From positions 1 through 50,181 of the forward strand of contig NZ_BCWD01000017.1 of NCBI RefSeq assembly GCF_001592085.1: DNA of 50,181 bases. Reading direction: 5' to 3'. Origin of the DNA: Levilactobacillus senmaizukei DSM 21775 = NBRC 103853. GTDB taxonomy: Bacteria > Bacillota > Bacilli > Lactobacillales > Lactobacillaceae. Under the pieces are notes generated by a model. That model was given only the letters and a program-made list of their open reading frames with translations, was not told where the DNA came from and searched no databases. A program made the translations under genes and the position numbers. Position 1 is the stretch's first letter; the number at the start of each line of letters is the position of its first letter. Shown here piece by piece: positions 1 to 50,181 of the stretch.

Positions 1-33
1 TTTTTTCGTGGTGTCCAAGCTAACGCTGTAATT

Positions 34-807
34 TTAGTCGGCAAATAACTGCATCAGCTGGTCTTGGCGCAGCTGGTCCTTCTCCGCCCCCCGGACGTCC
101 AGTTTAATCTGGCCATCTTGGACCATGACCAATCGATTACCATACTTCAGGGCGTCACTCATTTTATGCGTAATCATCATCGTAGTTAATCGATGAGTGG
201 TGACAATCTCTTGAGTCAGCGCCATCACCTGGGCACTGGTCTGTGGATCCAGGGCAGCCGTGTGTTCATCCAACAAAAGCAAGTCGGGATGACTCAGTGT
301 CGCCATCAACAATGACAATGCCTGTCGCTGGCCACCAGACAGATACTTGACCTGTGTCGCCAACCGGTCTTCCAACCCCATATTCAACGTAGCCAACAAC
401 TCACGGTAGCCGGCGTCCCGCTTGGCATGGTGATATAAGCCCAGACTCATGCTGCCCGTGTGTCGGCTGGCCAGCGTGAGGTTCTCCGCCACACTCAACT
501 CGCCCGCTGTACCCAACTTGGGATCTTGAAAAACCCGTGAGAGCCACTGGGCGCGGTAAGCAACGGACTTCTTGGTTACCCGATGGCCGGCCAGTGTCAG
601 TTCTCCGGCATCCACCGGTAGCGTCCCCGCGATCGTATTCAACAGGGTCGACTTCCCGGCACCATTATTGCCAATGACGGAAACGAAGTCGCCCGGATCA
701 ATCGTCAGACTAACGTTCTTTAACACGTGTCGTTCATTTGGTGTCCCGGGAAAGAAGACCTTCTGTAGATGCTGGACGCTTAAGACTGCTGATGGACTTG
801 TTTTCAT
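34..807 (-). CDS. ABC transporter ATP-binding protein, TrpZ-like (operon 1)
   Basis: Cytoplasmic ATPase of a TrpXYZ-type aromatic amino acid importer. Walker A (GNNGAGKST) lies near residues 46-54, the ABC signature LSGGQRQ near 156-162, and Walker B (LLLLDEH) near 176-182. I start it at ATG 807, preceded by TTGGAGTCG; a TTG 15 bases upstream lies in the ribosome site itself. The start overlaps the 3' end of the permease by 74 bp, which suggests translational coupling. It is the last gene of the minus-strand operon whose leader encodes a Phe-rich peptide. It is clearly paralogous to the ATPase at 6408-7178 (shared RVFQDPKLGT and LDEHTAALDPQTS segments). The family is certain; the substrate is inferred from the leader. 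Confidence 0.9.
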   Translation of the reverse strand: MKTSPSAVLSVQHLQKVFFPGTPNERHVLKNVSLTIDPGDFVSVIGNNGAGKSTLLNTIAGTLPVDAGELTLAGHRVTKKSVAYRAQWLSRVFQDPKLGTAGELSVAENLTLASRHTGSMSLGLYHHAKRDAGYRELLATLNMGLEDRLATQVKYLSGGQRQALSLLMATLSHPDLLLLDEHTAALDPQTSAQVMALTQEIVTTHRLTTMMITHKMSDALKYGNRLVMVQDGQIKLDVRGAEKDQLRQDQLMQLFAD

Positions 808-1705
808 TTTGTTCGACTCCAATCTGTTTGAGGTAGCGCTTTAACTGTTGCCGGGTCCGATACTTATTTCGAATTAGTGGTAGGCAAATGACGATTACCA
901 AAATTCCGGCGGATAATATCTTTAAATCATCGACGGGGAAGCCTAACCCCATCGCCACAGTTAACAGGTACCGATAGATGATAGCCCCTAGAACCATGGC
1001 CGACAACCGCAACCAAATCTGACGTCCACGGAGGAAGATTTCCCCCACTAACACGGAGGCCAGGCCAATCACAATGGTCCCGATCCCCATGCCAATGTCG
1101 GCATACCCGTTACTCTGGGCAATTAAGGCTCCTGATAGGGCAATACAACCGTTGGAAACCATGTAACCAATGATGACCATCCGATCTGTATGAATCCCAT
1201 TGGCGGAACTCATAGCCGCATTATTTCCGGTGGCCATAAGGGATAGTCCGAGCCGGGTCTTGAATAACCAGATCAAGACGACCATGACCACCCCGGTCAC
1301 GATGAGCCCAATACCAATCGTTTGACCATCCAATGTCCAACTCATGGGCAGCCGGTCCATCAAGACCTTCTGGCTTAGCAGCGGCACATTAGACTTTCCC
1401 ATAATATGCATATTCATGGAGTACAAACCAGTCATGGTCAGGATCCCTGCCAAGAGTGAGGGCATGTGTAGCTTGGTGTCCAGAATTCCGGTCACCCAAC
1501 CGGCGAGGCAACCGGCAACACATCCGGCAATGGTGGCCATCAGGGCCGACTGTCCCTGGATCATGGCATGCACGGTAACCGCCGCCCCTAAGGGAAAGCT
1601 CCCCTCTGTCGTCAAATCAGGAATATCTAAAATACGAAAAGTAATGAACACACCGATCACTAATGGCGCCCACAGGAGCCCCTGACCAATACTGGTGATT
1701 AACAT
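734..1705 (-). CDS. ABC transporter permease, TrpY-like (operon 1)
   Basis: Integral membrane permease of the same importer, 323 aa, with about eight hydrophobic helices. It begins with MLITSIGQGLLW, almost the same as its paralogue at 5516. The family-typical FRILDIPDLTTEGSFPLGAA segment follows the first helix, and SNGYADIGMGIGTIVIGLASV lies in the second half (quoted as family resemblance to the paralogue). ATG 1705 is preceded by AAAGGGG. It lies 23 bp downstream of the binding-protein gene and overlaps the ATPase gene. Its C-terminal tail is about 20 residues longer than that of the paralogue, and this extension creates the overlap with the ATPase start. Confidence 0.9.
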   Translation of the reverse strand: MLITSIGQGLLWAPLVIGVFITFRILDIPDLTTEGSFPLGAAVTVHAMIQGQSALMATIAGCVAGCLAGWVTGILDTKLHMPSLLAGILTMTGLYSMNMHIMGKSNVPLLSQKVLMDRLPMSWTLDGQTIGIGLIVTGVVMVVLIWLFKTRLGLSLMATGNNAAMSSANGIHTDRMVIIGYMVSNGCIALSGALIAQSNGYADIGMGIGTIVIGLASVLVGEIFLRGRQIWLRLSAMVLGAIIYRYLLTVAMGLGFPVDDLKILSAGILVIVICLPLIRNKYRTRQQLKRYLKQIGVEQNENKSISSLKRPASTEGLLSRDTK

Positions 1706-1728
1706 AGTTGTTACCCCTTTCTCTGTGC

Positions 1729-2697
1729 CTAAGGCTCTTTGATCTGACTCGTTTGCATCCCAATGGCCTTGGTATTGGCCTTGTTAACGTAAAGATGCAG
1801 CTTTTGGGATTGTTCAACCGCCATATTTTTTGGCTGCTTGTGATTGACCAGGACATCGTAGGCCATCTTCCCCGTTTGCTTACCTAAGTCGTAGTAGTTG
1901 ATACCATAAGTTGCTGTTCCGCCGTCTTCAGCCATTTCGATTGAGCCGGTGACCACTGGCAACTTGGCTACCTTAGCCTTTTGACCAATCGTCTTCATGG
2001 CACTGGCCATCAAATTATCCGTTGGCAGGTACAATCCCGAAACCTTACCCGTCAAGCCGGCTAAGACGCTGGTGACGTCATTGGTGCTGGTGGCGCTGAC
2101 GATCTTCAGGTTCAGGTGATGCTTCTTGGCATAGGCCTTGGCAAGATTAACCTGAAGGACCGAATTTTCTTCGGATGAGTTGTACATAATTCCTAACGGT
2201 TGTTTGCCCTTAGCCATGCTGGCCAGAAGCTTTAATTGCAGGCCAACCGGCGTTAAATCGCTGGTCCCACTGACGTTGGTCTGGGGCTTGTTGTTCGACT
2301 TCACCAAGCCCGCAGCCTTGAGATCAGTGACCGCCGTCACTAGAGTTGGCGTGGTGGTGGTTTTCTTCGCCAGGGCCTGTGCGGCTGGCGTCGCAATCCC
2401 TACTAACAAATCATTCTTTTGTCGCACCAACTGTTGACTCATGGTATTTAAATTGGCCTGGTCACCTTGAGCATTCAGGTAATGGTAGGTAACCTTCGTC
2501 GACTTGTGGTGGGCCTTCAGCTCCTGTTTCAAGCCAGCCTTGAAGCCTTGGCGCCCCTCATCCAATGACCCATGTTGGACCACCTGTAAGATCCCCACCT
2601 TCAAGTTATCCTTACCCGATGCTGACTTGCTGGAACAGCCAGCTAAAACCAAGCCTAAACTCATTAATACCAAACCACTCATAAGTAATTTTTTCAT
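1729..2697 (-). CDS. ABC substrate-binding lipoprotein, TrpX-like (operon 1)
   Basis: Extracellular binding protein of the ABC_sub_bind (COG2984) family, 322 aa. It has a signal peptide ending in a lipobox LAGC near residue 20, so it should be lipid-anchored. The mature part begins with the family motif VGILQVVQHGSLDEG and has the two-lobe Rossmann-like pattern. ATG 2697 follows a perfect GGAGG; a TTG at 2712 lies in that site and is rejected. Members of this family bind Trp or Phe. The leader peptide upstream is rich in Phe codons, so Phe is the favoured ligand, by inference. It is the first gene of the operon and lies about 165 bp downstream of the leader terminator. Confidence 0.9.
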   Translation of the reverse strand: MKKLLMSGLVLMSLGLVLAGCSSKSASGKDNLKVGILQVVQHGSLDEGRQGFKAGLKQELKAHHKSTKVTYHYLNAQGDQANLNTMSQQLVRQKNDLLVGIATPAAQALAKKTTTTPTLVTAVTDLKAAGLVKSNNKPQTNVSGTSDLTPVGLQLKLLASMAKGKQPLGIMYNSSEENSVLQVNLAKAYAKKHHLNLKIVSATSTNDVTSVLAGLTGKVSGLYLPTDNLMASAMKTIGQKAKVAKLPVVTGSIEMAEDGGTATYGINYYDLGKQTGKMAYDVLVNHKQPKNMAVEQSQKLHLYVNKANTKAIGMQTSQIKEP

Positions 2698-2861
2698 TCT
2701 CAATTCCTCCAAGGTTATGTTGTCGACCGTGCCATCCGGTCCAGTTTTTAATTAAGGGTTGAACGACCAAACGGCCAATCTCACCAATACGACAGCACTG
2801 ACTAGCCAGCCCCCCGAGATGTGAGTGATCAGCTCACCCGGTAAGCTTAGCCTGTGAAAAC

Positions 2862-2904
2862 AAAAAAACACCAGATAGATTCAAAGTAGAATCTACCTGG
2901 TGTT
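2862..2904 (-). terminator. Leader terminator (stem C:D) of operon 1 attenuator
   Basis: Read on the minus strand, a 16-bp stem (2904-2889 with 2882-2867, one G-U pair, loop of six bases) is followed by a seven-T run. It sits inside the 5' leader, upstream of the binding-protein gene, so it must be conditional for the operon to be expressed. Its 5' arm (2900-2891) can instead pair with 2936-2927. Confidence 0.9.
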
Positions 2905-3044
2905 TATCGGGCCCGATATTATTTCTCCAGATAGATTTTACCCGTATCCATCTGGCGCTAAGTCATGCTGAAAAACTTTAGCTAATCGATAGATACGAAC
3001 GCATTTGTGCGGCGCGTTCGTATCCAACGGTGTGAATACAAACG

Positions 3045-3107
3045 CTATCTAAAGAAAAAGCTAAAGGCAAATTGGTTATTTAAATGATTAAGGCTATTCG
3101 ATTTCAT
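3045..3107 (-). CDS. Phe-rich leader peptide (20 aa)
   Basis: Short ORF with sequence MKSNSLNHLNNQ followed by FAFSFFFR and a TAG stop. Five of the last eight residues are Phe (codons 13, 15, 17, 18 and 19), as in classical phe operon leader peptides. An AAAGGGA ribosome site lies 10 bases upstream of ATG 3107, and a near-consensus promoter lies about 40 bases upstream. It is the first ORF of the transcript of the aromatic amino acid ABC operon. The stop codon abuts stem segment 1 of the attenuator. The product itself probably has no function; its translation rate is the signal. Confidence 0.82.
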   Translation of the reverse strand: MKSNSLNHLNNQFAFSFFFR

Positions 3108-3146
3108 AATGGCAAAATCCCTTTCATTTATCAATTTACAAGTCTA

Positions 3147-3175
3147 AGTAAACCATTAAAAAATGGCCATGTCAA
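3147..3175 (-). promoter_or_regulatory. Promoter of operon 1 leader
   Basis: Minus strand: TTGACA (3175-3170), a 17-base spacer, then TTTACT (3152-3147). It lies immediately downstream of the degV stop codon and puts the predicted transcription start near 3140, about 33 bases before the leader-peptide ATG. Confidence 0.8.
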
Positions 3176-3189
3176 CCCCATAATCTCAT

Positions 3190-4089
3190 TTATTTCTCAT
3201 CATCAGAATCAAGGAACTGCCGGTAATCGGCATTCAAAGCCAGTCCCATAGCCCCATCTCCGACGTGAACGCCGAAGCTCGGCCCAATGGTGGCCGACTG
3301 TAAGGTGACGGTTGGGAGCGCTGCTTGCGCCCAGGCCAGCCACTGTTGTGTCAGTTCCGGTTGATCGGCATTCAAAACGGTCACGATCAAGTGGGTTGTG
3401 AATTGTCCCTGTAGGCTAGTGGTTAACCGATCAAACAGATCGTGCCACCCGCTCTTCATCCGCATCGAGCTACCGGCCACTCGCACCTTGCCAGAACTTT
3501 CAAAGACCAACAATGGCTTACCAGCCAAAAGTTGGGCATTGGCCGGACCGCGACCAAGGTTCAAGTCCCCCGTACGCAGGAGCGGCTTGATCGAATCCAC
3601 CACAAAACCTATCTGACAGGTCGATCGTAGTGTTTCGAGACGTTTTAAGATGGTGGGGACATCCGCCCCGCTGGCGACCAATGCGGCCGCTAGCCGAGCC
3701 TGCTCACCCATTGGGGTTAACACACCACGTGAATCCCACGGCCAGATTTTCAGGCTTTTAACGTTCTCGGTGAAGGCTCCTAAGGTATTAACGAATCCTG
3801 AAATCCCCTGCGAAGGCCCAATCACAATCACGTCGGTCACGCCGCGCTTAGCCAGTGTCTCACAGGTTGTCGCGATCGTCTGCATAGAAATCTGCGGTGC
3901 CGTGGGCACCATTTTCTCGCCCTTGCTCAACCGAACTAACCGATAGTAATCGGCGGTACTCAAGTCTTCATATTCATGATATTGCCGATTACCAAACATA
4001 ATTGGGGCCGACAACAACGTGATCTGTCGTTCCGTGGCTTCATCAAAGTCAATTCCCGCCGAGGTATCTGTCAAAACTGCTATTTTCAT
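3190..4089 (-). CDS. DegV family fatty-acid-binding protein
   Basis: 299-aa DegV/EDD-fold protein. Family features are the N-terminal MKIAVLTDTSAGID, the central GPSQGISGFVNTLGAF segment and a C-terminal region ending in a conserved GPSFGVHVGDGAMG stretch. DegV proteins bind fatty acids, and the FakB group hands them to the FakA kinase; whether this copy does so cannot be told here. ATG 4089 follows AAAGGAGG. It is transcribed toward operon 1, and no terminator separates its stop from the operon 1 promoter, so read-through would pass through the attenuator. Confidence 0.88.
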   Translation of the reverse strand: MKIAVLTDTSAGIDFDEATERQITLLSAPIMFGNRQYHEYEDLSTADYYRLVRLSKGEKMVPTAPQISMQTIATTCETLAKRGVTDVIVIGPSQGISGFVNTLGAFTENVKSLKIWPWDSRGVLTPMGEQARLAAALVASGADVPTILKRLETLRSTCQIGFVVDSIKPLLRTGDLNLGRGPANAQLLAGKPLLVFESSGKVRVAGSSMRMKSGWHDLFDRLTTSLQGQFTTHLIVTVLNADQPELTQQWLAWAQAALPTVTLQSATIGPSFGVHVGDGAMGLALNADYRQFLDSDDEK

Positions 4090-4222
4090 GGAACGACCTC
4101 CTTTAACCGATCATCCTAACCGATCGCCGATAGTCGCCGTGATGACGGCACTGGCGCCTTCGTTTAAATTCATTATGACCCGCTATTTACCGTCCAGTAT
4201 ACCAAAAATCTACAAAAGATGG

Positions 4223-4251
4223 TTGACGACTTTTCGGCAATGCCGTACACT
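4223..4251 (+). promoter_or_regulatory. Promoter of operon 2 leader
   Basis: TTGACG (4223-4228), a 17-base spacer, then TACACT (4246-4251). The predicted start is near 4258, about 27 bases before the leader-peptide ATG. Confidence 0.8.
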
Positions 4252-4284
4252 AAATTTATTCGATTCGGAAGGAAGGAAAGTTAG

Positions 4285-4332
4285 ATGCAAATGTCTGCTT
4301 ACAAACTTAATGGACGTTGGCAAAGCCGGTAA
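4285..4332 (+). CDS. Trp-containing leader peptide (15 aa)
   Basis: Short ORF MQMSAYKLNGRWQSR with a strong AAGGAAGGAAAG ribosome site ending a few bases before ATG 4285. It holds one Trp codon (TGG, 4318-4320) four codons before the TAA stop, plus one Tyr codon. Trp is the rarest amino acid, so a single, late Trp in a 15-residue peptide ahead of a TrpXYZ operon is suggestive. The stop codon (4330-4332) directly abuts the first stem segment (4333-4340), the same geometry as in the Phe leader of the paralogous operon. Role inferred; coding strongly supported by the ribosome site and promoter. Confidence 0.72.
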   Translation: MQMSAYKLNGRWQSR

Positions 4333-4413
4333 TCAAGTCGTCATCGTGTTGGATGCGACTTGAGCTCCCAGAGCGATTTTCGCATCTGCGCCGGCTAACT
4401 TTCTGATGCAATG

Positions 4414-4457
4414 GCCCGCACGGATGTTTATTATCCGGTTTGCGGGTCTTTTTCTTT
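4414..4457 (+). terminator. First terminator-like hairpin of operon 2 leader (A:B)
   Basis: Stem of CCCGCA with TGCGGG (4415-4420, 4441-4446) and CGGAT with ATCCG (4421-4425, 4433-4437), followed by TCTTTTTCTTT. It lies upstream of the structural genes and should therefore be conditional. Confidence 0.7.
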
Positions 4458-4487
4458 GGGCGCCCAGCCGGTCTGGGCGCCCTTTTT
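4458..4487 (+). terminator. Second, strong terminator of operon 2 leader (C:D)
   Basis: GGGCGCCCAG (4458-4467) pairs perfectly with CTGGGCGCCC (4473-4482), with a five-base loop followed by TTTTT. It ends 39 bases before the first structural gene, so it must be bypassed for expression. Confidence 0.88.
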
Positions 4488-4526
4488 GTATCAACGACCA
4501 TTCCAGATAAGTGAGGTTGATTAGAA

Positions 4527-5519
4527 ATGAAACGAATGTACAGTCTCATCGCGCTACTATTAATTTTTCTTGGATTCGCCTTTGTTAAGGAACAACACCA
4601 GACGGCCGCCAAACAGGCCGTTCCTACCGTCGGCATTCTTCAATTACTGTCGCATCCCGCCCTTGACGCCATCCATAAGGGCATCATTCATGGTCTCGCC
4701 GAGGAAGGCTACCACGTCGGTAAAAACGTGAAGATTGATTTTCAAAACGCCCAGAACGACCAGAGTAATCTGAAGACCATGAGTGCCCGCTTCGTCAACG
4801 AAGATGCGGACGCCATGATCGGGATCGCCACGCCGGCGGCCCAGGCGTTAGCCAATGCCAGTTCTAAAACCCCCGTCGTCTTGGGGGCCATCACCGACCC
4901 TGAGGGGGCCCACCTGGTGAAGAGTAATGAACATCCCGGTAACAACGTCACCGGGGTTTCTGACCAGGCACCACTTAAGTCGCAGCTGCAACTCATTCAA
5001 AAGATTATGCCAAGGATGAAGACCCTGGGGATTATCTACACGTCATCGGATGACTCGGCCACCGCTCAGTACCATCAGTTCGCCGCGTTATGCAAACAGG
5101 AACACGTTCGTTTGAAAGCCTACTCCATCGCTAACACCAACGACTTGAATCAGGTGGCCCAAGAGATGGTCAGCCAGGTCGACGCCGTCTACGTGCCAAC
5201 CGACAACACCGTTGCCAGTGCCATGCAGACCTTAGTTGCCACGGCAACTGCTAAGAAGGTTCCTGTCTTCCCGGCCGTCGATACCATGGTCAAAGCCGGT
5301 GGCCTAGCCACACTCAGTATCAACCAGTATAAGCTGGGGGTTGAGACGGGTAAGATGACCGCCGCCATCCTGAAGGGTAAGCACCCGGCGGATACCCCTA
5401 TCCATTTCGAACGGACCGGTGAAATGACGGTCAACCTGTCGCAAGCCAAAAAGTTAGGCATCACATTACCCGAATCAGTGATTAAAGAAGCCAAAGAACA
5501 TGGGGAGGTCTTCAAATGA
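4527..5519 (+). CDS. ABC substrate-binding protein, TrpX-like (operon 2)
   Basis: 330-aa ABC_sub_bind family protein, paralogue of the lipoprotein at 1729-2697. The mature domain starts with VGILQLLSHPALDAIHKG. The N-terminus is a single hydrophobic segment (MYSLIALLLIFLGFAFV) with no lipobox cysteine, so it is held by an uncleaved helix or released, unlike its paralogue. ATG 4527 has GTGAGG upstream. It is followed by permease and ATPase genes in overlapping arrangement. The leader peptide suggests control by tryptophan; the substrate is inferred. Confidence 0.9.
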   Translation: MKRMYSLIALLLIFLGFAFVKEQHQTAAKQAVPTVGILQLLSHPALDAIHKGIIHGLAEEGYHVGKNVKIDFQNAQNDQSNLKTMSARFVNEDADAMIGIATPAAQALANASSKTPVVLGAITDPEGAHLVKSNEHPGNNVTGVSDQAPLKSQLQLIQKIMPRMKTLGIIYTSSDDSATAQYHQFAALCKQEHVRLKAYSIANTNDLNQVAQEMVSQVDAVYVPTDNTVASAMQTLVATATAKKVPVFPAVDTMVKAGGLATLSINQYKLGVETGKMTAAILKGKHPADTPIHFERTGEMTVNLSQAKKLGITLPESVIKEAKEHGEVFK

Positions 5520-6415
5520 GTTTAGCAGTATCCGCAATTGGGCAAGGCCTACTCTGGGCCGTCTTGGGAGTTGGGTTATTCCTAACCTTCAGAATTTTAG
5601 ATTTTGCCGATATGACCGTTGAGGGCACCTTCCCGTTGGGCGCCGCGACCGCCGTGGCCGCCATCAGCAATGGGATGAACCCCCTGTTAGCAACTCTGTT
5701 AGCCTTTGCAATTGGGGCTATCGCCGGTCTAATCACCGGTCTACTATACACCAAGGGCCACATTCCCATCCTATTGGCTGGTATCCTGGTGATGACGGCC
5801 TGCTACTCCGTGAATCTGCGGATTATGGGACGGGCCAACGTCTCCTTGCTAGGCAAGGCCACCTTGTTCAAAAACCACTTCCTGGCCTCACTCCCCCAGT
5901 ACTTCGACAGTGTTGTCTTGGGTGTTCTAGTGATGGTGGTCATCACAACCATCGTCATTTACTTCCTGCAAACCGAGGTTGGCCAAGGATTCATCGCAAC
6001 CGGTGACAACCAAACCATGGCCCGTTCCCTAGGGATTAATACCGACAACATGAAGATCATGGGCCTCATGGTCTCAAACGGCCTGATTGCTTTTGGCGGT
6101 GCGCTGGTGGCCCAAAACAATGGGTACGCCGACGTCAACATGGGGATCGGGATCATTGTCATCGCCTTGGCCTCCATCATTATCGGTGAAGTGGCCTTCG
6201 GGGATCTGACCCTGAATCAACGACTAGTTGCCGTCACCCTTGGTAGTATCCTATACCGCTTCGTGCTGCTCCTCGTCTTGAAGCTCGGTTTCAGTGCCAA
6301 CGATTTGAATTTAATTTCTTCAATTATTCTGGCTATTTGCATGATGCTACCGGTCTTCAAGCACGTCCTTAACTTCAAACACATCTTGAAACGGGGGTTG
6401 GATACCAATGACTAA
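5516..6415 (+). CDS. ABC transporter permease, TrpY-like (operon 2)
   Basis: 299-aa membrane permease with about eight helices. It opens with MSLAVSAIGQGLLW and has the family segment FRILDFADMTVEGTFPLGAA. Its ATG overlaps the stop of the binding-protein gene (ATGA), with GGGGAGG upstream, so the two are translationally coupled. It overlaps the ATPase start by 8 bases. The paralogue is at 734-1705. Confidence 0.92.
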   Translation: MSLAVSAIGQGLLWAVLGVGLFLTFRILDFADMTVEGTFPLGAATAVAAISNGMNPLLATLLAFAIGAIAGLITGLLYTKGHIPILLAGILVMTACYSVNLRIMGRANVSLLGKATLFKNHFLASLPQYFDSVVLGVLVMVVITTIVIYFLQTEVGQGFIATGDNQTMARSLGINTDNMKIMGLMVSNGLIAFGGALVAQNNGYADVNMGIGIIVIALASIIIGEVAFGDLTLNQRLVAVTLGSILYRFVLLLVLKLGFSANDLNLISSIILAICMMLPVFKHVLNFKHILKRGLDTND

Positions 6416-7178
6416 ACCATTACTGGAATTGAAAAATGTGGTGTTAAAGGTTAATCGCAACACACCCGAAGAAATTACCATCCTAGATCACCTTAATTTA
6501 ACCATTAATGACGGCGATTTCATCACCGTGTTAGGTTCCAACGGAGCCGGGAAATCGACCCTCTTCAACGCCATTGGGGGCGACCTCAACATCGATAGTG
6601 GTCAGATCCTCCTAAATGGCAGGGACATCTCGCATGAGTCGGTTGAGCGACGGACCCGCTTTCTAGCCCGGGTCTTTCAAGATCCCAAGCTGGGAACGGC
6701 ACCCCGCATGACTGTCGCCGAAAATCTCTTATTAGCGGAACGCCGTGGTCAGCACCGTCGCCTGGTACCGCGCCAACTCAACAAGCAACTCGAGCGCTAC
6801 AAGGAACTCACCACGACCATGCATGACGGCCTGGATCAACGCCTAACCACCGCCACCGGCAACCTATCAGGCGGTCAACGACAGGCTTTGAGCTTCCTAA
6901 TGGCTACCCTAAAGCGACCGGATATTTTGCTTCTCGATGAACACACGGCCGCCTTGGACCCGCAAACCAGCCAGGACCTGATGCACCTGACGAACGAACG
7001 GGTTCAGTCCGAACGGCTGACCTGCCTGATGATTACCCATCATCTGGAGGATGCCTTGACCTACGGGAACCGGCTAATTGTTCTCCATCACGGCCAGGTT
7101 TCCTACGATGTTGCCGGGGCCGACAAGACTGCCCTGACCACTGAAAAGCTCTACAGCTTCTTTGCCGAAATCGAATAG
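6408..7178 (+). CDS. ABC transporter ATP-binding protein, TrpZ-like (operon 2)
   Basis: 256-aa ATPase. Walker A GSNGAGKST is at residues 43-51, signature LSGGQRQ at 153-159 and Walker B ILLLDEH at 173-179; the switch histidine lies in the MITHH segment. It overlaps the permease by 8 bases and is followed after 12 bases by a GNAT gene. Energises the importer encoded by the two preceding genes. Confidence 0.93.
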   Translation: MTKPLLELKNVVLKVNRNTPEEITILDHLNLTINDGDFITVLGSNGAGKSTLFNAIGGDLNIDSGQILLNGRDISHESVERRTRFLARVFQDPKLGTAPRMTVAENLLLAERRGQHRRLVPRQLNKQLERYKELTTTMHDGLDQRLTTATGNLSGGQRQALSFLMATLKRPDILLLDEHTAALDPQTSQDLMHLTNERVQSERLTCLMITHHLEDALTYGNRLIVLHHGQVSYDVAGADKTALTTEKLYSFFAEIE

Positions 7179-7190
7179 GAGGCGCTCCCA

Positions 7191-7625
7191 ATGGAAATCG
7201 TCATTTCAAACGCTCCCTTTAATCGGGCCGCCGCCCTTTCCCTTCGGCAGGCCATCTTCGTGACCGAACGCGGGATTCCCCGCGAGGTCGAATTCGACGA
7301 TCGCGACACGCCCGACAGGCTCTACGTCACCGCTTATCAAAATTCAGCGACGCCCGTTGGCACGCTGCGCCTCGAACCCTTGGCCGATCATCAAATACGC
7401 TTTGGCCGAGTCTGTACCAGTCGTCGCTTACGCGGCCAGGGTGTCGGGACCCAGGTCTTAACCGCCGCCGAAAATTGGGCCCGCAATCAAGGATACCTGA
7501 TCGGCATCATCCACGGTGAGGTGACAGCCCAGGGGTTCTACGAACACTGTGGTTATCGGGTTACGGCCGGTCCCTTCCCCGAGGACGGCGCCCCCGTGGT
7601 GGTGCTCCAAAAGACCCTCAAGTGA
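7191..7625 (+). CDS. GNAT family N-acetyltransferase
   Basis: 144-aa GNAT fold of the ElaA/YjcF-like kind. The acetyl-CoA-binding motif is near residues 75-90 (GRVCTSRRLRGQGVGTQVL), and the family-typical AIFVTERGIPREVEFDD is near residue 20. It starts 12 bases after the ATPase stop with AGGAGG and ends before a strong terminator, so it is probably the last gene of operon 2. The substrate is unknown. Confidence 0.85.
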   Translation: MEIVISNAPFNRAAALSLRQAIFVTERGIPREVEFDDRDTPDRLYVTAYQNSATPVGTLRLEPLADHQIRFGRVCTSRRLRGQGVGTQVLTAAENWARNQGYLIGIIHGEVTAQGFYEHCGYRVTAGPFPEDGAPVVVLQKTLK

Positions 7626-7646
7626 TTCATCAACCAACCAACGAAG

Positions 7647-7676
7647 CGGGCCCTGACAAATGTCAGGGCCCGTTTT
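7647..7676 (+). terminator. Terminator of operon 2
   Basis: Perfect 12-bp stem CGGGCCCTGACA / TGTCAGGGCCCG with a two-base gap followed by TTTT. Confidence 0.9.
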
Positions 7677-7714
7677 ATCTACAATGATTGATTTTTTACT
7701 AATGGATTAAGGGA

Positions 7715-8578
7715 TTAGCCCTGATACGTCTTAATTAATGCTTGCGTCCCATCATCGCCCAGGTGGAAGTCATCCACCATAATTTCATAGAGCTGCTTAG
7801 CCTGCTTGGTCGCTGGCAACTTCAGGTCCAGGTGATCGGCTTCATCCAAGGCAATCCGCAGATCCTTTAGAAAGTGCTTGGCGAAGAAGCCCGGCGTGTA
7901 ATCGCCCTTCAAGATTCGCGGAACATAGTTATCCATGCTCCAATTGTCAGCACCACCACTACTCAGCGTTGCCAACACCTGCGGTAAGTCCAACTCGGCC
8001 GCCTTCGCATAGACCAGCATTTCAGTAAGCCCGGTCATCGTCCCCGCAATCATAATCTGATTGGCCATCTTGGTATGTTGTCCCTTACCTGCAGAACCAA
8101 AGTAACTCACGCGTTGTCCGATTTGTTGAAAAATCGGGACCAGTTGATCGTAGGCCGACCGGTCGCCCCCCACCATCACGGTCAGGGTTGCATTCTTAGC
8201 GCCGATGTCACCGCCAGATACTGGGGCGTCGAGCGCCTCCAGGCCATGATCGTGAGCCATCTGCGTCAATTTAACCGCCAGGGCAGGAGTACTCGTAGTT
8301 AGATCAACCACAATACTTCCTGGTTCGGCACCGGCAAAGACGCCATTAGCCCGCGTATAAACCGCCTCAACATCTTGGGGATAGCCCACCATAGTCATGA
8401 TGAGGGTCGCCTGAGCAGCGACGGCCTTAGGTGAATCTGCCCACGTGGCCCCGGCATCCAAGACCGTCTGAGCATGCGCCTGTGTTCGGTTATAGACCAC
8501 CACTTCCTGGCCGGCTGCCAATAGATTCGTCACGATTCCCGTTCCCATGACGCCCGTTCCAATGAACCCGATTTTCAT
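7715..8578 (-). CDS. NAD(P)-dependent beta-hydroxyacid dehydrogenase
   Basis: 287-aa protein of the 3-hydroxyisobutyrate dehydrogenase / tartronate semialdehyde reductase family. The Rossmann motif GFIGTGVMGTG lies at the N-terminus, the substrate-binding signature APVSGGDIGA near residue 120, and the catalytic Lys region GKGQHTKMANQI near residue 170. I start at ATG 8578 after GGAGGG; a GTG 15 bases upstream overlaps that ribosome site. It would act on a 3-hydroxy acid in the cytoplasm; the exact substrate is not evident. Confidence 0.88.
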   Translation of the reverse strand: MKIGFIGTGVMGTGIVTNLLAAGQEVVVYNRTQAHAQTVLDAGATWADSPKAVAAQATLIMTMVGYPQDVEAVYTRANGVFAGAEPGSIVVDLTTSTPALAVKLTQMAHDHGLEALDAPVSGGDIGAKNATLTVMVGGDRSAYDQLVPIFQQIGQRVSYFGSAGKGQHTKMANQIMIAGTMTGLTEMLVYAKAAELDLPQVLATLSSGGADNWSMDNYVPRILKGDYTPGFFAKHFLKDLRIALDEADHLDLKLPATKQAKQLYEIMVDDFHLGDDGTQALIKTYQG

Positions 8579-8655
8579 ACAGCATCCCTCCACTTAATCG
8601 TTCCATTCATCCTACCACGTCCACAAAAAAAGATGGCCGTAGTCATCCCGGTTAA

Positions 8656-9444
8656 TTATGATTCAGTTGATTCAGTTGATTTAGTCGCTTCGTCTTGCTT
8701 AGTCTGTGCCCGACGCCGTTTACGAATCACATGAATAATCAAAGTGATAACAATCGCTGCCAGCACAACTATCCCAAACAAGGCGGCGGGAATTTCAATG
8801 TCGATGGCGGGAATCGAGATGAACAGTTTAACCGCGATCAGGCCAATTAAGATATAAGCCATCGGTTCCAACTCGGGAATCCGTTGCATCAACTTCATGA
8901 TAACTTCAGCCACTCCCCGCATCGCTAAGATTCCAATCAAGCCACCGATTAAAACAATGACCGGATTAGACGAAATAGCTAATGACGCCAGAACGGAGTC
9001 CACCGAGAAAATGATATCCATCATTTCAATTTGCAATACCACGGACCAGAAAAGTGGTAAGATTCGCCGTTTCCGATCGCTCACCAACTTCCGGGTATGC
9101 TTAACCCGAGTTCGCGTGAAGAACTGCAGGACCAAGTATGCCAGGTACAACGCACCCACGACTTTAATCTCCCAGAAATGAATCAGGTAGGTCCCCAGCC
9201 CAATAATGATGAACCGGAAAATATAAGCCCCCCAAATCCCGTAGAACAATGACTCTTCTCGTTGCTTTTGCGTTGGTAGTGATTGCGTTTGGGCGGCTAA
9301 GACCACCGCATTATCGACAGAGAGTAAACATTCAATCATAACCAATGAAAAGATGATTAACCAGTCGTTGCCTGAGGTAATCACGGTTTCCCAATTGTGA
9401 AGATCAAAGAATGGCCCATATAGTTGGCCTAAGAAATGTAGCAA
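8656..9444 (-). CDS. TerC family integral membrane protein
   Basis: 262-aa TerC/YkoY-like protein with about seven helices. The paired acidic motifs ECLLSVDNAVV (near residue 40) and MMDIIFSVDSVLASLAIS (near residue 140) are the presumed metal-binding centre. The family includes manganese exporters. The start appears to be TTG 9444, with AAGGAG 12 bases upstream, a long spacing, so the start is uncertain. The C-terminus is charged. No yybP-ykoY riboswitch motif is visible in the short upstream region. Confidence 0.87.
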   Translation of the reverse strand: MLHFLGQLYGPFFDLHNWETVITSGNDWLIIFSLVMIECLLSVDNAVVLAAQTQSLPTQKQREESLFYGIWGAYIFRFIIIGLGTYLIHFWEIKVVGALYLAYLVLQFFTRTRVKHTRKLVSDRKRRILPLFWSVVLQIEMMDIIFSVDSVLASLAISSNPVIVLIGGLIGILAMRGVAEVIMKLMQRIPELEPMAYILIGLIAVKLFISIPAIDIEIPAALFGIVVLAAIVITLIIHVIRKRRRAQTKQDEATKSTESTES

Positions 9445-9672
9445 TGCTTGGTTCAGCTCCTTAATAACAAAATTTATTTTTGACTAGTCTACCATATCTC
9501 CTGTTAACTTGCGACTCATTAAGTCAATTGAGCCGCGATCCTTTTCGCTCGTTTGTAAGTTAACTTATCTCATTTACAATTTAAATTATTTAAATTGTCA
9601 CTGAAATGCCATCATCCTGTTACCACTTCGCAACCAATTCGCGTTAAGATGGGGCTACTTTATGGGGAATGG

Positions 9673-10995
9673 ATGATGATTGTGAAAAAAATCTTAATGT
9701 TGGTTGGCACCGCCGTGGCGGTCATGGGCCTCACACCGGCCATGACGGCTCACGCTCGCAGTTACCTGACGATCACGTCAAGTAACAAGACAAGCTACAA
9801 CGCCCGATTCGTCAGACAGGGTAGTCGGAACGACGGCATTTATTACTATGCCCCCTACTACACCCAACAGTCGGCCAAAACCCGGGATGCCAGTGGCAAG
9901 AACTGGCAGCACCGGTTCGTTCGGGTTAGCCAAACGGTCAAGCTGTCGAACGGCGCGACCTTTGTTAAATTCTCGTGGTATGGTAAGACGATTGGCTGGG
10001 TTGACCAATCAGCGTTGCAAAAGTATAGCCGCTCACAAAATGCCACAGCCCTCATGAACCGCGCCCACTTCCAGGGACGGGCGCTCCTGTTCAATAACTT
10101 TACTAAGGGGGCTAGCCACATTAGTGTCGGTTACGCCGATGCAACCACCAAGACGGCCACGACTACTTCAACCCTATTTCCAATCGCCTCGCTACAAAAG
10201 GTCATGACGGGTGCCATCATCGAACAATTAGCAGCTTCGAAGAAATTATCACTCAATAACAAATTAAGTCAATACTACCCGAGTGTCCGGAACAGTGGTA
10301 GCATCACGCTACGTCAGCTATTGAATCACCGCTCTGGAATCAATATGAACGAGACGACACCGGGTACGCTGTTAACATCCCAGGCAGCCGAAATCAACTA
10401 CACCTTGGCTCAAATGCAGGTCGCCAGCAACGGGACCTACAATTACACCAACGCTAACTACACCTTATTGGCCGGGGTGGCTTCCAAGGTGACTGGTCAA
10501 TCTTACGACCAACTGGTTCAAAACCGAATCATCAAGCCGCTGGGACTCAAGCATACCTATTCCTGGAATGCCTTACCTGCTAATAGCTCCGTTGCCAACG
10601 GCTATAAATTTGCTAACGGTAAAAATTATCAGTCCAAAAATGTCTCGCAGAAATTAATGTCTTCCCTATTGGGGGCCGGTAACTACTACTCAACCCCCGA
10701 GGATTACTATGCCATCCAAAAAGGGATTCGGAATGGCAAGATCTTAACCAAAAACCAATACTATGACTTGGCTAACGACTATAAAATAAATTATGCTGGG
10801 GGCCTTTACCACTATAGTGGTGGCATCAAGCGGGTCCGGGGCTCGCTGAGCGGTGCGGGCTATAACAACCTATTGTATGGTTCCGAGGGCAATAAGAAGG
10901 GGGTCATCCTCTTTGCCAATCAGAGTCCAACCCGCAATATAGATTCATTGGGAAAGACACTCTACGATCTCGCTCGCTACTACAACGAAAATTAA
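9673..10995 (+). CDS. Secreted beta-lactamase-family serine hydrolase with SH3/GW-like N-terminal domain
   Basis: About 440 aa. Signal peptide with probable cleavage after AHA; then a Tyr/Trp-rich GW- or SH3-like module (about 90 residues) resembling the one in the D,D-carboxypeptidases at 30816-33366; then a class C beta-lactamase/penicillin-binding domain. Motifs are SLQK (SxxK) and YTN in NYTNANYT. It probably acts on the cell wall outside the cell. ATG 9673 or 9676, after GGGG, is the likely start; a TTG at 9595 is an artificial extension. The exact reaction is unknown. Confidence 0.85.
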   Translation: MMIVKKILMLVGTAVAVMGLTPAMTAHARSYLTITSSNKTSYNARFVRQGSRNDGIYYYAPYYTQQSAKTRDASGKNWQHRFVRVSQTVKLSNGATFVKFSWYGKTIGWVDQSALQKYSRSQNATALMNRAHFQGRALLFNNFTKGASHISVGYADATTKTATTTSTLFPIASLQKVMTGAIIEQLAASKKLSLNNKLSQYYPSVRNSGSITLRQLLNHRSGINMNETTPGTLLTSQAAEINYTLAQMQVASNGTYNYTNANYTLLAGVASKVTGQSYDQLVQNRIIKPLGLKHTYSWNALPANSSVANGYKFANGKNYQSKNVSQKLMSSLLGAGNYYSTPEDYYAIQKGIRNGKILTKNQYYDLANDYKINYAGGLYHYSGGIKRVRGSLSGAGYNNLLYGSEGNKKGVILFANQSPTRNIDSLGKTLYDLARYYNEN

Positions 10996-11000
10996 TCGTC

Positions 11001-11040
11001 AAAAGGACCAGACCGGCAGACGCCGATCTGGTCCTTATTT
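11001..11040. terminator. Bidirectional terminator between convergent genes
   Basis: AAGGACCAGA (11003-11012) pairs with TCTGGTCCTT (11027-11036), with short A/T runs on both sides, between the serine hydrolase and the glucosaminidase. Confidence 0.75.
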
Positions 11041-11043
11041 GAT

Positions 11044-11664
11044 TTAGGTATCATACTCGTTGAGATTATACGTGACAATCACGTTAGTCAGCTTCTTTGC
11101 ATACTTGGGATCCGTCGCGTAACCGTTACTTTGTAATAACTTGGCGGCCTCTTGATAGTTAGTCACAGTCTGCTTGAAGTAGCTTTTCTTTAATAGCTCA
11201 TCGTGATCCAGAATTGCCGCCGTCAACGTCGGGTAGTCCCGAAAGTTCGCGTTCACTTGAATTTTCTTACCGTTGACATATTCCGTTGTGGGGAAGGCCT
11301 TGGTCCGTCCTTCATAACTTCCCTTGACCCCAAAGGGATTGTTAGCTTGAACGAAGAGATCCGAGGTCCCCCAACTCGACTCGAGGATCGCCTGCGCAAT
11401 CACGATGCTCGGTAACACCTGCCCGTTCTGACGATAAACTCGGACAGCCGGTGCCGCCATTTTCTTGATAAACTTTCGTTGGTTTTCGGATTCATTATCA
11501 ATAGAAGAACTACTCGTATTCGTAATTGTGGCTCGTTGAAATTCTGTTTTTATCTTTCCCCGCAACATCAGGCCGCTCCCAAGGACCAAGAGGACCATGA
11601 CAAAAATCCAGGTGGCGGTGGCAGGGTTATTTTGACGACGTTTCGTTCGACGACGCTTAGGCAC
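11044..11664 (-). CDS. Membrane-anchored GH73 N-acetylglucosaminidase
   Basis: 206-aa wall hydrolase. It has a very basic N-terminus (PKRRRTKRRQNN), one transmembrane helix near residues 18-35 and a glucosaminidase domain. The catalytic Glu lies in AILESSWGTSDL, and NPFGVKGSYEGR is typical of the family. The likely start is GTG 11664 with GGAGGG upstream; upstream in-frame codons lack a ribosome site. It cuts peptidoglycan glycan strands outside the membrane. No extra wall-binding repeats. Confidence 0.87.
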   Translation of the reverse strand: MPKRRRTKRRQNNPATATWIFVMVLLVLGSGLMLRGKIKTEFQRATITNTSSSSIDNESENQRKFIKKMAAPAVRVYRQNGQVLPSIVIAQAILESSWGTSDLFVQANNPFGVKGSYEGRTKAFPTTEYVNGKKIQVNANFRDYPTLTAAILDHDELLKKSYFKQTVTNYQEAAKLLQSNGYATDPKYAKKLTNVIVTYNLNEYDT

Positions 11665-11781
11665 CCGGATCCCTCCAATTTCAGTTATAATAGAGTCAAT
11701 TATAGGCAGTTTTTCCAAGCAAACCCAGATATTTCTAAAAAGCTCAAGAAAAATTAATCTTTTCGAAAGGAGGGACCCCGG

Positions 11782-12768
11782 ATGTTCCTCAGTAGTTGCA
11801 TCATTCTCTTATGTATCGCGGCCCTGGCCAACTTCTGGCAACCACGCGGCTTAGCCAGCCTGGTCACCACCGGCCTCTGTGGCGCCGGAATTACCCTCCT
11901 TGCCACATTCTCTCACCATCCCTGGGCCCAGGTCATTGGGGCCATCGGCTGGACGATTATGGGCCTCATTGCCCTAGCGGGGGTCGGTATCCTGGCCCTC
12001 ATCCTAGTCGCCCCACACCGCGTCGTTCGCAAGCACGAGCGTCTAACCAGCGGTATCCTACTCATCGTCTGGGCGGCTGTCTTTTTGAACGGCGGCTGGC
12101 TAACTAGTCTGCTCGCCGGTCGATTGGACTTCAGTCTCTGGGAATGGTTCGGCTTTGTTCCTGTCTTCACGTTATACATCGGCCTAATCTTTGGGGCCAG
12201 TCTACTGGGGGTTGCCCGGGCCGCCCTGTTACGAAGCCAACGAGCCGATACCATTGTCATCTTAGGCGCAGGCCTATTACGCGGCCACCACATTGGCCGG
12301 GTGTTGGGCAATCGACTGCTGGCCGGCTTACGGTTAGCCAATCGTCAAAAAACACCACCCGTCATCATTGTGACTGGTGGTCAAGGACCAGATGAAACGA
12401 TGAGTGAGGCCGCCGCCATGGCAGCCTTTCTGCAACGTCACGGCTACGATACCGCTAAGATTAGGCTTGAAGACCAGGCCACCAACACCCAGACGAACCT
12501 CATCAATAGTCAACGTCTCTGGCAACGCCTGCCCCACGGGGGTGGCCGCGTCGTGGTGGTTACTAGTAACTATCACTTGTTCCGCGCAGAATACCTGGCC
12601 AGCCGCTTAGGCCTCATCATCGGTGGCTATCCCGCCCCCACTCGATTAACTTATTTACCACTCGGCTGGTCCCGCGAATTCCTGGCAATTTTGATGTTTC
12701 ATCCCCGGCTTCACCGGGGCGTCCTAATTGCCCTGTTCACGGTTAACCTCTTATGGATGATCAGTTAA
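11782..12768 (+). CDS. DUF218 / YdcF-like membrane protein
   Basis: 328 aa. The N-terminal half has four or five transmembrane helices. The C-terminal DUF218 (SanA/ElyC-like) domain begins near ADTIVILGAG and contains IIVTGGQGPDE, the family ATNTQTNLINS segment and VVVTSNYHLFRA. ATG 11782 follows AAAGGAGGG. Related proteins affect envelope polysaccharide and vancomycin-type sensitivity; the reaction is not settled. The 3' end overlaps the convergent choloylglycine hydrolase gene by 8 bases. Confidence 0.87.
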   Translation: MFLSSCIILLCIAALANFWQPRGLASLVTTGLCGAGITLLATFSHHPWAQVIGAIGWTIMGLIALAGVGILALILVAPHRVVRKHERLTSGILLIVWAAVFLNGGWLTSLLAGRLDFSLWEWFGFVPVFTLYIGLIFGASLLGVARAALLRSQRADTIVILGAGLLRGHHIGRVLGNRLLAGLRLANRQKTPPVIIVTGGQGPDETMSEAAAMAAFLQRHGYDTAKIRLEDQATNTQTNLINSQRLWQRLPHGGGRVVVVTSNYHLFRAEYLASRLGLIIGGYPAPTRLTYLPLGWSREFLAILMFHPRLHRGVLIALFTVNLLWMIS

Positions 12769-13738
12769 GACTGGTCGCCTGTAACTCATTGGCTAGGGGA
12801 TAGAATTTCGGTTCGGTCCAGGTCAACATCGTCGGTGTCAACCGCAATTTCACCAGGTCCAATCGATTATACGGTTGAAAATAATAGGTCAATGATTCAC
12901 TACACGTTGCCGCGCGATAGACCGAATAGGTTGGCCGATATTGGCGACTCTTGGGCACCGTCACGCTGTCTAACAGATGCCAGGCACTAACAATTCCCGC
13001 GGCCTCGTCGGCTGGTAACTCCGCGCGTTCCTTATAATAGGCCGCACGCACGAACCGGCCCCCCGGTGTAAATGAACTACTGGGAACCGGCTTGCCTGAG
13101 AAGCTACCGGTACTCACCCGCGACGCGTTTAATGGCAAGGTTCCGGCCAGAAAATCTTCCGTATAGTTGACGTAATCGCCGAGTCGGTCGAGTTGCCGTT
13201 CAAAGTCCTTACTGTTGGTGACCACCCCCAAAGGATTGTCCCGCACCCTCATGGGAAAGTGAGTGGGTTCAATGACCACCGTTCGTCCGGTGCGGTCTAC
13301 CACGGCAAAGTGCAATTCCGAATCGCCAATGTTGTTGATGGCATAGCGATTACTCATGAGCTGAACTTCATCGATATGGGCTTCAATCTCAGCAACCGAG
13401 GCAAACCGCCCCAACAAATAAAAAGAAAATTCATACGGCGCTAGGTGAACTAAACCTAGCGTCGGTTTTTCAACCAGATGCGACCCGTTGGCAAACGTTA
13501 GCTTCTGGACGCTGAGGCCCATTTCATTAACCCCATCGGAGACATCGATTTCGTCATCATGGGCACCACCGCCACCAATCATGGCATAGCGATTGGTGTA
13601 CCGCCGATTATCATAGAGGCTGGCCCACTGGTACTGCCGGGGGACAAATAAGGGCTGGACCGCTAAGCGGTGCCAGTCCATTGTTCTTGCCAGAATGTGC
13701 TGACCATCCTTCGTGATTTGTAAAATACTCGTACACAT
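12761..13738 (-). CDS. Choloylglycine hydrolase family protein (bile salt hydrolase / penicillin V acylase type)
   Basis: 325-aa Ntn-hydrolase. After Met removal, Cys2 would be the N-terminal nucleophile. The other active-site residues are present in family positions: Arg18, Asp21, Asn175 (VVTNSKDF) and Arg228 (GGRFVRAA). No signal peptide. ATG 13738 follows AAGGAGG. It lies 24 bases downstream of a small gene with which it probably forms an operon. Bile salt hydrolase versus penicillin or N-acyl-homoserine lactone acylase cannot be decided by eye. Confidence 0.88.
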   Translation of the reverse strand: MCTSILQITKDGQHILARTMDWHRLAVQPLFVPRQYQWASLYDNRRYTNRYAMIGGGGAHDDEIDVSDGVNEMGLSVQKLTFANGSHLVEKPTLGLVHLAPYEFSFYLLGRFASVAEIEAHIDEVQLMSNRYAINNIGDSELHFAVVDRTGRTVVIEPTHFPMRVRDNPLGVVTNSKDFERQLDRLGDYVNYTEDFLAGTLPLNASRVSTGSFSGKPVPSSSFTPGGRFVRAAYYKERAELPADEAAGIVSAWHLLDSVTVPKSRQYRPTYSVYRAATCSESLTYYFQPYNRLDLVKLRLTPTMLTWTEPKFYPLANELQATSLN

Positions 13739-13762
13739 GACCTGTCCTCCTTATCTACGCAG

Positions 13763-14038
13763 CTAGCCCTTTGGATCGACTGCCGCTAAGAGTCGATCAA
13801 CATTGGTGGAACGATTGGTCTTGGCCGCCGTCAATAACGCCTGAAACCGCCGATCAATCTCCGGTTCTGCCTCGTGAATCGTTTGGTCCGCAGCGACCGT
13901 CGCCGTAACCTGTAAGTAAGCATACATAACTTGACTCTGATCGAGTCCCGACTCCTTAGCAAGCTTGGTGGCCAATGCGTAGCGATCATCGGTAAGCATG
14001 GCCGCAAATGGACTCTGGTAAGAATTTCTAGAACACAT
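13763..14038 (-). CDS. Hypothetical protein, 91 aa, upstream of choloylglycine hydrolase
   Basis: Not recognised. Soluble, mostly helical by composition, starting MCSRNSYQSPF, with no signal or membrane segment. ATG 14038 follows AAAGGTGGG; a longer start upstream has no ribosome site. It lies 24 bases ahead of the Ntn-hydrolase gene on the same strand. The minus-strand upstream region holds a TTGACT box, followed after 16 bases by TAAAGT, as a possible promoter. Confidence 0.7.
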   Translation of the reverse strand: MCSRNSYQSPFAAMLTDDRYALATKLAKESGLDQSQVMYAYLQVTATVAADQTIHEAEPEIDRRFQALLTAAKTNRSTNVDRLLAAVDPKG

Positions 14039-14114
14039 CAGGTTCCCACCTTTCTTTTTGTAAGTCACTTTAGACTTTACTTTAACGGCTTAACCATTTA
14101 AGTCAACTAAAGAG

Positions 14115-14134
14115 TTTCTTAAACTTTCTTAAAT
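14115..14134. repeat. Tandem 10-bp direct repeat between divergent genes
   Basis: TTTCTTAAAC is followed directly by TTTCTTAAAT, so the repeat period is one helical turn. It lies about 110 bases upstream of the MMPL gene and 80 upstream of the 91-aa gene. It could be a response-regulator-type binding site; unproven. Confidence 0.45.
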
Positions 14135-14241
14135 CGGTAAGAATCAGTCCAGACACCTGGTCATTATGGTAAAATTAACACTGAACTGCACCCTGCTTGC
14201 ACGGCGGGAATTTCATTACATAGAGAGGACTCAGATTACAA

Positions 14242-17001
14242 ATGCAAGAACGGATTAGAAAGCTCCATCATAACCGAATTTTTGCACTCGTATTCTGGTT
14301 AGTTGTGGTCTTTGCGGCCATCGTCACCTTACCAAATGTGAATACTATTATTCAGTATGACGGTCAACCACAATTAGCGAATACGAGTCAACCCGTGAAA
14401 GCTACCCAGATTCGCAATACCTGGGGTCGTAATCTCAACGGAACCTACACCGTCAACGCGGTCTTTAACAATCCTAGCGGCGCCTTAAACAACAAACAAT
14501 TAGCGTCCATTAACAAAACTGTTTCCGAATTACAGAAACGGTCCAGCTATTACGGGATCAAAAAGATCACAACCATGACGAATACCCCTACCAGTCAGCC
14601 TCAATTGTTCTCGAAAGACAAATCCACCGAGGTTGTCCAGTTGGCAGTTAGCCATAATCAAGGGACTGTTCGCCAAATCTCCAATCAATTAAAGTCACAG
14701 ATTGCGACAGTTGGCCTCAACACCTACGTGACTAGCCCTGAAATTGTGAGCGATGCCGCTAACCAGCACATTGCTTCCTTTACATTAATTGTCATCATCA
14801 TGACCCTGGTCTTAGCCCTCGTGGCAATGGGCATTCTCTTTGCCTCAATCATTGCCCCAATTATTAGTTTTCTAGCTATTTTAATTAGTTACATTTCTAC
14901 GCTAAGCCTGGCCACCAATTTAGCCTACCACTGGAACTTCGCATACTCCGAGTACACGCCCATCTTCCTCTTGCTAGGCATTGGCCTCTTCACGCTACTC
15001 ACGAACTTCTGGTTCTTCCGGGAATTACGTGAACGCGTGGATGATGGTGCCGATAGTCAAGCAGCTACCACGGCAGTCATCACCAGCTTAGGTTACCGGG
15101 TGCTGATTAGTACCCTGACCCTAACCATTGCCTTTGGTGGGTTGATGCTATTCGACTTTTCCACCATTCGAGCATTCGGCCTGTTGGGCATTGGCTTTGC
15201 CATCACCGGGATTGCCTCGGTTACCTTGGTTCCGGTCTTTGCCGGAATGCTGGGTTCCAGTCTCTTCTGGCCTAAAAAAACCCGGCCACAACTCAAGGAC
15301 CACAAGCTTTGGCATTCACTGGCGCGGTTTGGCCTTTGGCAGCCTTGGATTGCCGTCCTGTTGGCCCTGTATTTACTGGGCCCCGTGGCCTTTGGTTTCC
15401 ATACCCGCTTAAACTACAATAACACCCAGGATATTCCCAATAATCAAGCCGTGCAGGGTGCGCGGGTCTTAAGTGCTCACTTCGGCCAAGGCAAGTCCAC
15501 CCCGGTGACACTTTACATTCAGACCAATAAGCGTTTAAACAATCAAAATCAACTGTTTGAAATTGATAATCTGACCAAGAAGTTAAAGGCACAGCCAGGC
15601 GTTGCGTCCGTCACTTCCGTTACCCAACCCGGTGGTCAACCGATCACCCAGTATTACGTTTCTAGTCAACTCAGCTCCCTCAATGAAAATTTGAACGGGG
15701 TCATCGGTCAGCTAGGCACGTTACGTAAAGATCTGAAGTCCGACAAGTCTAACTTGAAGGAGAAGGACCTCCAATCGGAAGTTAAGCGCCTCAGCAAACT
15801 GAGCACGCAAACGAACAGTTTAGTTAGCGACAGCAGTACGCTCTCCAGCTCCCTGCAATCGGCGCTCAGCCAATCCAGTGCTTCTGGTAGCCAGGCCTCC
15901 AAGAAGGTTGCCCGCTATATCAATCAATTAAATGCCGTCAACGCCGAGCTAAACAGCGCGGTGGGCACAATGTCCAGCCTATCTGGTGCCGCCACCACAA
16001 CCAACACGGGCGTGGGTACGGCTTCCACCAATCTGTCGAGCTATGCTTCTGGCATCAAGTCGGTTAACGATAGCTTAGGCACTTCTCGTAAACATGTGAA
16101 GGATATGCAAACTTCCTTGAATAGTATTTATGGCTACCTTGGTGGTCTGCAAACTTCCGAAGCGGCCAAGTCCTTATACCTGTCGCCAACTCAGTTGGCT
16201 AGCGGTGATTTCCAACAATCATTGGTCAACTTTACCGATGAAAAGGTCAAGGCTACTTACCTGACGATTACGTTGAAACAAGCCCCAAATGCCAAAGACA
16301 CGACTCAAACCTTGGAACACCTCCAAGACTTGACCAAGAGTCAACTACGGGGGACCTCACTAAAAGATGCCAAGTTGACCTTCACTGGTCAACCGGTCGT
16401 TGCTAGCACCATTCAGCAACAGTACCAACACGATCTACCACGGGTCATCGCACTGGTATTCGGCGTCACCCTATTACTCCTGATCGTCTTTAGTCGTTCA
16501 ATCCTACAACCACTCTACTGGTTCCTGACCTTCGCCGCTTCGGCCCTCGGCAGTTACCAATTGACGCAGGTCTTGATGCGGTGGTTAACCGGCAACAATG
16601 AATTCAACTGGCAGGTGCCGTTACTGGCATTCATTCCACTCACGGTCTTAGCCGTCGTCGAATTGACCCAGCTGGCCCTGAGTTTCCGGTTAAACGATGC
16701 GCCATTGCTTGACTGGCTCCTACCGGGAATCAACGACTGTGGTCAGACCATGCGGCACTCAATGTTCTTAGTCATTGCCAGTGTCTTAGGCCTCCTCGCC
16801 GCTGAATCACAAGTTCTGACAGCGGTGGCCTTGATTACCATCTTCACGGCCATCATCTTCAATCTGTTATTACCAATCATGGCCGCCTCCTTCGGGAAGT
16901 TATCCGTGATCATTCCGAACCAAAAGCCTTACCAGTTCCGCTTAGGTAAGGGCACTCACCGTCGCGGTGCTCATGCGCGTCACGACGATTCTGAAGACTA
17001 A
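14242..17001 (+). CDS. MMPL/RND family membrane transporter
   Basis: 919 aa. One N-terminal helix near residues 15-30, a first external domain, a bundle of about five helices (residues 175-350), a second large external domain and a terminal helix bundle (from about 730). The second external domain includes a Ser/Thr-rich, coiled-coil-like stretch around residues 475-640. This is the MmpL/YdgH/YdfJ layout. ATG 14242 has GAGAGGAC upstream. The family exports lipids or drugs by proton drive; the substrate is unknown. A MerR gene lies downstream on the opposite strand. Confidence 0.85.
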   Translation: MQERIRKLHHNRIFALVFWLVVVFAAIVTLPNVNTIIQYDGQPQLANTSQPVKATQIRNTWGRNLNGTYTVNAVFNNPSGALNNKQLASINKTVSELQKRSSYYGIKKITTMTNTPTSQPQLFSKDKSTEVVQLAVSHNQGTVRQISNQLKSQIATVGLNTYVTSPEIVSDAANQHIASFTLIVIIMTLVLALVAMGILFASIIAPIISFLAILISYISTLSLATNLAYHWNFAYSEYTPIFLLLGIGLFTLLTNFWFFRELRERVDDGADSQAATTAVITSLGYRVLISTLTLTIAFGGLMLFDFSTIRAFGLLGIGFAITGIASVTLVPVFAGMLGSSLFWPKKTRPQLKDHKLWHSLARFGLWQPWIAVLLALYLLGPVAFGFHTRLNYNNTQDIPNNQAVQGARVLSAHFGQGKSTPVTLYIQTNKRLNNQNQLFEIDNLTKKLKAQPGVASVTSVTQPGGQPITQYYVSSQLSSLNENLNGVIGQLGTLRKDLKSDKSNLKEKDLQSEVKRLSKLSTQTNSLVSDSSTLSSSLQSALSQSSASGSQASKKVARYINQLNAVNAELNSAVGTMSSLSGAATTTNTGVGTASTNLSSYASGIKSVNDSLGTSRKHVKDMQTSLNSIYGYLGGLQTSEAAKSLYLSPTQLASGDFQQSLVNFTDEKVKATYLTITLKQAPNAKDTTQTLEHLQDLTKSQLRGTSLKDAKLTFTGQPVVASTIQQQYQHDLPRVIALVFGVTLLLLIVFSRSILQPLYWFLTFAASALGSYQLTQVLMRWLTGNNEFNWQVPLLAFIPLTVLAVVELTQLALSFRLNDAPLLDWLLPGINDCGQTMRHSMFLVIASVLGLLAAESQVLTAVALITIFTAIIFNLLLPIMAASFGKLSVIIPNQKPYQFRLGKGTHRRGAHARHDDSED

Positions 17002-17011
17002 TTCAGCCAAT

Positions 17012-17052
17012 AAAAAATGCGTTGCCGCCAATTCGACGGTAACGCATTTTTT
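17012..17052. terminator. Bidirectional terminator after MMPL gene
   Basis: AAAAAATGCGTT (17012-17023) and AACGCATTTTTT (17041-17052) form a stem extended by GCCG/CGGT, with T runs on both strands. Confidence 0.85.
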
Positions 17053-17115
17053 GAGACAACTTTTTACGGAATTTATCATTCTCTTGGTCAATCATCTAAT
17101 GCCCCTTCAGGATGA

Positions 17116-17586
17116 TTAATTGGGCGTAATGGCCATCAAGCGACGAACCTCGGCGTTAGGTAACAGCCGATAATGAACGCCCCCGTCCGCCGGTAGAAGT
17201 GCCAACAGCGTTTGATTAGCATCAAATGCCCCCAGGTTAAGGGCCATCTCGCCATCGATTTGTAACAAGCCCTGTAACCCGCGATCTACGAAGCGATGGA
17301 TCTGCTCCGCTCGCGCCCGCCGTTCCGTTGCCCGCTTAGCCGCGGCGGCCAACGTCAGTCCTTCATCCAAGAAGTATTTGATTATTGAAACCTGGATAAA
17401 GGTCTTGAATGTATAGACTCGCGCCTGCTTTTCATCCGGCCGATCCTGCGATTGGATGAGCCCCTTTTGTTCCCAGTAACGTAATTGTCGAGCCGAAACG
17501 CCGGTCATCGAGGCGATTTCACCAATTCGAAATACTAGCCGTTTCACATCAAAAACCTGTCGTAATTCGTCTGAAAATTCCGCCAT
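17116..17586 (-). CDS. MerR family transcriptional regulator
   Basis: 156 aa. The winged helix-turn-helix of MerR type is near residues 17-85 (FRIGEIASMTGVSARQLRYW, then EQKGLIQS). The C-terminal part is short and without a recognised ligand motif, closer to GlnR-like single-domain members than to metal sensors. ATG 17586 has AGAGGG upstream; the ATG 9 bases earlier is too close to that site. Target unknown; the convergent MMPL gene is only a neighbour. Confidence 0.85.
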   Translation of the reverse strand: MAEFSDELRQVFDVKRLVFRIGEIASMTGVSARQLRYWEQKGLIQSQDRPDEKQARVYTFKTFIQVSIIKYFLDEGLTLAAAAKRATERRARAEQIHRFVDRGLQGLLQIDGEMALNLGAFDANQTLLALLPADGGVHYRLLPNAEVRRLMAITPN

Positions 17587-17770
17587 GACCGTCATCCCTC
17601 TCGTGATCTTTTCATTATTTTAACAATATTTGCCAAGAAACACCAATGGCTGTCATAAAAGTAACGGTTTGTTTAAGACATTTAATAGCATTGCAACTGC
17701 TCTGTTACACAACTGTCACATTACATTGGTATTCTTAAACATGTAAAAATCATGAGGGGTGTTCATTAGA

Positions 17771-18241
17771 ATGAAGAAAGTTATTAAAACAATTGCATCA
17801 ATTGCACTAGTTTTTGTCGGGTTTGTCGCTTTTAGTACCAGCAACACAACCACTGCTTCTGCCGCTAGCAACACGACCTACAAGTCCGTTTACAAAGTTG
17901 CTAAGGCACATATGGGTGCCCGTTACTCTTGGGGTGCCACTGGTCCTTCTTCCTTTGACTGTTCAGGTTTTACCAGCTACGTTTACAAGAAGGGCGCCAA
18001 GGTTAAGTTGGCCCGGACGGCACAAGCACAATACAATTCTTTAAAGCACGTCAGCTACAAGAACATCAAAAAAGGCGACTTGGTCTTCTTCGGTGGTAGC
18101 AAATGGTCCATCTCCCACGTTGGCTTATACGTCGGTGGCGGCAAGATGATCGATGCTCAAAACCGCGGCGTTGTCCGTGAAGCAGTTCATGCCCCTTGGT
18201 GGCACGCTGTTGGTTACGCCCGCGTTGCCGACGCTGACTAA
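17771..18241 (+). CDS. Secreted NlpC/P60 endopeptidase
   Basis: 156-aa C40-type peptidase. Signal peptide with probable cleavage after ASA near residue 31; then a single catalytic domain with Cys64 (FDCSGF) and the His of SHVGLYVGGGKMIDA. ATG 17771 has GAGGGG upstream. It cuts peptidoglycan stem peptides outside the cell. No LysM or SH3 repeats are attached. The long AT-rich upstream region suggests its own promoter. Confidence 0.9.
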   Translation: MKKVIKTIASIALVFVGFVAFSTSNTTTASAASNTTYKSVYKVAKAHMGARYSWGATGPSSFDCSGFTSYVYKKGAKVKLARTAQAQYNSLKHVSYKNIKKGDLVFFGGSKWSISHVGLYVGGGKMIDAQNRGVVREAVHAPWWHAVGYARVADAD

Positions 18242-18287
18242 TTATTCATTGAACCTCATGATTTCAATTGAACGATTTAAATAAGTT

Positions 18288-18331
18288 AAACCGCTGTCCG
18301 CAAGTAATTGACTTGGGACGGCGGTTTTTTT
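18288..18331 (+). terminator. Terminator of NlpC/P60 gene
   Basis: AAACCGCTGTCC pairs with GGACGGCGGTTT through an inner CAAGT/ACTTG stem, followed by a seven-T run. Confidence 0.85.
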
Positions 18332-18335
18332 GATC

Positions 18336-18363
18336 AAAAAAGTGGTCAGCTTTTGCGACCACC
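18336..18363 (-). terminator. Terminator of GNAT/histidine phosphatase operon
   Basis: On the minus strand GTGGTC and GACCAC form a stem followed by TTTTTT. Confidence 0.7.
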
Positions 18364-18392
18364 CTTACCGTGACAATATTAACCGTATTCAG

Positions 18393-18833
18393 TTACCGAT
18401 GACTAGCCGCATATTCGGCCGTCTGGTGTTCAATCCCGGCTTCCATAAACGTCTCGCCAACCGGAACAAAACCGAGCTGACGGTAGAAGTCTAACGCCGT
18501 CACCTGGGCATCCAACTCAATATGCGCCACGCCCGAAGCTTCAGCATCGTGAATGATTTGCTGGATTAATGAACCGGCATAGCCTTGCTTCCGAGCATTC
18601 GCCACCGTGGCCACTCGCTGAATCTTTAACCGATTACCGGCCAGCATATCAAGCCGTGCCGTCGTGACCGGCTGGTCATCGACATAGCCAACGTAATGCA
18701 TCTTATCCTCATCGGTACCGTCTAATTCTAACTTGGGGTCAATCCCTTGTTCATTGATAAATACCGCCTTACGAATGGCTAAGGCGTCGTCATAACAGGG
18801 ATTTAATTTTCCCCACGCGCGTCGACATTCCAT
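18393..18833 (-). CDS. GNAT family N-acetyltransferase
   Basis: 146-aa GNAT protein of the ElaA-like group (AIRKAVFINEQGIDPKLELD near residue 20; acetyl-CoA loop VATVANARKQGYAGSLI near residue 80). ATG 18833 has GGGAGG upstream. It starts 14 bases after the histidine phosphatase stop, so the two are probably cotranscribed. Substrate unknown. It is a distant paralogue of the GNAT at 7191. Confidence 0.85.
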   Translation of the reverse strand: MECRRAWGKLNPCYDDALAIRKAVFINEQGIDPKLELDGTDEDKMHYVGYVDDQPVTTARLDMLAGNRLKIQRVATVANARKQGYAGSLIQQIIHDAEASGVAHIELDAQVTALDFYRQLGFVPVGETFMEAGIEHQTAEYAASHR

Positions 18834-18847
18834 TGTGTCGGCCTCCC

Positions 18848-19513
18848 TTAATCTTTTTGATTGTAGCTCAGGACCTGAATATCATCCGGTGTTAATCGCA
18901 GCTTGGTGACACTCCCATTGGCCGGCCGCACACTCAAGTCATACTTTCCCTGACCATACCGTTCCATCAGGCTAAGTAAGGTATTTCCATGGCTGATCAG
19001 TAGGACATTGTCGCCATCCTTCAGATTAGGCGCCTGGCGAATCAGGTCAAAGCCTTGGTCCACTCGGTTCCAATAGTCTTGGTTATCTTCCGCCTGGTGG
19101 AAGGGATCGGCCGCCTTCAAGAAGTCCTTGGCCTTACCGATTGAGTACTTCTCCTCAATTGCCTTAAAGGTCGATGTGCCATGCGGCGCCCCCGCTACAT
19201 ACCAGGCTTGGGCCATATCGGTTCCTTCATAGTAGCCGTAGAACTCTTCGCGGAAAAATGATGCCGGTGTCAGCTTGGCTGCTGGGACACTGTGATTAGC
19301 CGCTAGGATGGTCTCAGCGGTCTGTTCCGCCCGAGTAGTGTCACTACAGTACGCCGCAGCGAAGACGACGTCCTGCAGCCGAGTACCGGCACTTCGGGCA
19401 TCGGCCATGCCCGCGTCGGTCAGGGGAGAATTACTCCACCCTTGCAACTTGTTATAAATGTTGAAATAGGTCTGTCCGTGACGCACGACATACAGGGTTA
19501 TCTGCTTGTCCAT
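18848..19513 (-). CDS. Histidine phosphatase (phosphoglycerate mutase-like) family protein
   Basis: 221 aa. The catalytic RHG motif lies at the N-terminus (LYVVRHGQTYFN), and the second histidine in LLISHGNTLLSLM near residue 170. Start ATG 19513 with AAAGGTG upstream; a GTG 12 bases earlier overlaps that site. Members are phosphatases or mutases on small phosphorylated substrates. First gene of a two-gene unit with the GNAT gene. Confidence 0.88.
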   Translation of the reverse strand: MDKQITLYVVRHGQTYFNIYNKLQGWSNSPLTDAGMADARSAGTRLQDVVFAAAYCSDTTRAEQTAETILAANHSVPAAKLTPASFFREEFYGYYEGTDMAQAWYVAGAPHGTSTFKAIEEKYSIGKAKDFLKAADPFHQAEDNQDYWNRVDQGFDLIRQAPNLKDGDNVLLISHGNTLLSLMERYGQGKYDLSVRPANGSVTKLRLTPDDIQVLSYNQKD

Positions 19514-19745
19514 CTCGTATTCCACACCTTTCCCATAAACTTATCTTCAGTTTACCAATTTTTCGGCTCGGGTGCCCTTATTTTCCCGCCCGGCGTTAAA
19601 GTTTTCCTAAACTTCGGTCGAACAACGATCCAATTACGGGGAATTTGCTACCATGGAGAAGACCTGAACCACCGGTTCCCGTAGCTTGCGGGAGGAACTA
19701 TGTTAAAATGAATCTACTTATCTGTAAATGAAGGAGCGTAATATC

Positions 19746-21878
19746 TTGGAACGTTTCAAAAGAATCTGGGCCAGAACTGGCACCCGTATGGGCTTCGTAA
19801 CCTTGCTGGTTGTGCTCTTCTGGCTTAAGACCCTGCTCGCTTATTTTGTCGATTTTCGACTTAACTTAAGCGACCCCTTTCAGTTTCTCATTGTCCTTTT
19901 GAACCCGATCGCCACGACGCTATTACTCTTCGGCTTGGCCCTGTTCTTCAAACGGGCACGCTTCTTCTACCCGTTTCTCTTCTTAATTGATATTCTAAAT
20001 ACCTTGCTCTTATACATCAACGTCATCTACTTCCGCGAATTCACGGACTTTATGACCGTTAGCACGATGCTGGGCTATTCCAAGGTTGACCAAGGGCTGT
20101 CAGGGAGTTCCCTGGCGCTAACGTCACCACACGACCTGCTCTACTGGCTCGACTTAGTCCTCGTATTGGCACTATTGGCTACCCGACGCATCTACATCGA
20201 CCCACGGCCTTTAAACAAACGCGTTGGTTTCGCCGTCATGTCGGTTGCCTTTTTGACCTTTGCGGTTAACCTGACTCTCGGCGAAATGGACCGACCCCAA
20301 CTGCTCACCCGGACGTTTGACCGGACCTACGTGGTTAAGTACCTGGGGCTTGACGCCTTCACCGTTTACGATGGCATCAAGTCACAACACACCAGCGAAC
20401 TGCGGTCACACGCGAAAAAATCCGAATTGAGCGGTATTCTGAAATATGTTCATAAGAATTACGCGGCACCGGACAAGCAGCTTTACGGTGTGGCCAAGCA
20501 AAAAAACGTGATTGTCATTCACCTGGAAAGTTTCCAACAATTCCTGATTAATAAAAAAGTTAACGGGCAAGAAGTCACGCCATTTCTGAACAAGATCTAT
20601 AAGAGTCGGTCGACCTACAGCTTCGACAATTTCTTTCATGAAGTTGGTCAAGGGAAGACTTCCGACGCCGAAACGATGCTAGAGACCGGAACGTATGGCC
20701 TACCACAGGGATCGCTGTTCACCCAACTCGGGAACGACAACACCTTCCAGGCGGCGCCCGCCATCTTCAATCAACAAGGTTACTCATCCGCCGTCTTCCA
20801 CGGAAATGTGGCTAGCTTCTGGAACCGCAGCAATACGTACAAGAACCTGGGCTACCAAAACTTCTTCGATGCCAGCTACTACGATACCTCGGGTGATAAG
20901 TCCTTAGGTTACGGTCTCAAGGATAAATTGTTATTTAAAGATTCCGTGAAGTATCTGCAACACCTGCAACAACCGTTCTACGTGAAATATCTGACGGTTA
21001 CCAACCATTTCCCGTTCACGTTGGATCAAGAAGACTCCACCTTTAAGACACCGGATACTGGGGATAAAACGGTGGATAACTACTTCAAGACCGCCCATTA
21101 CCTCGACCAGTCCGTTAAGGAATTCTACGCCTACCTGAACAAATCTGGGCTGGCGAAGCACTCGTTAATCATGATCTACGGGGACCATTACGGCATTTCC
21201 AATTCTTCCAATAAGAGCCTGGCCAAACTACTGGGCGTCAACCCTGACGATTGGAACGATTACGATAATGCCCAGTTACAACGTGTGCCCATGATGTTCA
21301 ACATGCCGGGATACACCAAGGGGAAGATTGAACACACCTATGGTGGCGAAATCGATGTCCTACCAACCCTGCTTCACTTGATGGGCATTAGCTCAAAGAA
21401 GTACCTGCAGTTTGGGACTGACCTGCTGTCAAGAGATCACAATCCCATCGTGGCCTTCAGAAATCGTGATTGGGAAACCCCTGACTACACGTCGGTGGAC
21501 GGTACGATTTATAGCAACCAGACACAGCAGGAAATCCACCCAACCGGGAAGCTCAAGACCAAGATTGAGCAAATTCAGCAACACGTCAACCAAGGTCTCA
21601 ATTACTCTGACTCCTTGAACCAAAAGAATCTGTTACGCTTCTACCACCCTCGTGGCTTCAAAGCGGTCGATCCGCAGGATTACAACTACGCCGACGGGCT
21701 CTCAAAGGCGGAGAAGCTAGAAAAGAAGCTAGGGTTGAAATCTACCAGCCTCTTCTCACGCAACAGCGACCGGTCAACGGAGAAACTCTATGTGACCGAT
21801 GCCCCTGAAGCCAACCACAAGTCGACTGATTCTAACCGGATTAAGATTACGAACCAAGACGATACCAGTGGCAAATAG
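19746..21878 (+). CDS. LTA synthase family sulfatase-fold protein
   Basis: 710-aa LtaS-like glycerol-phosphate transferase. Five N-terminal transmembrane helices (to about residue 185), then an extracellular alkaline-phosphatase/sulfatase domain. The catalytic Thr is at about residue 305 in GQGKTSDAE. Metal-site residues lie in VIHLESFQ, HGN and MIYGDHYG. Start chosen at TTG 19746, with AAGGAGCG eight bases upstream; the ATG at 19728 is part of that ribosome region. It polymerises lipoteichoic acid or a related polymer from phosphatidylglycerol. The tail is charged. Confidence 0.9.
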   Translation: MERFKRIWARTGTRMGFVTLLVVLFWLKTLLAYFVDFRLNLSDPFQFLIVLLNPIATTLLLFGLALFFKRARFFYPFLFLIDILNTLLLYINVIYFREFTDFMTVSTMLGYSKVDQGLSGSSLALTSPHDLLYWLDLVLVLALLATRRIYIDPRPLNKRVGFAVMSVAFLTFAVNLTLGEMDRPQLLTRTFDRTYVVKYLGLDAFTVYDGIKSQHTSELRSHAKKSELSGILKYVHKNYAAPDKQLYGVAKQKNVIVIHLESFQQFLINKKVNGQEVTPFLNKIYKSRSTYSFDNFFHEVGQGKTSDAETMLETGTYGLPQGSLFTQLGNDNTFQAAPAIFNQQGYSSAVFHGNVASFWNRSNTYKNLGYQNFFDASYYDTSGDKSLGYGLKDKLLFKDSVKYLQHLQQPFYVKYLTVTNHFPFTLDQEDSTFKTPDTGDKTVDNYFKTAHYLDQSVKEFYAYLNKSGLAKHSLIMIYGDHYGISNSSNKSLAKLLGVNPDDWNDYDNAQLQRVPMMFNMPGYTKGKIEHTYGGEIDVLPTLLHLMGISSKKYLQFGTDLLSRDHNPIVAFRNRDWETPDYTSVDGTIYSNQTQQEIHPTGKLKTKIEQIQQHVNQGLNYSDSLNQKNLLRFYHPRGFKAVDPQDYNYADGLSKAEKLEKKLGLKSTSLFSRNSDRSTEKLYVTDAPEANHKSTDSNRIKITNQDDTSGK

Positions 21879-21890
21879 CTTTGGCCTTTA

Positions 21891-21940
21891 AAAAAGAAGC
21901 TGGCCGTTCGATCTCCCGATCGAGCGGCCAGCTTCTTTTC
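21891..21940 (+). terminator. Terminator of LTA synthase gene
   Basis: AAAGAAGCTGGCCG pairs with CGGCCAGCTTCTTT around an inner TCGATC/CGATCGA stem, followed by T-rich sequence; also usable from the other strand. Confidence 0.88.
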
Positions 21941-21958
21941 ATTTTCAATCTGAAATGG

Positions 21959-22948
21959 TTATTCTGGAAGTGTAATCGAGGTACTGTGTACCGGCGTCCG
22001 CCGCGTGGGAAAGTATTTAGCCATGATGGCTTGTACAGCAACCGGCGCTTCACCATAGCCGACCGCAATCAGCGGTTGTTTCCCTGAATACATGGCCCCA
22101 TCACCAATTGCATAGATCCCGGGAACGCTGGTGGCCATCTGCTGATCAACGGCGATCAATTGTTGTTCGGTCGCCAGATCAACATCCCAGGCGGCGATGG
22201 CCGAGTGGTCGGCCGTGAAGCCATAACTGATGACGAGGTCATCAACCACCTGATGATCAATCTCAGCATTTGCGCCCACCGTCTTCAAGGTCACATCAAC
22301 TTGCCCCGCTAGTTCACTGACTTCGCGAATCAAGTATGGTGTTTTAACCTTGACACTAGACGCTTCCAGCAAGTCGACCATGTGGGGTAAGCCCCGAAAT
22401 TGGCGGCGTCGATGGAGTAACGTGACTGACTTGGCAACCTTTTCTAACATCAATGCCTGGTCAACGGCTGCATCCCCACCGCCAGCAATCATCACATCGT
22501 GATCTTTAAAGGCTGCCAAATTAGGAATACTGTAGAATAACTTTTTCCCCCTCAATTCGTCGGCACCAGGAACGGCCAGCTTCCGGGGGGCAAACGCGCC
22601 ATTACCCACGGCCACGATAATAGCGCGGGTCTGCGTAACCTCCTGACTCGTTTGCACGCGAAAGCCCTCGGCATTCCGCGTGACATTGGTCACGGCGGCC
22701 CCCGTCTTAATCGCTAATGGAAATTGGTCTAACTGAGCGCGTTGCTGCTTGATTAAATCCCGGCCCGTGATCGCTGGAAACCCCGCGATATCTAGGATTT
22801 GTTTCTCCGGATACAGTGCCTGAACCTGGCCACCCAAGGTCGGTAGACTCTCAACAATCTGGGCCTTGGCATTGTGCATCCCGGCGTAAACGCCGGCAAA
22901 TATTCCGACGGGACCCCCGCCAATAATCGTTAGGTCATAGTTTTCCAT
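21959..22948 (-). CDS. Ferredoxin/flavodoxin-NADP reductase (thioredoxin reductase-like, YumC type)
   Basis: 329-aa FAD/NAD(P) flavoprotein. N-terminal GGGPVG dinucleotide motif, NADPH-binding GGGDAAVDQA near residue 160, and C-terminal GIYAIGDG FAD motif. There is no CxxC redox pair, which separates it from true thioredoxin reductase. ATG 22948 has AAAGGAAG upstream; the upstream extension overlaps the divergent hydrolase gene and is rejected. Transfers electrons from NADPH to ferredoxin or flavodoxin. Confidence 0.88.
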   Translation of the reverse strand: MENYDLTIIGGGPVGIFAGVYAGMHNAKAQIVESLPTLGGQVQALYPEKQILDIAGFPAITGRDLIKQQRAQLDQFPLAIKTGAAVTNVTRNAEGFRVQTSQEVTQTRAIIVAVGNGAFAPRKLAVPGADELRGKKLFYSIPNLAAFKDHDVMIAGGGDAAVDQALMLEKVAKSVTLLHRRRQFRGLPHMVDLLEASSVKVKTPYLIREVSELAGQVDVTLKTVGANAEIDHQVVDDLVISYGFTADHSAIAAWDVDLATEQQLIAVDQQMATSVPGIYAIGDGAMYSGKQPLIAVGYGEAPVAVQAIMAKYFPTRRTPVHSTSITLPE

Positions 22949-22994
22949 ATCATTACTTCCTTTCATTGCTGATTCTCTATCGGAGGCGTTCACC

Positions 22995-23753
22995 TTGAAG
23001 CATCGTCGCGGTCTCATCATTACGTTAACCTTAATCGTCATCTTAGGCGCCCTGGCCGGGTGGTGGCACTCGCGATGGCAAATTCTCAAACACACTCAGG
23101 TGCCCACCACCCGCACGGCTACGCTATTCCTACCGGGAACCCAGGGTGCCTGGCTATCCTTGCGAAGTATGGTTGTCAGTCTGAATCGTCCCCACCTTGG
23201 GCACTTCACCCTGACGGCTAAGGTCGCTTTCAATGGGTCCGTCACCTGGGATTCCCACGGAACTTTCGACCCCCGGAATCCACTAATCCCCGTCATCTTC
23301 AAGGACAATACCCATCCACGACGACAGGCCGAACAATTACGAACCGTACTCACCGTGCTACACCGTCACTATGGTATTGACCATGTTAACTTCGTCGGCC
23401 ACTCATCCGGTGGAACCATCGCTTACGATTACCTCAATCAATCCCAGCCTGCGCCGGTCACGGTCGACCGTCTCGTCTGCCTAGGCGCCGACTTTCCAGA
23501 ACGAACGCCGCTCCGCTATCACTACCCGCAACTTCACATTCTTAATTTAGCCGGCAGTATCGGTCGCCTGGGTAACGACAGCGAAGTGCCAGTCAATACG
23601 GCCACCCCCATGAAACACCTGGTTCAGGGAAAGGTTGCCAGCTACCACTTTCAAAAGTTAACCGGACCGATTTGGAACACGCAACATTCACTCCTGCACG
23701 AAAACCCCGCGGTTGATCGGCTGATGATTCATTTCCTCTATCCGCCAATCTGA
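22995..23753 (+). CDS. DUF915 alpha/beta hydrolase, membrane-anchored or secreted
   Basis: 252 aa. One N-terminal hydrophobic helix, then an alpha/beta hydrolase domain with FLPGTQGAW near the oxyanion region and the nucleophile elbow GHSSGG. TTG 22995 with GGAGGCG upstream. It diverges from the flavoprotein gene 46 bases away. The 3' end overlaps the convergent PrsW gene by 16 bases. A second DUF915 protein lies at 27608-28423. Substrate unknown. Confidence 0.85.
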   Translation: MKHRRGLIITLTLIVILGALAGWWHSRWQILKHTQVPTTRTATLFLPGTQGAWLSLRSMVVSLNRPHLGHFTLTAKVAFNGSVTWDSHGTFDPRNPLIPVIFKDNTHPRRQAEQLRTVLTVLHRHYGIDHVNFVGHSSGGTIAYDYLNQSQPAPVTVDRLVCLGADFPERTPLRYHYPQLHILNLAGSIGRLGNDSEVPVNTATPMKHLVQGKVASYHFQKLTGPIWNTQHSLLHENPAVDRLMIHFLYPPI

Positions 23754-24781
23754 CTGTGTTTCAAGATTCGCTGACCTTGAAGTGTCCGGGCCTCACGCAG
23801 ACCAGCATTGGTCAGGACGAAGATCGCCAGCCAACCGATGCTGATCAGAACCCACTGCTGCAGGTAAAGAATGTCTAATAGCGCGAATGGCGCATTCCAA
23901 TCCCAAATGGCGTGGAGTCCAATTGCCAACAGATAGAAACGCAAAAACTTTGGAGCCACCATATTGCTCCCCGTGACCGGTTCATGACGCTCTTTGGCTA
24001 AAATAATCGCCGCACCCATGATGGCCGACCAAATCGTATGGGTCCCAATCGCTTGCCAGCTTCGCATCAGTAAGGTAACCAAACCATATTGACCCGTGTA
24101 ACCAGCCGTCTCGAACACGGCAAAACCGGCCCCAATTGCCGCACCAATCAACAGGCCATTAAAAATATAGTTCAGGCGAAAGCGATTGATAAAGTAAGCA
24201 ATCACCAGCATCTTGGCTGTTTCTTCAATGAACCCAACGACTAGCGCGGATTCCCACGAGGTTCCATTTCCCGACGGAATTAAGGAATACAGAATCATGG
24301 TTGCAATCAAAGACAAGATCCCGCCGACTAGAAAGACGGTCATCAACTGGTACACGGAAATATTGCGAAAGACATTAATTTCAAAAAACATGATTAATAG
24401 TGAAAACGGTACCGCTAAGGATCCAATAAAGATCATCCCGGGAACGGCGTTGTTACTCCGAAAAACCAGGAACAATAAAGCTAGCAGGACAAAACTACTC
24501 CCCAACAGGGCAAATACCCGTGAAAATAGCCAGGGCTTCACAGGAGCCGCTGAGACGGCTTCTAACGATGGGGTGGTCTCCTTAGTCCCAACGATGAACA
24601 AGGCCTCCGCATCGTCTAAATTATGTGGCTTAAACACGGAAGAAAACATCGACAATAGGTGAATCTCGACCACCTTATTTTCCCCGGTCCACTCATTCAT
24701 TTCCTTCGTTGCATCGTCTAGTAGATGATGTTGGTAATTAAAATGACGTTTAGTTGCTTTGGATTTTGCCTTATCAGCCAT
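23738..24781 (-). CDS. PrsW family intramembrane metalloprotease
   Basis: 347 aa with about eight transmembrane helices in the C-terminal two thirds and a soluble N-terminus. Glutamate-zincin-like motifs are present: GFIEETAKML, FAVFETAGY and a late HAIWD. ATG 24781 has GAGGGGG upstream. PrsW proteases cleave membrane proteins such as anti-sigma factors; the target here is unknown, and no anti-sigma factor gene is nearby. Confidence 0.87.
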   Translation of the reverse strand: MADKAKSKATKRHFNYQHHLLDDATKEMNEWTGENKVVEIHLLSMFSSVFKPHNLDDAEALFIVGTKETTPSLEAVSAAPVKPWLFSRVFALLGSSFVLLALLFLVFRSNNAVPGMIFIGSLAVPFSLLIMFFEINVFRNISVYQLMTVFLVGGILSLIATMILYSLIPSGNGTSWESALVVGFIEETAKMLVIAYFINRFRLNYIFNGLLIGAAIGAGFAVFETAGYTGQYGLVTLLMRSWQAIGTHTIWSAIMGAAIILAKERHEPVTGSNMVAPKFLRFYLLAIGLHAIWDWNAPFALLDILYLQQWVLISIGWLAIFVLTNAGLREARTLQGQRILKHSQIGG

Positions 24782-24866
24782 GCGGCCGCCCCCTCGTATT
24801 CTCCAATTCATTTAGATTCATCTTACCCTGATGCGACATATCCAGCAACTTGGTGATTGGGTGAGC

Positions 24867-24895
24867 TTGCTAAATGTAACCAGTTACATTATAGT
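24867..24895 (+). promoter_or_regulatory. Promoter with palindromic operator (nucleoside hydrolase)
   Basis: TTGCTA (24867-24872), a 17-base spacer and TATAGT (24890-24895). The spacer is almost exactly a palindrome, AATGTAACCAGTTACATT (24873-24890). The core TGTAACCAGTTACA resembles a CcpA cre box with CA instead of CG at the centre, but a dedicated repressor site is equally possible. A bound protein would block the promoter. Confidence 0.7.
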
Positions 24896-24944
24896 TGGAG
24901 TAGGCTATTTGGCCAATTACAGATCGAAGGGGAGACATTATATC

Positions 24945-25901
24945 ATGGCAAAACGTAAAATGATTTTAGACTTAGATACTGGGATTGATGATTCCTTAGC
25001 AATTGCTTACGCATTAGGGGCTCCTGATGTGGACTTAATCGGAATTATCGGTTCCTACGGGAACGTGTTGGTCGAACCAGGTGGCCAAAACTCCTTAAAG
25101 ATCTTGGAATTACTCGGTCACACCGATATTCCCGTTTATCTAGGTGAAAGTCATTCCTCAACCAGTGACCACTTTGACCGGATGCAAGTTAGTGCTGACA
25201 TCCACGGTGAAAATGGGATTGGTCAAGTTGAATTACCCGATCCAAAGCGTTCCATCGAAAAGGAATCCGGTGTGGACTTCTTAATTGACGCCGTTCACAA
25301 GTATGGCAAAGACCTGACGTTAGTGCCAACTGGCCCAATGACTAACTTAGCCGCTGCACTTAAGAAGGCGCCAGAAATTGCCACCGAAATCGGCAACGTC
25401 ACCTTCATGGGTGGTGCCTTAACGGTTCCTGGTAACGTCACGGCCTACGCCGAAGCCAACATCAACCAAGATGCCGAAGCTGCTAACGCCGTTTTGACGA
25501 GCCCACTTCACTCAACCATGGTTGGGTTGGACGTCACACTGCGGACCCTCTTAACTAAGAAGGAAACCCAACAATGGCGTGACTTAGGCACCGTTGCCGG
25601 CGAAAAGTTTGCCGACATCGTTGACTACTACATCCAAGCCTACGTTGACGTCAACGACAACCTGGGTGGTTGTGCGCTGCACGACCCACTGGCCGTTGGG
25701 GTGGCACTTGATCCTAGCTTCGTCACGACGATCGACTTGAACATGGTCGTTAACTACAACAAAGAAACTTACGGTCGGACCATCGGTGATGATAACCGGT
25801 TGAACGACCCAACTAACGTTAAGGTTTCCGTTGCGGTTGACAAGGATCGTTACCTGAAGACCTTCATGGAATACTTGACAGCACTTTTCAAGAAAAACTA
25901 A
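24945..25901 (+). CDS. Inosine-uridine-preferring nucleoside hydrolase family protein
   Basis: 318-aa nucleoside hydrolase that splits ribonucleosides to base and ribose. The calcium-binding DxDTGxDD motif is at the N-terminus (LDLDTGIDDSLAIA); TLVPTGPMTNLAAAL and the late ALHDPLAV segments are typical. ATG 24945 follows GGGGAG. Single-gene unit between a promoter with an operator-like palindrome and a terminator. Codon use is smoother (AAC, GGT rich) than in its neighbours, suggesting high expression. Confidence 0.92.
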   Translation: MAKRKMILDLDTGIDDSLAIAYALGAPDVDLIGIIGSYGNVLVEPGGQNSLKILELLGHTDIPVYLGESHSSTSDHFDRMQVSADIHGENGIGQVELPDPKRSIEKESGVDFLIDAVHKYGKDLTLVPTGPMTNLAAALKKAPEIATEIGNVTFMGGALTVPGNVTAYAEANINQDAEAANAVLTSPLHSTMVGLDVTLRTLLTKKETQQWRDLGTVAGEKFADIVDYYIQAYVDVNDNLGGCALHDPLAVGVALDPSFVTTIDLNMVVNYNKETYGRTIGDDNRLNDPTNVKVSVAVDKDRYLKTFMEYLTALFKKN

Positions 25902-25917
25902 TTTAACCTTTCATCAG

Positions 25918-25949
25918 ACGCTCGGTACTGCGGTACCGGGCGTTTTTTG
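25918..25949 (+). terminator. Terminator of nucleoside hydrolase gene
   Basis: ACGCTCGGTAC pairs with GTACCGGGCGT (one T-G pair), followed by TTTTT. Confidence 0.88.
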
Positions 25950-25952
25950 AAC

Positions 25953-25983
25953 AAAAAAAGCTGGGTCCCATGAGGGCTCAGCC
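25953..25983 (-). terminator. Terminator of the Lys-rich secreted protein gene
   Basis: On the minus strand GCTGAGCCC and GGGACCCAGC form an imperfect stem followed by seven T. Confidence 0.65.
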
Positions 25984-25994
25984 GGTTGACATCA

Positions 25995-26648
25995 TTAGTT
26001 CTTGTAGTTAAAGTTTTTAACCATCGTGTTTGATAAGGTTGTAGCGTAGGTAGTCGCAATTTTCTTAACTTGCGCATCCGCTAAGCCAATGCCTTCATAC
26101 TTCTTCGTTTGTTGCTTAACCATCGCTGGCTTGACGTACTTCTTGGAGTAACTACCAGCCGGGCTAGCCTTCACCTTGGAGTACGTGTAGGTCTTGCCTG
26201 AGGTTGCCAACCGCCGGTTAGTCTTGTTGCCACTCAGCTTCGTACTGAACTTGGACGCCGACTTCTTGGTTAATTTAAAGGTGTAATTGGTCTTACCAAG
26301 TGATGTGGTGGTCTTGCCATTCTTTGTCTTGAATTGCATCAACTTGTACTTCGTGGTCAAGGTCCGACCATTCTTACTGATCTTCATTGATGAAGGAACG
26401 CCATACTTCACGTTGGCGCTGGTGCCATTGAAGTCACCCAGGATCAAGATGGTCCCGGTCTTTTTACCAGACTTAACGGTTTTGAAATAAAAAGCGGATT
26501 TGGATTTAGCACTCTTGTAATACCGCTTTAGGTCCGTTTTCGTAAAAGTTGGTTTACTCTTCGCACTGGCAACAGTTGGTGAAAGTACCCCACCGAATGT
26601 TCCTAAAGCCAATCCGACTAACCCCAGTTTTACCACTAATCGTTTCAT
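25995..26648 (-). CDS. Secreted Lys/Thr/Ser-rich hypothetical protein
   Basis: 217 aa, family not recognised. Clear signal peptide with probable cleavage after ASA near residue 29. The mature part is very rich in Lys, Thr, Ser and Tyr and looks all-beta with repeated short strands, as in many lactobacillar secreted lipocalin-like or wall-associated proteins. ATG 26648 has AAGGAGG upstream. Flanked by its own terminator. No function assigned. Confidence 0.78.
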   Translation of the reverse strand: MKRLVVKLGLVGLALGTFGGVLSPTVASAKSKPTFTKTDLKRYYKSAKSKSAFYFKTVKSGKKTGTILILGDFNGTSANVKYGVPSSMKISKNGRTLTTKYKLMQFKTKNGKTTTSLGKTNYTFKLTKKSASKFSTKLSGNKTNRRLATSGKTYTYSKVKASPAGSYSKKYVKPAMVKQQTKKYEGIGLADAQVKKIATTYATTLSNTMVKNFNYKN

Positions 26649-26728
26649 GACCATAATCCTCCTTAAAATTCATCCTGTACACTTTTTATAGTGCCACTTT
26701 ATAAATTAATTTGCAAGCGCCCTGCCCC

Positions 26729-27544
26729 CTAAGACAGGAGTTCTGAAAATGCCTGTTCCAAGTACTTGGCGACCCCGGCATGATTGTTGTCTGCCGTCGT
26801 AATGTGGGTCGCCACAGCCTTGATCCCTGGCTGGGCATTCAGCATCGCCACGCCATCCCCGGCAGCCTTAATCATCCCAAGATCGTTCTCGGCATCGCCA
26901 AACGCCATCAGGTCTTCAAAGTCCCAACCAAAGTGCGTTAATAATTGAGCGAGGCCCACGGACTTATCCATATCGGCCGCCAAGAATTCCAAGATTTGTG
27001 GCTGGGAGCGGACCACATGATACTGGTCCTTTAATTCAGGCGTTAAGGCCATGACCGCCTGATCGAGAATGCTGGCCTTCGTCGCCATCACCGCCTTGCT
27101 AAACAAGTGATCTGGCAGGTTGGCAAAGGCCTTAGGTGTAAAGTCCATTGGTGCTCGTAACATGTCATGATAGATCGAAGGGACTAAATCCGTGACTGGA
27201 TAGACCTGCTCGAAATCCAACACGTCTAAAGGATAGCCCTGAGTTTTGGCAAAATCAAACAGTGGTTCAAAGTCATGCCGACTCAAGCCACTCTGGGCCA
27301 AAGCTTCCTTCGTGTTGTTCTGAATAACTAAGGCGCCGTTAAAAGTAATTGTGAAATCATCAGCGGTGGTCAACCCTAACTGTTCTAGGTAGCCCCAGAT
27401 CGCATTGATCGGCCGGCCGGTACACAACACCACTTTAATCCCAGCGGCATGTAACTGGCGTAACGTGGCCACATTTGTTTCACTAATCGTTTTATCCGTA
27501 TTTAGCAGCGTCTCATCTAAATCGAGCGCAATCATCTTTGTCAT
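26729..27544 (-). CDS. Cof-type HAD hydrolase
   Basis: 271-aa HAD phosphatase with type IIB cap. Motif I DLDETLLNT (Asp8, Asp10), motif II CTGRP, and motif IV FGDAENDLGMIKAAG. Expected to dephosphorylate sugar phosphates or similar metabolites in the cytoplasm. ATG 27544 has GGAGG 13 bases upstream, rather far. A second Cof-type protein lies at 29810. Confidence 0.9.
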   Translation of the reverse strand: MTKMIALDLDETLLNTDKTISETNVATLRQLHAAGIKVVLCTGRPINAIWGYLEQLGLTTADDFTITFNGALVIQNNTKEALAQSGLSRHDFEPLFDFAKTQGYPLDVLDFEQVYPVTDLVPSIYHDMLRAPMDFTPKAFANLPDHLFSKAVMATKASILDQAVMALTPELKDQYHVVRSQPQILEFLAADMDKSVGLAQLLTHFGWDFEDLMAFGDAENDLGMIKAAGDGVAMLNAQPGIKAVATHITTADNNHAGVAKYLEQAFSELLS

Positions 27545-27607
27545 TAGTCGTCTTTAGCCTCCATTTTCTTCTAGTTTACACGACTCCTGCCGTAAAATAA
27601 ACGGCTA

Positions 27608-28423
27608 TCACGATAAAAGGTCCTGTTGAATCAGTTCCGCAATCTGTTGATTCTCCGGTAAGTCCGCGTGGTTGGCATCCGCACCGGTGATGGTCATCTG
27701 CGTAAAGCCCTTGACGCGCCCTTGAAAAATATACTTTCCGCGGTTCACGCTATCAAATGGTACAATGCCATCGCCGGTAAACGTCTTACTCCCCGCAATC
27801 GAGTACACGATGAGTTGACGCGGCAGGCGATCTCGATCGGCCGTCAGGTCCTTAAAGAGTTGTGTATCCTCATTGGGATCACTAACCTCCAAATTAAAGG
27901 GGGTTCCGATCGTCATCAGTCGGTCGGCATGAGCGCCCGTCTTAGCCAGATCATGTTCCATAAATAAGGTCAACACTAGTCCGCCATTCGAGTGGCCCAT
28001 TCCGGAAAAATGATTGAACTTATAGGTGGCTTGTAGCGCCTTGAAGGCAATCGTAAACCACTTGGCTTGTTTTAAAATATTGGTATAACCATCGTGGTGG
28101 TTTTGAAAACCAACCACAATATAAGGTCGCCGATCCCCACGCCGAAGCTGGCCGCTATATTTGAGGTGGCCATTCTCCATGACCTCCACTCGCAACAGGC
28201 TATGCTTGTTCTTGGACGACTGATTCAGTTGTTTGACCAGATCGTTAAACCGATTCTGGGTAGCACTGGAACCAGGCACCAGGAAGGTTGGCGCCATCTC
28301 ACTCCGGTAATCCTGGCGAACCGTCGTTGCCTGATGTGGTTGCCACCAGAATCCGGGCAAACAGGCGACCAGCAACAAGCCCAAAAGGGTCCAAAGACCC
28401 GGCTTATGCTTTAGTTGCCGCAT
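27608..28423 (-). CDS. DUF915 alpha/beta hydrolase, exported
   Basis: 271 aa. N-terminal hydrophobic segment (LWTLLGLLLVACLPGFWW), which includes a Cys but no clear lipobox; then a hydrolase domain with FLVPGSSATQNRF, the nucleophile elbow GHSNGG and a late His in ANHADLPEN. ATG 28423 has GGAGG upstream. It overlaps the 3' end of the PTS gene by 20 bases, so they are probably cotranscribed. Paralogue of 22995-23753. Confidence 0.85.
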   Translation of the reverse strand: MRQLKHKPGLWTLLGLLLVACLPGFWWQPHQATTVRQDYRSEMAPTFLVPGSSATQNRFNDLVKQLNQSSKNKHSLLRVEVMENGHLKYSGQLRRGDRRPYIVVGFQNHHDGYTNILKQAKWFTIAFKALQATYKFNHFSGMGHSNGGLVLTLFMEHDLAKTGAHADRLMTIGTPFNLEVSDPNEDTQLFKDLTADRDRLPRQLIVYSIAGSKTFTGDGIVPFDSVNRGKYIFQGRVKGFTQMTITGADANHADLPENQQIAELIQQDLLS

Positions 28424-29714
28424 GGTCCACCGCCTCCTCCATCAGTTGTCGCTGAGCTAACTGCGTCCATTTCACAAATGGCCAGTAAATTAGCGTACAG
28501 AGCGCCAGGTCGATCAGGGCCAACCACAGGGCCGCCCAACTGCCACCGGTCCCCAGGTAGCCAATCAATGGCCCGGGCGTCCCGGTCGCCAGTGGATAGG
28601 CTACCGCCGGCACCCATTGGAACCGAATGCAAAGCCAGCTCAGGCCGATACTGGCCAACGGTGCCAGAATAAACGGAATGACCAGAATTGGGCTCAGCAT
28701 GACTGGTAGGCCCACCATTAACGGGACGCCATAGTTGCCAAGGGTTGGCACCAGGCAGAGGCTGCCCAAGCGGCGCTGAGCGCGATCGGGTCGGCACAGA
28801 AACCAGGCAAGCAGTAAAGCAAGTAACATGCCACTTCCCCCCATATTGGCGTAAACACTGACCACGGTATGGATGGTCAGTGGATGGGGAATGGCCCGTC
28901 CGGGATGGTCCATGATGGCTGCCAAGTTTTGGGCCGTTTGAATGGATTCCCCCTTAATGGTTGTTAGGGGGCCCAGCACCCCAGCCCACTGGAGCAAGCT
29001 ACTCAGCGAGCTATACCCGAACAAGCCCAAAACAAAGTGTGGCAAGTGAAACGGCCAGTGAACCAGTGCGAGGAAAGCACTGCCTAAGCTGGCTCTTTGT
29101 GTGCTAGTCCATAGCAGGCCTCCCGTTGCCAATAAGACCAGCCAGATACTGGTAATGGTGACCGTTTGCGTCAGACTTTCGCGAACAATTTGTTCACGCT
29201 GTAGTGCCCAACGATAGCCATTTCCTACGAGTAATCCCACGAGGACACCGATCAAAATTCCCTGGGTACCCAGATTGGTTGAGACCCAGTGAATCGTATG
29301 GAGTGAGAGCACAGATGTCCGGCTGACGTTTAGAAATTTCAGACCCATGACTGCCGTCATCCCCGCTAACAGCCGGTCGGCAGTCGCTCGAGTAACCGGT
29401 GCTACCAAATAAAAGCTCACGGCAAACGCCATGACGATCGCACTAAATCCCAACGTCCCAGCGCTAATCAAGCGAAGATACTGACGCATTAATTTCAATT
29501 GAAATAACCAGTGACTAACATTTAACGTTTGATAGTAGTACCCACTGGTCTGTAGCCAAGCCTGGTCAATAAAGTCCGCAATACTGCCGATTAAGACCAG
29601 TGGCAAGGCCAACCGCAACGCCCGATAGATGGCATTAAACTGCCGATTGTGATGCAGCTTTACATCTAAGCTGATTAGCCATTGACCACAGCGGCCAACT
29701 TGCATTTCCAGCAT
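28404..29714 (-). CDS. PTS transporter subunit EIIC-like protein, stand-alone
   Basis: 436-aa membrane protein of the lactose/cellobiose-type EIIC fold with about ten helices and the usual cytoplasmic N-terminus before the first helix (ALRLALPLVLIGSIADF). It is divergent: the C-terminal half keeps the GNYGVPLMVGLPVMLSPILVIPF pattern, given here as resemblance. No EIIA or EIIB genes are near. ATG 29714 follows GGGAGG. Either it borrows phosphotransfer domains from elsewhere or it has another role. Confidence 0.75.
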   Translation of the reverse strand: MLEMQVGRCGQWLISLDVKLHHNRQFNAIYRALRLALPLVLIGSIADFIDQAWLQTSGYYYQTLNVSHWLFQLKLMRQYLRLISAGTLGFSAIVMAFAVSFYLVAPVTRATADRLLAGMTAVMGLKFLNVSRTSVLSLHTIHWVSTNLGTQGILIGVLVGLLVGNGYRWALQREQIVRESLTQTVTITSIWLVLLATGGLLWTSTQRASLGSAFLALVHWPFHLPHFVLGLFGYSSLSSLLQWAGVLGPLTTIKGESIQTAQNLAAIMDHPGRAIPHPLTIHTVVSVYANMGGSGMLLALLLAWFLCRPDRAQRRLGSLCLVPTLGNYGVPLMVGLPVMLSPILVIPFILAPLASIGLSWLCIRFQWVPAVAYPLATGTPGPLIGYLGTGGSWAALWLALIDLALCTLIYWPFVKWTQLAQRQLMEEAVDHAATKA

Positions 29715-29809
29715 GGGCTCACCTCCCGTCATCTACCTGCGATTGTAGCGCGACCAAGCGTAGAAACGGTCAGCAGGAGGTTCAGTTAGTGTGGCCGTCA
29801 CTCAAACTA

Positions 29810-30631
29810 CTAACGCGCCTCATCAATCCAACGTTGCATTTGTTTCAGGACCACGCCATCATCATGCCGGCCCAGGTGGTGGGGAATCCGAGCAAGTAAG
29901 TCGGGATCGCCATTTTCGACGACAAACCCCTGTCCCACGAATTGTAGCATGGCCTGATCATTCCCCGAATCACCAAATGCTGCCATTTTGGCAGTGGAAA
30001 TTCCCCATTCCCGGCCCAGGCTGGTCAGGGCACTTGCCTTGCTAACTCCCGGCAGGCTAACGTTCATTCCGCCGAGGCCACTACTAGTTGCCCACAGATC
30101 CCCCACAAACTGGCGATTGAAAGCCTTAACTTGGGCCTGTATATCCGAGCGTTTCCACGTGACGTCCAACTTTAAAATATCATCAGTAACCGCTGCCAAC
30201 TCCGAAACACTGGTTAGCTTGGGGTAGAAAGCCTGTGAGGCCCGAAATCGTTCACTGGCGACCGCCAATTCGGTATACGCCCGGTCACGTGCGCAAGCAA
30301 TCAGATAGTTATTTCCCATGAGCGATGACGTCTGTAACCAAGCAACGGCCGCCCGCCACGCCAACTGTGGGAGTGGGCTCATTGATAAGATCTCACCGGT
30401 CCCTGCCACAATTAACGCCCCGTCTTCCACCACAAAGGTTAACTGGCGACGGTTAGTTAGGCCGCCAAACAAGTCTAGCACGTGGTCATACGGATCGCCG
30501 GTGGCAATCACCATTCGAATATTCAACTCTCGACAGCGTTCCAACAGACGGTCAAACGCCGCAACCGGATACTGGCCTTGACCGTCTAGGAAGGTACCGT
30601 CCAAATCGGTCGCAATCAACTGTGGGATCAT
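29810..30631 (-). CDS. Cof-type HAD hydrolase
   Basis: 273 aa. Motif I ATDLDGTFLDG (Asp8, Asp10), motif II ATGDP, motif IV FGDSGNDQAML. Cytoplasmic phosphatase of the HAD IIB group. ATG 30631 has GGAGG 13 bases upstream. It sits just upstream of the EIIC gene on the same strand, so it may act on the transported sugar phosphate, by inference. Confidence 0.88.
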   Translation of the reverse strand: MIPQLIATDLDGTFLDGQGQYPVAAFDRLLERCRELNIRMVIATGDPYDHVLDLFGGLTNRRQLTFVVEDGALIVAGTGEILSMSPLPQLAWRAAVAWLQTSSLMGNNYLIACARDRAYTELAVASERFRASQAFYPKLTSVSELAAVTDDILKLDVTWKRSDIQAQVKAFNRQFVGDLWATSSGLGGMNVSLPGVSKASALTSLGREWGISTAKMAAFGDSGNDQAMLQFVGQGFVVENGDPDLLARIPHHLGRHDDGVVLKQMQRWIDEAR

Positions 30632-30744
30632 TGTTGGCTTGATGCCTCCGTTCTAAAGTCTCTTGTCAGAACAATCATACCGGAGTTCACCCACGGACGG
30701 CAAGCCGGCGTGCTTACAAATATTGTTATACCGGGCCTGAGTCA

Positions 30745-30783
30745 CAAAAAAGCCGACCGGAATCAAAAAGATTCTGGTCGGCT
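30745..30783 (-). terminator. Terminator of first D,D-carboxypeptidase gene
   Basis: On the minus strand AGCCGACCAGAATC pairs with GATTCCGGTCGGCT (one mismatch), followed by TTTTT. Confidence 0.85.
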
Positions 30784-30815
30784 AAATTGATTAATTAACC
30801 TTACTAGTTGGCAAC

Positions 30816-31985
30816 CTAGTTATTCATACTACTGTAACTGTAGGCTTTATTCATTAATGATTGGGTTTCTGTAAATTCGTTTTCATCATGTAAGACCACC
30901 GTGATGACCCGGTGTTTACCAGCCTTCTGCCCCGTGCCCACGAAACAGTATCCAGCTAGCGGGGTGTAGCCCGTCTTCAGACCATCCACCTTTAAGGAGG
31001 ACTTGTAATATTTACGGCCAGCCAACATGTTGTTGTAGTTATAGGCTGTTTGCCCATCAACCGTCTTAGACCCGATTGACCCATCGGTCAGCACGCGAGG
31101 ATAGTCTTGAATCAAGTGCCGGGCAATCAGCGCGACATCTTTAGCCGAAACCATGTTCGCATTGGCCCGCCCATAATTGTAGCCAAACACTTTCAGATCA
31201 CTATTTTCAAGGCCTGACGCGGAAACAAAACTCGTCTTATCTAAATTCCAAGCCTGAGCTTGTGCATTCATTTGCTTGATAAACTTAGCATTGCTGCCAG
31301 CGACCCATTGACCTAAAGCAATGGCCGCGTTATTCGATGAATCCAACAGTGCCGCATAGTAGAGGTCCTTGACCGTATACTTGTGGCCGGACTTGAACAC
31401 GAAGCCCCCACAACCAGCATCCTTACTCATGGCGACCAAACCAGCATCATTCGTTTTCACAACGTCACGCCACTTACCAGCACTACTATTAACCTTTTGT
31501 AACGTCAGGTAAAGGGTCATAATTTTGGAAACTGACGCGATGGGCCGGGCCGTATTGGCGCTCTTCGACCAGACGGCCTTCCCTGTCGTGTAGTCCAAGG
31601 CAACGGCATTCTTCGCGTATTTTAAACCAAAGGGCGCAGTGCCCTTAACCAGATAGCCGTGCCAGGTCCACCCTTTGACGGAACCGGCCTTGTTTTGCAC
31701 ATAGTAGTAAATTCCCTTCGTGTTCCCATGCTTCAAGGTCGCATGCTTGGTCACGTACCAAGTCGTGTTCGGATACCCCTTCATCGTAGCCAGACGTTTA
31801 CTGTGAGCCTTGTTATAAATCGCCCCAGTCGTACTCTTTTTATGATAAGCGGCCTTCGTCACATTCGTCGTCGAGACCGTGGTATAGGTGGCTGCTCGCG
31901 CTGTCACCGCTGTCCCCATGGTACCGCTCAACGCCACCGTAAACAGTAGCGCCAGTACGGCCCGTTTTGTCTGCTTAATCTTCAT
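30816..31985 (-). CDS. Secreted D-alanyl-D-alanine carboxypeptidase (S11) with SH3/GW-like domain
   Basis: 389 aa. Signal peptide (cleavage near ARA); an N-terminal Tyr/Trp/His-rich module of about 90 residues containing TTWYVTKHATLKHG and GIYYYV; then the S11 transpeptidase fold: SVSK (Ser151, Lys154), SSN, and KTG in DGLKTGYTPLAGYC. No PBP5 C-terminal domain or membrane anchor follows. ATG 31985 has GAGGAGGG upstream. It trims the terminal D-Ala from stem peptides. Close paralogue of the next gene, in tandem. Confidence 0.92.
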   Translation of the reverse strand: MKIKQTKRAVLALLFTVALSGTMGTAVTARAATYTTVSTTNVTKAAYHKKSTTGAIYNKAHSKRLATMKGYPNTTWYVTKHATLKHGNTKGIYYYVQNKAGSVKGWTWHGYLVKGTAPFGLKYAKNAVALDYTTGKAVWSKSANTARPIASVSKIMTLYLTLQKVNSSAGKWRDVVKTNDAGLVAMSKDAGCGGFVFKSGHKYTVKDLYYAALLDSSNNAAIALGQWVAGSNAKFIKQMNAQAQAWNLDKTSFVSASGLENSDLKVFGYNYGRANANMVSAKDVALIARHLIQDYPRVLTDGSIGSKTVDGQTAYNYNNMLAGRKYYKSSLKVDGLKTGYTPLAGYCFVGTGQKAGKHRVITVVLHDENEFTETQSLMNKAYSYSSMNN

Positions 31986-32148
31986 GATGCCCTCCTCATT
32001 TCCCAAACGTTAAATCTTCCTTGATCACCCTACCACGATTGTGACGACGGCGACAAGTCTCCGTGACATTTTGTAATCTGGTTGTAGAAGACGACATCAT
32101 CTCGTAATCCACCCTTTGGAAGCTGAACTAATCAGCCTCTAACCAATA

Positions 32149-32181
32149 TAAAAAAAACGCCACCGCTGTTAACGATGGCGT
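32149..32181 (-). terminator. Terminator of second D,D-carboxypeptidase gene
   Basis: On the minus strand ACGCCATCG and the GTGGCGT side form a stem followed by eight T. Confidence 0.8.
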
Positions 32182-32196
32182 CATGGGCACAAGGGC

Positions 32197-33366
32197 CTAG
32201 TTATTCATACTCTTGAAACTATAAGCGTGATTCATCAAGGATCTCGTTTCCGTAAACTCATTAGCGTCATGCAGAACCACCGTGATGACCCGATGTTTGC
32301 CTGACTTCTGGCCCGTTCCAACGAAACAGTAACCGGCCAACGGCGTATAACCCGTCTTTAACCCATCAACCTTCAGCGAAGCTCGGTAATATTTCCGACC
32401 TTTCAACAAATTATTGTAGTTGTAGCAAAGCTGACCGTTGACTCGCTTGGACCCCACCTTGCCGTCCTTTAAGACCCGTGGGTAGTCCCGCATTAAATGC
32501 CGAGCAATCAAGGCCACATCCTTGGCAGAAACCCGGTTAGCATTGGCCGAACCGTACCCGTAACCGAAGCGTCTCAGATCGCTGTTTTCCAACCCCGAGG
32601 CAGAAACAAAATGCGCCTTGCCTAGCTTCCAAGCCTTGGCCTGAGCATTCATCTTCTTGATAAACTTGGCATTGCTACCGGCAACCCATTGGCCTAAAGC
32701 AATGGCCGAGTTGTTAGAGGAATCCAAGAAGGCCGCATCGTATAACTGCTTGACCGTATATTTGTGACCGTAACTAAAGTGAAACCCACCGTAAGCAGCC
32801 GTTCGACTCATGGAAACCAAGCCATGACTCTTGATCTTAATCTTCTTGTTCCAATTACTAGCCTTGCCATCCACCTTCTTCAACGTCAGATACAGCGTCA
32901 TGATCTTAGTAACGGAGGCGATTGGCCGCGCCGTATTCGCCTTCTTCGACCAGACAACCTTTCCCGTCGACTCATCCATAGCAACGGCTGCCTTGGCCTT
33001 GCTCAGGGTGAAAGGTGCCTTCCCCTTCTTCAAGTAACCATGCCAGATCCAGCCCTTGATGTTTCCCTTGCCGTTCTTAACGTAGTAATAAATCCCTTTG
33101 GTTTTACCATGCTTCAACGTAGCGTGTTGGGTAACGTACCACGTGGTGTGCGGATGAGACTTCAAATTAACCACTTTACGAGTATGCTTCTTGTTGAAAA
33201 TGGCACCTTTACTGCTCTTCTTGTGGTAAGCCGTCTTCTTCACTGACTGTGTGGTGACGGTGTGATAACTAGCCGCTGCCGCTGGAACCTGGGTCAAGGT
33301 AACGCCACCAATCGTCCCGACCACAAGGAACGCCAGCAAGCGGGATTTAATATGTAAGTTTGCCAT
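32197..33366 (-). CDS. Secreted D-alanyl-D-alanine carboxypeptidase (S11), tandem paralogue
   Basis: 389 aa, same order: signal peptide ending AAA, SH3/GW-like module, S11 domain with SVTK (Ser151, Lys154), SSN and KTG. The two copies are alike over their whole length; this one is richer in Lys. ATG 33366 has GGGAAGG upstream. Each copy has its own terminator, so the copies are separately expressed, not an operon. Confidence 0.92.
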   Translation of the reverse strand: MANLHIKSRLLAFLVVGTIGGVTLTQVPAAAASYHTVTTQSVKKTAYHKKSSKGAIFNKKHTRKVVNLKSHPHTTWYVTQHATLKHGKTKGIYYYVKNGKGNIKGWIWHGYLKKGKAPFTLSKAKAAVAMDESTGKVVWSKKANTARPIASVTKIMTLYLTLKKVDGKASNWNKKIKIKSHGLVSMSRTAAYGGFHFSYGHKYTVKQLYDAAFLDSSNNSAIALGQWVAGSNAKFIKKMNAQAKAWKLGKAHFVSASGLENSDLRRFGYGYGSANANRVSAKDVALIARHLMRDYPRVLKDGKVGSKRVNGQLCYNYNNLLKGRKYYRASLKVDGLKTGYTPLAGYCFVGTGQKSGKHRVITVVLHDANEFTETRSLMNHAYSFKSMNN

Positions 33367-33549
33367 GAATATAATCCTTCCCTTTCAACTATTATTAATC
33401 TAACTAACTATTAGACTAGCACGAATATCCGCTCGTCGACAACGTTCAAAGCCCATTGTAACGCGCTTGTGTTGACCGTAATGTTTCTGTAAAAAACAAT
33501 TGTCGCTCTGAACCGGTAAGCGGATCAATCTAATGATTGGTCGGCCCAG

Positions 33550-33578
33550 TTGCAATCCGGGAACAAATTGGGTACGCT
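33550..33578 (+). promoter_or_regulatory. Promoter of thiamine salvage operon
   Basis: TTGCAA (33550-33555), a 17-base spacer, TACGCT (33573-33578). The predicted start near 33585 is just ahead of the TPP aptamer. Confidence 0.6.
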
Positions 33579-33587
33579 GGAGACAAT

Positions 33588-33672
33588 TCAATTGAACTGG
33601 GGTGCCGTGTCGGCTGAGATTAAACCCATTGAACCTGCTCTGGTTAGGACCAGCGAAGGGAACGCGAACTTT
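33588..33672 (+). ncRNA. TPP riboswitch (THI element)
   Basis: Conserved elements in order: GGGGTGCC, GGCTGAGATTAAACCC, TTGAACCTG, CTGGTTAGGACCAGCG and AAGGGAA. These match the TPP aptamer core. A terminator and the ykoEDC-tenA genes follow, so thiamine pyrophosphate should switch the operon off. Confidence 0.93.
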
Positions 33673-33683
33673 CTGCGATCAAT

Positions 33684-33716
33684 GACCCCACTAACTTGGT
33701 TAGTGGGTCTTTTTAG
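33684..33716 (+). terminator. Riboswitch-controlled terminator
   Basis: GACCCCACTAAC (33684-33695) pairs with GTTAGTGGGTC (33699-33709) with one bulged C, followed by TTTTT. Confidence 0.88.
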
Positions 33717-33757
33717 TCAACGGTGGCCCAGTCAATCCTAATAGGAGGCATCATCTG

Positions 33758-34318
33758 ATGAAAGCTTGGCATTTACGCGATATTATTCTGGTAACGATTC
33801 TAGCCATCTTTATGGGGGTCATTTTCTTTGTTATTGGTCCTGTATACACGGTTCTTTCGGCGGCTTTAGCGCCGGCCGGATTACAACCGCTAGCTAACGA
33901 AATTCTTTTGGGGATCTGGGTCATGGCGGGACCCCTCGCCGGCTACATCATTCGGATTCCCGGTGCGGCAACCCTGGGTGAACTTCTCGGTGCCGTTGTT
34001 GAAATGTTTCTCGGCGGTGTTTGGGGGGCCTCGACGCTGATCTCTGGGGTCGTTCAAGGCTTCGGGTCAGAACTAGGCTTCATCCTGACCGGCTACAAGC
34101 GCTATAACTGGTTAACCTTGGTCATCAGTGCCCTGACCACGACCATCGTGACCTTTACGTGGAGCCTCTTTCGGGCAGGTTATGCGTCCTATCACCTGGG
34201 CTTCTTGGCCATGCTATTCACGGTTCGCTTTATCTCCGTGTTCCTCTTTGGTGGTGTGTTGACCAAGTTGATCACGAATCTGTTGGCCCGTGCTCACGTG
34301 GTCAAGAACATCCGTTAG
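33758..34318 (+). CDS. ykoE: ECF transporter S component YkoE (thiamine pyrimidine precursor)
   Basis: 186-aa membrane protein with five or six helices that binds the hydroxymethylpyrimidine-type substrate. Family features include GPVYTVLSAALAPAGLQPLANE and LLGAVVEMFLGGVWG. ATG 33758 has TAGGAGG upstream. First gene after the TPP riboswitch, followed by the fused ATPase, the T component and TenA, the known ykoFEDC-type order (no ykoF here). Confidence 0.92.
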   Translation: MKAWHLRDIILVTILAIFMGVIFFVIGPVYTVLSAALAPAGLQPLANEILLGIWVMAGPLAGYIIRIPGAATLGELLGAVVEMFLGGVWGASTLISGVVQGFGSELGFILTGYKRYNWLTLVISALTTTIVTFTWSLFRAGYASYHLGFLAMLFTVRFISVFLFGGVLTKLITNLLARAHVVKNIR

Positions 34319-34345
34319 TCTTGTTGTGCGTTTGGAGGGTTGCTT

Positions 34346-35764
34346 GTGGCAGTCGTTAACGTTAATCATCTCACCTATCATTATCCCCATCAGCCTGAGC
34401 CAGTCCTAAATGACCTCAGTGTGACCTTTCCTGCCGGCAAGTTTTCCCTGCTGACCGGTATCTCTGGCGGCGGTAAGTCCACACTGCTCAAACTAATAGC
34501 GGGTCTGCTGCCGAACAGTGACAATCATGGCACCATCGCCTTTGACGGCCAGCCCTGGACGAGTATTCCCGTCAGCCAGCGGGCACAGACCGTCGCCATG
34601 CTCTTTCAGGAACCGAGTCTGCAGTTCACCATGGACACCGTCGAAAATGAATGTCGCTTCGTCCTGGAGAATCTGCAGGTGGCTCCTGATGCTATGCCCG
34701 ATCGAATTACGACGGCTCTCAGCTTTATTGGCATCACCAACCTTCGTCATCGTAACCTGATGACGCTGTCTGGCGGCGAACAACAAAAGGTGGCGTTGGC
34801 CATCATTGTTGCCATGAATAGCGATGTGATCCTCCTCGACGAACCCTTCGCCAGTATCGATCCGGCCGCCCGTCAAATTCTCTTAAATAAATTAGTGGCG
34901 CTCTGTACCGATCACGGCAAGACGATTGTCCTCGCCGACCATGATCTCAGTGGCTATGCCCACTGGGTTGACCATCTGGCTGTGCTCGAGGCCGGCCAGG
35001 TGACCCTATTGACCCCCGCCGAGACGCAGGCCCGCTTTGCCAAATTTGTGCCCGAAAAACTGGCGATTCATCCCATGATTCCTAGTAACGACGCTGCCAC
35101 TGTTCTCCAGGGTACGCAGCTCGGTTTAACCCAAGGTGACCGGGTCCTACTTGAACCACAAGGCCTTCCGCTTTATGAGCACAAGACAACCTTAATCACC
35201 GGTCCTAACGGGAGTGGCAAGTCGACCTTGTTTCGTGCCTTAGTTCGCCTGGGAAAGTATCAAGGCGTTCTGACCTATCAGGGAACCAACATTCAAAAAA
35301 TCCGTCAGCGTCGATACGCGCGCCAGGTATCGTTAATGTTTCAAACTGCCGCAGCCCAATTTCTCAATGTAACGGTAGCAGAGGAATTGGCGCTGTCGTT
35401 GAAATATGGCCGGTCAACAGATTTTTCCGCCGAACGGCTTGACGGCTTACTGACCCGTCTCGGCCTCAACGGGCGACAGGATCAGGTGTTATATTCCCTC
35501 AGCAGCGGTCAACAAAAGAAGTTGCAATTGCTCTGTATGCTCATCATGGCGCCGCCGGTACTCCTACTCGACGAACCCTTTAAGGGCCTCGACTTGGCCT
35601 CGGTAACGACCGTGGTTGCACTATTGCGTGAGGTACAGGCGGAATTTAACTTGACCCTGATTCTGGTCAGCCACCAGCTGAGCGGCTTAGATGAGTTGGT
35701 CGACTATCACCTAAAGCTCGACGACCAGCATTTACAGTATGTGGGGGTGTCCCATGAATCCTAG
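34346..35764 (+). CDS. ykoD: ECF transporter fused double ATPase YkoD
   Basis: 472 aa with two ABC domains. First Walker A GISGGGKST near residues 38-46 and signature LSGGEQQK; second Walker A GPNGSGKST near 286-294 and signature LSSGQQKK. Start at GTG 34346 with GGAGGG upstream; the TTG 6 bases earlier is too close. Energises the YkoE/YkoC importer. It overlaps the next gene by 11 bases. Confidence 0.93.
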   Translation: MAVVNVNHLTYHYPHQPEPVLNDLSVTFPAGKFSLLTGISGGGKSTLLKLIAGLLPNSDNHGTIAFDGQPWTSIPVSQRAQTVAMLFQEPSLQFTMDTVENECRFVLENLQVAPDAMPDRITTALSFIGITNLRHRNLMTLSGGEQQKVALAIIVAMNSDVILLDEPFASIDPAARQILLNKLVALCTDHGKTIVLADHDLSGYAHWVDHLAVLEAGQVTLLTPAETQARFAKFVPEKLAIHPMIPSNDAATVLQGTQLGLTQGDRVLLEPQGLPLYEHKTTLITGPNGSGKSTLFRALVRLGKYQGVLTYQGTNIQKIRQRRYARQVSLMFQTAAAQFLNVTVAEELALSLKYGRSTDFSAERLDGLLTRLGLNGRQDQVLYSLSSGQQKKLQLLCMLIMAPPVLLLDEPFKGLDLASVTTVVALLREVQAEFNLTLILVSHQLSGLDELVDYHLKLDDQHLQYVGVSHES

Positions 35765-36407
35765 TCTAAAACTCGCCTGGGTGGTCCTCTTGGCCTTGGA
35801 ACTGTCCTTTACCCAAGTCTGGACCGTCAACCTGGTCTTAATTGTTATTTCCCTGATTCTCATGTTAGCGTGTCACGTCCCCCTCAAGCGGCTGCTCTGG
35901 CTGACTGGTGTTCCGTTATTTTTCGCCAGCGCACTCGTCTGGTCGTTGACCTTACAGGGATCGGCGTCCCACCACTTTCTCATAGTTATTTTCACCCGGA
36001 TGTTTGTCTACGTTTATCTCGGTGGCCTATTCACTCAGACCACCGACCCGTTAATTCTCACTCGGTCACTAGAACAAAACGCCCACTTGCCTTCAAAATT
36101 TGCCTATGGCTTTTTGGCCGCCTTTAACCTGATGCCCAAAATCCAAGCAGAGGTGGCTAGCATTAAAGCCGCCGCTCTCATGCGAGGTCAGGTCCTACAC
36201 GTCTGGTCGCCACAGCTCTACTTCAAGGCCATCCTAACGGCCATGCATTGGTCTGACCAGCTAAGCCTGGCCATGACGTCACACGGCTTCGTTGAGGGCG
36301 CACCGCGGACCCAAGCGGAAGTCATTCCATTACGGCGTCGCGACTGGTGGCTCACTGCTGGCAGCCTCATCATCATTCAAGTGGGACTATTCACTGGCCT
36401 ACCCTAA
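35754..36407 (+). CDS. ykoC: ECF transporter T component YkoC
   Basis: 217-aa CbiQ-type transmembrane coupling protein with four or five helices and the typical second-half cytoplasmic helix with an Ala-X-X-X-Arg-Gly motif (AALMRGQ). ATG 35754 overlaps the end of ykoD and follows GTGGGGG. Links the ATPase to YkoE. Confidence 0.9.
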   Translation: MNPSLKLAWVVLLALELSFTQVWTVNLVLIVISLILMLACHVPLKRLLWLTGVPLFFASALVWSLTLQGSASHHFLIVIFTRMFVYVYLGGLFTQTTDPLILTRSLEQNAHLPSKFAYGFLAAFNLMPKIQAEVASIKAAALMRGQVLHVWSPQLYFKAILTAMHWSDQLSLAMTSHGFVEGAPRTQAEVIPLRRRDWWLTAGSLIIIQVGLFTGLP

Positions 36408-36428
36408 TAATTGTAGAGGAGTCTGATT

Positions 36429-37091
36429 ATGTTTACCGATACTGCCCATGCCGCCACCCGGGCCCTCTGGTTGGCCTCCAAGCGGCATCCCTTCATTCAA
36501 CAACTTCAAGCCGGTACGCTACCAAGAGCCACATTTCGTGACTACCTTATTCAAGACCACCATTACCTGCTAGAATTTGGCCGGCTCTATGACTTAGCAG
36601 CGGAACGCTGTCAGGTGCCTACTCAAGCAGCCCAGCTCCGGGCTAATGCGGCCGACCTGCGCCAGGGCGAGATTGCCACGCGCGAAACCTTCTTCGCCGA
36701 AATGGCCATCACGCCGGCAATCATCGCGGCAACCCCAGTGGCCCCAACTAATTACGCCTACACCAGTCATCTCTACCGGTCCCTGGCCACCGCTGGGGTT
36801 CCCGGCGCCGTTGCCGGCCTGCTGCCATGCTATTGGCTCTATGCAGAGATCGGTGAAGAGTTGGCTACCAAGGGATCGCCAGTGCCGATTTATCAGGCGT
36901 GGATTGATTCCTACACAGCTAGCGACTATGCCAACGCCATGACCGACCAATTGGCCCTGGCTAATGCGGTGGCCACGCCGACAAATCAAGCGGCACTCTG
37001 CCAAATCTTCAAGCGCAGTAGCTGGTACGAGCTCAACTTCTGGCAAATGGCCCTCGACCACGAGCAATGGACGGTCGCCAAACCGAGCTGA
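36429..37091 (+). CDS. tenA: Thiaminase II / aminopyrimidine aminohydrolase TenA
   Basis: 220-aa all-helical TenA. N-terminal HPFIQQLQAGTL and FRDYLIQDHHYLLEFGR; active-site Cys in LPCYWLYAEIG; late Glu region SSWYELNFWQMA. It salvages the pyrimidine from degraded thiamine. ATG 36429 has AGAGGAG upstream. Last gene of the TPP-controlled operon; it completes uptake and conversion of the precursor. Confidence 0.93.
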   Translation: MFTDTAHAATRALWLASKRHPFIQQLQAGTLPRATFRDYLIQDHHYLLEFGRLYDLAAERCQVPTQAAQLRANAADLRQGEIATRETFFAEMAITPAIIAATPVAPTNYAYTSHLYRSLATAGVPGAVAGLLPCYWLYAEIGEELATKGSPVPIYQAWIDSYTASDYANAMTDQLALANAVATPTNQAALCQIFKRSSWYELNFWQMALDHEQWTVAKPS

Positions 37092-37164
37092 GCGTCACAA
37101 GGTCAGCTTTCTCGGAGTTCGCGGTATAATAAATCTATCGAATAAGTGAAAGCAGGTGTTGGCT

Positions 37165-37527
37165 ATGCGCGTCTTCCATCGTCTGACGTTTCTAGAATTT
37201 TTTGGTTATCTCGCCTTAGTGTTAGGGATCGCGATTCAGGCTTACGCCCTCGTTAGCCATCCCGGCAGCCGAATCAGCGGTGACGATATGTTTGGTGGCG
37301 CCGTTGTGTTATGTCTGGCAATTGCCTTCATTCATAGCGCCCGCCCACTGCTCAACTTGGCGCTAGTGGGCCTCAGTGGCCTAGGATTCGGCTACTTCAC
37401 CTTCATTCACACCCAAAATTGGTGGTGGACTGTGATTTTAGCGATCGTTGCCATGAGCTTTCTCGTCTACCTGTTAGATCTTCGTGGCGATATTCGCCGC
37501 CGCCAAAGCACCTGGTTCCACTTCTAA
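37165..37527 (+). CDS. Small hydrophobic membrane protein, unknown
   Basis: 120 aa with four predicted helices (about residues 10-30, 45-60, 65-85 and 90-110) and a basic C-terminus. Family not recognised. ATG 37165 has AGCAGGTG upstream. A TATAAT box near 37126 suggests its own promoter, and a terminator follows. Confidence 0.75.
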   Translation: MRVFHRLTFLEFFGYLALVLGIAIQAYALVSHPGSRISGDDMFGGAVVLCLAIAFIHSARPLLNLALVGLSGLGFGYFTFIHTQNWWWTVILAIVAMSFLVYLLDLRGDIRRRQSTWFHF

Positions 37528-37540
37528 ATTAATCATCCGT

Positions 37541-37566
37541 AAGGCTGGCCAAGCCAGCCTTTTTTG
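37541..37566 (+). terminator. Terminator of 120-aa membrane protein gene
   Basis: GGCTGGC / GCCAGCC stem with a three-base loop followed by six T. Confidence 0.9.
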
Positions 37567-37570
37567 ATCC

Positions 37571-37607
37571 AAAAAGAATCAGGCCAACCCGAAGGTTGAC
37601 CTGATTC
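37571..37607 (-). terminator. Terminator of 50-aa membrane protein gene
   Basis: GAATCAGG..CAACC pairs with GGTTG..CCTGATTC (one mismatch); read on the minus strand it is followed by TTTTT. Confidence 0.75.
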
Positions 37608-37731
37608 CCTGCTTGATAAACTACAAGTGACTGTAGTCTTGTAATCATTATGATTACCACGATTAAGATGTTACAGCCGAATAACTCGACTTCGGGGTGG
37701 AGTTGCCTCCACAATTTAAATACGCCAGTGA

Positions 37732-37884
37732 TTACCGACGGGGCTGTTGCGGGCGAGTGATGACTGGATCTGAACTGGACTGGGTCACCGAATGTTTCCC
37801 CATGGTGTACCAGGCCACCCCACTACCAACTGCCAATATAACAACCGCCGCGATCAAACCAGTGATCACACGTTTTAAGTTCAT
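37732..37884 (-). CDS. Small single-span membrane protein (50 aa)
   Basis: Short gene with a good ribosome site (GAGGTGACAGG before ATG 37884). It has an N-terminal basic start (MNLKR), one transmembrane helix (about residues 6-27, rich in Val, Ile and Ala) and a short polar, Ser/Gln/Pro/Arg-rich tail. Family not recognised. A minus-strand terminator lies 125 bases downstream, and an inverted TGTCA/TGACA pair lies about 60 bases upstream. Confidence 0.68.
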   Translation of the reverse strand: MNLKRVITGLIAAVVILAVGSGVAWYTMGKHSVTQSSSDPVITRPQQPRR

Positions 37885-38175
37885 CCTGTCACCTCTCGAT
37901 TCCCGCTACTCACCAGCTGTTTCTTTTCAGTGTACTCGATGAATGTCACAGGAAGATGACAGGTTAAAAATAAAGTGATAACAATTTAAAAACACTCTAA
38001 TGGCCGTCACTCCGCCAATTATCGTATTGGGTATTAGTTTACGCAATTTTACACCGTTCATCAAGTAGAATCGAAAAAAAGTTGGTAAACCCAGGCCTAA
38101 TCGGCCCGTTTTAAGTAATTTTTAGTATAATAAAGACAAGCAAGTCAATTCGATTATCATTTGGAGGGATTATTA

Positions 38176-38370
38176 ATGAGTCAAGAATTAAATGATCTGG
38201 CTGAAGCAATCATTGCCTACCAAAAGAAATACGATAAGACAGATGGCGAAATGGCCTTTGGTTCTCGAGTTTCCGTTGAACGCTTTCACGGCATCAAGAC
38301 TGGTGAACTCGAACCCACTGGTGACGAACAAACCGCTCTCAAGGGATTCATCGCTAGCAAGCCTCACTAA
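38176..38370 (+). CDS. Small soluble hypothetical protein (64 aa)
   Basis: Starts MSQELNDLAEAIIAYQKKYD, acidic, helical, without signal or membrane segment. It resembles a short protein common in lactobacilli, but no function is known to me. ATG 38176 follows GGAGGG; a TATAAT box near 38130 supports its own promoter, and a strong terminator follows. Confidence 0.78.
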   Translation: MSQELNDLAEAIIAYQKKYDKTDGEMAFGSRVSVERFHGIKTGELEPTGDEQTALKGFIASKPH

Positions 38371-38436
38371 GGCCTAGCAGTGATGCCGGTCGTGACACAT
38401 CTACCATCGACACGCTTAGCCCATGATGACACCAAT

Positions 38437-38476
38437 AAGGGACCAACATCGTTTTAAAACGATGTTGGTCCCTTTT
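38437..38476. terminator. Bidirectional terminator
   Basis: AAGGGACCAACATCGTTTT pairs perfectly with AAAACGATGTTGGTCCCTT, with T runs on both strands, between the 64-aa gene and the macrodomain gene. Confidence 0.88.
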
Positions 38477-38477
38477 C

Positions 38478-38993
38478 TTAATCAGCTAAATTACCCCAGG
38501 CCGCTCGGTAAGCGGCCGCCGTGGCTTCATCAAACGCCACGATGCGGACGTGTTCCAAACTGGTGGTACGTTCCAGGAAACTTTCAATTGCTCGCGTCGC
38601 CACCGCCGCCGCCTCCACCAACGGATACCCGTAAGCGCCGGTACTAATCGATGGGAAATCAACGGTTCGACAATCATGGTCAGCCGCGACTTGCAGGCTG
38701 TTCCGGTAGCAGCTACTCAAAAGCTTAGCTTCGTCATGTTCGCCATCTTGCCAGATTGGCCCGACGGTATGAATGATCCATTTAGCCGGCAACTTAAACC
38801 CGGGGGTAATCTTGGCCGCGCCCGTTGGACACCCATTTAGGGGCACGCACGCTTGAAATAATTCCGGACCGGCTGCCCGATGAATCGCACCATCGACCCC
38901 GCCGCCACCGAGCAACGTGGTATTGGCCGCATTAACAATTGCATCCACCTTACTTGTGGTGATATCACCACGAATGACCGTAAACTCTGTCAT
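38478..38993 (-). CDS. Macrodomain protein (O-acetyl-ADP-ribose deacetylase type)
   Basis: 171 aa, single macrodomain. Ligand-binding motifs are IVNAANTTLLGGGGVDGAIHRAAG at residues 18-41 and the phosphate-binding SISTGAYGYP near residue 125. It hydrolyses O-acetyl-ADP-ribose or ADP-ribosyl esters. ATG 38993 has AAAGGAG upstream; an earlier GTG/TTG region overlaps the upstream gene and is rejected. Ends next to a terminator. Confidence 0.9.
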   Translation of the reverse strand: MTEFTVIRGDITTSKVDAIVNAANTTLLGGGGVDGAIHRAAGPELFQACVPLNGCPTGAAKITPGFKLPAKWIIHTVGPIWQDGEHDEAKLLSSCYRNSLQVAADHDCRTVDFPSISTGAYGYPLVEAAAVATRAIESFLERTTSLEHVRIVAFDEATAAAYRAAWGNLAD

Positions 38994-38998
38994 CCTGA

Positions 38999-39247
38999 TC
39001 ACTCCTTTGACCAGGGCCACCAGTGATGTCGCCGGGGTTTAGCCGCCGCGGCATCCTCAGCATGCAGCCGTTTCATCCCTTCACGATAGGGATTGGCATA
39101 CAGCGACCCTAAATTAAACTTCTTGGCTTGTGTCTTTGGCGCCGACGTCGACTGTCGCACCGCCTGGAGATCAAATTGGCAATGGGGGCATTGGTCGTCA
39201 TTCGGACTTACCGGTTCCCCACATTGTGGACAAAATTTCAAATTCAT
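38999..39247 (-). CDS. Zinc-ribbon protein (82 aa)
   Basis: N-terminal zinc ribbon CPQCGEPV followed by CPHCQF (two CxxC pairs, residues 6-9 and 20-23), then a basic, Trp-rich tail (HHWWPWS). It resembles the zinc_ribbon_2 N-terminus of larger proteins but stops early. ATG 39247 with GAGGGAG upstream. It lies 18 bases downstream of the membrane protein gene. Function unknown. Confidence 0.8.
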   Translation of the reverse strand: MNLKFCPQCGEPVSPNDDQCPHCQFDLQAVRQSTSAPKTQAKKFNLGSLYANPYREGMKRLHAEDAAAAKPRRHHWWPWSKE

Positions 39248-39265
39248 CCCACACTCACTCCCTCT

Positions 39266-39607
39266 TTATTCACGATGTTGTTGTCTAGCCTGGTTACGAC
39301 TGCGATTGTGGGCGCTCACCTTGGCAGCTTCCTTAGCGGCAATCGCTGCTCGCTCCTTACGCGCCTTGGCCCGGGCTCGCTTCTCAGCTGCCTGTTTGGC
39401 TGCCTCAGCCTGCCGCTTCGCCTGACTACGATAACTGAAGAAGCTCCAGAAACCGACCGCAACCAGGGCCAGCAGAGTCTGTAGCGGCACTAACCGCCAA
39501 TCAACCTGTTTGGCAAACATTACATCATAAATAATCAGCAGTACGGACATCGTCCCCACCACCGCGATTGTATCCCGGAACCACCGGGGAAGTCGCCGCC
39601 ATTTCAT
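39266..39607 (-). CDS. Two-helix membrane protein with Ala/Arg/Lys-rich tail
   Basis: 113 aa. Two helices near residues 14-28 and 40-58, then a long, highly charged helical tail (RQAEAAKQAAEKRARAKAR pattern) that should face the cytoplasm. Family not recognised. ATG 39607 has GGGAG upstream. It lies in a run of minus-strand genes (40807 to 38478) with short gaps, probably an operon. Confidence 0.75.
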   Translation of the reverse strand: MKWRRLPRWFRDTIAVVGTMSVLLIIYDVMFAKQVDWRLVPLQTLLALVAVGFWSFFSYRSQAKRQAEAAKQAAEKRARAKARKERAAIAAKEAAKVSAHNRSRNQARQQHRE

Positions 39608-39643
39608 CCTAAAAACTCCCTGCTTGCGTGAAAGGCCGCCTGC

Positions 39644-40807
39644 TTAGAGGTCGCCTTCCACTCGTAATTGATGTTCTACCAAATAGGCGTCTAAGTAGCC
39701 AAAAGCGACTTCATCGACCGCCGAAAGTTGGTAGATTTGCCCAACCTGGTCTAACTGACTCTCCACGACCTGGTGGAAGATAAACTTACCGCCACCGACC
39801 CGGTCGGGATACCCCAGCACCGTTGTGCCGTCGTGCAGCCGCAAACGAATGATAGTCCGAAAGGCCGCCGCCTGAGCTAAGCGTGCTTGGAACTGGTCCA
39901 CTGTCCGGTCAAACAGCCGCTCGTCATTTAATACCGGCTGTAACTGCTGTTGCCGGGCCTGATTCAGCATCGTAAAGACCCGCATCGTTTGCAGATAATC
40001 CGACGATAAGACGACGGCGTGCAGTTCCGACAGCCGCATTAAGGAATAGCCACCAAACTGCCCCGTCATGTCGACCAGATTTAACATCACGGCATCTGCT
40101 GTGACGACATTCACCCGGCCAACAAAAAATAAGTCCTGATCGTTCTTCGGAATCAAAGCCACCAAAGGTGCTTGACCTTCTAATCGTTTCAACGTCTCGA
40201 CCATCTCATCGTGGTCCTCAATCAACGTTGATTCCACGTGCTTCAATTGTTTCAGATGGGGTGTGGCTAAGCCCTGCAGACTCAACTCCTGTCCCTGAAA
40301 TTCGATGACATCGATGGTCGCTGGATCAATCACCAAGTCTGACTGGTCCGTGAAATCAAATTTATTAAAGAGTTTAATTGTCACTTGATCGCCGGCCACA
40401 GCGGCAACGCGTCCTTCATAGAAGTGCTCGTCATTCTTTAAGACCAGCATGATCACCAGATGGTCAACCCAGGCGTGACTCAAGACCTGTTGCCGCAGAT
40501 TTCGCTGATTATCAAACCGTAACGTTAAGCCTCCAGCCTGCACGAAGTCCTCGTCAGCCGCCGTCTGAATCCGAAAGGCCATGTTGTCCAAGTCATCACT
40601 AGAAAATTCAACCTCATCAATAATCGGCACTGCCAGGAAGACCGCACCATCCGGCAAGCCATAATCATCAAAAGTCGCCAAAATAAGGCCAGCAGTGCTA
40701 ACTGCGGTCACGTAGCCCGTGTAAACGACTTCTTGGTCGGTTTGGTACACGTTGACCAATAAATGCTGGGCCAATGCCCGATTTAAATCATTCACAATTG
40801 AATTCAT
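39644..40807 (-). CDS. Four-repeat protein of unknown function, LSm-like beta modules
   Basis: 387 aa, soluble, acidic. Four related segments of about 65-70 residues can be seen, with G-x-V as the core of the first three: YTGYVTAVSTAGLILATFDDYG (near 30), YEGRVAAVAGDQVTIKLF (near 130), FVGRVNVVTADAVMLNLVD (near 230) and a more divergent VLGYPDRVGGGKFIFHQV (near 330). Each is followed by an acidic IDEVEFSSDDL-like strand. The pattern resembles Sm/LSm or PRC-barrel beta modules. ATG 40807 follows AAAAAGGAGG. No function known to me. Confidence 0.8.
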   Translation of the reverse strand: MNSIVNDLNRALAQHLLVNVYQTDQEVVYTGYVTAVSTAGLILATFDDYGLPDGAVFLAVPIIDEVEFSSDDLDNMAFRIQTAADEDFVQAGGLTLRFDNQRNLRQQVLSHAWVDHLVIMLVLKNDEHFYEGRVAAVAGDQVTIKLFNKFDFTDQSDLVIDPATIDVIEFQGQELSLQGLATPHLKQLKHVESTLIEDHDEMVETLKRLEGQAPLVALIPKNDQDLFFVGRVNVVTADAVMLNLVDMTGQFGGYSLMRLSELHAVVLSSDYLQTMRVFTMLNQARQQQLQPVLNDERLFDRTVDQFQARLAQAAAFRTIIRLRLHDGTTVLGYPDRVGGGKFIFHQVVESQLDQVGQIYQLSAVDEVAFGYLDAYLVEHQLRVEGDL

Positions 40808-40885
40808 TCGACGACCTCCTTTTTTATTTTATCTGAAAAGTTTATCACAATTGGTCTAAAATAGCCCGCTAAGGCCCCGCCAAAT

Positions 40886-41860
40886 CTACGAAACGGCGGT
40901 TCGCAAGAAGTCTTTGAGCTCATCACCCGTTAACCCGGCACTCAGACCAACCAATAGCTTGATCCGCGCCTTTTGGCCGTTCAGTCCTTGACAGAGCATC
41001 AGCCCCATCTTGCGAAGCTGAATGCCCCCACCATCGTAATCGTAAATATCCTCGGCGACGCCATTATAACACCGTGAAACCAGAACTAAAGGAATCTGCC
41101 GGTCCAGCAACTGTTGAATTGCCGGTAGGGTTCGTGGCGGTAGATTGCCCGCTCCTAAACCTTCAATGACCACCCCGGCAGTTGCGTCATTATCGAGAAA
41201 TTCGAACAAACTGCCATCCATCCCAGCATAGGCCTTGATCAAGTAAACATGGTCGATCACGTGGTCGATCTGACAGGTGGCTTGACGGATCAGCTTTTGA
41301 AAGTAAACCGCATGGTCCTTAGCCACAATCCCGATGGGCCCAAACGTTGGCGTGCGGAAGGTTGCCACGTTGGTCGTATGCGTTTTGGTGACGTAACGGG
41401 CGGAATGGATTTCATCATTCATAACAACCATGACGCCATTGCCCTGTGAGGCGTCGTCTGCGGCTACCTCGATCGCCGATTGAAAGTTATACATCCCGTC
41501 GGACCCAATCTCGTTAGAGGAACGCATCGCCCCCGTAACCACGACTGGAATCGTGTTGGGTAACGTTAGGTCTAGGAAGTACGCCGTTTCTTCCAAAGTA
41601 TCGGTACCGTGAGTAATCACAACGCCGTCAATGCCATCAGCCTCGGCCCGGAGGATTCGTTGTTGAATCTTCAGCATTTCAACCGGCGTTACATGAGGTG
41701 AGGGTAGGTTAAACATCTCATCGGTCACGAGGTGCACGCGACCCGCTAAGATCGTTGCCTCCTGAGCAATCGGGTTCTTCGCATTCGGAACAACATCCCC
41801 CTGTGCATTTTGAGACATCGAAATCGTCCCACCGGTATGGATAGCCAGAATCTTCTTCAC
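40886..41860 (-). CDS. L-asparaginase, type I
   Basis: 324-aa cytoplasmic-type asparaginase converting L-Asn to Asp and ammonia. First catalytic Thr in IHTGGTISM, second in VITHGTDTLEETAYFL near residue 80, and a VVVTGAMRSSNEIGSDG segment. Start at GTG 41860 with GAGGTTGA upstream; the longer ORF start lacks a ribosome site. No signal peptide. Divergent from a 49-aa gene. Confidence 0.92.
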   Translation of the reverse strand: MKKILAIHTGGTISMSQNAQGDVVPNAKNPIAQEATILAGRVHLVTDEMFNLPSPHVTPVEMLKIQQRILRAEADGIDGVVITHGTDTLEETAYFLDLTLPNTIPVVVTGAMRSSNEIGSDGMYNFQSAIEVAADDASQGNGVMVVMNDEIHSARYVTKTHTTNVATFRTPTFGPIGIVAKDHAVYFQKLIRQATCQIDHVIDHVYLIKAYAGMDGSLFEFLDNDATAGVVIEGLGAGNLPPRTLPAIQQLLDRQIPLVLVSRCYNGVAEDIYDYDGGGIQLRKMGLMLCQGLNGQKARIKLLVGLSAGLTGDELKDFLRTAVS

Positions 41861-41901
41861 AACATCAACCTCTTTCCAAAAAATATTCGTACCCACATTG
41901 T

Positions 41902-41915
41902 ACCCTATTTAGGGT
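41902..41915. promoter_or_regulatory. Palindrome between divergent asparaginase and 49-aa genes
   Basis: ACCCTATTTAGGGT, a perfect 14-base inverted repeat. TAGAAT (41915-41920, plus strand) and TACAAT (41900-41895, minus strand) boxes touch its two ends, so a bound protein could shut both promoters. Confidence 0.5.
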
Positions 41916-41947
41916 AGAATTAATCTAGGTCGAGAGGAGGTTTTACA

Positions 41948-42097
41948 ATGTCTCAGAAACAATCAAAGTATCCCCGGTTCGGCGACAACTTACATCCCAA
42001 ATCAAATAGTTGGTCCGGTGGCTTCATGGACTGGGGCCCGGTCATGAGCTGGTTTGGAACGGCTTTCAAGCAACTCTGGCACCGGCTTAAAAAGTAG
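41948..42097 (+). CDS. Small aromatic-rich protein (49 aa)
   Basis: Short gene with a perfect GAGAGGAGG ribosome site. MSQKQSKYPRFGDNLHPKSN, then a Trp/Phe-rich amphipathic stretch (SWSGGFMDWGPVMSWF) and a basic end (KQLWHRLKK). Possibly membrane-associated; not a clear transmembrane span. Family not recognised. It lies just upstream of the guanine riboswitch promoter. Confidence 0.7.
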   Translation: MSQKQSKYPRFGDNLHPKSNSWSGGFMDWGPVMSWFGTAFKQLWHRLKK

Positions 42098-42105
42098 ATT
42101 GCCCG

Positions 42106-42134
42106 TTGTTTTTTAAAAGTAGCCGTGGTAGAGT
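42106..42134 (+). promoter_or_regulatory. Promoter of riboswitch-permease unit
   Basis: TTGTTT (42106-42111), a 17-base spacer, TAGAGT (42129-42134), about 30 bases ahead of the purine aptamer. Confidence 0.65.
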
Positions 42135-42164
42135 AAGTGACATTCCAATAAAAAATATAAGTGA

Positions 42165-42234
42165 TTGCCTATATAATGCCAAGATAAGGTTGGTGAGTTT
42201 CTACCCAGAGCCGTAAACTCTGGACTATAAGCAA
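42165..42234 (+). ncRNA. Purine riboswitch, guanine/xanthine-responsive class
   Basis: Aptamer core TATAAT, P2 GCCAA/TTGGT with its loop, GTTTCTACCC, P3 CCAGAG/CTCTGG with loop CCGTAAA, and GGACTAT. The C in GACTAT at the specificity position indicates guanine rather than adenine. P1 pairs TTGC with GCAA. It controls the downstream permease gene. Confidence 0.93.
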
Positions 42235-42290
42235 ATTGAGGACGAAACTCTTTTTGCCGATGAAGAGAATTCGTCGGTCGAGTTTTTCTT

Positions 42291-42319
42291 AGCCCCCTTT
42301 TTGCAAAGGGAGCTTTTTT
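42291..42319 (+). terminator. Riboswitch expression-platform terminator
   Basis: AGCCCCCTTT pairs with AAAGGGAGCT (one mismatch), followed by TTTTT. A second hairpin upstream (AAACTC 42245-42250 with GAGTTT 42280-42285, inner CCGATGAA/TTCGTCGG) may be the alternative fold. Confidence 0.85.
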
Positions 42320-42373
42320 GTTTTCAAAAATAAACTCTGGCGGCGTATAGGCTCACGAGAAGGAGGATCTTTC

Positions 42374-43756
42374 TTGCAGTCCACAAAGTCCGCAACACCA
42401 GTACCGTCAACCGGTTCCGCCGCCAAAGCGGCCCTGCCGTTATGGCGAGCAGCCATTCTAGGATTTCAGCATTTATTAGCCATGTATTCCGGTGACGTCC
42501 TGGTTCCCCTATTAATTGGGGGCGCATTACATTTCAATGCCATGCAAATGGCCTATTTAATCAGTGCGGATATCTTCATGTGTGGGGTCGCAACCCTGCT
42601 TCAACTCAAGCGAACACCATTAACCGGGATTGGCCTGCCGGTCGTCCTAGGATGTGCTGTTCAAGCCGTCACCCCACTGAGTGCCATCGGAACACAGTAC
42701 GGCGTCGGCGCCATGTACGGGGCCATTATTAGTGCCGGCATCTTTGTTTTCCTGAGTGCCGGCTGGTTTTCAAAGATTAAGCACCTCTTTCCCCCAGTGG
42801 TGACCGGATCACTGATCACCATCATTGGGTTTACCCTGATCCCCGTGGGTTTTCAGGACCTCGGTGGTGGGAGTGCCACGGCCAAGAACTTTGGTGATCC
42901 CAAATTCCTATTGGTTGGTTTCCTGACCATGGGCATCATTCTCGGGCTAAACGTTTTTGCTAAGAGCTTCATGAAGTCACTGGCCATCCTGGCCGGCATC
43001 TTAATTGGCACCTTTATCGCCGCCGCCATGGGCATGGTTAACCTCAACGCCGTTGGTCAGGCCAGTTGGTTCCATTTGCCCCAGTTCTTCTACTTTGGCA
43101 CGCCGACCTTCGAATGGTCTTCCATCTTAACCATGATCCTGGTCTCCCTGACGACCATGGTTGAATCCACCGGGGTGTTCTTTGCCCTGGCCGACATCAC
43201 CGGGAAAAAATTGGAGGGGGCAGACCTAAAGCGCGGCTACCGAGCTGAAGGCATCGCCGTGATCCTTGGTGGCCTGTTCAACACCTTCCCTTACTCGACC
43301 TTCTCTGAGAACGTCGGGGTGGTGCAGCTCTCCGGGGTCAAGACGCGCAAACCCCTCTATTTCTCGGCACTCTTCTTAATTTTATTAGGTTTGTTACCAA
43401 AGATTGGGGCCCTGGCCACGGTCATCCCCGACCCCGTTCTGGGTGGTGCCATGATCGTCATGTTTGGGATGGTGGGCGTGCAAGGGATTCGGATGCTCCA
43501 ACAGGTTGACTTTCAAAATAACAACAACCTCTTAGTCTCCGCCATTTCGATTGGTTTGGGCCTGGGCGTTACCGTCTACCCCCAAATCTTCCAGGCACTG
43601 CCACAATCGTTACAAATTATCATGAACAATGGGGTGGTCATCGGCAGCTTTTCCGCCGTCAGTTTGAACGCCATTTTCAACTTACAGCTTCGGCGTAAAC
43701 TAGCCCCCGGGCGGGCACAAATGACTACCGATACCCAGCCCAAAACAACCGATTAA
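42374..43756 (+). CDS. Nucleobase:cation symporter-2 family permease (xanthine/uracil type)
   Basis: 460-aa membrane permease with about 12-14 helices. Family motifs: GFQHLLAMYSGDVLVPLLIG, the VVLGCAVQAVTPL substrate loop, and NTFPYSTFSENVGVVQLSGV (given as landmark) in the second half. TTG 42374 with AAGGAGG upstream. The guanine riboswitch and length favour a xanthine or guanine transporter (PbuX-like) over uracil. Followed by a terminator. Confidence 0.9.
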   Translation: MQSTKSATPVPSTGSAAKAALPLWRAAILGFQHLLAMYSGDVLVPLLIGGALHFNAMQMAYLISADIFMCGVATLLQLKRTPLTGIGLPVVLGCAVQAVTPLSAIGTQYGVGAMYGAIISAGIFVFLSAGWFSKIKHLFPPVVTGSLITIIGFTLIPVGFQDLGGGSATAKNFGDPKFLLVGFLTMGIILGLNVFAKSFMKSLAILAGILIGTFIAAAMGMVNLNAVGQASWFHLPQFFYFGTPTFEWSSILTMILVSLTTMVESTGVFFALADITGKKLEGADLKRGYRAEGIAVILGGLFNTFPYSTFSENVGVVQLSGVKTRKPLYFSALFLILLGLLPKIGALATVIPDPVLGGAMIVMFGMVGVQGIRMLQQVDFQNNNNLLVSAISIGLGLGVTVYPQIFQALPQSLQIIMNNGVVIGSFSAVSLNAIFNLQLRRKLAPGRAQMTTDTQPKTTD

Positions 43757-43764
43757 CTCTCACA

Positions 43765-43797
43765 CCTCACACGGTATAACTCCGTGGAGGCGTTTTT
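43765..43797 (+). terminator. Terminator of permease gene
   Basis: CCTC-CACGG pairs with CCGTG-GAGG with one bulged A, followed by TTTTT after CG. Confidence 0.75.
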
Positions 43798-43844
43798 AGA
43801 TATCAAGGTTCTTATACCAAATGACTCATCCCCCGTGACTTTCT

Positions 43845-43874
43845 TTGGCTTCCCTTAACTCCAACAGGTATAAT
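43845..43874 (+). promoter_or_regulatory. Promoter of ABC exporter operon
   Basis: TTGGCT (43845-43850), an 18-base spacer, TATAAT (43869-43874). Confidence 0.6.
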
Positions 43875-43906
43875 GGTCCTATCATTAATCATCGAGGAGA
43901 ATTGCC

Positions 43907-44803
43907 ATGCTAAGCATTCAGCATATCAGCAAAAAGTTTGCAACGGTTCAGGCGTTAAACGACGTCAGCTTTGACGTCCCCGATGGCCAAATTCTAGGAT
44001 TAATCGGTCAAAACGGGGCCGGCAAGTCGACCACCTTTCACAGCATCTTGAACTTCATTCAATTCACGGGTCAGATCACCTGGCATGACGCTCCCCTATC
44101 GACCGAAAATTTCGACGAAATCGGGTACCTGCCGGAGGAACGCAGCCTGCTACCCAAGCTAACCATTGAGCAACAGATCGTCTACCTGGCCCGGCTTAAG
44201 GGCCAATCGGCTCAAACCACGCGACCACAGATTGACGACTGGCTGAAACGGTTCAACGTCAAGGGAACCCGGCGTAGCAAGATTAAAGATCTATCCAAAG
44301 GAAATCAACAGAAAGTTCAACTCATTTGTACCCTCATTCACCACCCGAAATTACTCATTCTGGACGAGCCCTTCAGCGGCTTAGACCCCGTGAACGCCGA
44401 CCTGTTAAAACAGGCGATAATCGCCGCGAAGCATGATGGCGCTGCCATCATCTTCTCCAGCCACGACATGGAACACGTGACGGCCCTGTGCGACCGGCTG
44501 GTTATGTTACGCCACGGCGAAGTGGTCCTGCACGGTACCCTGGATGACGTCCGCAATCAGTTCGGCAAGACCCAACTGAGCGTCACCACCGACTGGTCGG
44601 CGACCGACCTAGCCGCCCTCGATCACGTCACCCAGGTCATTCCTGGCCACACGAACCACTACCTGCTCCATCTCGATGATCCGGCCGCGGGGCCCGCCAT
44701 CTTTGATGCCCTGACGCACGGCCACTACATCGAGGAATTTAGCCAACAACCGCCCACTCTGGACGAAATCTTCCGCTTGAAAGTAGGTGAGGAACATGAC
44801 TAA
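43907..44803 (+). CDS. ABC exporter ATP-binding protein (NatA/YhaQ-like)
   Basis: 298-aa ATPase of an ABC-2 exporter. Walker A GQNGAGKST near residues 35-43, signature LSKGNQQK near 128-135, Walker B LLILDEPF near 147-154, and a C-terminal extension of about 80 residues typical of DUF4162-type exporters. ATG 43907 has GAGGAG upstream. Overlaps the permease gene by 8 bases. Substrate unknown. Confidence 0.9.
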   Translation: MLSIQHISKKFATVQALNDVSFDVPDGQILGLIGQNGAGKSTTFHSILNFIQFTGQITWHDAPLSTENFDEIGYLPEERSLLPKLTIEQQIVYLARLKGQSAQTTRPQIDDWLKRFNVKGTRRSKIKDLSKGNQQKVQLICTLIHHPKLLILDEPFSGLDPVNADLLKQAIIAAKHDGAAIIFSSHDMEHVTALCDRLVMLRHGEVVLHGTLDDVRNQFGKTQLSVTTDWSATDLAALDHVTQVIPGHTNHYLLHLDDPAAGPAIFDALTHGHYIEEFSQQPPTLDEIFRLKVGEEHD

Positions 44804-46007
44804 GACCTGGGTTGTGATGTTTGAAACGTATTTACGGCAAATCAAGACCTGGAGCTTTCTGTTCATGATTCTGGGCCCCTTCCTGATGTTTGGCCTAACT
44901 GCCGGCCTCAGTTACTTGACCGCCGACAGCGCCAAGAGTAGTCAACAGATGGCAGTCGTCAGTCAGTCGACTCCCTTACGCCAAGCTTATCTCAAGAGTC
45001 ATCGCGATGGTCTGAACACAAGAATCACGACGACCAACCAAGCAAAAAAAGCCGTAAAGGCTAACCATCTTGCCGGCTATTTGGTGCTCAGCGTTGACCA
45101 GCAAGCGATTCGGGGCGACTTCCATGGCACGCAAGCCCTCTCTGGTGGCCAACGAGCCCAGGTTCAAAACTTTCTGAGCGCCTATCAGGCCCAAACTAAC
45201 ACCGCTCAGGCCAAGCTAACGGCGAAGCAACAGGCCGTCTTGAGTCGAACGCCCACCCTGGCGTCCCACATTTCAACCAAGAGTGGGACAGCGAATACCG
45301 TTAAGATTGCGTCCTTTTGGGCCTTTGTTACCCTACTCTACATCATCCTGATTACCTACTCCTCCATCACCGCCCAAGAAATCGCCGCGGATAAGGGGAC
45401 CAAATTGATGGAGGTCATCTTCTCCAGTACCACGGCCACCAGCTACTTTATCGGAAAAATTGGCGGAATGCTGTTGATGATTCTGACGCAAATTGCCGTC
45501 TACCTGGCCGGTGGTGCCGCCGCTTATCAGTGGGCCAGCAACAGTCGCTCCTTCAAGCCCTTGTTGACCAGTAATCGCCCGTTAATCGATGGCATTTTGC
45601 ACAACTTCCTCAGTATCAACCTGCTGTACCTGTTTCTCGGGGTCGTGATCTTTATCTTATTAGCAGCCTACAGTGGGGCCTTGGTGTCTAAGGCCGAGGA
45701 TGCCTCGAAGGCGGCTCAGCCAACGGTTATGTTGGGGATGCTAGTCTTCTTCGCTACCTTTCCCTTCCAGAACAACCTGGATGCCATCCCGGTTAAGATT
45801 CTTTCCTATGTGCCCTTCTTCTCCTCATACTTCATGCCGCTACGACTAATCAATGGAACAACTAATACCTGGGAAGTCGTCATTTCACTAGTCATTCTCT
45901 TAGCAGCTATTGCGGTTGGGGCCCTCATGATCGGCAAACACTATCAACGGCTCATGCTGCAAAACGATAATCGTTCCCTGTGGCAACAACTCCTACATCG
46001 AAAATAA
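44796..46007 (+). CDS. ABC-2 exporter permease (NatB/YhaP-like)
   Basis: 403 aa. One N-terminal helix (residues 18-38), a soluble extracellular domain rich in Gln, Ala and Lys (about 40-165), then five or six C-terminal helices. Motif ITAQEIAADKGTKLMEVIFSST is typical of the NatB group. ATG 44796 with GTGAGG upstream overlaps the ATPase end. The pair may export sodium, a peptide or a drug; not decidable here. Confidence 0.88.
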   Translation: MTKTWVVMFETYLRQIKTWSFLFMILGPFLMFGLTAGLSYLTADSAKSSQQMAVVSQSTPLRQAYLKSHRDGLNTRITTTNQAKKAVKANHLAGYLVLSVDQQAIRGDFHGTQALSGGQRAQVQNFLSAYQAQTNTAQAKLTAKQQAVLSRTPTLASHISTKSGTANTVKIASFWAFVTLLYIILITYSSITAQEIAADKGTKLMEVIFSSTTATSYFIGKIGGMLLMILTQIAVYLAGGAAAYQWASNSRSFKPLLTSNRPLIDGILHNFLSINLLYLFLGVVIFILLAAYSGALVSKAEDASKAAQPTVMLGMLVFFATFPFQNNLDAIPVKILSYVPFFSSYFMPLRLINGTTNTWEVVISLVILLAAIAVGALMIGKHYQRLMLQNDNRSLWQQLLHRK

Positions 46008-46033
46008 TCTCACTCACTTAACTAAATTCCCTC

Positions 46034-46061
46034 TTACCGTCTGACTGTGACGTGGTATAAT
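46034..46061 (+). promoter_or_regulatory. tRNA promoter
   Basis: TTACCG (46034-46039), a 16-base spacer, TATAAT (46056-46061), 14 bases before the tRNA. Confidence 0.6.
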
Positions 46062-46075
46062 TAATAGGGAATTTA

Positions 46076-46148
46076 GGGCCCTTAGCTCAGCTGGGAGAGC
46101 GCCTGCTTCGCATGCAGGAGGTCGTCGGTTCAAATCCGGTAGGGTCCA
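46076..46148 (+). tRNA. tRNA-Ala (anticodon CGC)
   Basis: 73 bases forming a full cloverleaf: acceptor GGGCCCT/AGGGTCC with discriminator A, D arm GCTC..GAGC, anticodon stem CCTGC/GCAGG with loop TTCGCAT, and T arm CCGGT with GTTCAAATC. The anticodon CGC reads GCG (Ala). CCA is not encoded. It marks the border to an AT-richer, decayed region. Confidence 0.95.
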
Positions 46149-46302
46149 TTGATAGGTTTCAGTGGAATGCAATAAGCGTCAAAGTACTATTACTACAGGA
46201 ATCTTATTTTTGAAACATCACATAGTAAGTCTTCGGATGGTATTAAATGGCATTTAAAATGACATTGTTTTGAACTAAATTAATCGATAGTGATAGATAT
46301 TG

Positions 46303-46344
46303 AATAAGGAGTGGGCTAAGAAATCAGCCTACTCCTTATTTTCT
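46303..46344 (+). terminator. Terminator downstream of tRNA-Ala
   Basis: AATAAGGAGTGGGCT pairs with AGCCTACTCCTTATT (one G-T pair), followed by a T-rich run. Confidence 0.8.
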
Positions 46345-46772
46345 GTTAATGGCTTTAAATTTAGGCTTTCATCGGTAGAAACTAGTGACGAAAAAACAGG
46401 TAATCTAATCACTTCAAATATGCTTACCCTTAAAGGCCCCATGATTACAGCCTCCCTAATTCGCGCAATTATCAGACCTTTAGCCCCCACCCACTGGTTA
46501 AATTCTCCAAAGTCACTAGGAAGATGAAGATGCCGAACTGAATACTTTCTAGACTAGCCCTTAGTATGCCCATCCAGTTTTCTAACAACACGGCAGGGAA
46601 TACCAACCGCAACACTGTAGTCTTGAGTGGCCCCCCATTCCTGATAACGTCAAAGAAAGGAACCCCAAGGAGCAATGCTCTCCGGAGTTTCTTTGGAATT
46701 GGTGTCTCCTACAACAAAAATTTTCAAGACTCTCACTAGCCGTCTCATACTACGTAACCCCGTGCTCAGAAA
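46345..46772. other. Intergenic debris without a supported gene
   Basis: AT-rich stretch with short open frames on both strands but no ribosome site, no recognisable domain and no clear repeats. One minus-strand frame (46472-46675) looks like a membrane segment but has no support. Probably decayed mobile or membrane-gene DNA. Confidence 0.5.
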
Positions 46773-47345
46773 TTACACGTCACTCTCTGACAAAGTCACA
46801 ACAACTAAGGTCCCATAGTTAACCAGAAACTCTTTCTGCTGTACGCTCATTGCTCGGCGATCTATGTCCCATTCCAAAATTTCTCCGTTATAAAGATCGA
46901 TATACGCAGCGAAGTAGGCACGCTCCTCTGTGGTCTGATTTCCCCAACGAAGCTCTGTAACGAAACGGTCTATCGGTCTTGAATCGACGATTCAAGCAGT
47001 TGTGTGTGACCTTACCAACCGTCCCACGATAAGAGTTGTATTTCTTAGTTCTACGATTGAAGGCATTACACAATAAACCGTTGGTTCTCATGATACGCAA
47101 ACGGCTTTGTGATTGATCACGATACCTTGATTTCTCAATGCTAAGGTAACTGTTCGATAACCATAGCCCGGATTTCCCTTACGAATTCTTCTTACTGCAT
47201 CAACTAACGTTGATGAGTCGGTTTGATACTTTCGGTAAATCGCATCGTAATAACTACTACTCGCCATCCTTGTAGCTTTCAACACCACAGCTAATTTAAC
47301 TTTGAATTTCAGCCTTAGCTCAGTGATTAACTGGGCTTTTTCTTG
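46773..47345 (-). pseudogene. IS3-family (IS150-like) transposase OrfB, frameshifted and truncated
   Basis: Minus-strand pieces read like OrfB: LITELRLKFKVKLAVVLKA, then SSSYYDAIYRKYQ, GNPGYGYRTVTLALRNQG, then in another frame RIMRTNGLLCNAFNRRTKKY and VGKV..LNRRFKTDRPF, then in a third frame VTELRWGNQTTEERAYF and AAYIDLYNGEILEWDI. There are at least two frameshifts (near 47095 and 46955), and the part carrying the last catalytic Glu is missing. Inactive. Confidence 0.85.
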
Positions 47346-47809
47346 GTTTGAAATTTTTTCTGTGCCAAGGCTTCGAGTTTTTCCAAGCAGGCAACCCGAA
47401 TACGTAAAATTTCATTTTCTTCCTGAAGTTCTTTATTTATTTTATGCTTACTCGATTTATCTGGCATCTTTGAGGACCGTCCTCTGAATGGCTTCAACCG
47501 TCCTTCCATGAACTTACGCTCCCAATCCCAAATTGTGACTGGATTTTTGATGCGAAAACGTTCTGCAGTTGCTGGATAAGAGGCGTGATGAATTTGACGC
47601 CATTTGATAACCTCAATTTTAAAGGAATAGTCATAGAAAGTCTTCTCAGAATAATTTTGAAGTCCTTGAACACCGAATAATTTAAATTTTGTTAGCCATT
47701 AGTAAATGGTCGCACTGCCCTTGATATCATACTGCCGCATGAGTTGAAGGGGCGACGCCCCTTGAACGTATTCTTTCAGGATTTGTTGTTTAATCTTAGC
47801 CGTGAACAT
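47327..47809 (-). pseudogene. IS3-family transposase OrfA with internal stop
   Basis: Starts MFTAKIKQQILKEYVQGASP and has helix-turn-helix segments (LMRQYDIKGSATIY, then WLTKFK), and ends in a Leu-zipper-like ELQEENEILRIRVACLEKLE region. A TAA interrupts the frame near 47700, between ATIY and WLTKF, where relatives have a coding residue. A GAAAAAG run near 47340, at the overlap with OrfB, would be the usual frameshift site. Confidence 0.82.
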
Positions 47810-47813
47810 AAAA

Positions 47814-47852
47814 GAACCTCGTGAATTGGATTTTCTCCAATTCACGAGGTTC
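47814..47852. repeat. Perfect 17-bp inverted repeat at IS3 orfA start
   Basis: GAACCTCGTGAATTGGA (47814-47830) pairs perfectly with TCCAATTCACGAGGTTC (47836-47852), with a five-base loop. Read toward orfA on the minus strand it is followed by TTTT and then, within two bases, the orfA ATG, so it can act as a terminator against incoming transcription. Confidence 0.75.
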
Positions 47853-47865
47853 ACTTCAAGATATC

Positions 47866-48745
47866 TTATTCATTATCTTTTAGATCAACTGCCCCCATAC
47901 TAAAATTCCAAAGTTCAGCTTGAACCTGTTCATCATAAGAAAGATTTGATGATAGTACAGGCTTATCACTACTGCGGTCAAAGTATCTTACTGGACCTGC
48001 TGCAAATTTATCAGCAGTAATGAGATCAGTAATCATCTTTCCTGAATCCTTCGCGGTGCCAATGATACCTGCAAACTGTGAAAGAACTGTTGGTGTGAAA
48101 CGTGACTTATTCTTTGCCAATCCTGTTTCAGTCATGAGACCAGGATTAACAGTATTAATAGCTATCTGCTGGGCGTTAGCTCTCAATCTTCGATCTAATT
48201 CATATGCAAATAGAATCATGCATAGCTTGGAAAATGGATAACTTTGACCATCCATCTGTGGATCCATGCCACCAAATGCAAGTTCATTTGTCCCAGGCCA
48301 TGTCACACCTTTAAGCAATGCATCATGACGTTCACTGCTGACAGTTACAATCCGGGCTTTTACCTCCATTAGTGGCAGCAGAAGTTGCAAAAGTTGCGTA
48401 AGTAGAAAATGGCCAAGATAGTTTGTTTCAAAAATATTATTGAAACCATCTTGTGTTTGATGAACCGTTTTACTACCAATTCCGGCATTACATACTAGAC
48501 CATAAGCGGTACGTTTAGTTTCTTAAATGCAACAACAAATGCCCTCACTTTTGCCAACGAAGATGTGTCTAACTCCAAACAAATGATATTGGCATCAGGT
48601 ATCGTCTGTAAAATTTTCTGACGGGCTACAGCAGCTTTCTTCATATTTCGGCAAGCCATGATGAGCTGATAATTGCCACCTTTTGCTTAGTTGTTTCAAA
48701 TCCCAGGCCAGAATTGGCCCCCGTTACAATCACTGCTTTTGTCAT
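47866..48745 (-). pseudogene. Short-chain dehydrogenase/reductase, frameshifted
   Basis: N-terminus MTKAVIVTGANSGLGFETTK (NAD(P) motif TGxxxGLG) followed by a frameshift near 48685; LIMACRNMKKAAVARQKIL and LELDTSSLAKVRAFV continue in the second frame; a further shift near 48505 leads to VCNAGIGSKTVHQTQDGFNN and the remaining domain with YPFSKLCMILFAYEL (active-site YxxxK) and NTVNPGLMTETGLA. The C-terminal half is intact. It lies divergent from the MarR regulator, as SDR targets of such regulators often do. Confidence 0.85.
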
Positions 48746-48858
48746 ATACTGTCCCCTTATTATGAACCACACTATAATATATTTGAATACATTATAGTGG
48801 TGAAAACCTTTGAGTACCAGCCAGTTTGACCTCACATTGAACAGCTAACAAAACTGTT

Positions 48859-48884
48859 TCAATTAAAACACTTGCAATTAAAAC
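48859..48884. promoter_or_regulatory. Repeated operator-like boxes upstream of MarR gene
   Basis: CAATTAAAACA occurs twice (48859-48869 and 48874-48884) with a 15-base period. The first is part of a near palindrome, TGTTTCAATTAAAACA (48854-48869). The boxes lie over the -35 region of the MarR promoter. Confidence 0.5.
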
Positions 48885-48898
48885 AATTCGTGCTAAAC
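48871..48898 (+). promoter_or_regulatory. Promoter of MarR-DUF2316 unit
   Basis: TTGCAA (48871-48876), a 16-base spacer, TAAACT (48893-48898). It overlaps the repeated CAATTAAAACA boxes. Confidence 0.6.
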
Positions 48899-48916
48899 TA
48901 ACCAAAGAAAGCGGGT

Positions 48917-49354
48917 GTGATCGTGCAAAATAAAACCGGAATCGTCCATTCAATTTATCAACTGGCTCAAATTGAGCAACAAAATTTGAATCAGCACTTG
49001 AAACAACTAGGACTTAACCCAGATCAGGCACGGGTACTGGATTATGTGCAAGCACATCCTGGAACAAACCAGCGTTCGGTGGCAACCCATTTAGGGCGAC
49101 AGGCTGCGAGTACTTCTAATTTATTAACTGGACTGAGTCAACGCGGCTGGCTAAAGCGTCAGCCAGTCAAAGACAGTGCCCGCGAAAAAGCCCTATTTTT
49201 AACAATTGAAGGGACAAAAACAGCGGCGCAAATTGCACAAACATTTAACCAATTAAATACTTTATTTGAGCAGGGGCTAACTACCAAGCAACTCGATGAC
49301 CTAGTAGCATTATTAACCCAATTAACTCGATATTTAGAAAAGGTGGGTGACTAA
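48917..49354 (+). CDS. MarR family transcriptional regulator
   Basis: 145-aa winged-helix regulator. Recognition helix region TNQRSVATHLGRQAASTSNLLTGLSQRG near residues 50-80, the wing with KDSAREKALFLT, and a C-terminal dimer helix. The start is GTG 48917 or GTG 48923; the ribosome site is weak. It is followed one base later by DUF2316. The AT-rich codon use differs from the region before the tRNA. Probably autoregulated through the boxes upstream, and formerly controlling the divergent SDR. Confidence 0.88.
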   Translation: MIVQNKTGIVHSIYQLAQIEQQNLNQHLKQLGLNPDQARVLDYVQAHPGTNQRSVATHLGRQAASTSNLLTGLSQRGWLKRQPVKDSAREKALFLTIEGTKTAAQIAQTFNQLNTLFEQGLTTKQLDDLVALLTQLTRYLEKVGD

Positions 49355-49355
49355 A

Positions 49356-49655
49356 ATGTCATTAACAGCAATGGAACAACGGGCAACCAAGCGCGAATTA
49401 CAAGAAAATTTTAAATTAAGTGGTCTTAGTGTGGCGCAAGCGGCAGCCGATTTACAGACAACACCGGACTATTTACAACAGGTCTTGGATTTGAATGTGC
49501 GCCATATTGAAGATCCATGGATTGTCCGTAATTATTTAAATCAAGTCTTGAGACAACAACATCACACGCCCATCAACTATAGTCGATTGACCGGTTCATC
49601 GGCCAATTATTGGTTTTTAAACCAAAATAGAGTTAATCGTGGTCAATTGAATTAA
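49356..49655 (+). CDS. DUF2316 family protein
   Basis: 99 aa, starts MSLTAMEQRATKRELQENF; helical, with a Sigma-70 region-4-like helix-turn-helix look (SVAQAAADLQTTPDYLQQVL) and a conserved HIEDPWIVRNYLNQVL. ATG 49356 has AGGTGGG upstream. DUF2316 genes often accompany MarR regulators in lactobacilli. Function unknown. Confidence 0.85.
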   Translation: MSLTAMEQRATKRELQENFKLSGLSVAQAAADLQTTPDYLQQVLDLNVRHIEDPWIVRNYLNQVLRQQHHTPINYSRLTGSSANYWFLNQNRVNRGQLN

Positions 49656-49948
49656 GCTAATGCGAGATTGTACCTGCACTAGCTGGATTGAGCCACTTTG
49701 ATTTGGCCAGGAACCACTTAAATACGCCGAATTGTTTATAAATCAAATAGTAGCCACTAAGCTCTTAAAAAAGTTCAGAAGAAGACTCTGTGGGTAAAAT
49801 TAAATGACTGGCAACCATTGATTTGGTTCTACACACTCTCTAAACATCCCCAGGAACACCCACAAGTCACCAGGTTATCACCAGTTTCATGTACGATCGA
49901 TGAGCTGTTAGTTATGCAACTAGCGGCTTTTTTGAACGGGACGAATTG
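49656..49948. other. Intergenic region without a supported gene
   Basis: AT-rich, no ribosome site with a following frame of note, no strong hairpin. The right end probably includes the terminal sequence of the IS30-family element, but the repeat could not be confirmed. Confidence 0.5.
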
Positions 49949-50181
49949 TCAAACCAAGCGCAACACTTTATCAAACAAACCCTCTTCGGGGGTACAGTAA
50001 TCTAGAACCTTTCTTGGGCGGTGGGTTAGCTGCCATTGGCAGCTCTTAATTTTCTCGTCTGTCCGTGGTTCTAGACTTTTATTTTAGGGAAGTATTCTCG
50101 AATCAAACCATTTGTATTCTCGTTTGTCCCTCGTTGTTGAGGCACATATGGATCTGGCCAGTAGACAGTAACCCCAAGTCC
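49949..50181 (-). mobile_element. IS30-family transposase, C-terminal fragment with frameshift (cut by window end)
   Basis: Minus strand: TVYWPDPYVPQQRGTNENTN and GLIREYFPK, the IS30 DDE C-terminal signature. After a one-base shift in an A-rich run near 50085 it continues as SLEPRTDEKIKSCQWQL, then THRPRKVLDYCTPEEGLFDK and a TGA stop. The shift would truncate the protein, unless the A-run is a slippery site. The 5' part lies outside the window. Confidence 0.83.

Follow-up and report, generated by a model that had tools for sequence, protein, structure and literature searches.

The window analyzed here is positions 1 to 50,181 of contig NZ_BCWD01000017.1 of Levilactobacillus senmaizukei DSM 21775. 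The minus strand carries an ABC transporter operon composed of a substrate-binding protein (PF04392, 1729-2712, with ATG 2697 as the likelier start), a permease (PF02653, 734-1705), and an ATPase (PF00005, 34-822), all identified by Pfam. The binding protein has its nearest named match in L. tangyuanensis at 95% identity. It is related to aromatic amino acid binding proteins, and its solved relatives include 6hni, which agrees with the initial annotation of an aromatic amino acid ABC operon at this position. With the TrpX model NF041285 (cut-off 390), it scores 301 bits and falls below the cut-off, and its plus-strand paralogue scores 489.5 and lies above it. Elsewhere in the window are a TPP riboswitch (33588-33678, plus strand), a purine riboswitch (42149-42247, plus strand), and a tRNA gene (46076-46148, plus strand).

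A leader of about 300 bases, running from promoter to terminator, points at the binding-protein/permease/ATPase operon. The promoter, the 20-codon ORF with a ribosome site, and the FAFSFFFR peptide end reported earlier for this leader are all present on the minus strand between 3175 and 2862. The −35 box TTGACA (3170-3175) was read from the sequence and is invariant in a 37-row leader alignment that includes one cut copy of the window. A 17-nt spacer separates it from the −10-like sequence TTTACT (3147-3152), which has a TG one base upstream. The promoter consensus scan of the window did not report this −10-like sequence; the ATG-TT-ACT context is retained by the relatives in the same alignment. 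The ribosome binding site is AAAGGGA (3118-3124), and its purine run is also retained in relatives. The leader peptide ORF, MKSNSLNHLNNQFAFSFFFR, spans 3045-3107 from its ATG at 3107 to a TAG stop codon at 3047-3045. Phe occupies positions 13, 15, 17, 18, and 19, or five of the last eight residues. Among the 329 ORF ends of the window with a ribosome-site-like motif before the start codon, only that of the leader has more than three Phe in the last nine residues.

The leader RNA can be divided into segments, for which all coordinates refer to the minus strand. Segment 0 (3059-3066, CUUUAGCU) consists of the Phe15-Ser16 codons and pairs at eight of eight positions with 2983-2976, forming a helix designated P0. 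Segment 1 (3033-3045) starts at the last base of the leader stop codon, in keeping with the original placement of its start at that codon. Segments 2 (3014-3026) and 3 (2987-3002) follow. Next comes the partner strand of P0, AGCUAAAG (2976-2983), which across the wider family mostly changes in step with the codons, and then segments A (2944-2955) and B (2927-2937). Segment C (2889-2905) is the 5’ arm and segment D (2867-2882) the 3’ arm of a strong intrinsic terminator detected by the terminator scan at 2905-2866; its T run lies at 2862-2868, ahead of the structural genes. Between B and C is a self-complementary linker, TATCGGGCCCGATA (2905-2918), which most of the 31 aligned Phe-type leaders retain with some variation and which contains a conserved GGGCCC. 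A pause hairpin, a dimer site, and a protein site are possibilities for this linker.

Two alternative sets of pairings had been proposed for the seven segments from 1 to D, and every helix in both sets is present with all bases in standard pairs. The terminator-open set is composed of 1:2 (12 of 12 pairs), 3:A (9 of 9), and B:C (11 of 11), and the terminator-formed set is composed of 2:3 (12 of 12), A:B (10 of 10), and C:D (16 of 16). The folding energy of the leader has a z-score of −7.3, and none of 200 shuffles was equally good. The seven-segment drawing is incomplete in one respect. In the naked fold of the leader the terminator forms and the Phe codons pair downstream, a pairing that the drawing omits. 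The naked minimum-energy fold places segment 0 against B (0:B). This pairing was rejected as a conserved helix, being 93% paired with no covariation beyond shuffles; in ribosome-free RNA it is only possible.

No T-box reaches the Rfam gathering score anywhere in the window, in line with the earlier statement that no T-box motif is seen, and no T-box or known riboswitch family in Rfam matches the leader. Two matches at the leader, to RF04312 trpB at 25.5 bits and to mir-10 at 17 bits, fall under the cut-off and were attributed to chance.

The effect of a ribosome on folding was modeled by removing the RNA it would hide, which was assumed to extend up to 12 bases 3’ of the A-site codon’s first base. 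When the window transcript is folded to the end of B, the predicted A:B value is 0.83 for a ribosome that has reached the stop codon, and stalls at Phe13, 15, and 17 lower it to 0.00, 0.00, and 0.06, respectively. A stall at Phe18 or Phe19 gives values that resemble the stop-codon value. Because such a stall is predicted to act like a finished ribosome, the early Phe codons would be the sensing ones, as also first suggested. The ribosome-free transcript in the same folding set has values of 0.00 for A:B and 0.02 for B:C. In 34 of the 36 Phe-type leaders (window included), the stop-codon A:B value exceeds the lowest value of the eight preceding codons by more than 0.3.

Once C has been made and a ribosome is on the leader, the equilibrium B:C value in the window is 0.79-0.98 from the B side wherever the ribosome stands. 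From the C side it is 0.52 at the stop codon versus 0.56-0.62 with a stall at the Phe codons. Because B:C wins at equilibrium in all ribosome-bound states of the window, the switch would have to depend on the order in which the segments are synthesized. Among 141 sites of the wider family described below (39 of 180 were left out for a weak or overlong A:B), stalling lowers A:B by more than 0.3 in 25. Folding to the end of C, even with the best stall position taken, puts B:C above both other states by that margin in 47 of 180 sites; both folding tests set the best of several stall codons against a single stop position and are thereby biased towards this reading. In Phe-type leaders folded to the end of B, ribosome position may decide the fold; the separation is poor across the wider family and at equilibrium, where folding to the end of C is too weak a test of switching.

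A DNA search located the leader in 32 of 35 Levilactobacillus genomes, with three lacking it, and also in Lactiplantibacillus; Levilactobacillus brevis and Lactiplantibacillus plantarum are among the species that have it. The peptide end QFAFSFFFR, followed by the stop codon, is retained in both genera, and the N-terminal half drifts. Leaders of further genera of Lactobacillaceae also end in FAFSFFFR and a stop codon, once in the form FNFSFFFR. Conservation of the Phe run was set beforehand as a point on which the attenuator reading could be refuted, and FAFSFFFR is found in all aligned leaders from Levilactobacillus and from Lactiplantibacillus.

Covariation was counted in alignment A3, which contains 31 Phe-type leaders from several genera. 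These were taken from 49 distinct Phe-type rows, of which 17 near copies were dropped by eye and one (L258) because no terminator end was found for it. The two pairing states were counted as named, without prediction. In the terminating state, 97.8% of cells are paired and 8 pairs are changed on both sides. It contains 44 both-side-changed cells versus 10.3 in shuffles, with none of 500 shuffles as high, and sliding the partner strands lowers pairing to 25-42%. In the antiterminating state, 98.4% of cells are paired, and 10 both-side-changed cells compare with 2.5 in shuffles, again with none of 500 as high. This state has 3 pairs changed on both sides and is less strongly supported, because 55 of 500 shuffles also reach 3. 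The compensatory pairings named as a second point of refutation are therefore present in both states relative to shuffles and slides, more strongly in the terminating one, and the mutually exclusive terminator and antiterminator pairings are kept by covariation in the Phe type. In one column each of segments 3, A, B, C, and D, all five letters depart together from the commonest set in four leaders (L184, L242, L244, and L265). Across the 31 rows of these columns, 3:A is kept in 31, A:B in 30, B:C in 25, C:D in 29, and all four in 22. For Phe-type leaders, the evidence supports the relay well.

The window leader is matched over its full length by Rfam family RF02863 (sRNA_2410, Enterococcus faecium), with 33 bits and an E-value of 8e-4. 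The match includes the last leader codons, the stop codon, hairpin 1:2, and P0. Since the gathering score is 61 bits, the window leader is a homologue of RF02863 and not a member by the Rfam cut-off. A search of 198 genomes of the order gave RF02863 matches in 107, with 48 over the cut-off, covering 34 of 55 genera. No match was found in 14 control genomes, nor, with the strict filters of this order search, in the genome of the window. The matches number 146 (summed from the table), of which 130 were read and 16 were not. The leaders at these sites end in YYFSYFR, FFFSYFR, FYFSYFR, and similar sequences, and there are few exceptions to an aromatic-rich ORF. The leader at L130 looks broken, and that at L173 ends in NWQSHNR with a single Trp and is a possible bridge between Tyr/Phe and Trp leaders. 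The stop codon is at the position of the window stop codon in many sites and three codons later in others. The leaders with the three-codon extension, for example to FRYCL, belong to family f7 and parts of f2 and f9 (L108, L109, L111, L115, and others). The extension would carry a finished ribosome further into segment 1.

Two further covariance models were used. Model R1 represents the core, and its rows include the window; ten core rows had been dropped by a regular expression. R1 matches 68 of 301 family genomes, 35 of 398 class genomes (five outside the order), and 3 of 299 phylum genomes, all three within the order. For R1, 49 of 76 matches in the family were read (27 were not), as were all nine outside the order. 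Model R2 was built from 16 leaders of the aminotransferase/transketolase type, including one PTS and one dehydrogenase leader and no Phe-type leader. It nevertheless finds the window leader with 48 bits (E-value 1.7e-5), the sole match at E ≤ 0.1 in this genome. In two genomes of the genus that have no DNA match to the window leader (G033 and G034), the best R2 match is a leader ending in WYFR before an aminotransferase.

An intrinsic terminator was found in 180 of the 181 distinct sites. Pairing of each site with its own sequence was compared with pairing to sequences of other families, with a shuffled baseline of −7.9. The own A:B pairing has a median of −15.4 versus −10.4 and beats 95% of the others in 78 of 180 sites; the own B:C pairing has a median of −12.9 versus −9.0 and does so in 91 of 180. 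The own 3:A pairing beats 95% of the others in just 29 of 180 sites. Outside the Phe type, the relay is plausible.

At least four of the last 13 leader residues are Phe, Tyr, or Trp in 186 of 188 sites, an enrichment that is partly built in, as RF02863 and R1 include the last leader codons; 3 of the 329 window ORF ends, the leader included, have this composition. Codons −6 and −7 give a cleaner figure because they lie outside RF02863. Of 119 distinct sites, 117 have an aromatic codon at −6 and 108 at −7, with TAT, TAC, TTT, and TTC interchanging. Aromatic identity is therefore kept there rather than one RNA sequence, and the leader ORF of the wider family is under amino-acid-level selection.

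The leader codons also serve in the RNA structure. In P0, the Phe-Ser codons UUUAGC pair with GCUAAA directly 3’ of segment 3. The codon core of each of 180 sites was compared with its own downstream region and with those of other sites, and 168 match their own region. The common core TTTAGC matches its own region in 134 of 136 sites and 11 of 44 others. The values for the variant cores are 7 of 8 versus 5 of 172 (TACAGC), 3 of 4 versus 14 of 176 (TACGGC), 7 of 7 versus 44 of 173 (TTTCGT), and 2 of 2 versus 12 of 178 (TTCGGC). Cores TTTGGC, TTTTGG, and TTTAGT are uninformative because G-U pairs let them match most of the other sites as well, and no match to the own region is seen for TTCAGC (3 sites), TTAAGC, CAAAGC, and TACGAC (1 site each). 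Only 52 of 180 sites have a P0 duplex energy better than that with 95% of foreign partners. RNAalifold finds P0 unaided in the divergent aminotransferase/transketolase set, with both-side changes in 6 of 9 pairs. In the 68-row core, it finds hairpin 1:2 and no P0. (Alignment A2 had 72 rows selected and 68 aligned, with L130, L147, L169, and L173 dropped.) On the basis of the own-versus-others match and the RNAalifold fold, the leader codons themselves are one strand of a covarying helix that was absent from the initial scheme.

The peptide sequence bears on a different kind of sensing. With TnaC, Trp acts on a ribosome that still contains the leader peptide, and free Phe, rather than tRNA charging, could similarly act on a ribosome holding the MKSNSLNHLNNQFAFSFFFR peptide. 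Retention of the Ser and Arg positions besides Phe would suit such nascent-peptide arrest, but their codons lie in or beside helices P0 and 1:2, which can account for the retention. Beyond the RNA model, aromatic codons switch between Phe and Tyr, a freedom hardly compatible with a specific arrest peptide, and for an importer, control in this direction would be unusual. Arrest by free Phe is thus considered very unlikely.

Downstream genes were clustered and Pfam was applied to representatives. All 130 RF02863 sites read are upstream of a same-sense gene, which belongs to aromatic transport or synthesis or, in two sites (L145 and L182), encodes a family 3 solute-binding protein. DAHP synthase alone is downstream of L096, L098, L119, and L130, and chorismate synthase of L166; the others precede a binding-protein operon or aroE with DAHP synthase. 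Over the 188 sites (181 distinct), the binding protein comes first in 122, the permease of its operon in 1 (L140), aroE in 36, DAHP synthase in 7, the family 3 binding protein in 2, chorismate synthase in 1, and a type found by R1 in 19. The R1-found genes are aromatic-type aminotransferase (10), transketolase (4), prephenate dehydratase (3), 2-hydroxyacid dehydrogenase (1), and a PTS membrane protein (1), where all 19 were assigned by similarity to 7 examined with Pfam. Transketolase makes erythrose 4-phosphate, a precursor of DAHP, and as its source fits the aromatic gene set. The single cases at L269 and L271, with a PTS EIIC-like membrane protein and a D-2-hydroxyacid dehydrogenase downstream, may be due to chance or be species-specific. 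The original description, an attenuator ahead of an operon in a lactobacillus, stands as regards the importer operon and is too narrow in its range, as homologues across the order serve the aromatic gene set.

This gene context argues against a trans-acting small RNA, as which Rfam (type sRNA) and the E. faecium study classed sRNA_2410, with the terminator as its 3’ end. The accessible part of that study describes two sRNA_2410 transcripts on Northern blots (PMC5593968), a picture that a terminated leader RNA would give as well. The constant position upstream of same-sense genes and the aromatic-rich ORF, with its few exceptions, leave the small-RNA reading slightly less probable even than peptide arrest. 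The words “leader” and “attenuat” are absent from the main text of the sRNA_2410 paper (PMC5593968). A ligand-binding riboswitch or an unrecognized T-box-like tRNA sensor with an incidental ORF might account for the high RNA conservation and the conserved GGGCCC linker, but is the least probable reading of all given the lack of any T-box or riboswitch family match at the leader and the amino-acid-level selection on the wider-family ORF.

A second leader ORF, MQMSAYKLNGRWQSR, is located on the plus strand at 4285-4332, followed by terminators at about 4425-4482 and the divergent TrpX operon (4527-7178). This leader has a match in 34 of 34 genomes of the genus. LNGRWQSR was read in 29 of 30 translated loci of the genus; at the remaining one (L194) the script took another ATG and the DNA has the same codons. 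Model R3, made for this leader, matches 70 of 201 family genomes in 18 of 40 genera. Outside the genus, 17 loci were read; their leader regions contain WQSR or, in one case, WWRR, four lack a complete ORF under the rule applied, and a similar binding protein lies downstream as judged by sight. The plus-strand leader is probably a Trp attenuator and is perhaps of the same stock as the Phe leader. Because the neighboring importers seem to be read by Phe and Trp leaders, Phe would be the likeliest substrate of the minus-strand importer.

We consider it very probable that the minus-strand leader is a ribosome-mediated leader-peptide transcription attenuator, with Phe-tRNA charging as the sensed state and a Phe (aromatic) importer under its control. 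In the proposed mechanism, translation of the leader would convert the supply of Phe, as the signal, into termination or readthrough. When Phe is plentiful, the ribosome would reach the stop codon and cover segments 0 and 1, and 2:3, A:B, and C:D would form and terminate transcription. When Phe is short, a ribosome stalled at Phe13-17 would cover segment 0 and leave segment 1 free, which would permit 1:2, 3:A, and B:C, and the terminator would not be made. With no ribosome, segment 0 would pair 3’ of segment 3 (or, with less support, with B) and the terminator would form by default. An untranslated leader would terminate because the 3’ part of segment 3 would be held in P0, which would be a third state beyond the two of the initial annotation.

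Leader-peptide attenuators are a known kind of regulator. The trp, phe, and his attenuators of Proteobacteria have a residue-rich short ORF, mutually exclusive hairpins, and an intrinsic terminator before an importer or biosynthetic operon. The window leader shares the ORF, the exclusive hairpins, the terminator, and the downstream operon with them; they classically have four segments, whereas the window leader has a seven-segment relay and the codon-borne P0. For DAHP synthase in Streptococcus and Lactococcus, a regulatory signal was reportedly proposed by Panina et al. in 2003. A literature search with leader motifs as text found no paper, and an earlier partial notice (Panina et al. 2003, Vitreschak et al. 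2008) is possible.

Among Firmicutes, the portions available of the respective papers describe His leader peptides in Bacilli (PMC2965389) and in Peptostreptococcaceae and Erysipelotrichales (PMC9413887) and a Leu-rich attenuator in S. aureus (PMC5794164). By description, these are of the same kind as the window leader for other amino acids. The uORFC-13-1 motif upstream of aroF in Acholeplasma is proposed as a Phe-codon uORF with a terminator before DAHP synthase, and the available portion of the source gives it only from Acholeplasma and environmental sequences (PMC8632094). By description, it resembles the window leader in the Phe-codon uORF and the terminator. The related importer gene trpX of S. 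suis is, in the available text, under transcription attenuation by a Trp T-box, which binds tRNA and has no leader peptide (PMC9382623). The earlier remark that Firmicutes use T-boxes for such genes holds for this relative.

The RF02863 members of the order resemble the window leader in having Tyr/Phe leaders and aromatic genes downstream. They differ in having been published as an sRNA, in that the window peptide is Phe-only, and in that the window score is below gathering. From sequence comparison, the window leader appears to be the Phe-only form of a Lactobacillales-wide element whose other forms have Tyr/Phe codons and, in a few cases, Trp codons. With somewhat better than even confidence, we propose that one homologous scaffold, known to Rfam as an enterococcal sRNA, is the aromatic amino acid regulator of Lactobacillales. 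In this relay, read by the ribosome, the sensing codons would double as a helix strand, and changes in them (Phe, Tyr/Phe, and in a few cases Trp) would be offset by compensatory ones downstream. The scaffold would have spread to importers, aroE/aroF, aroC, pheA, aromatic aminotransferase, and transketolase, and of its three ribosome states (none, stalled, and finished), only the stalled one would permit transcription. What looks new is the relay length, the codon-borne helix, the order-wide spread, and the reinterpretation of the sRNA.

If this proposal is true, lactic acid bacteria would have a coherent aromatic amino acid regulon under leader peptides, where T-boxes have been thought responsible. 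An orphan Rfam sRNA would become a regulator with a predicted signal, and importer specificity would be predictable from the leader codons. The natural series of Phe, Tyr/Phe, and, rarely, Trp leaders would then illustrate how attenuators shift specificity while retaining their folds.
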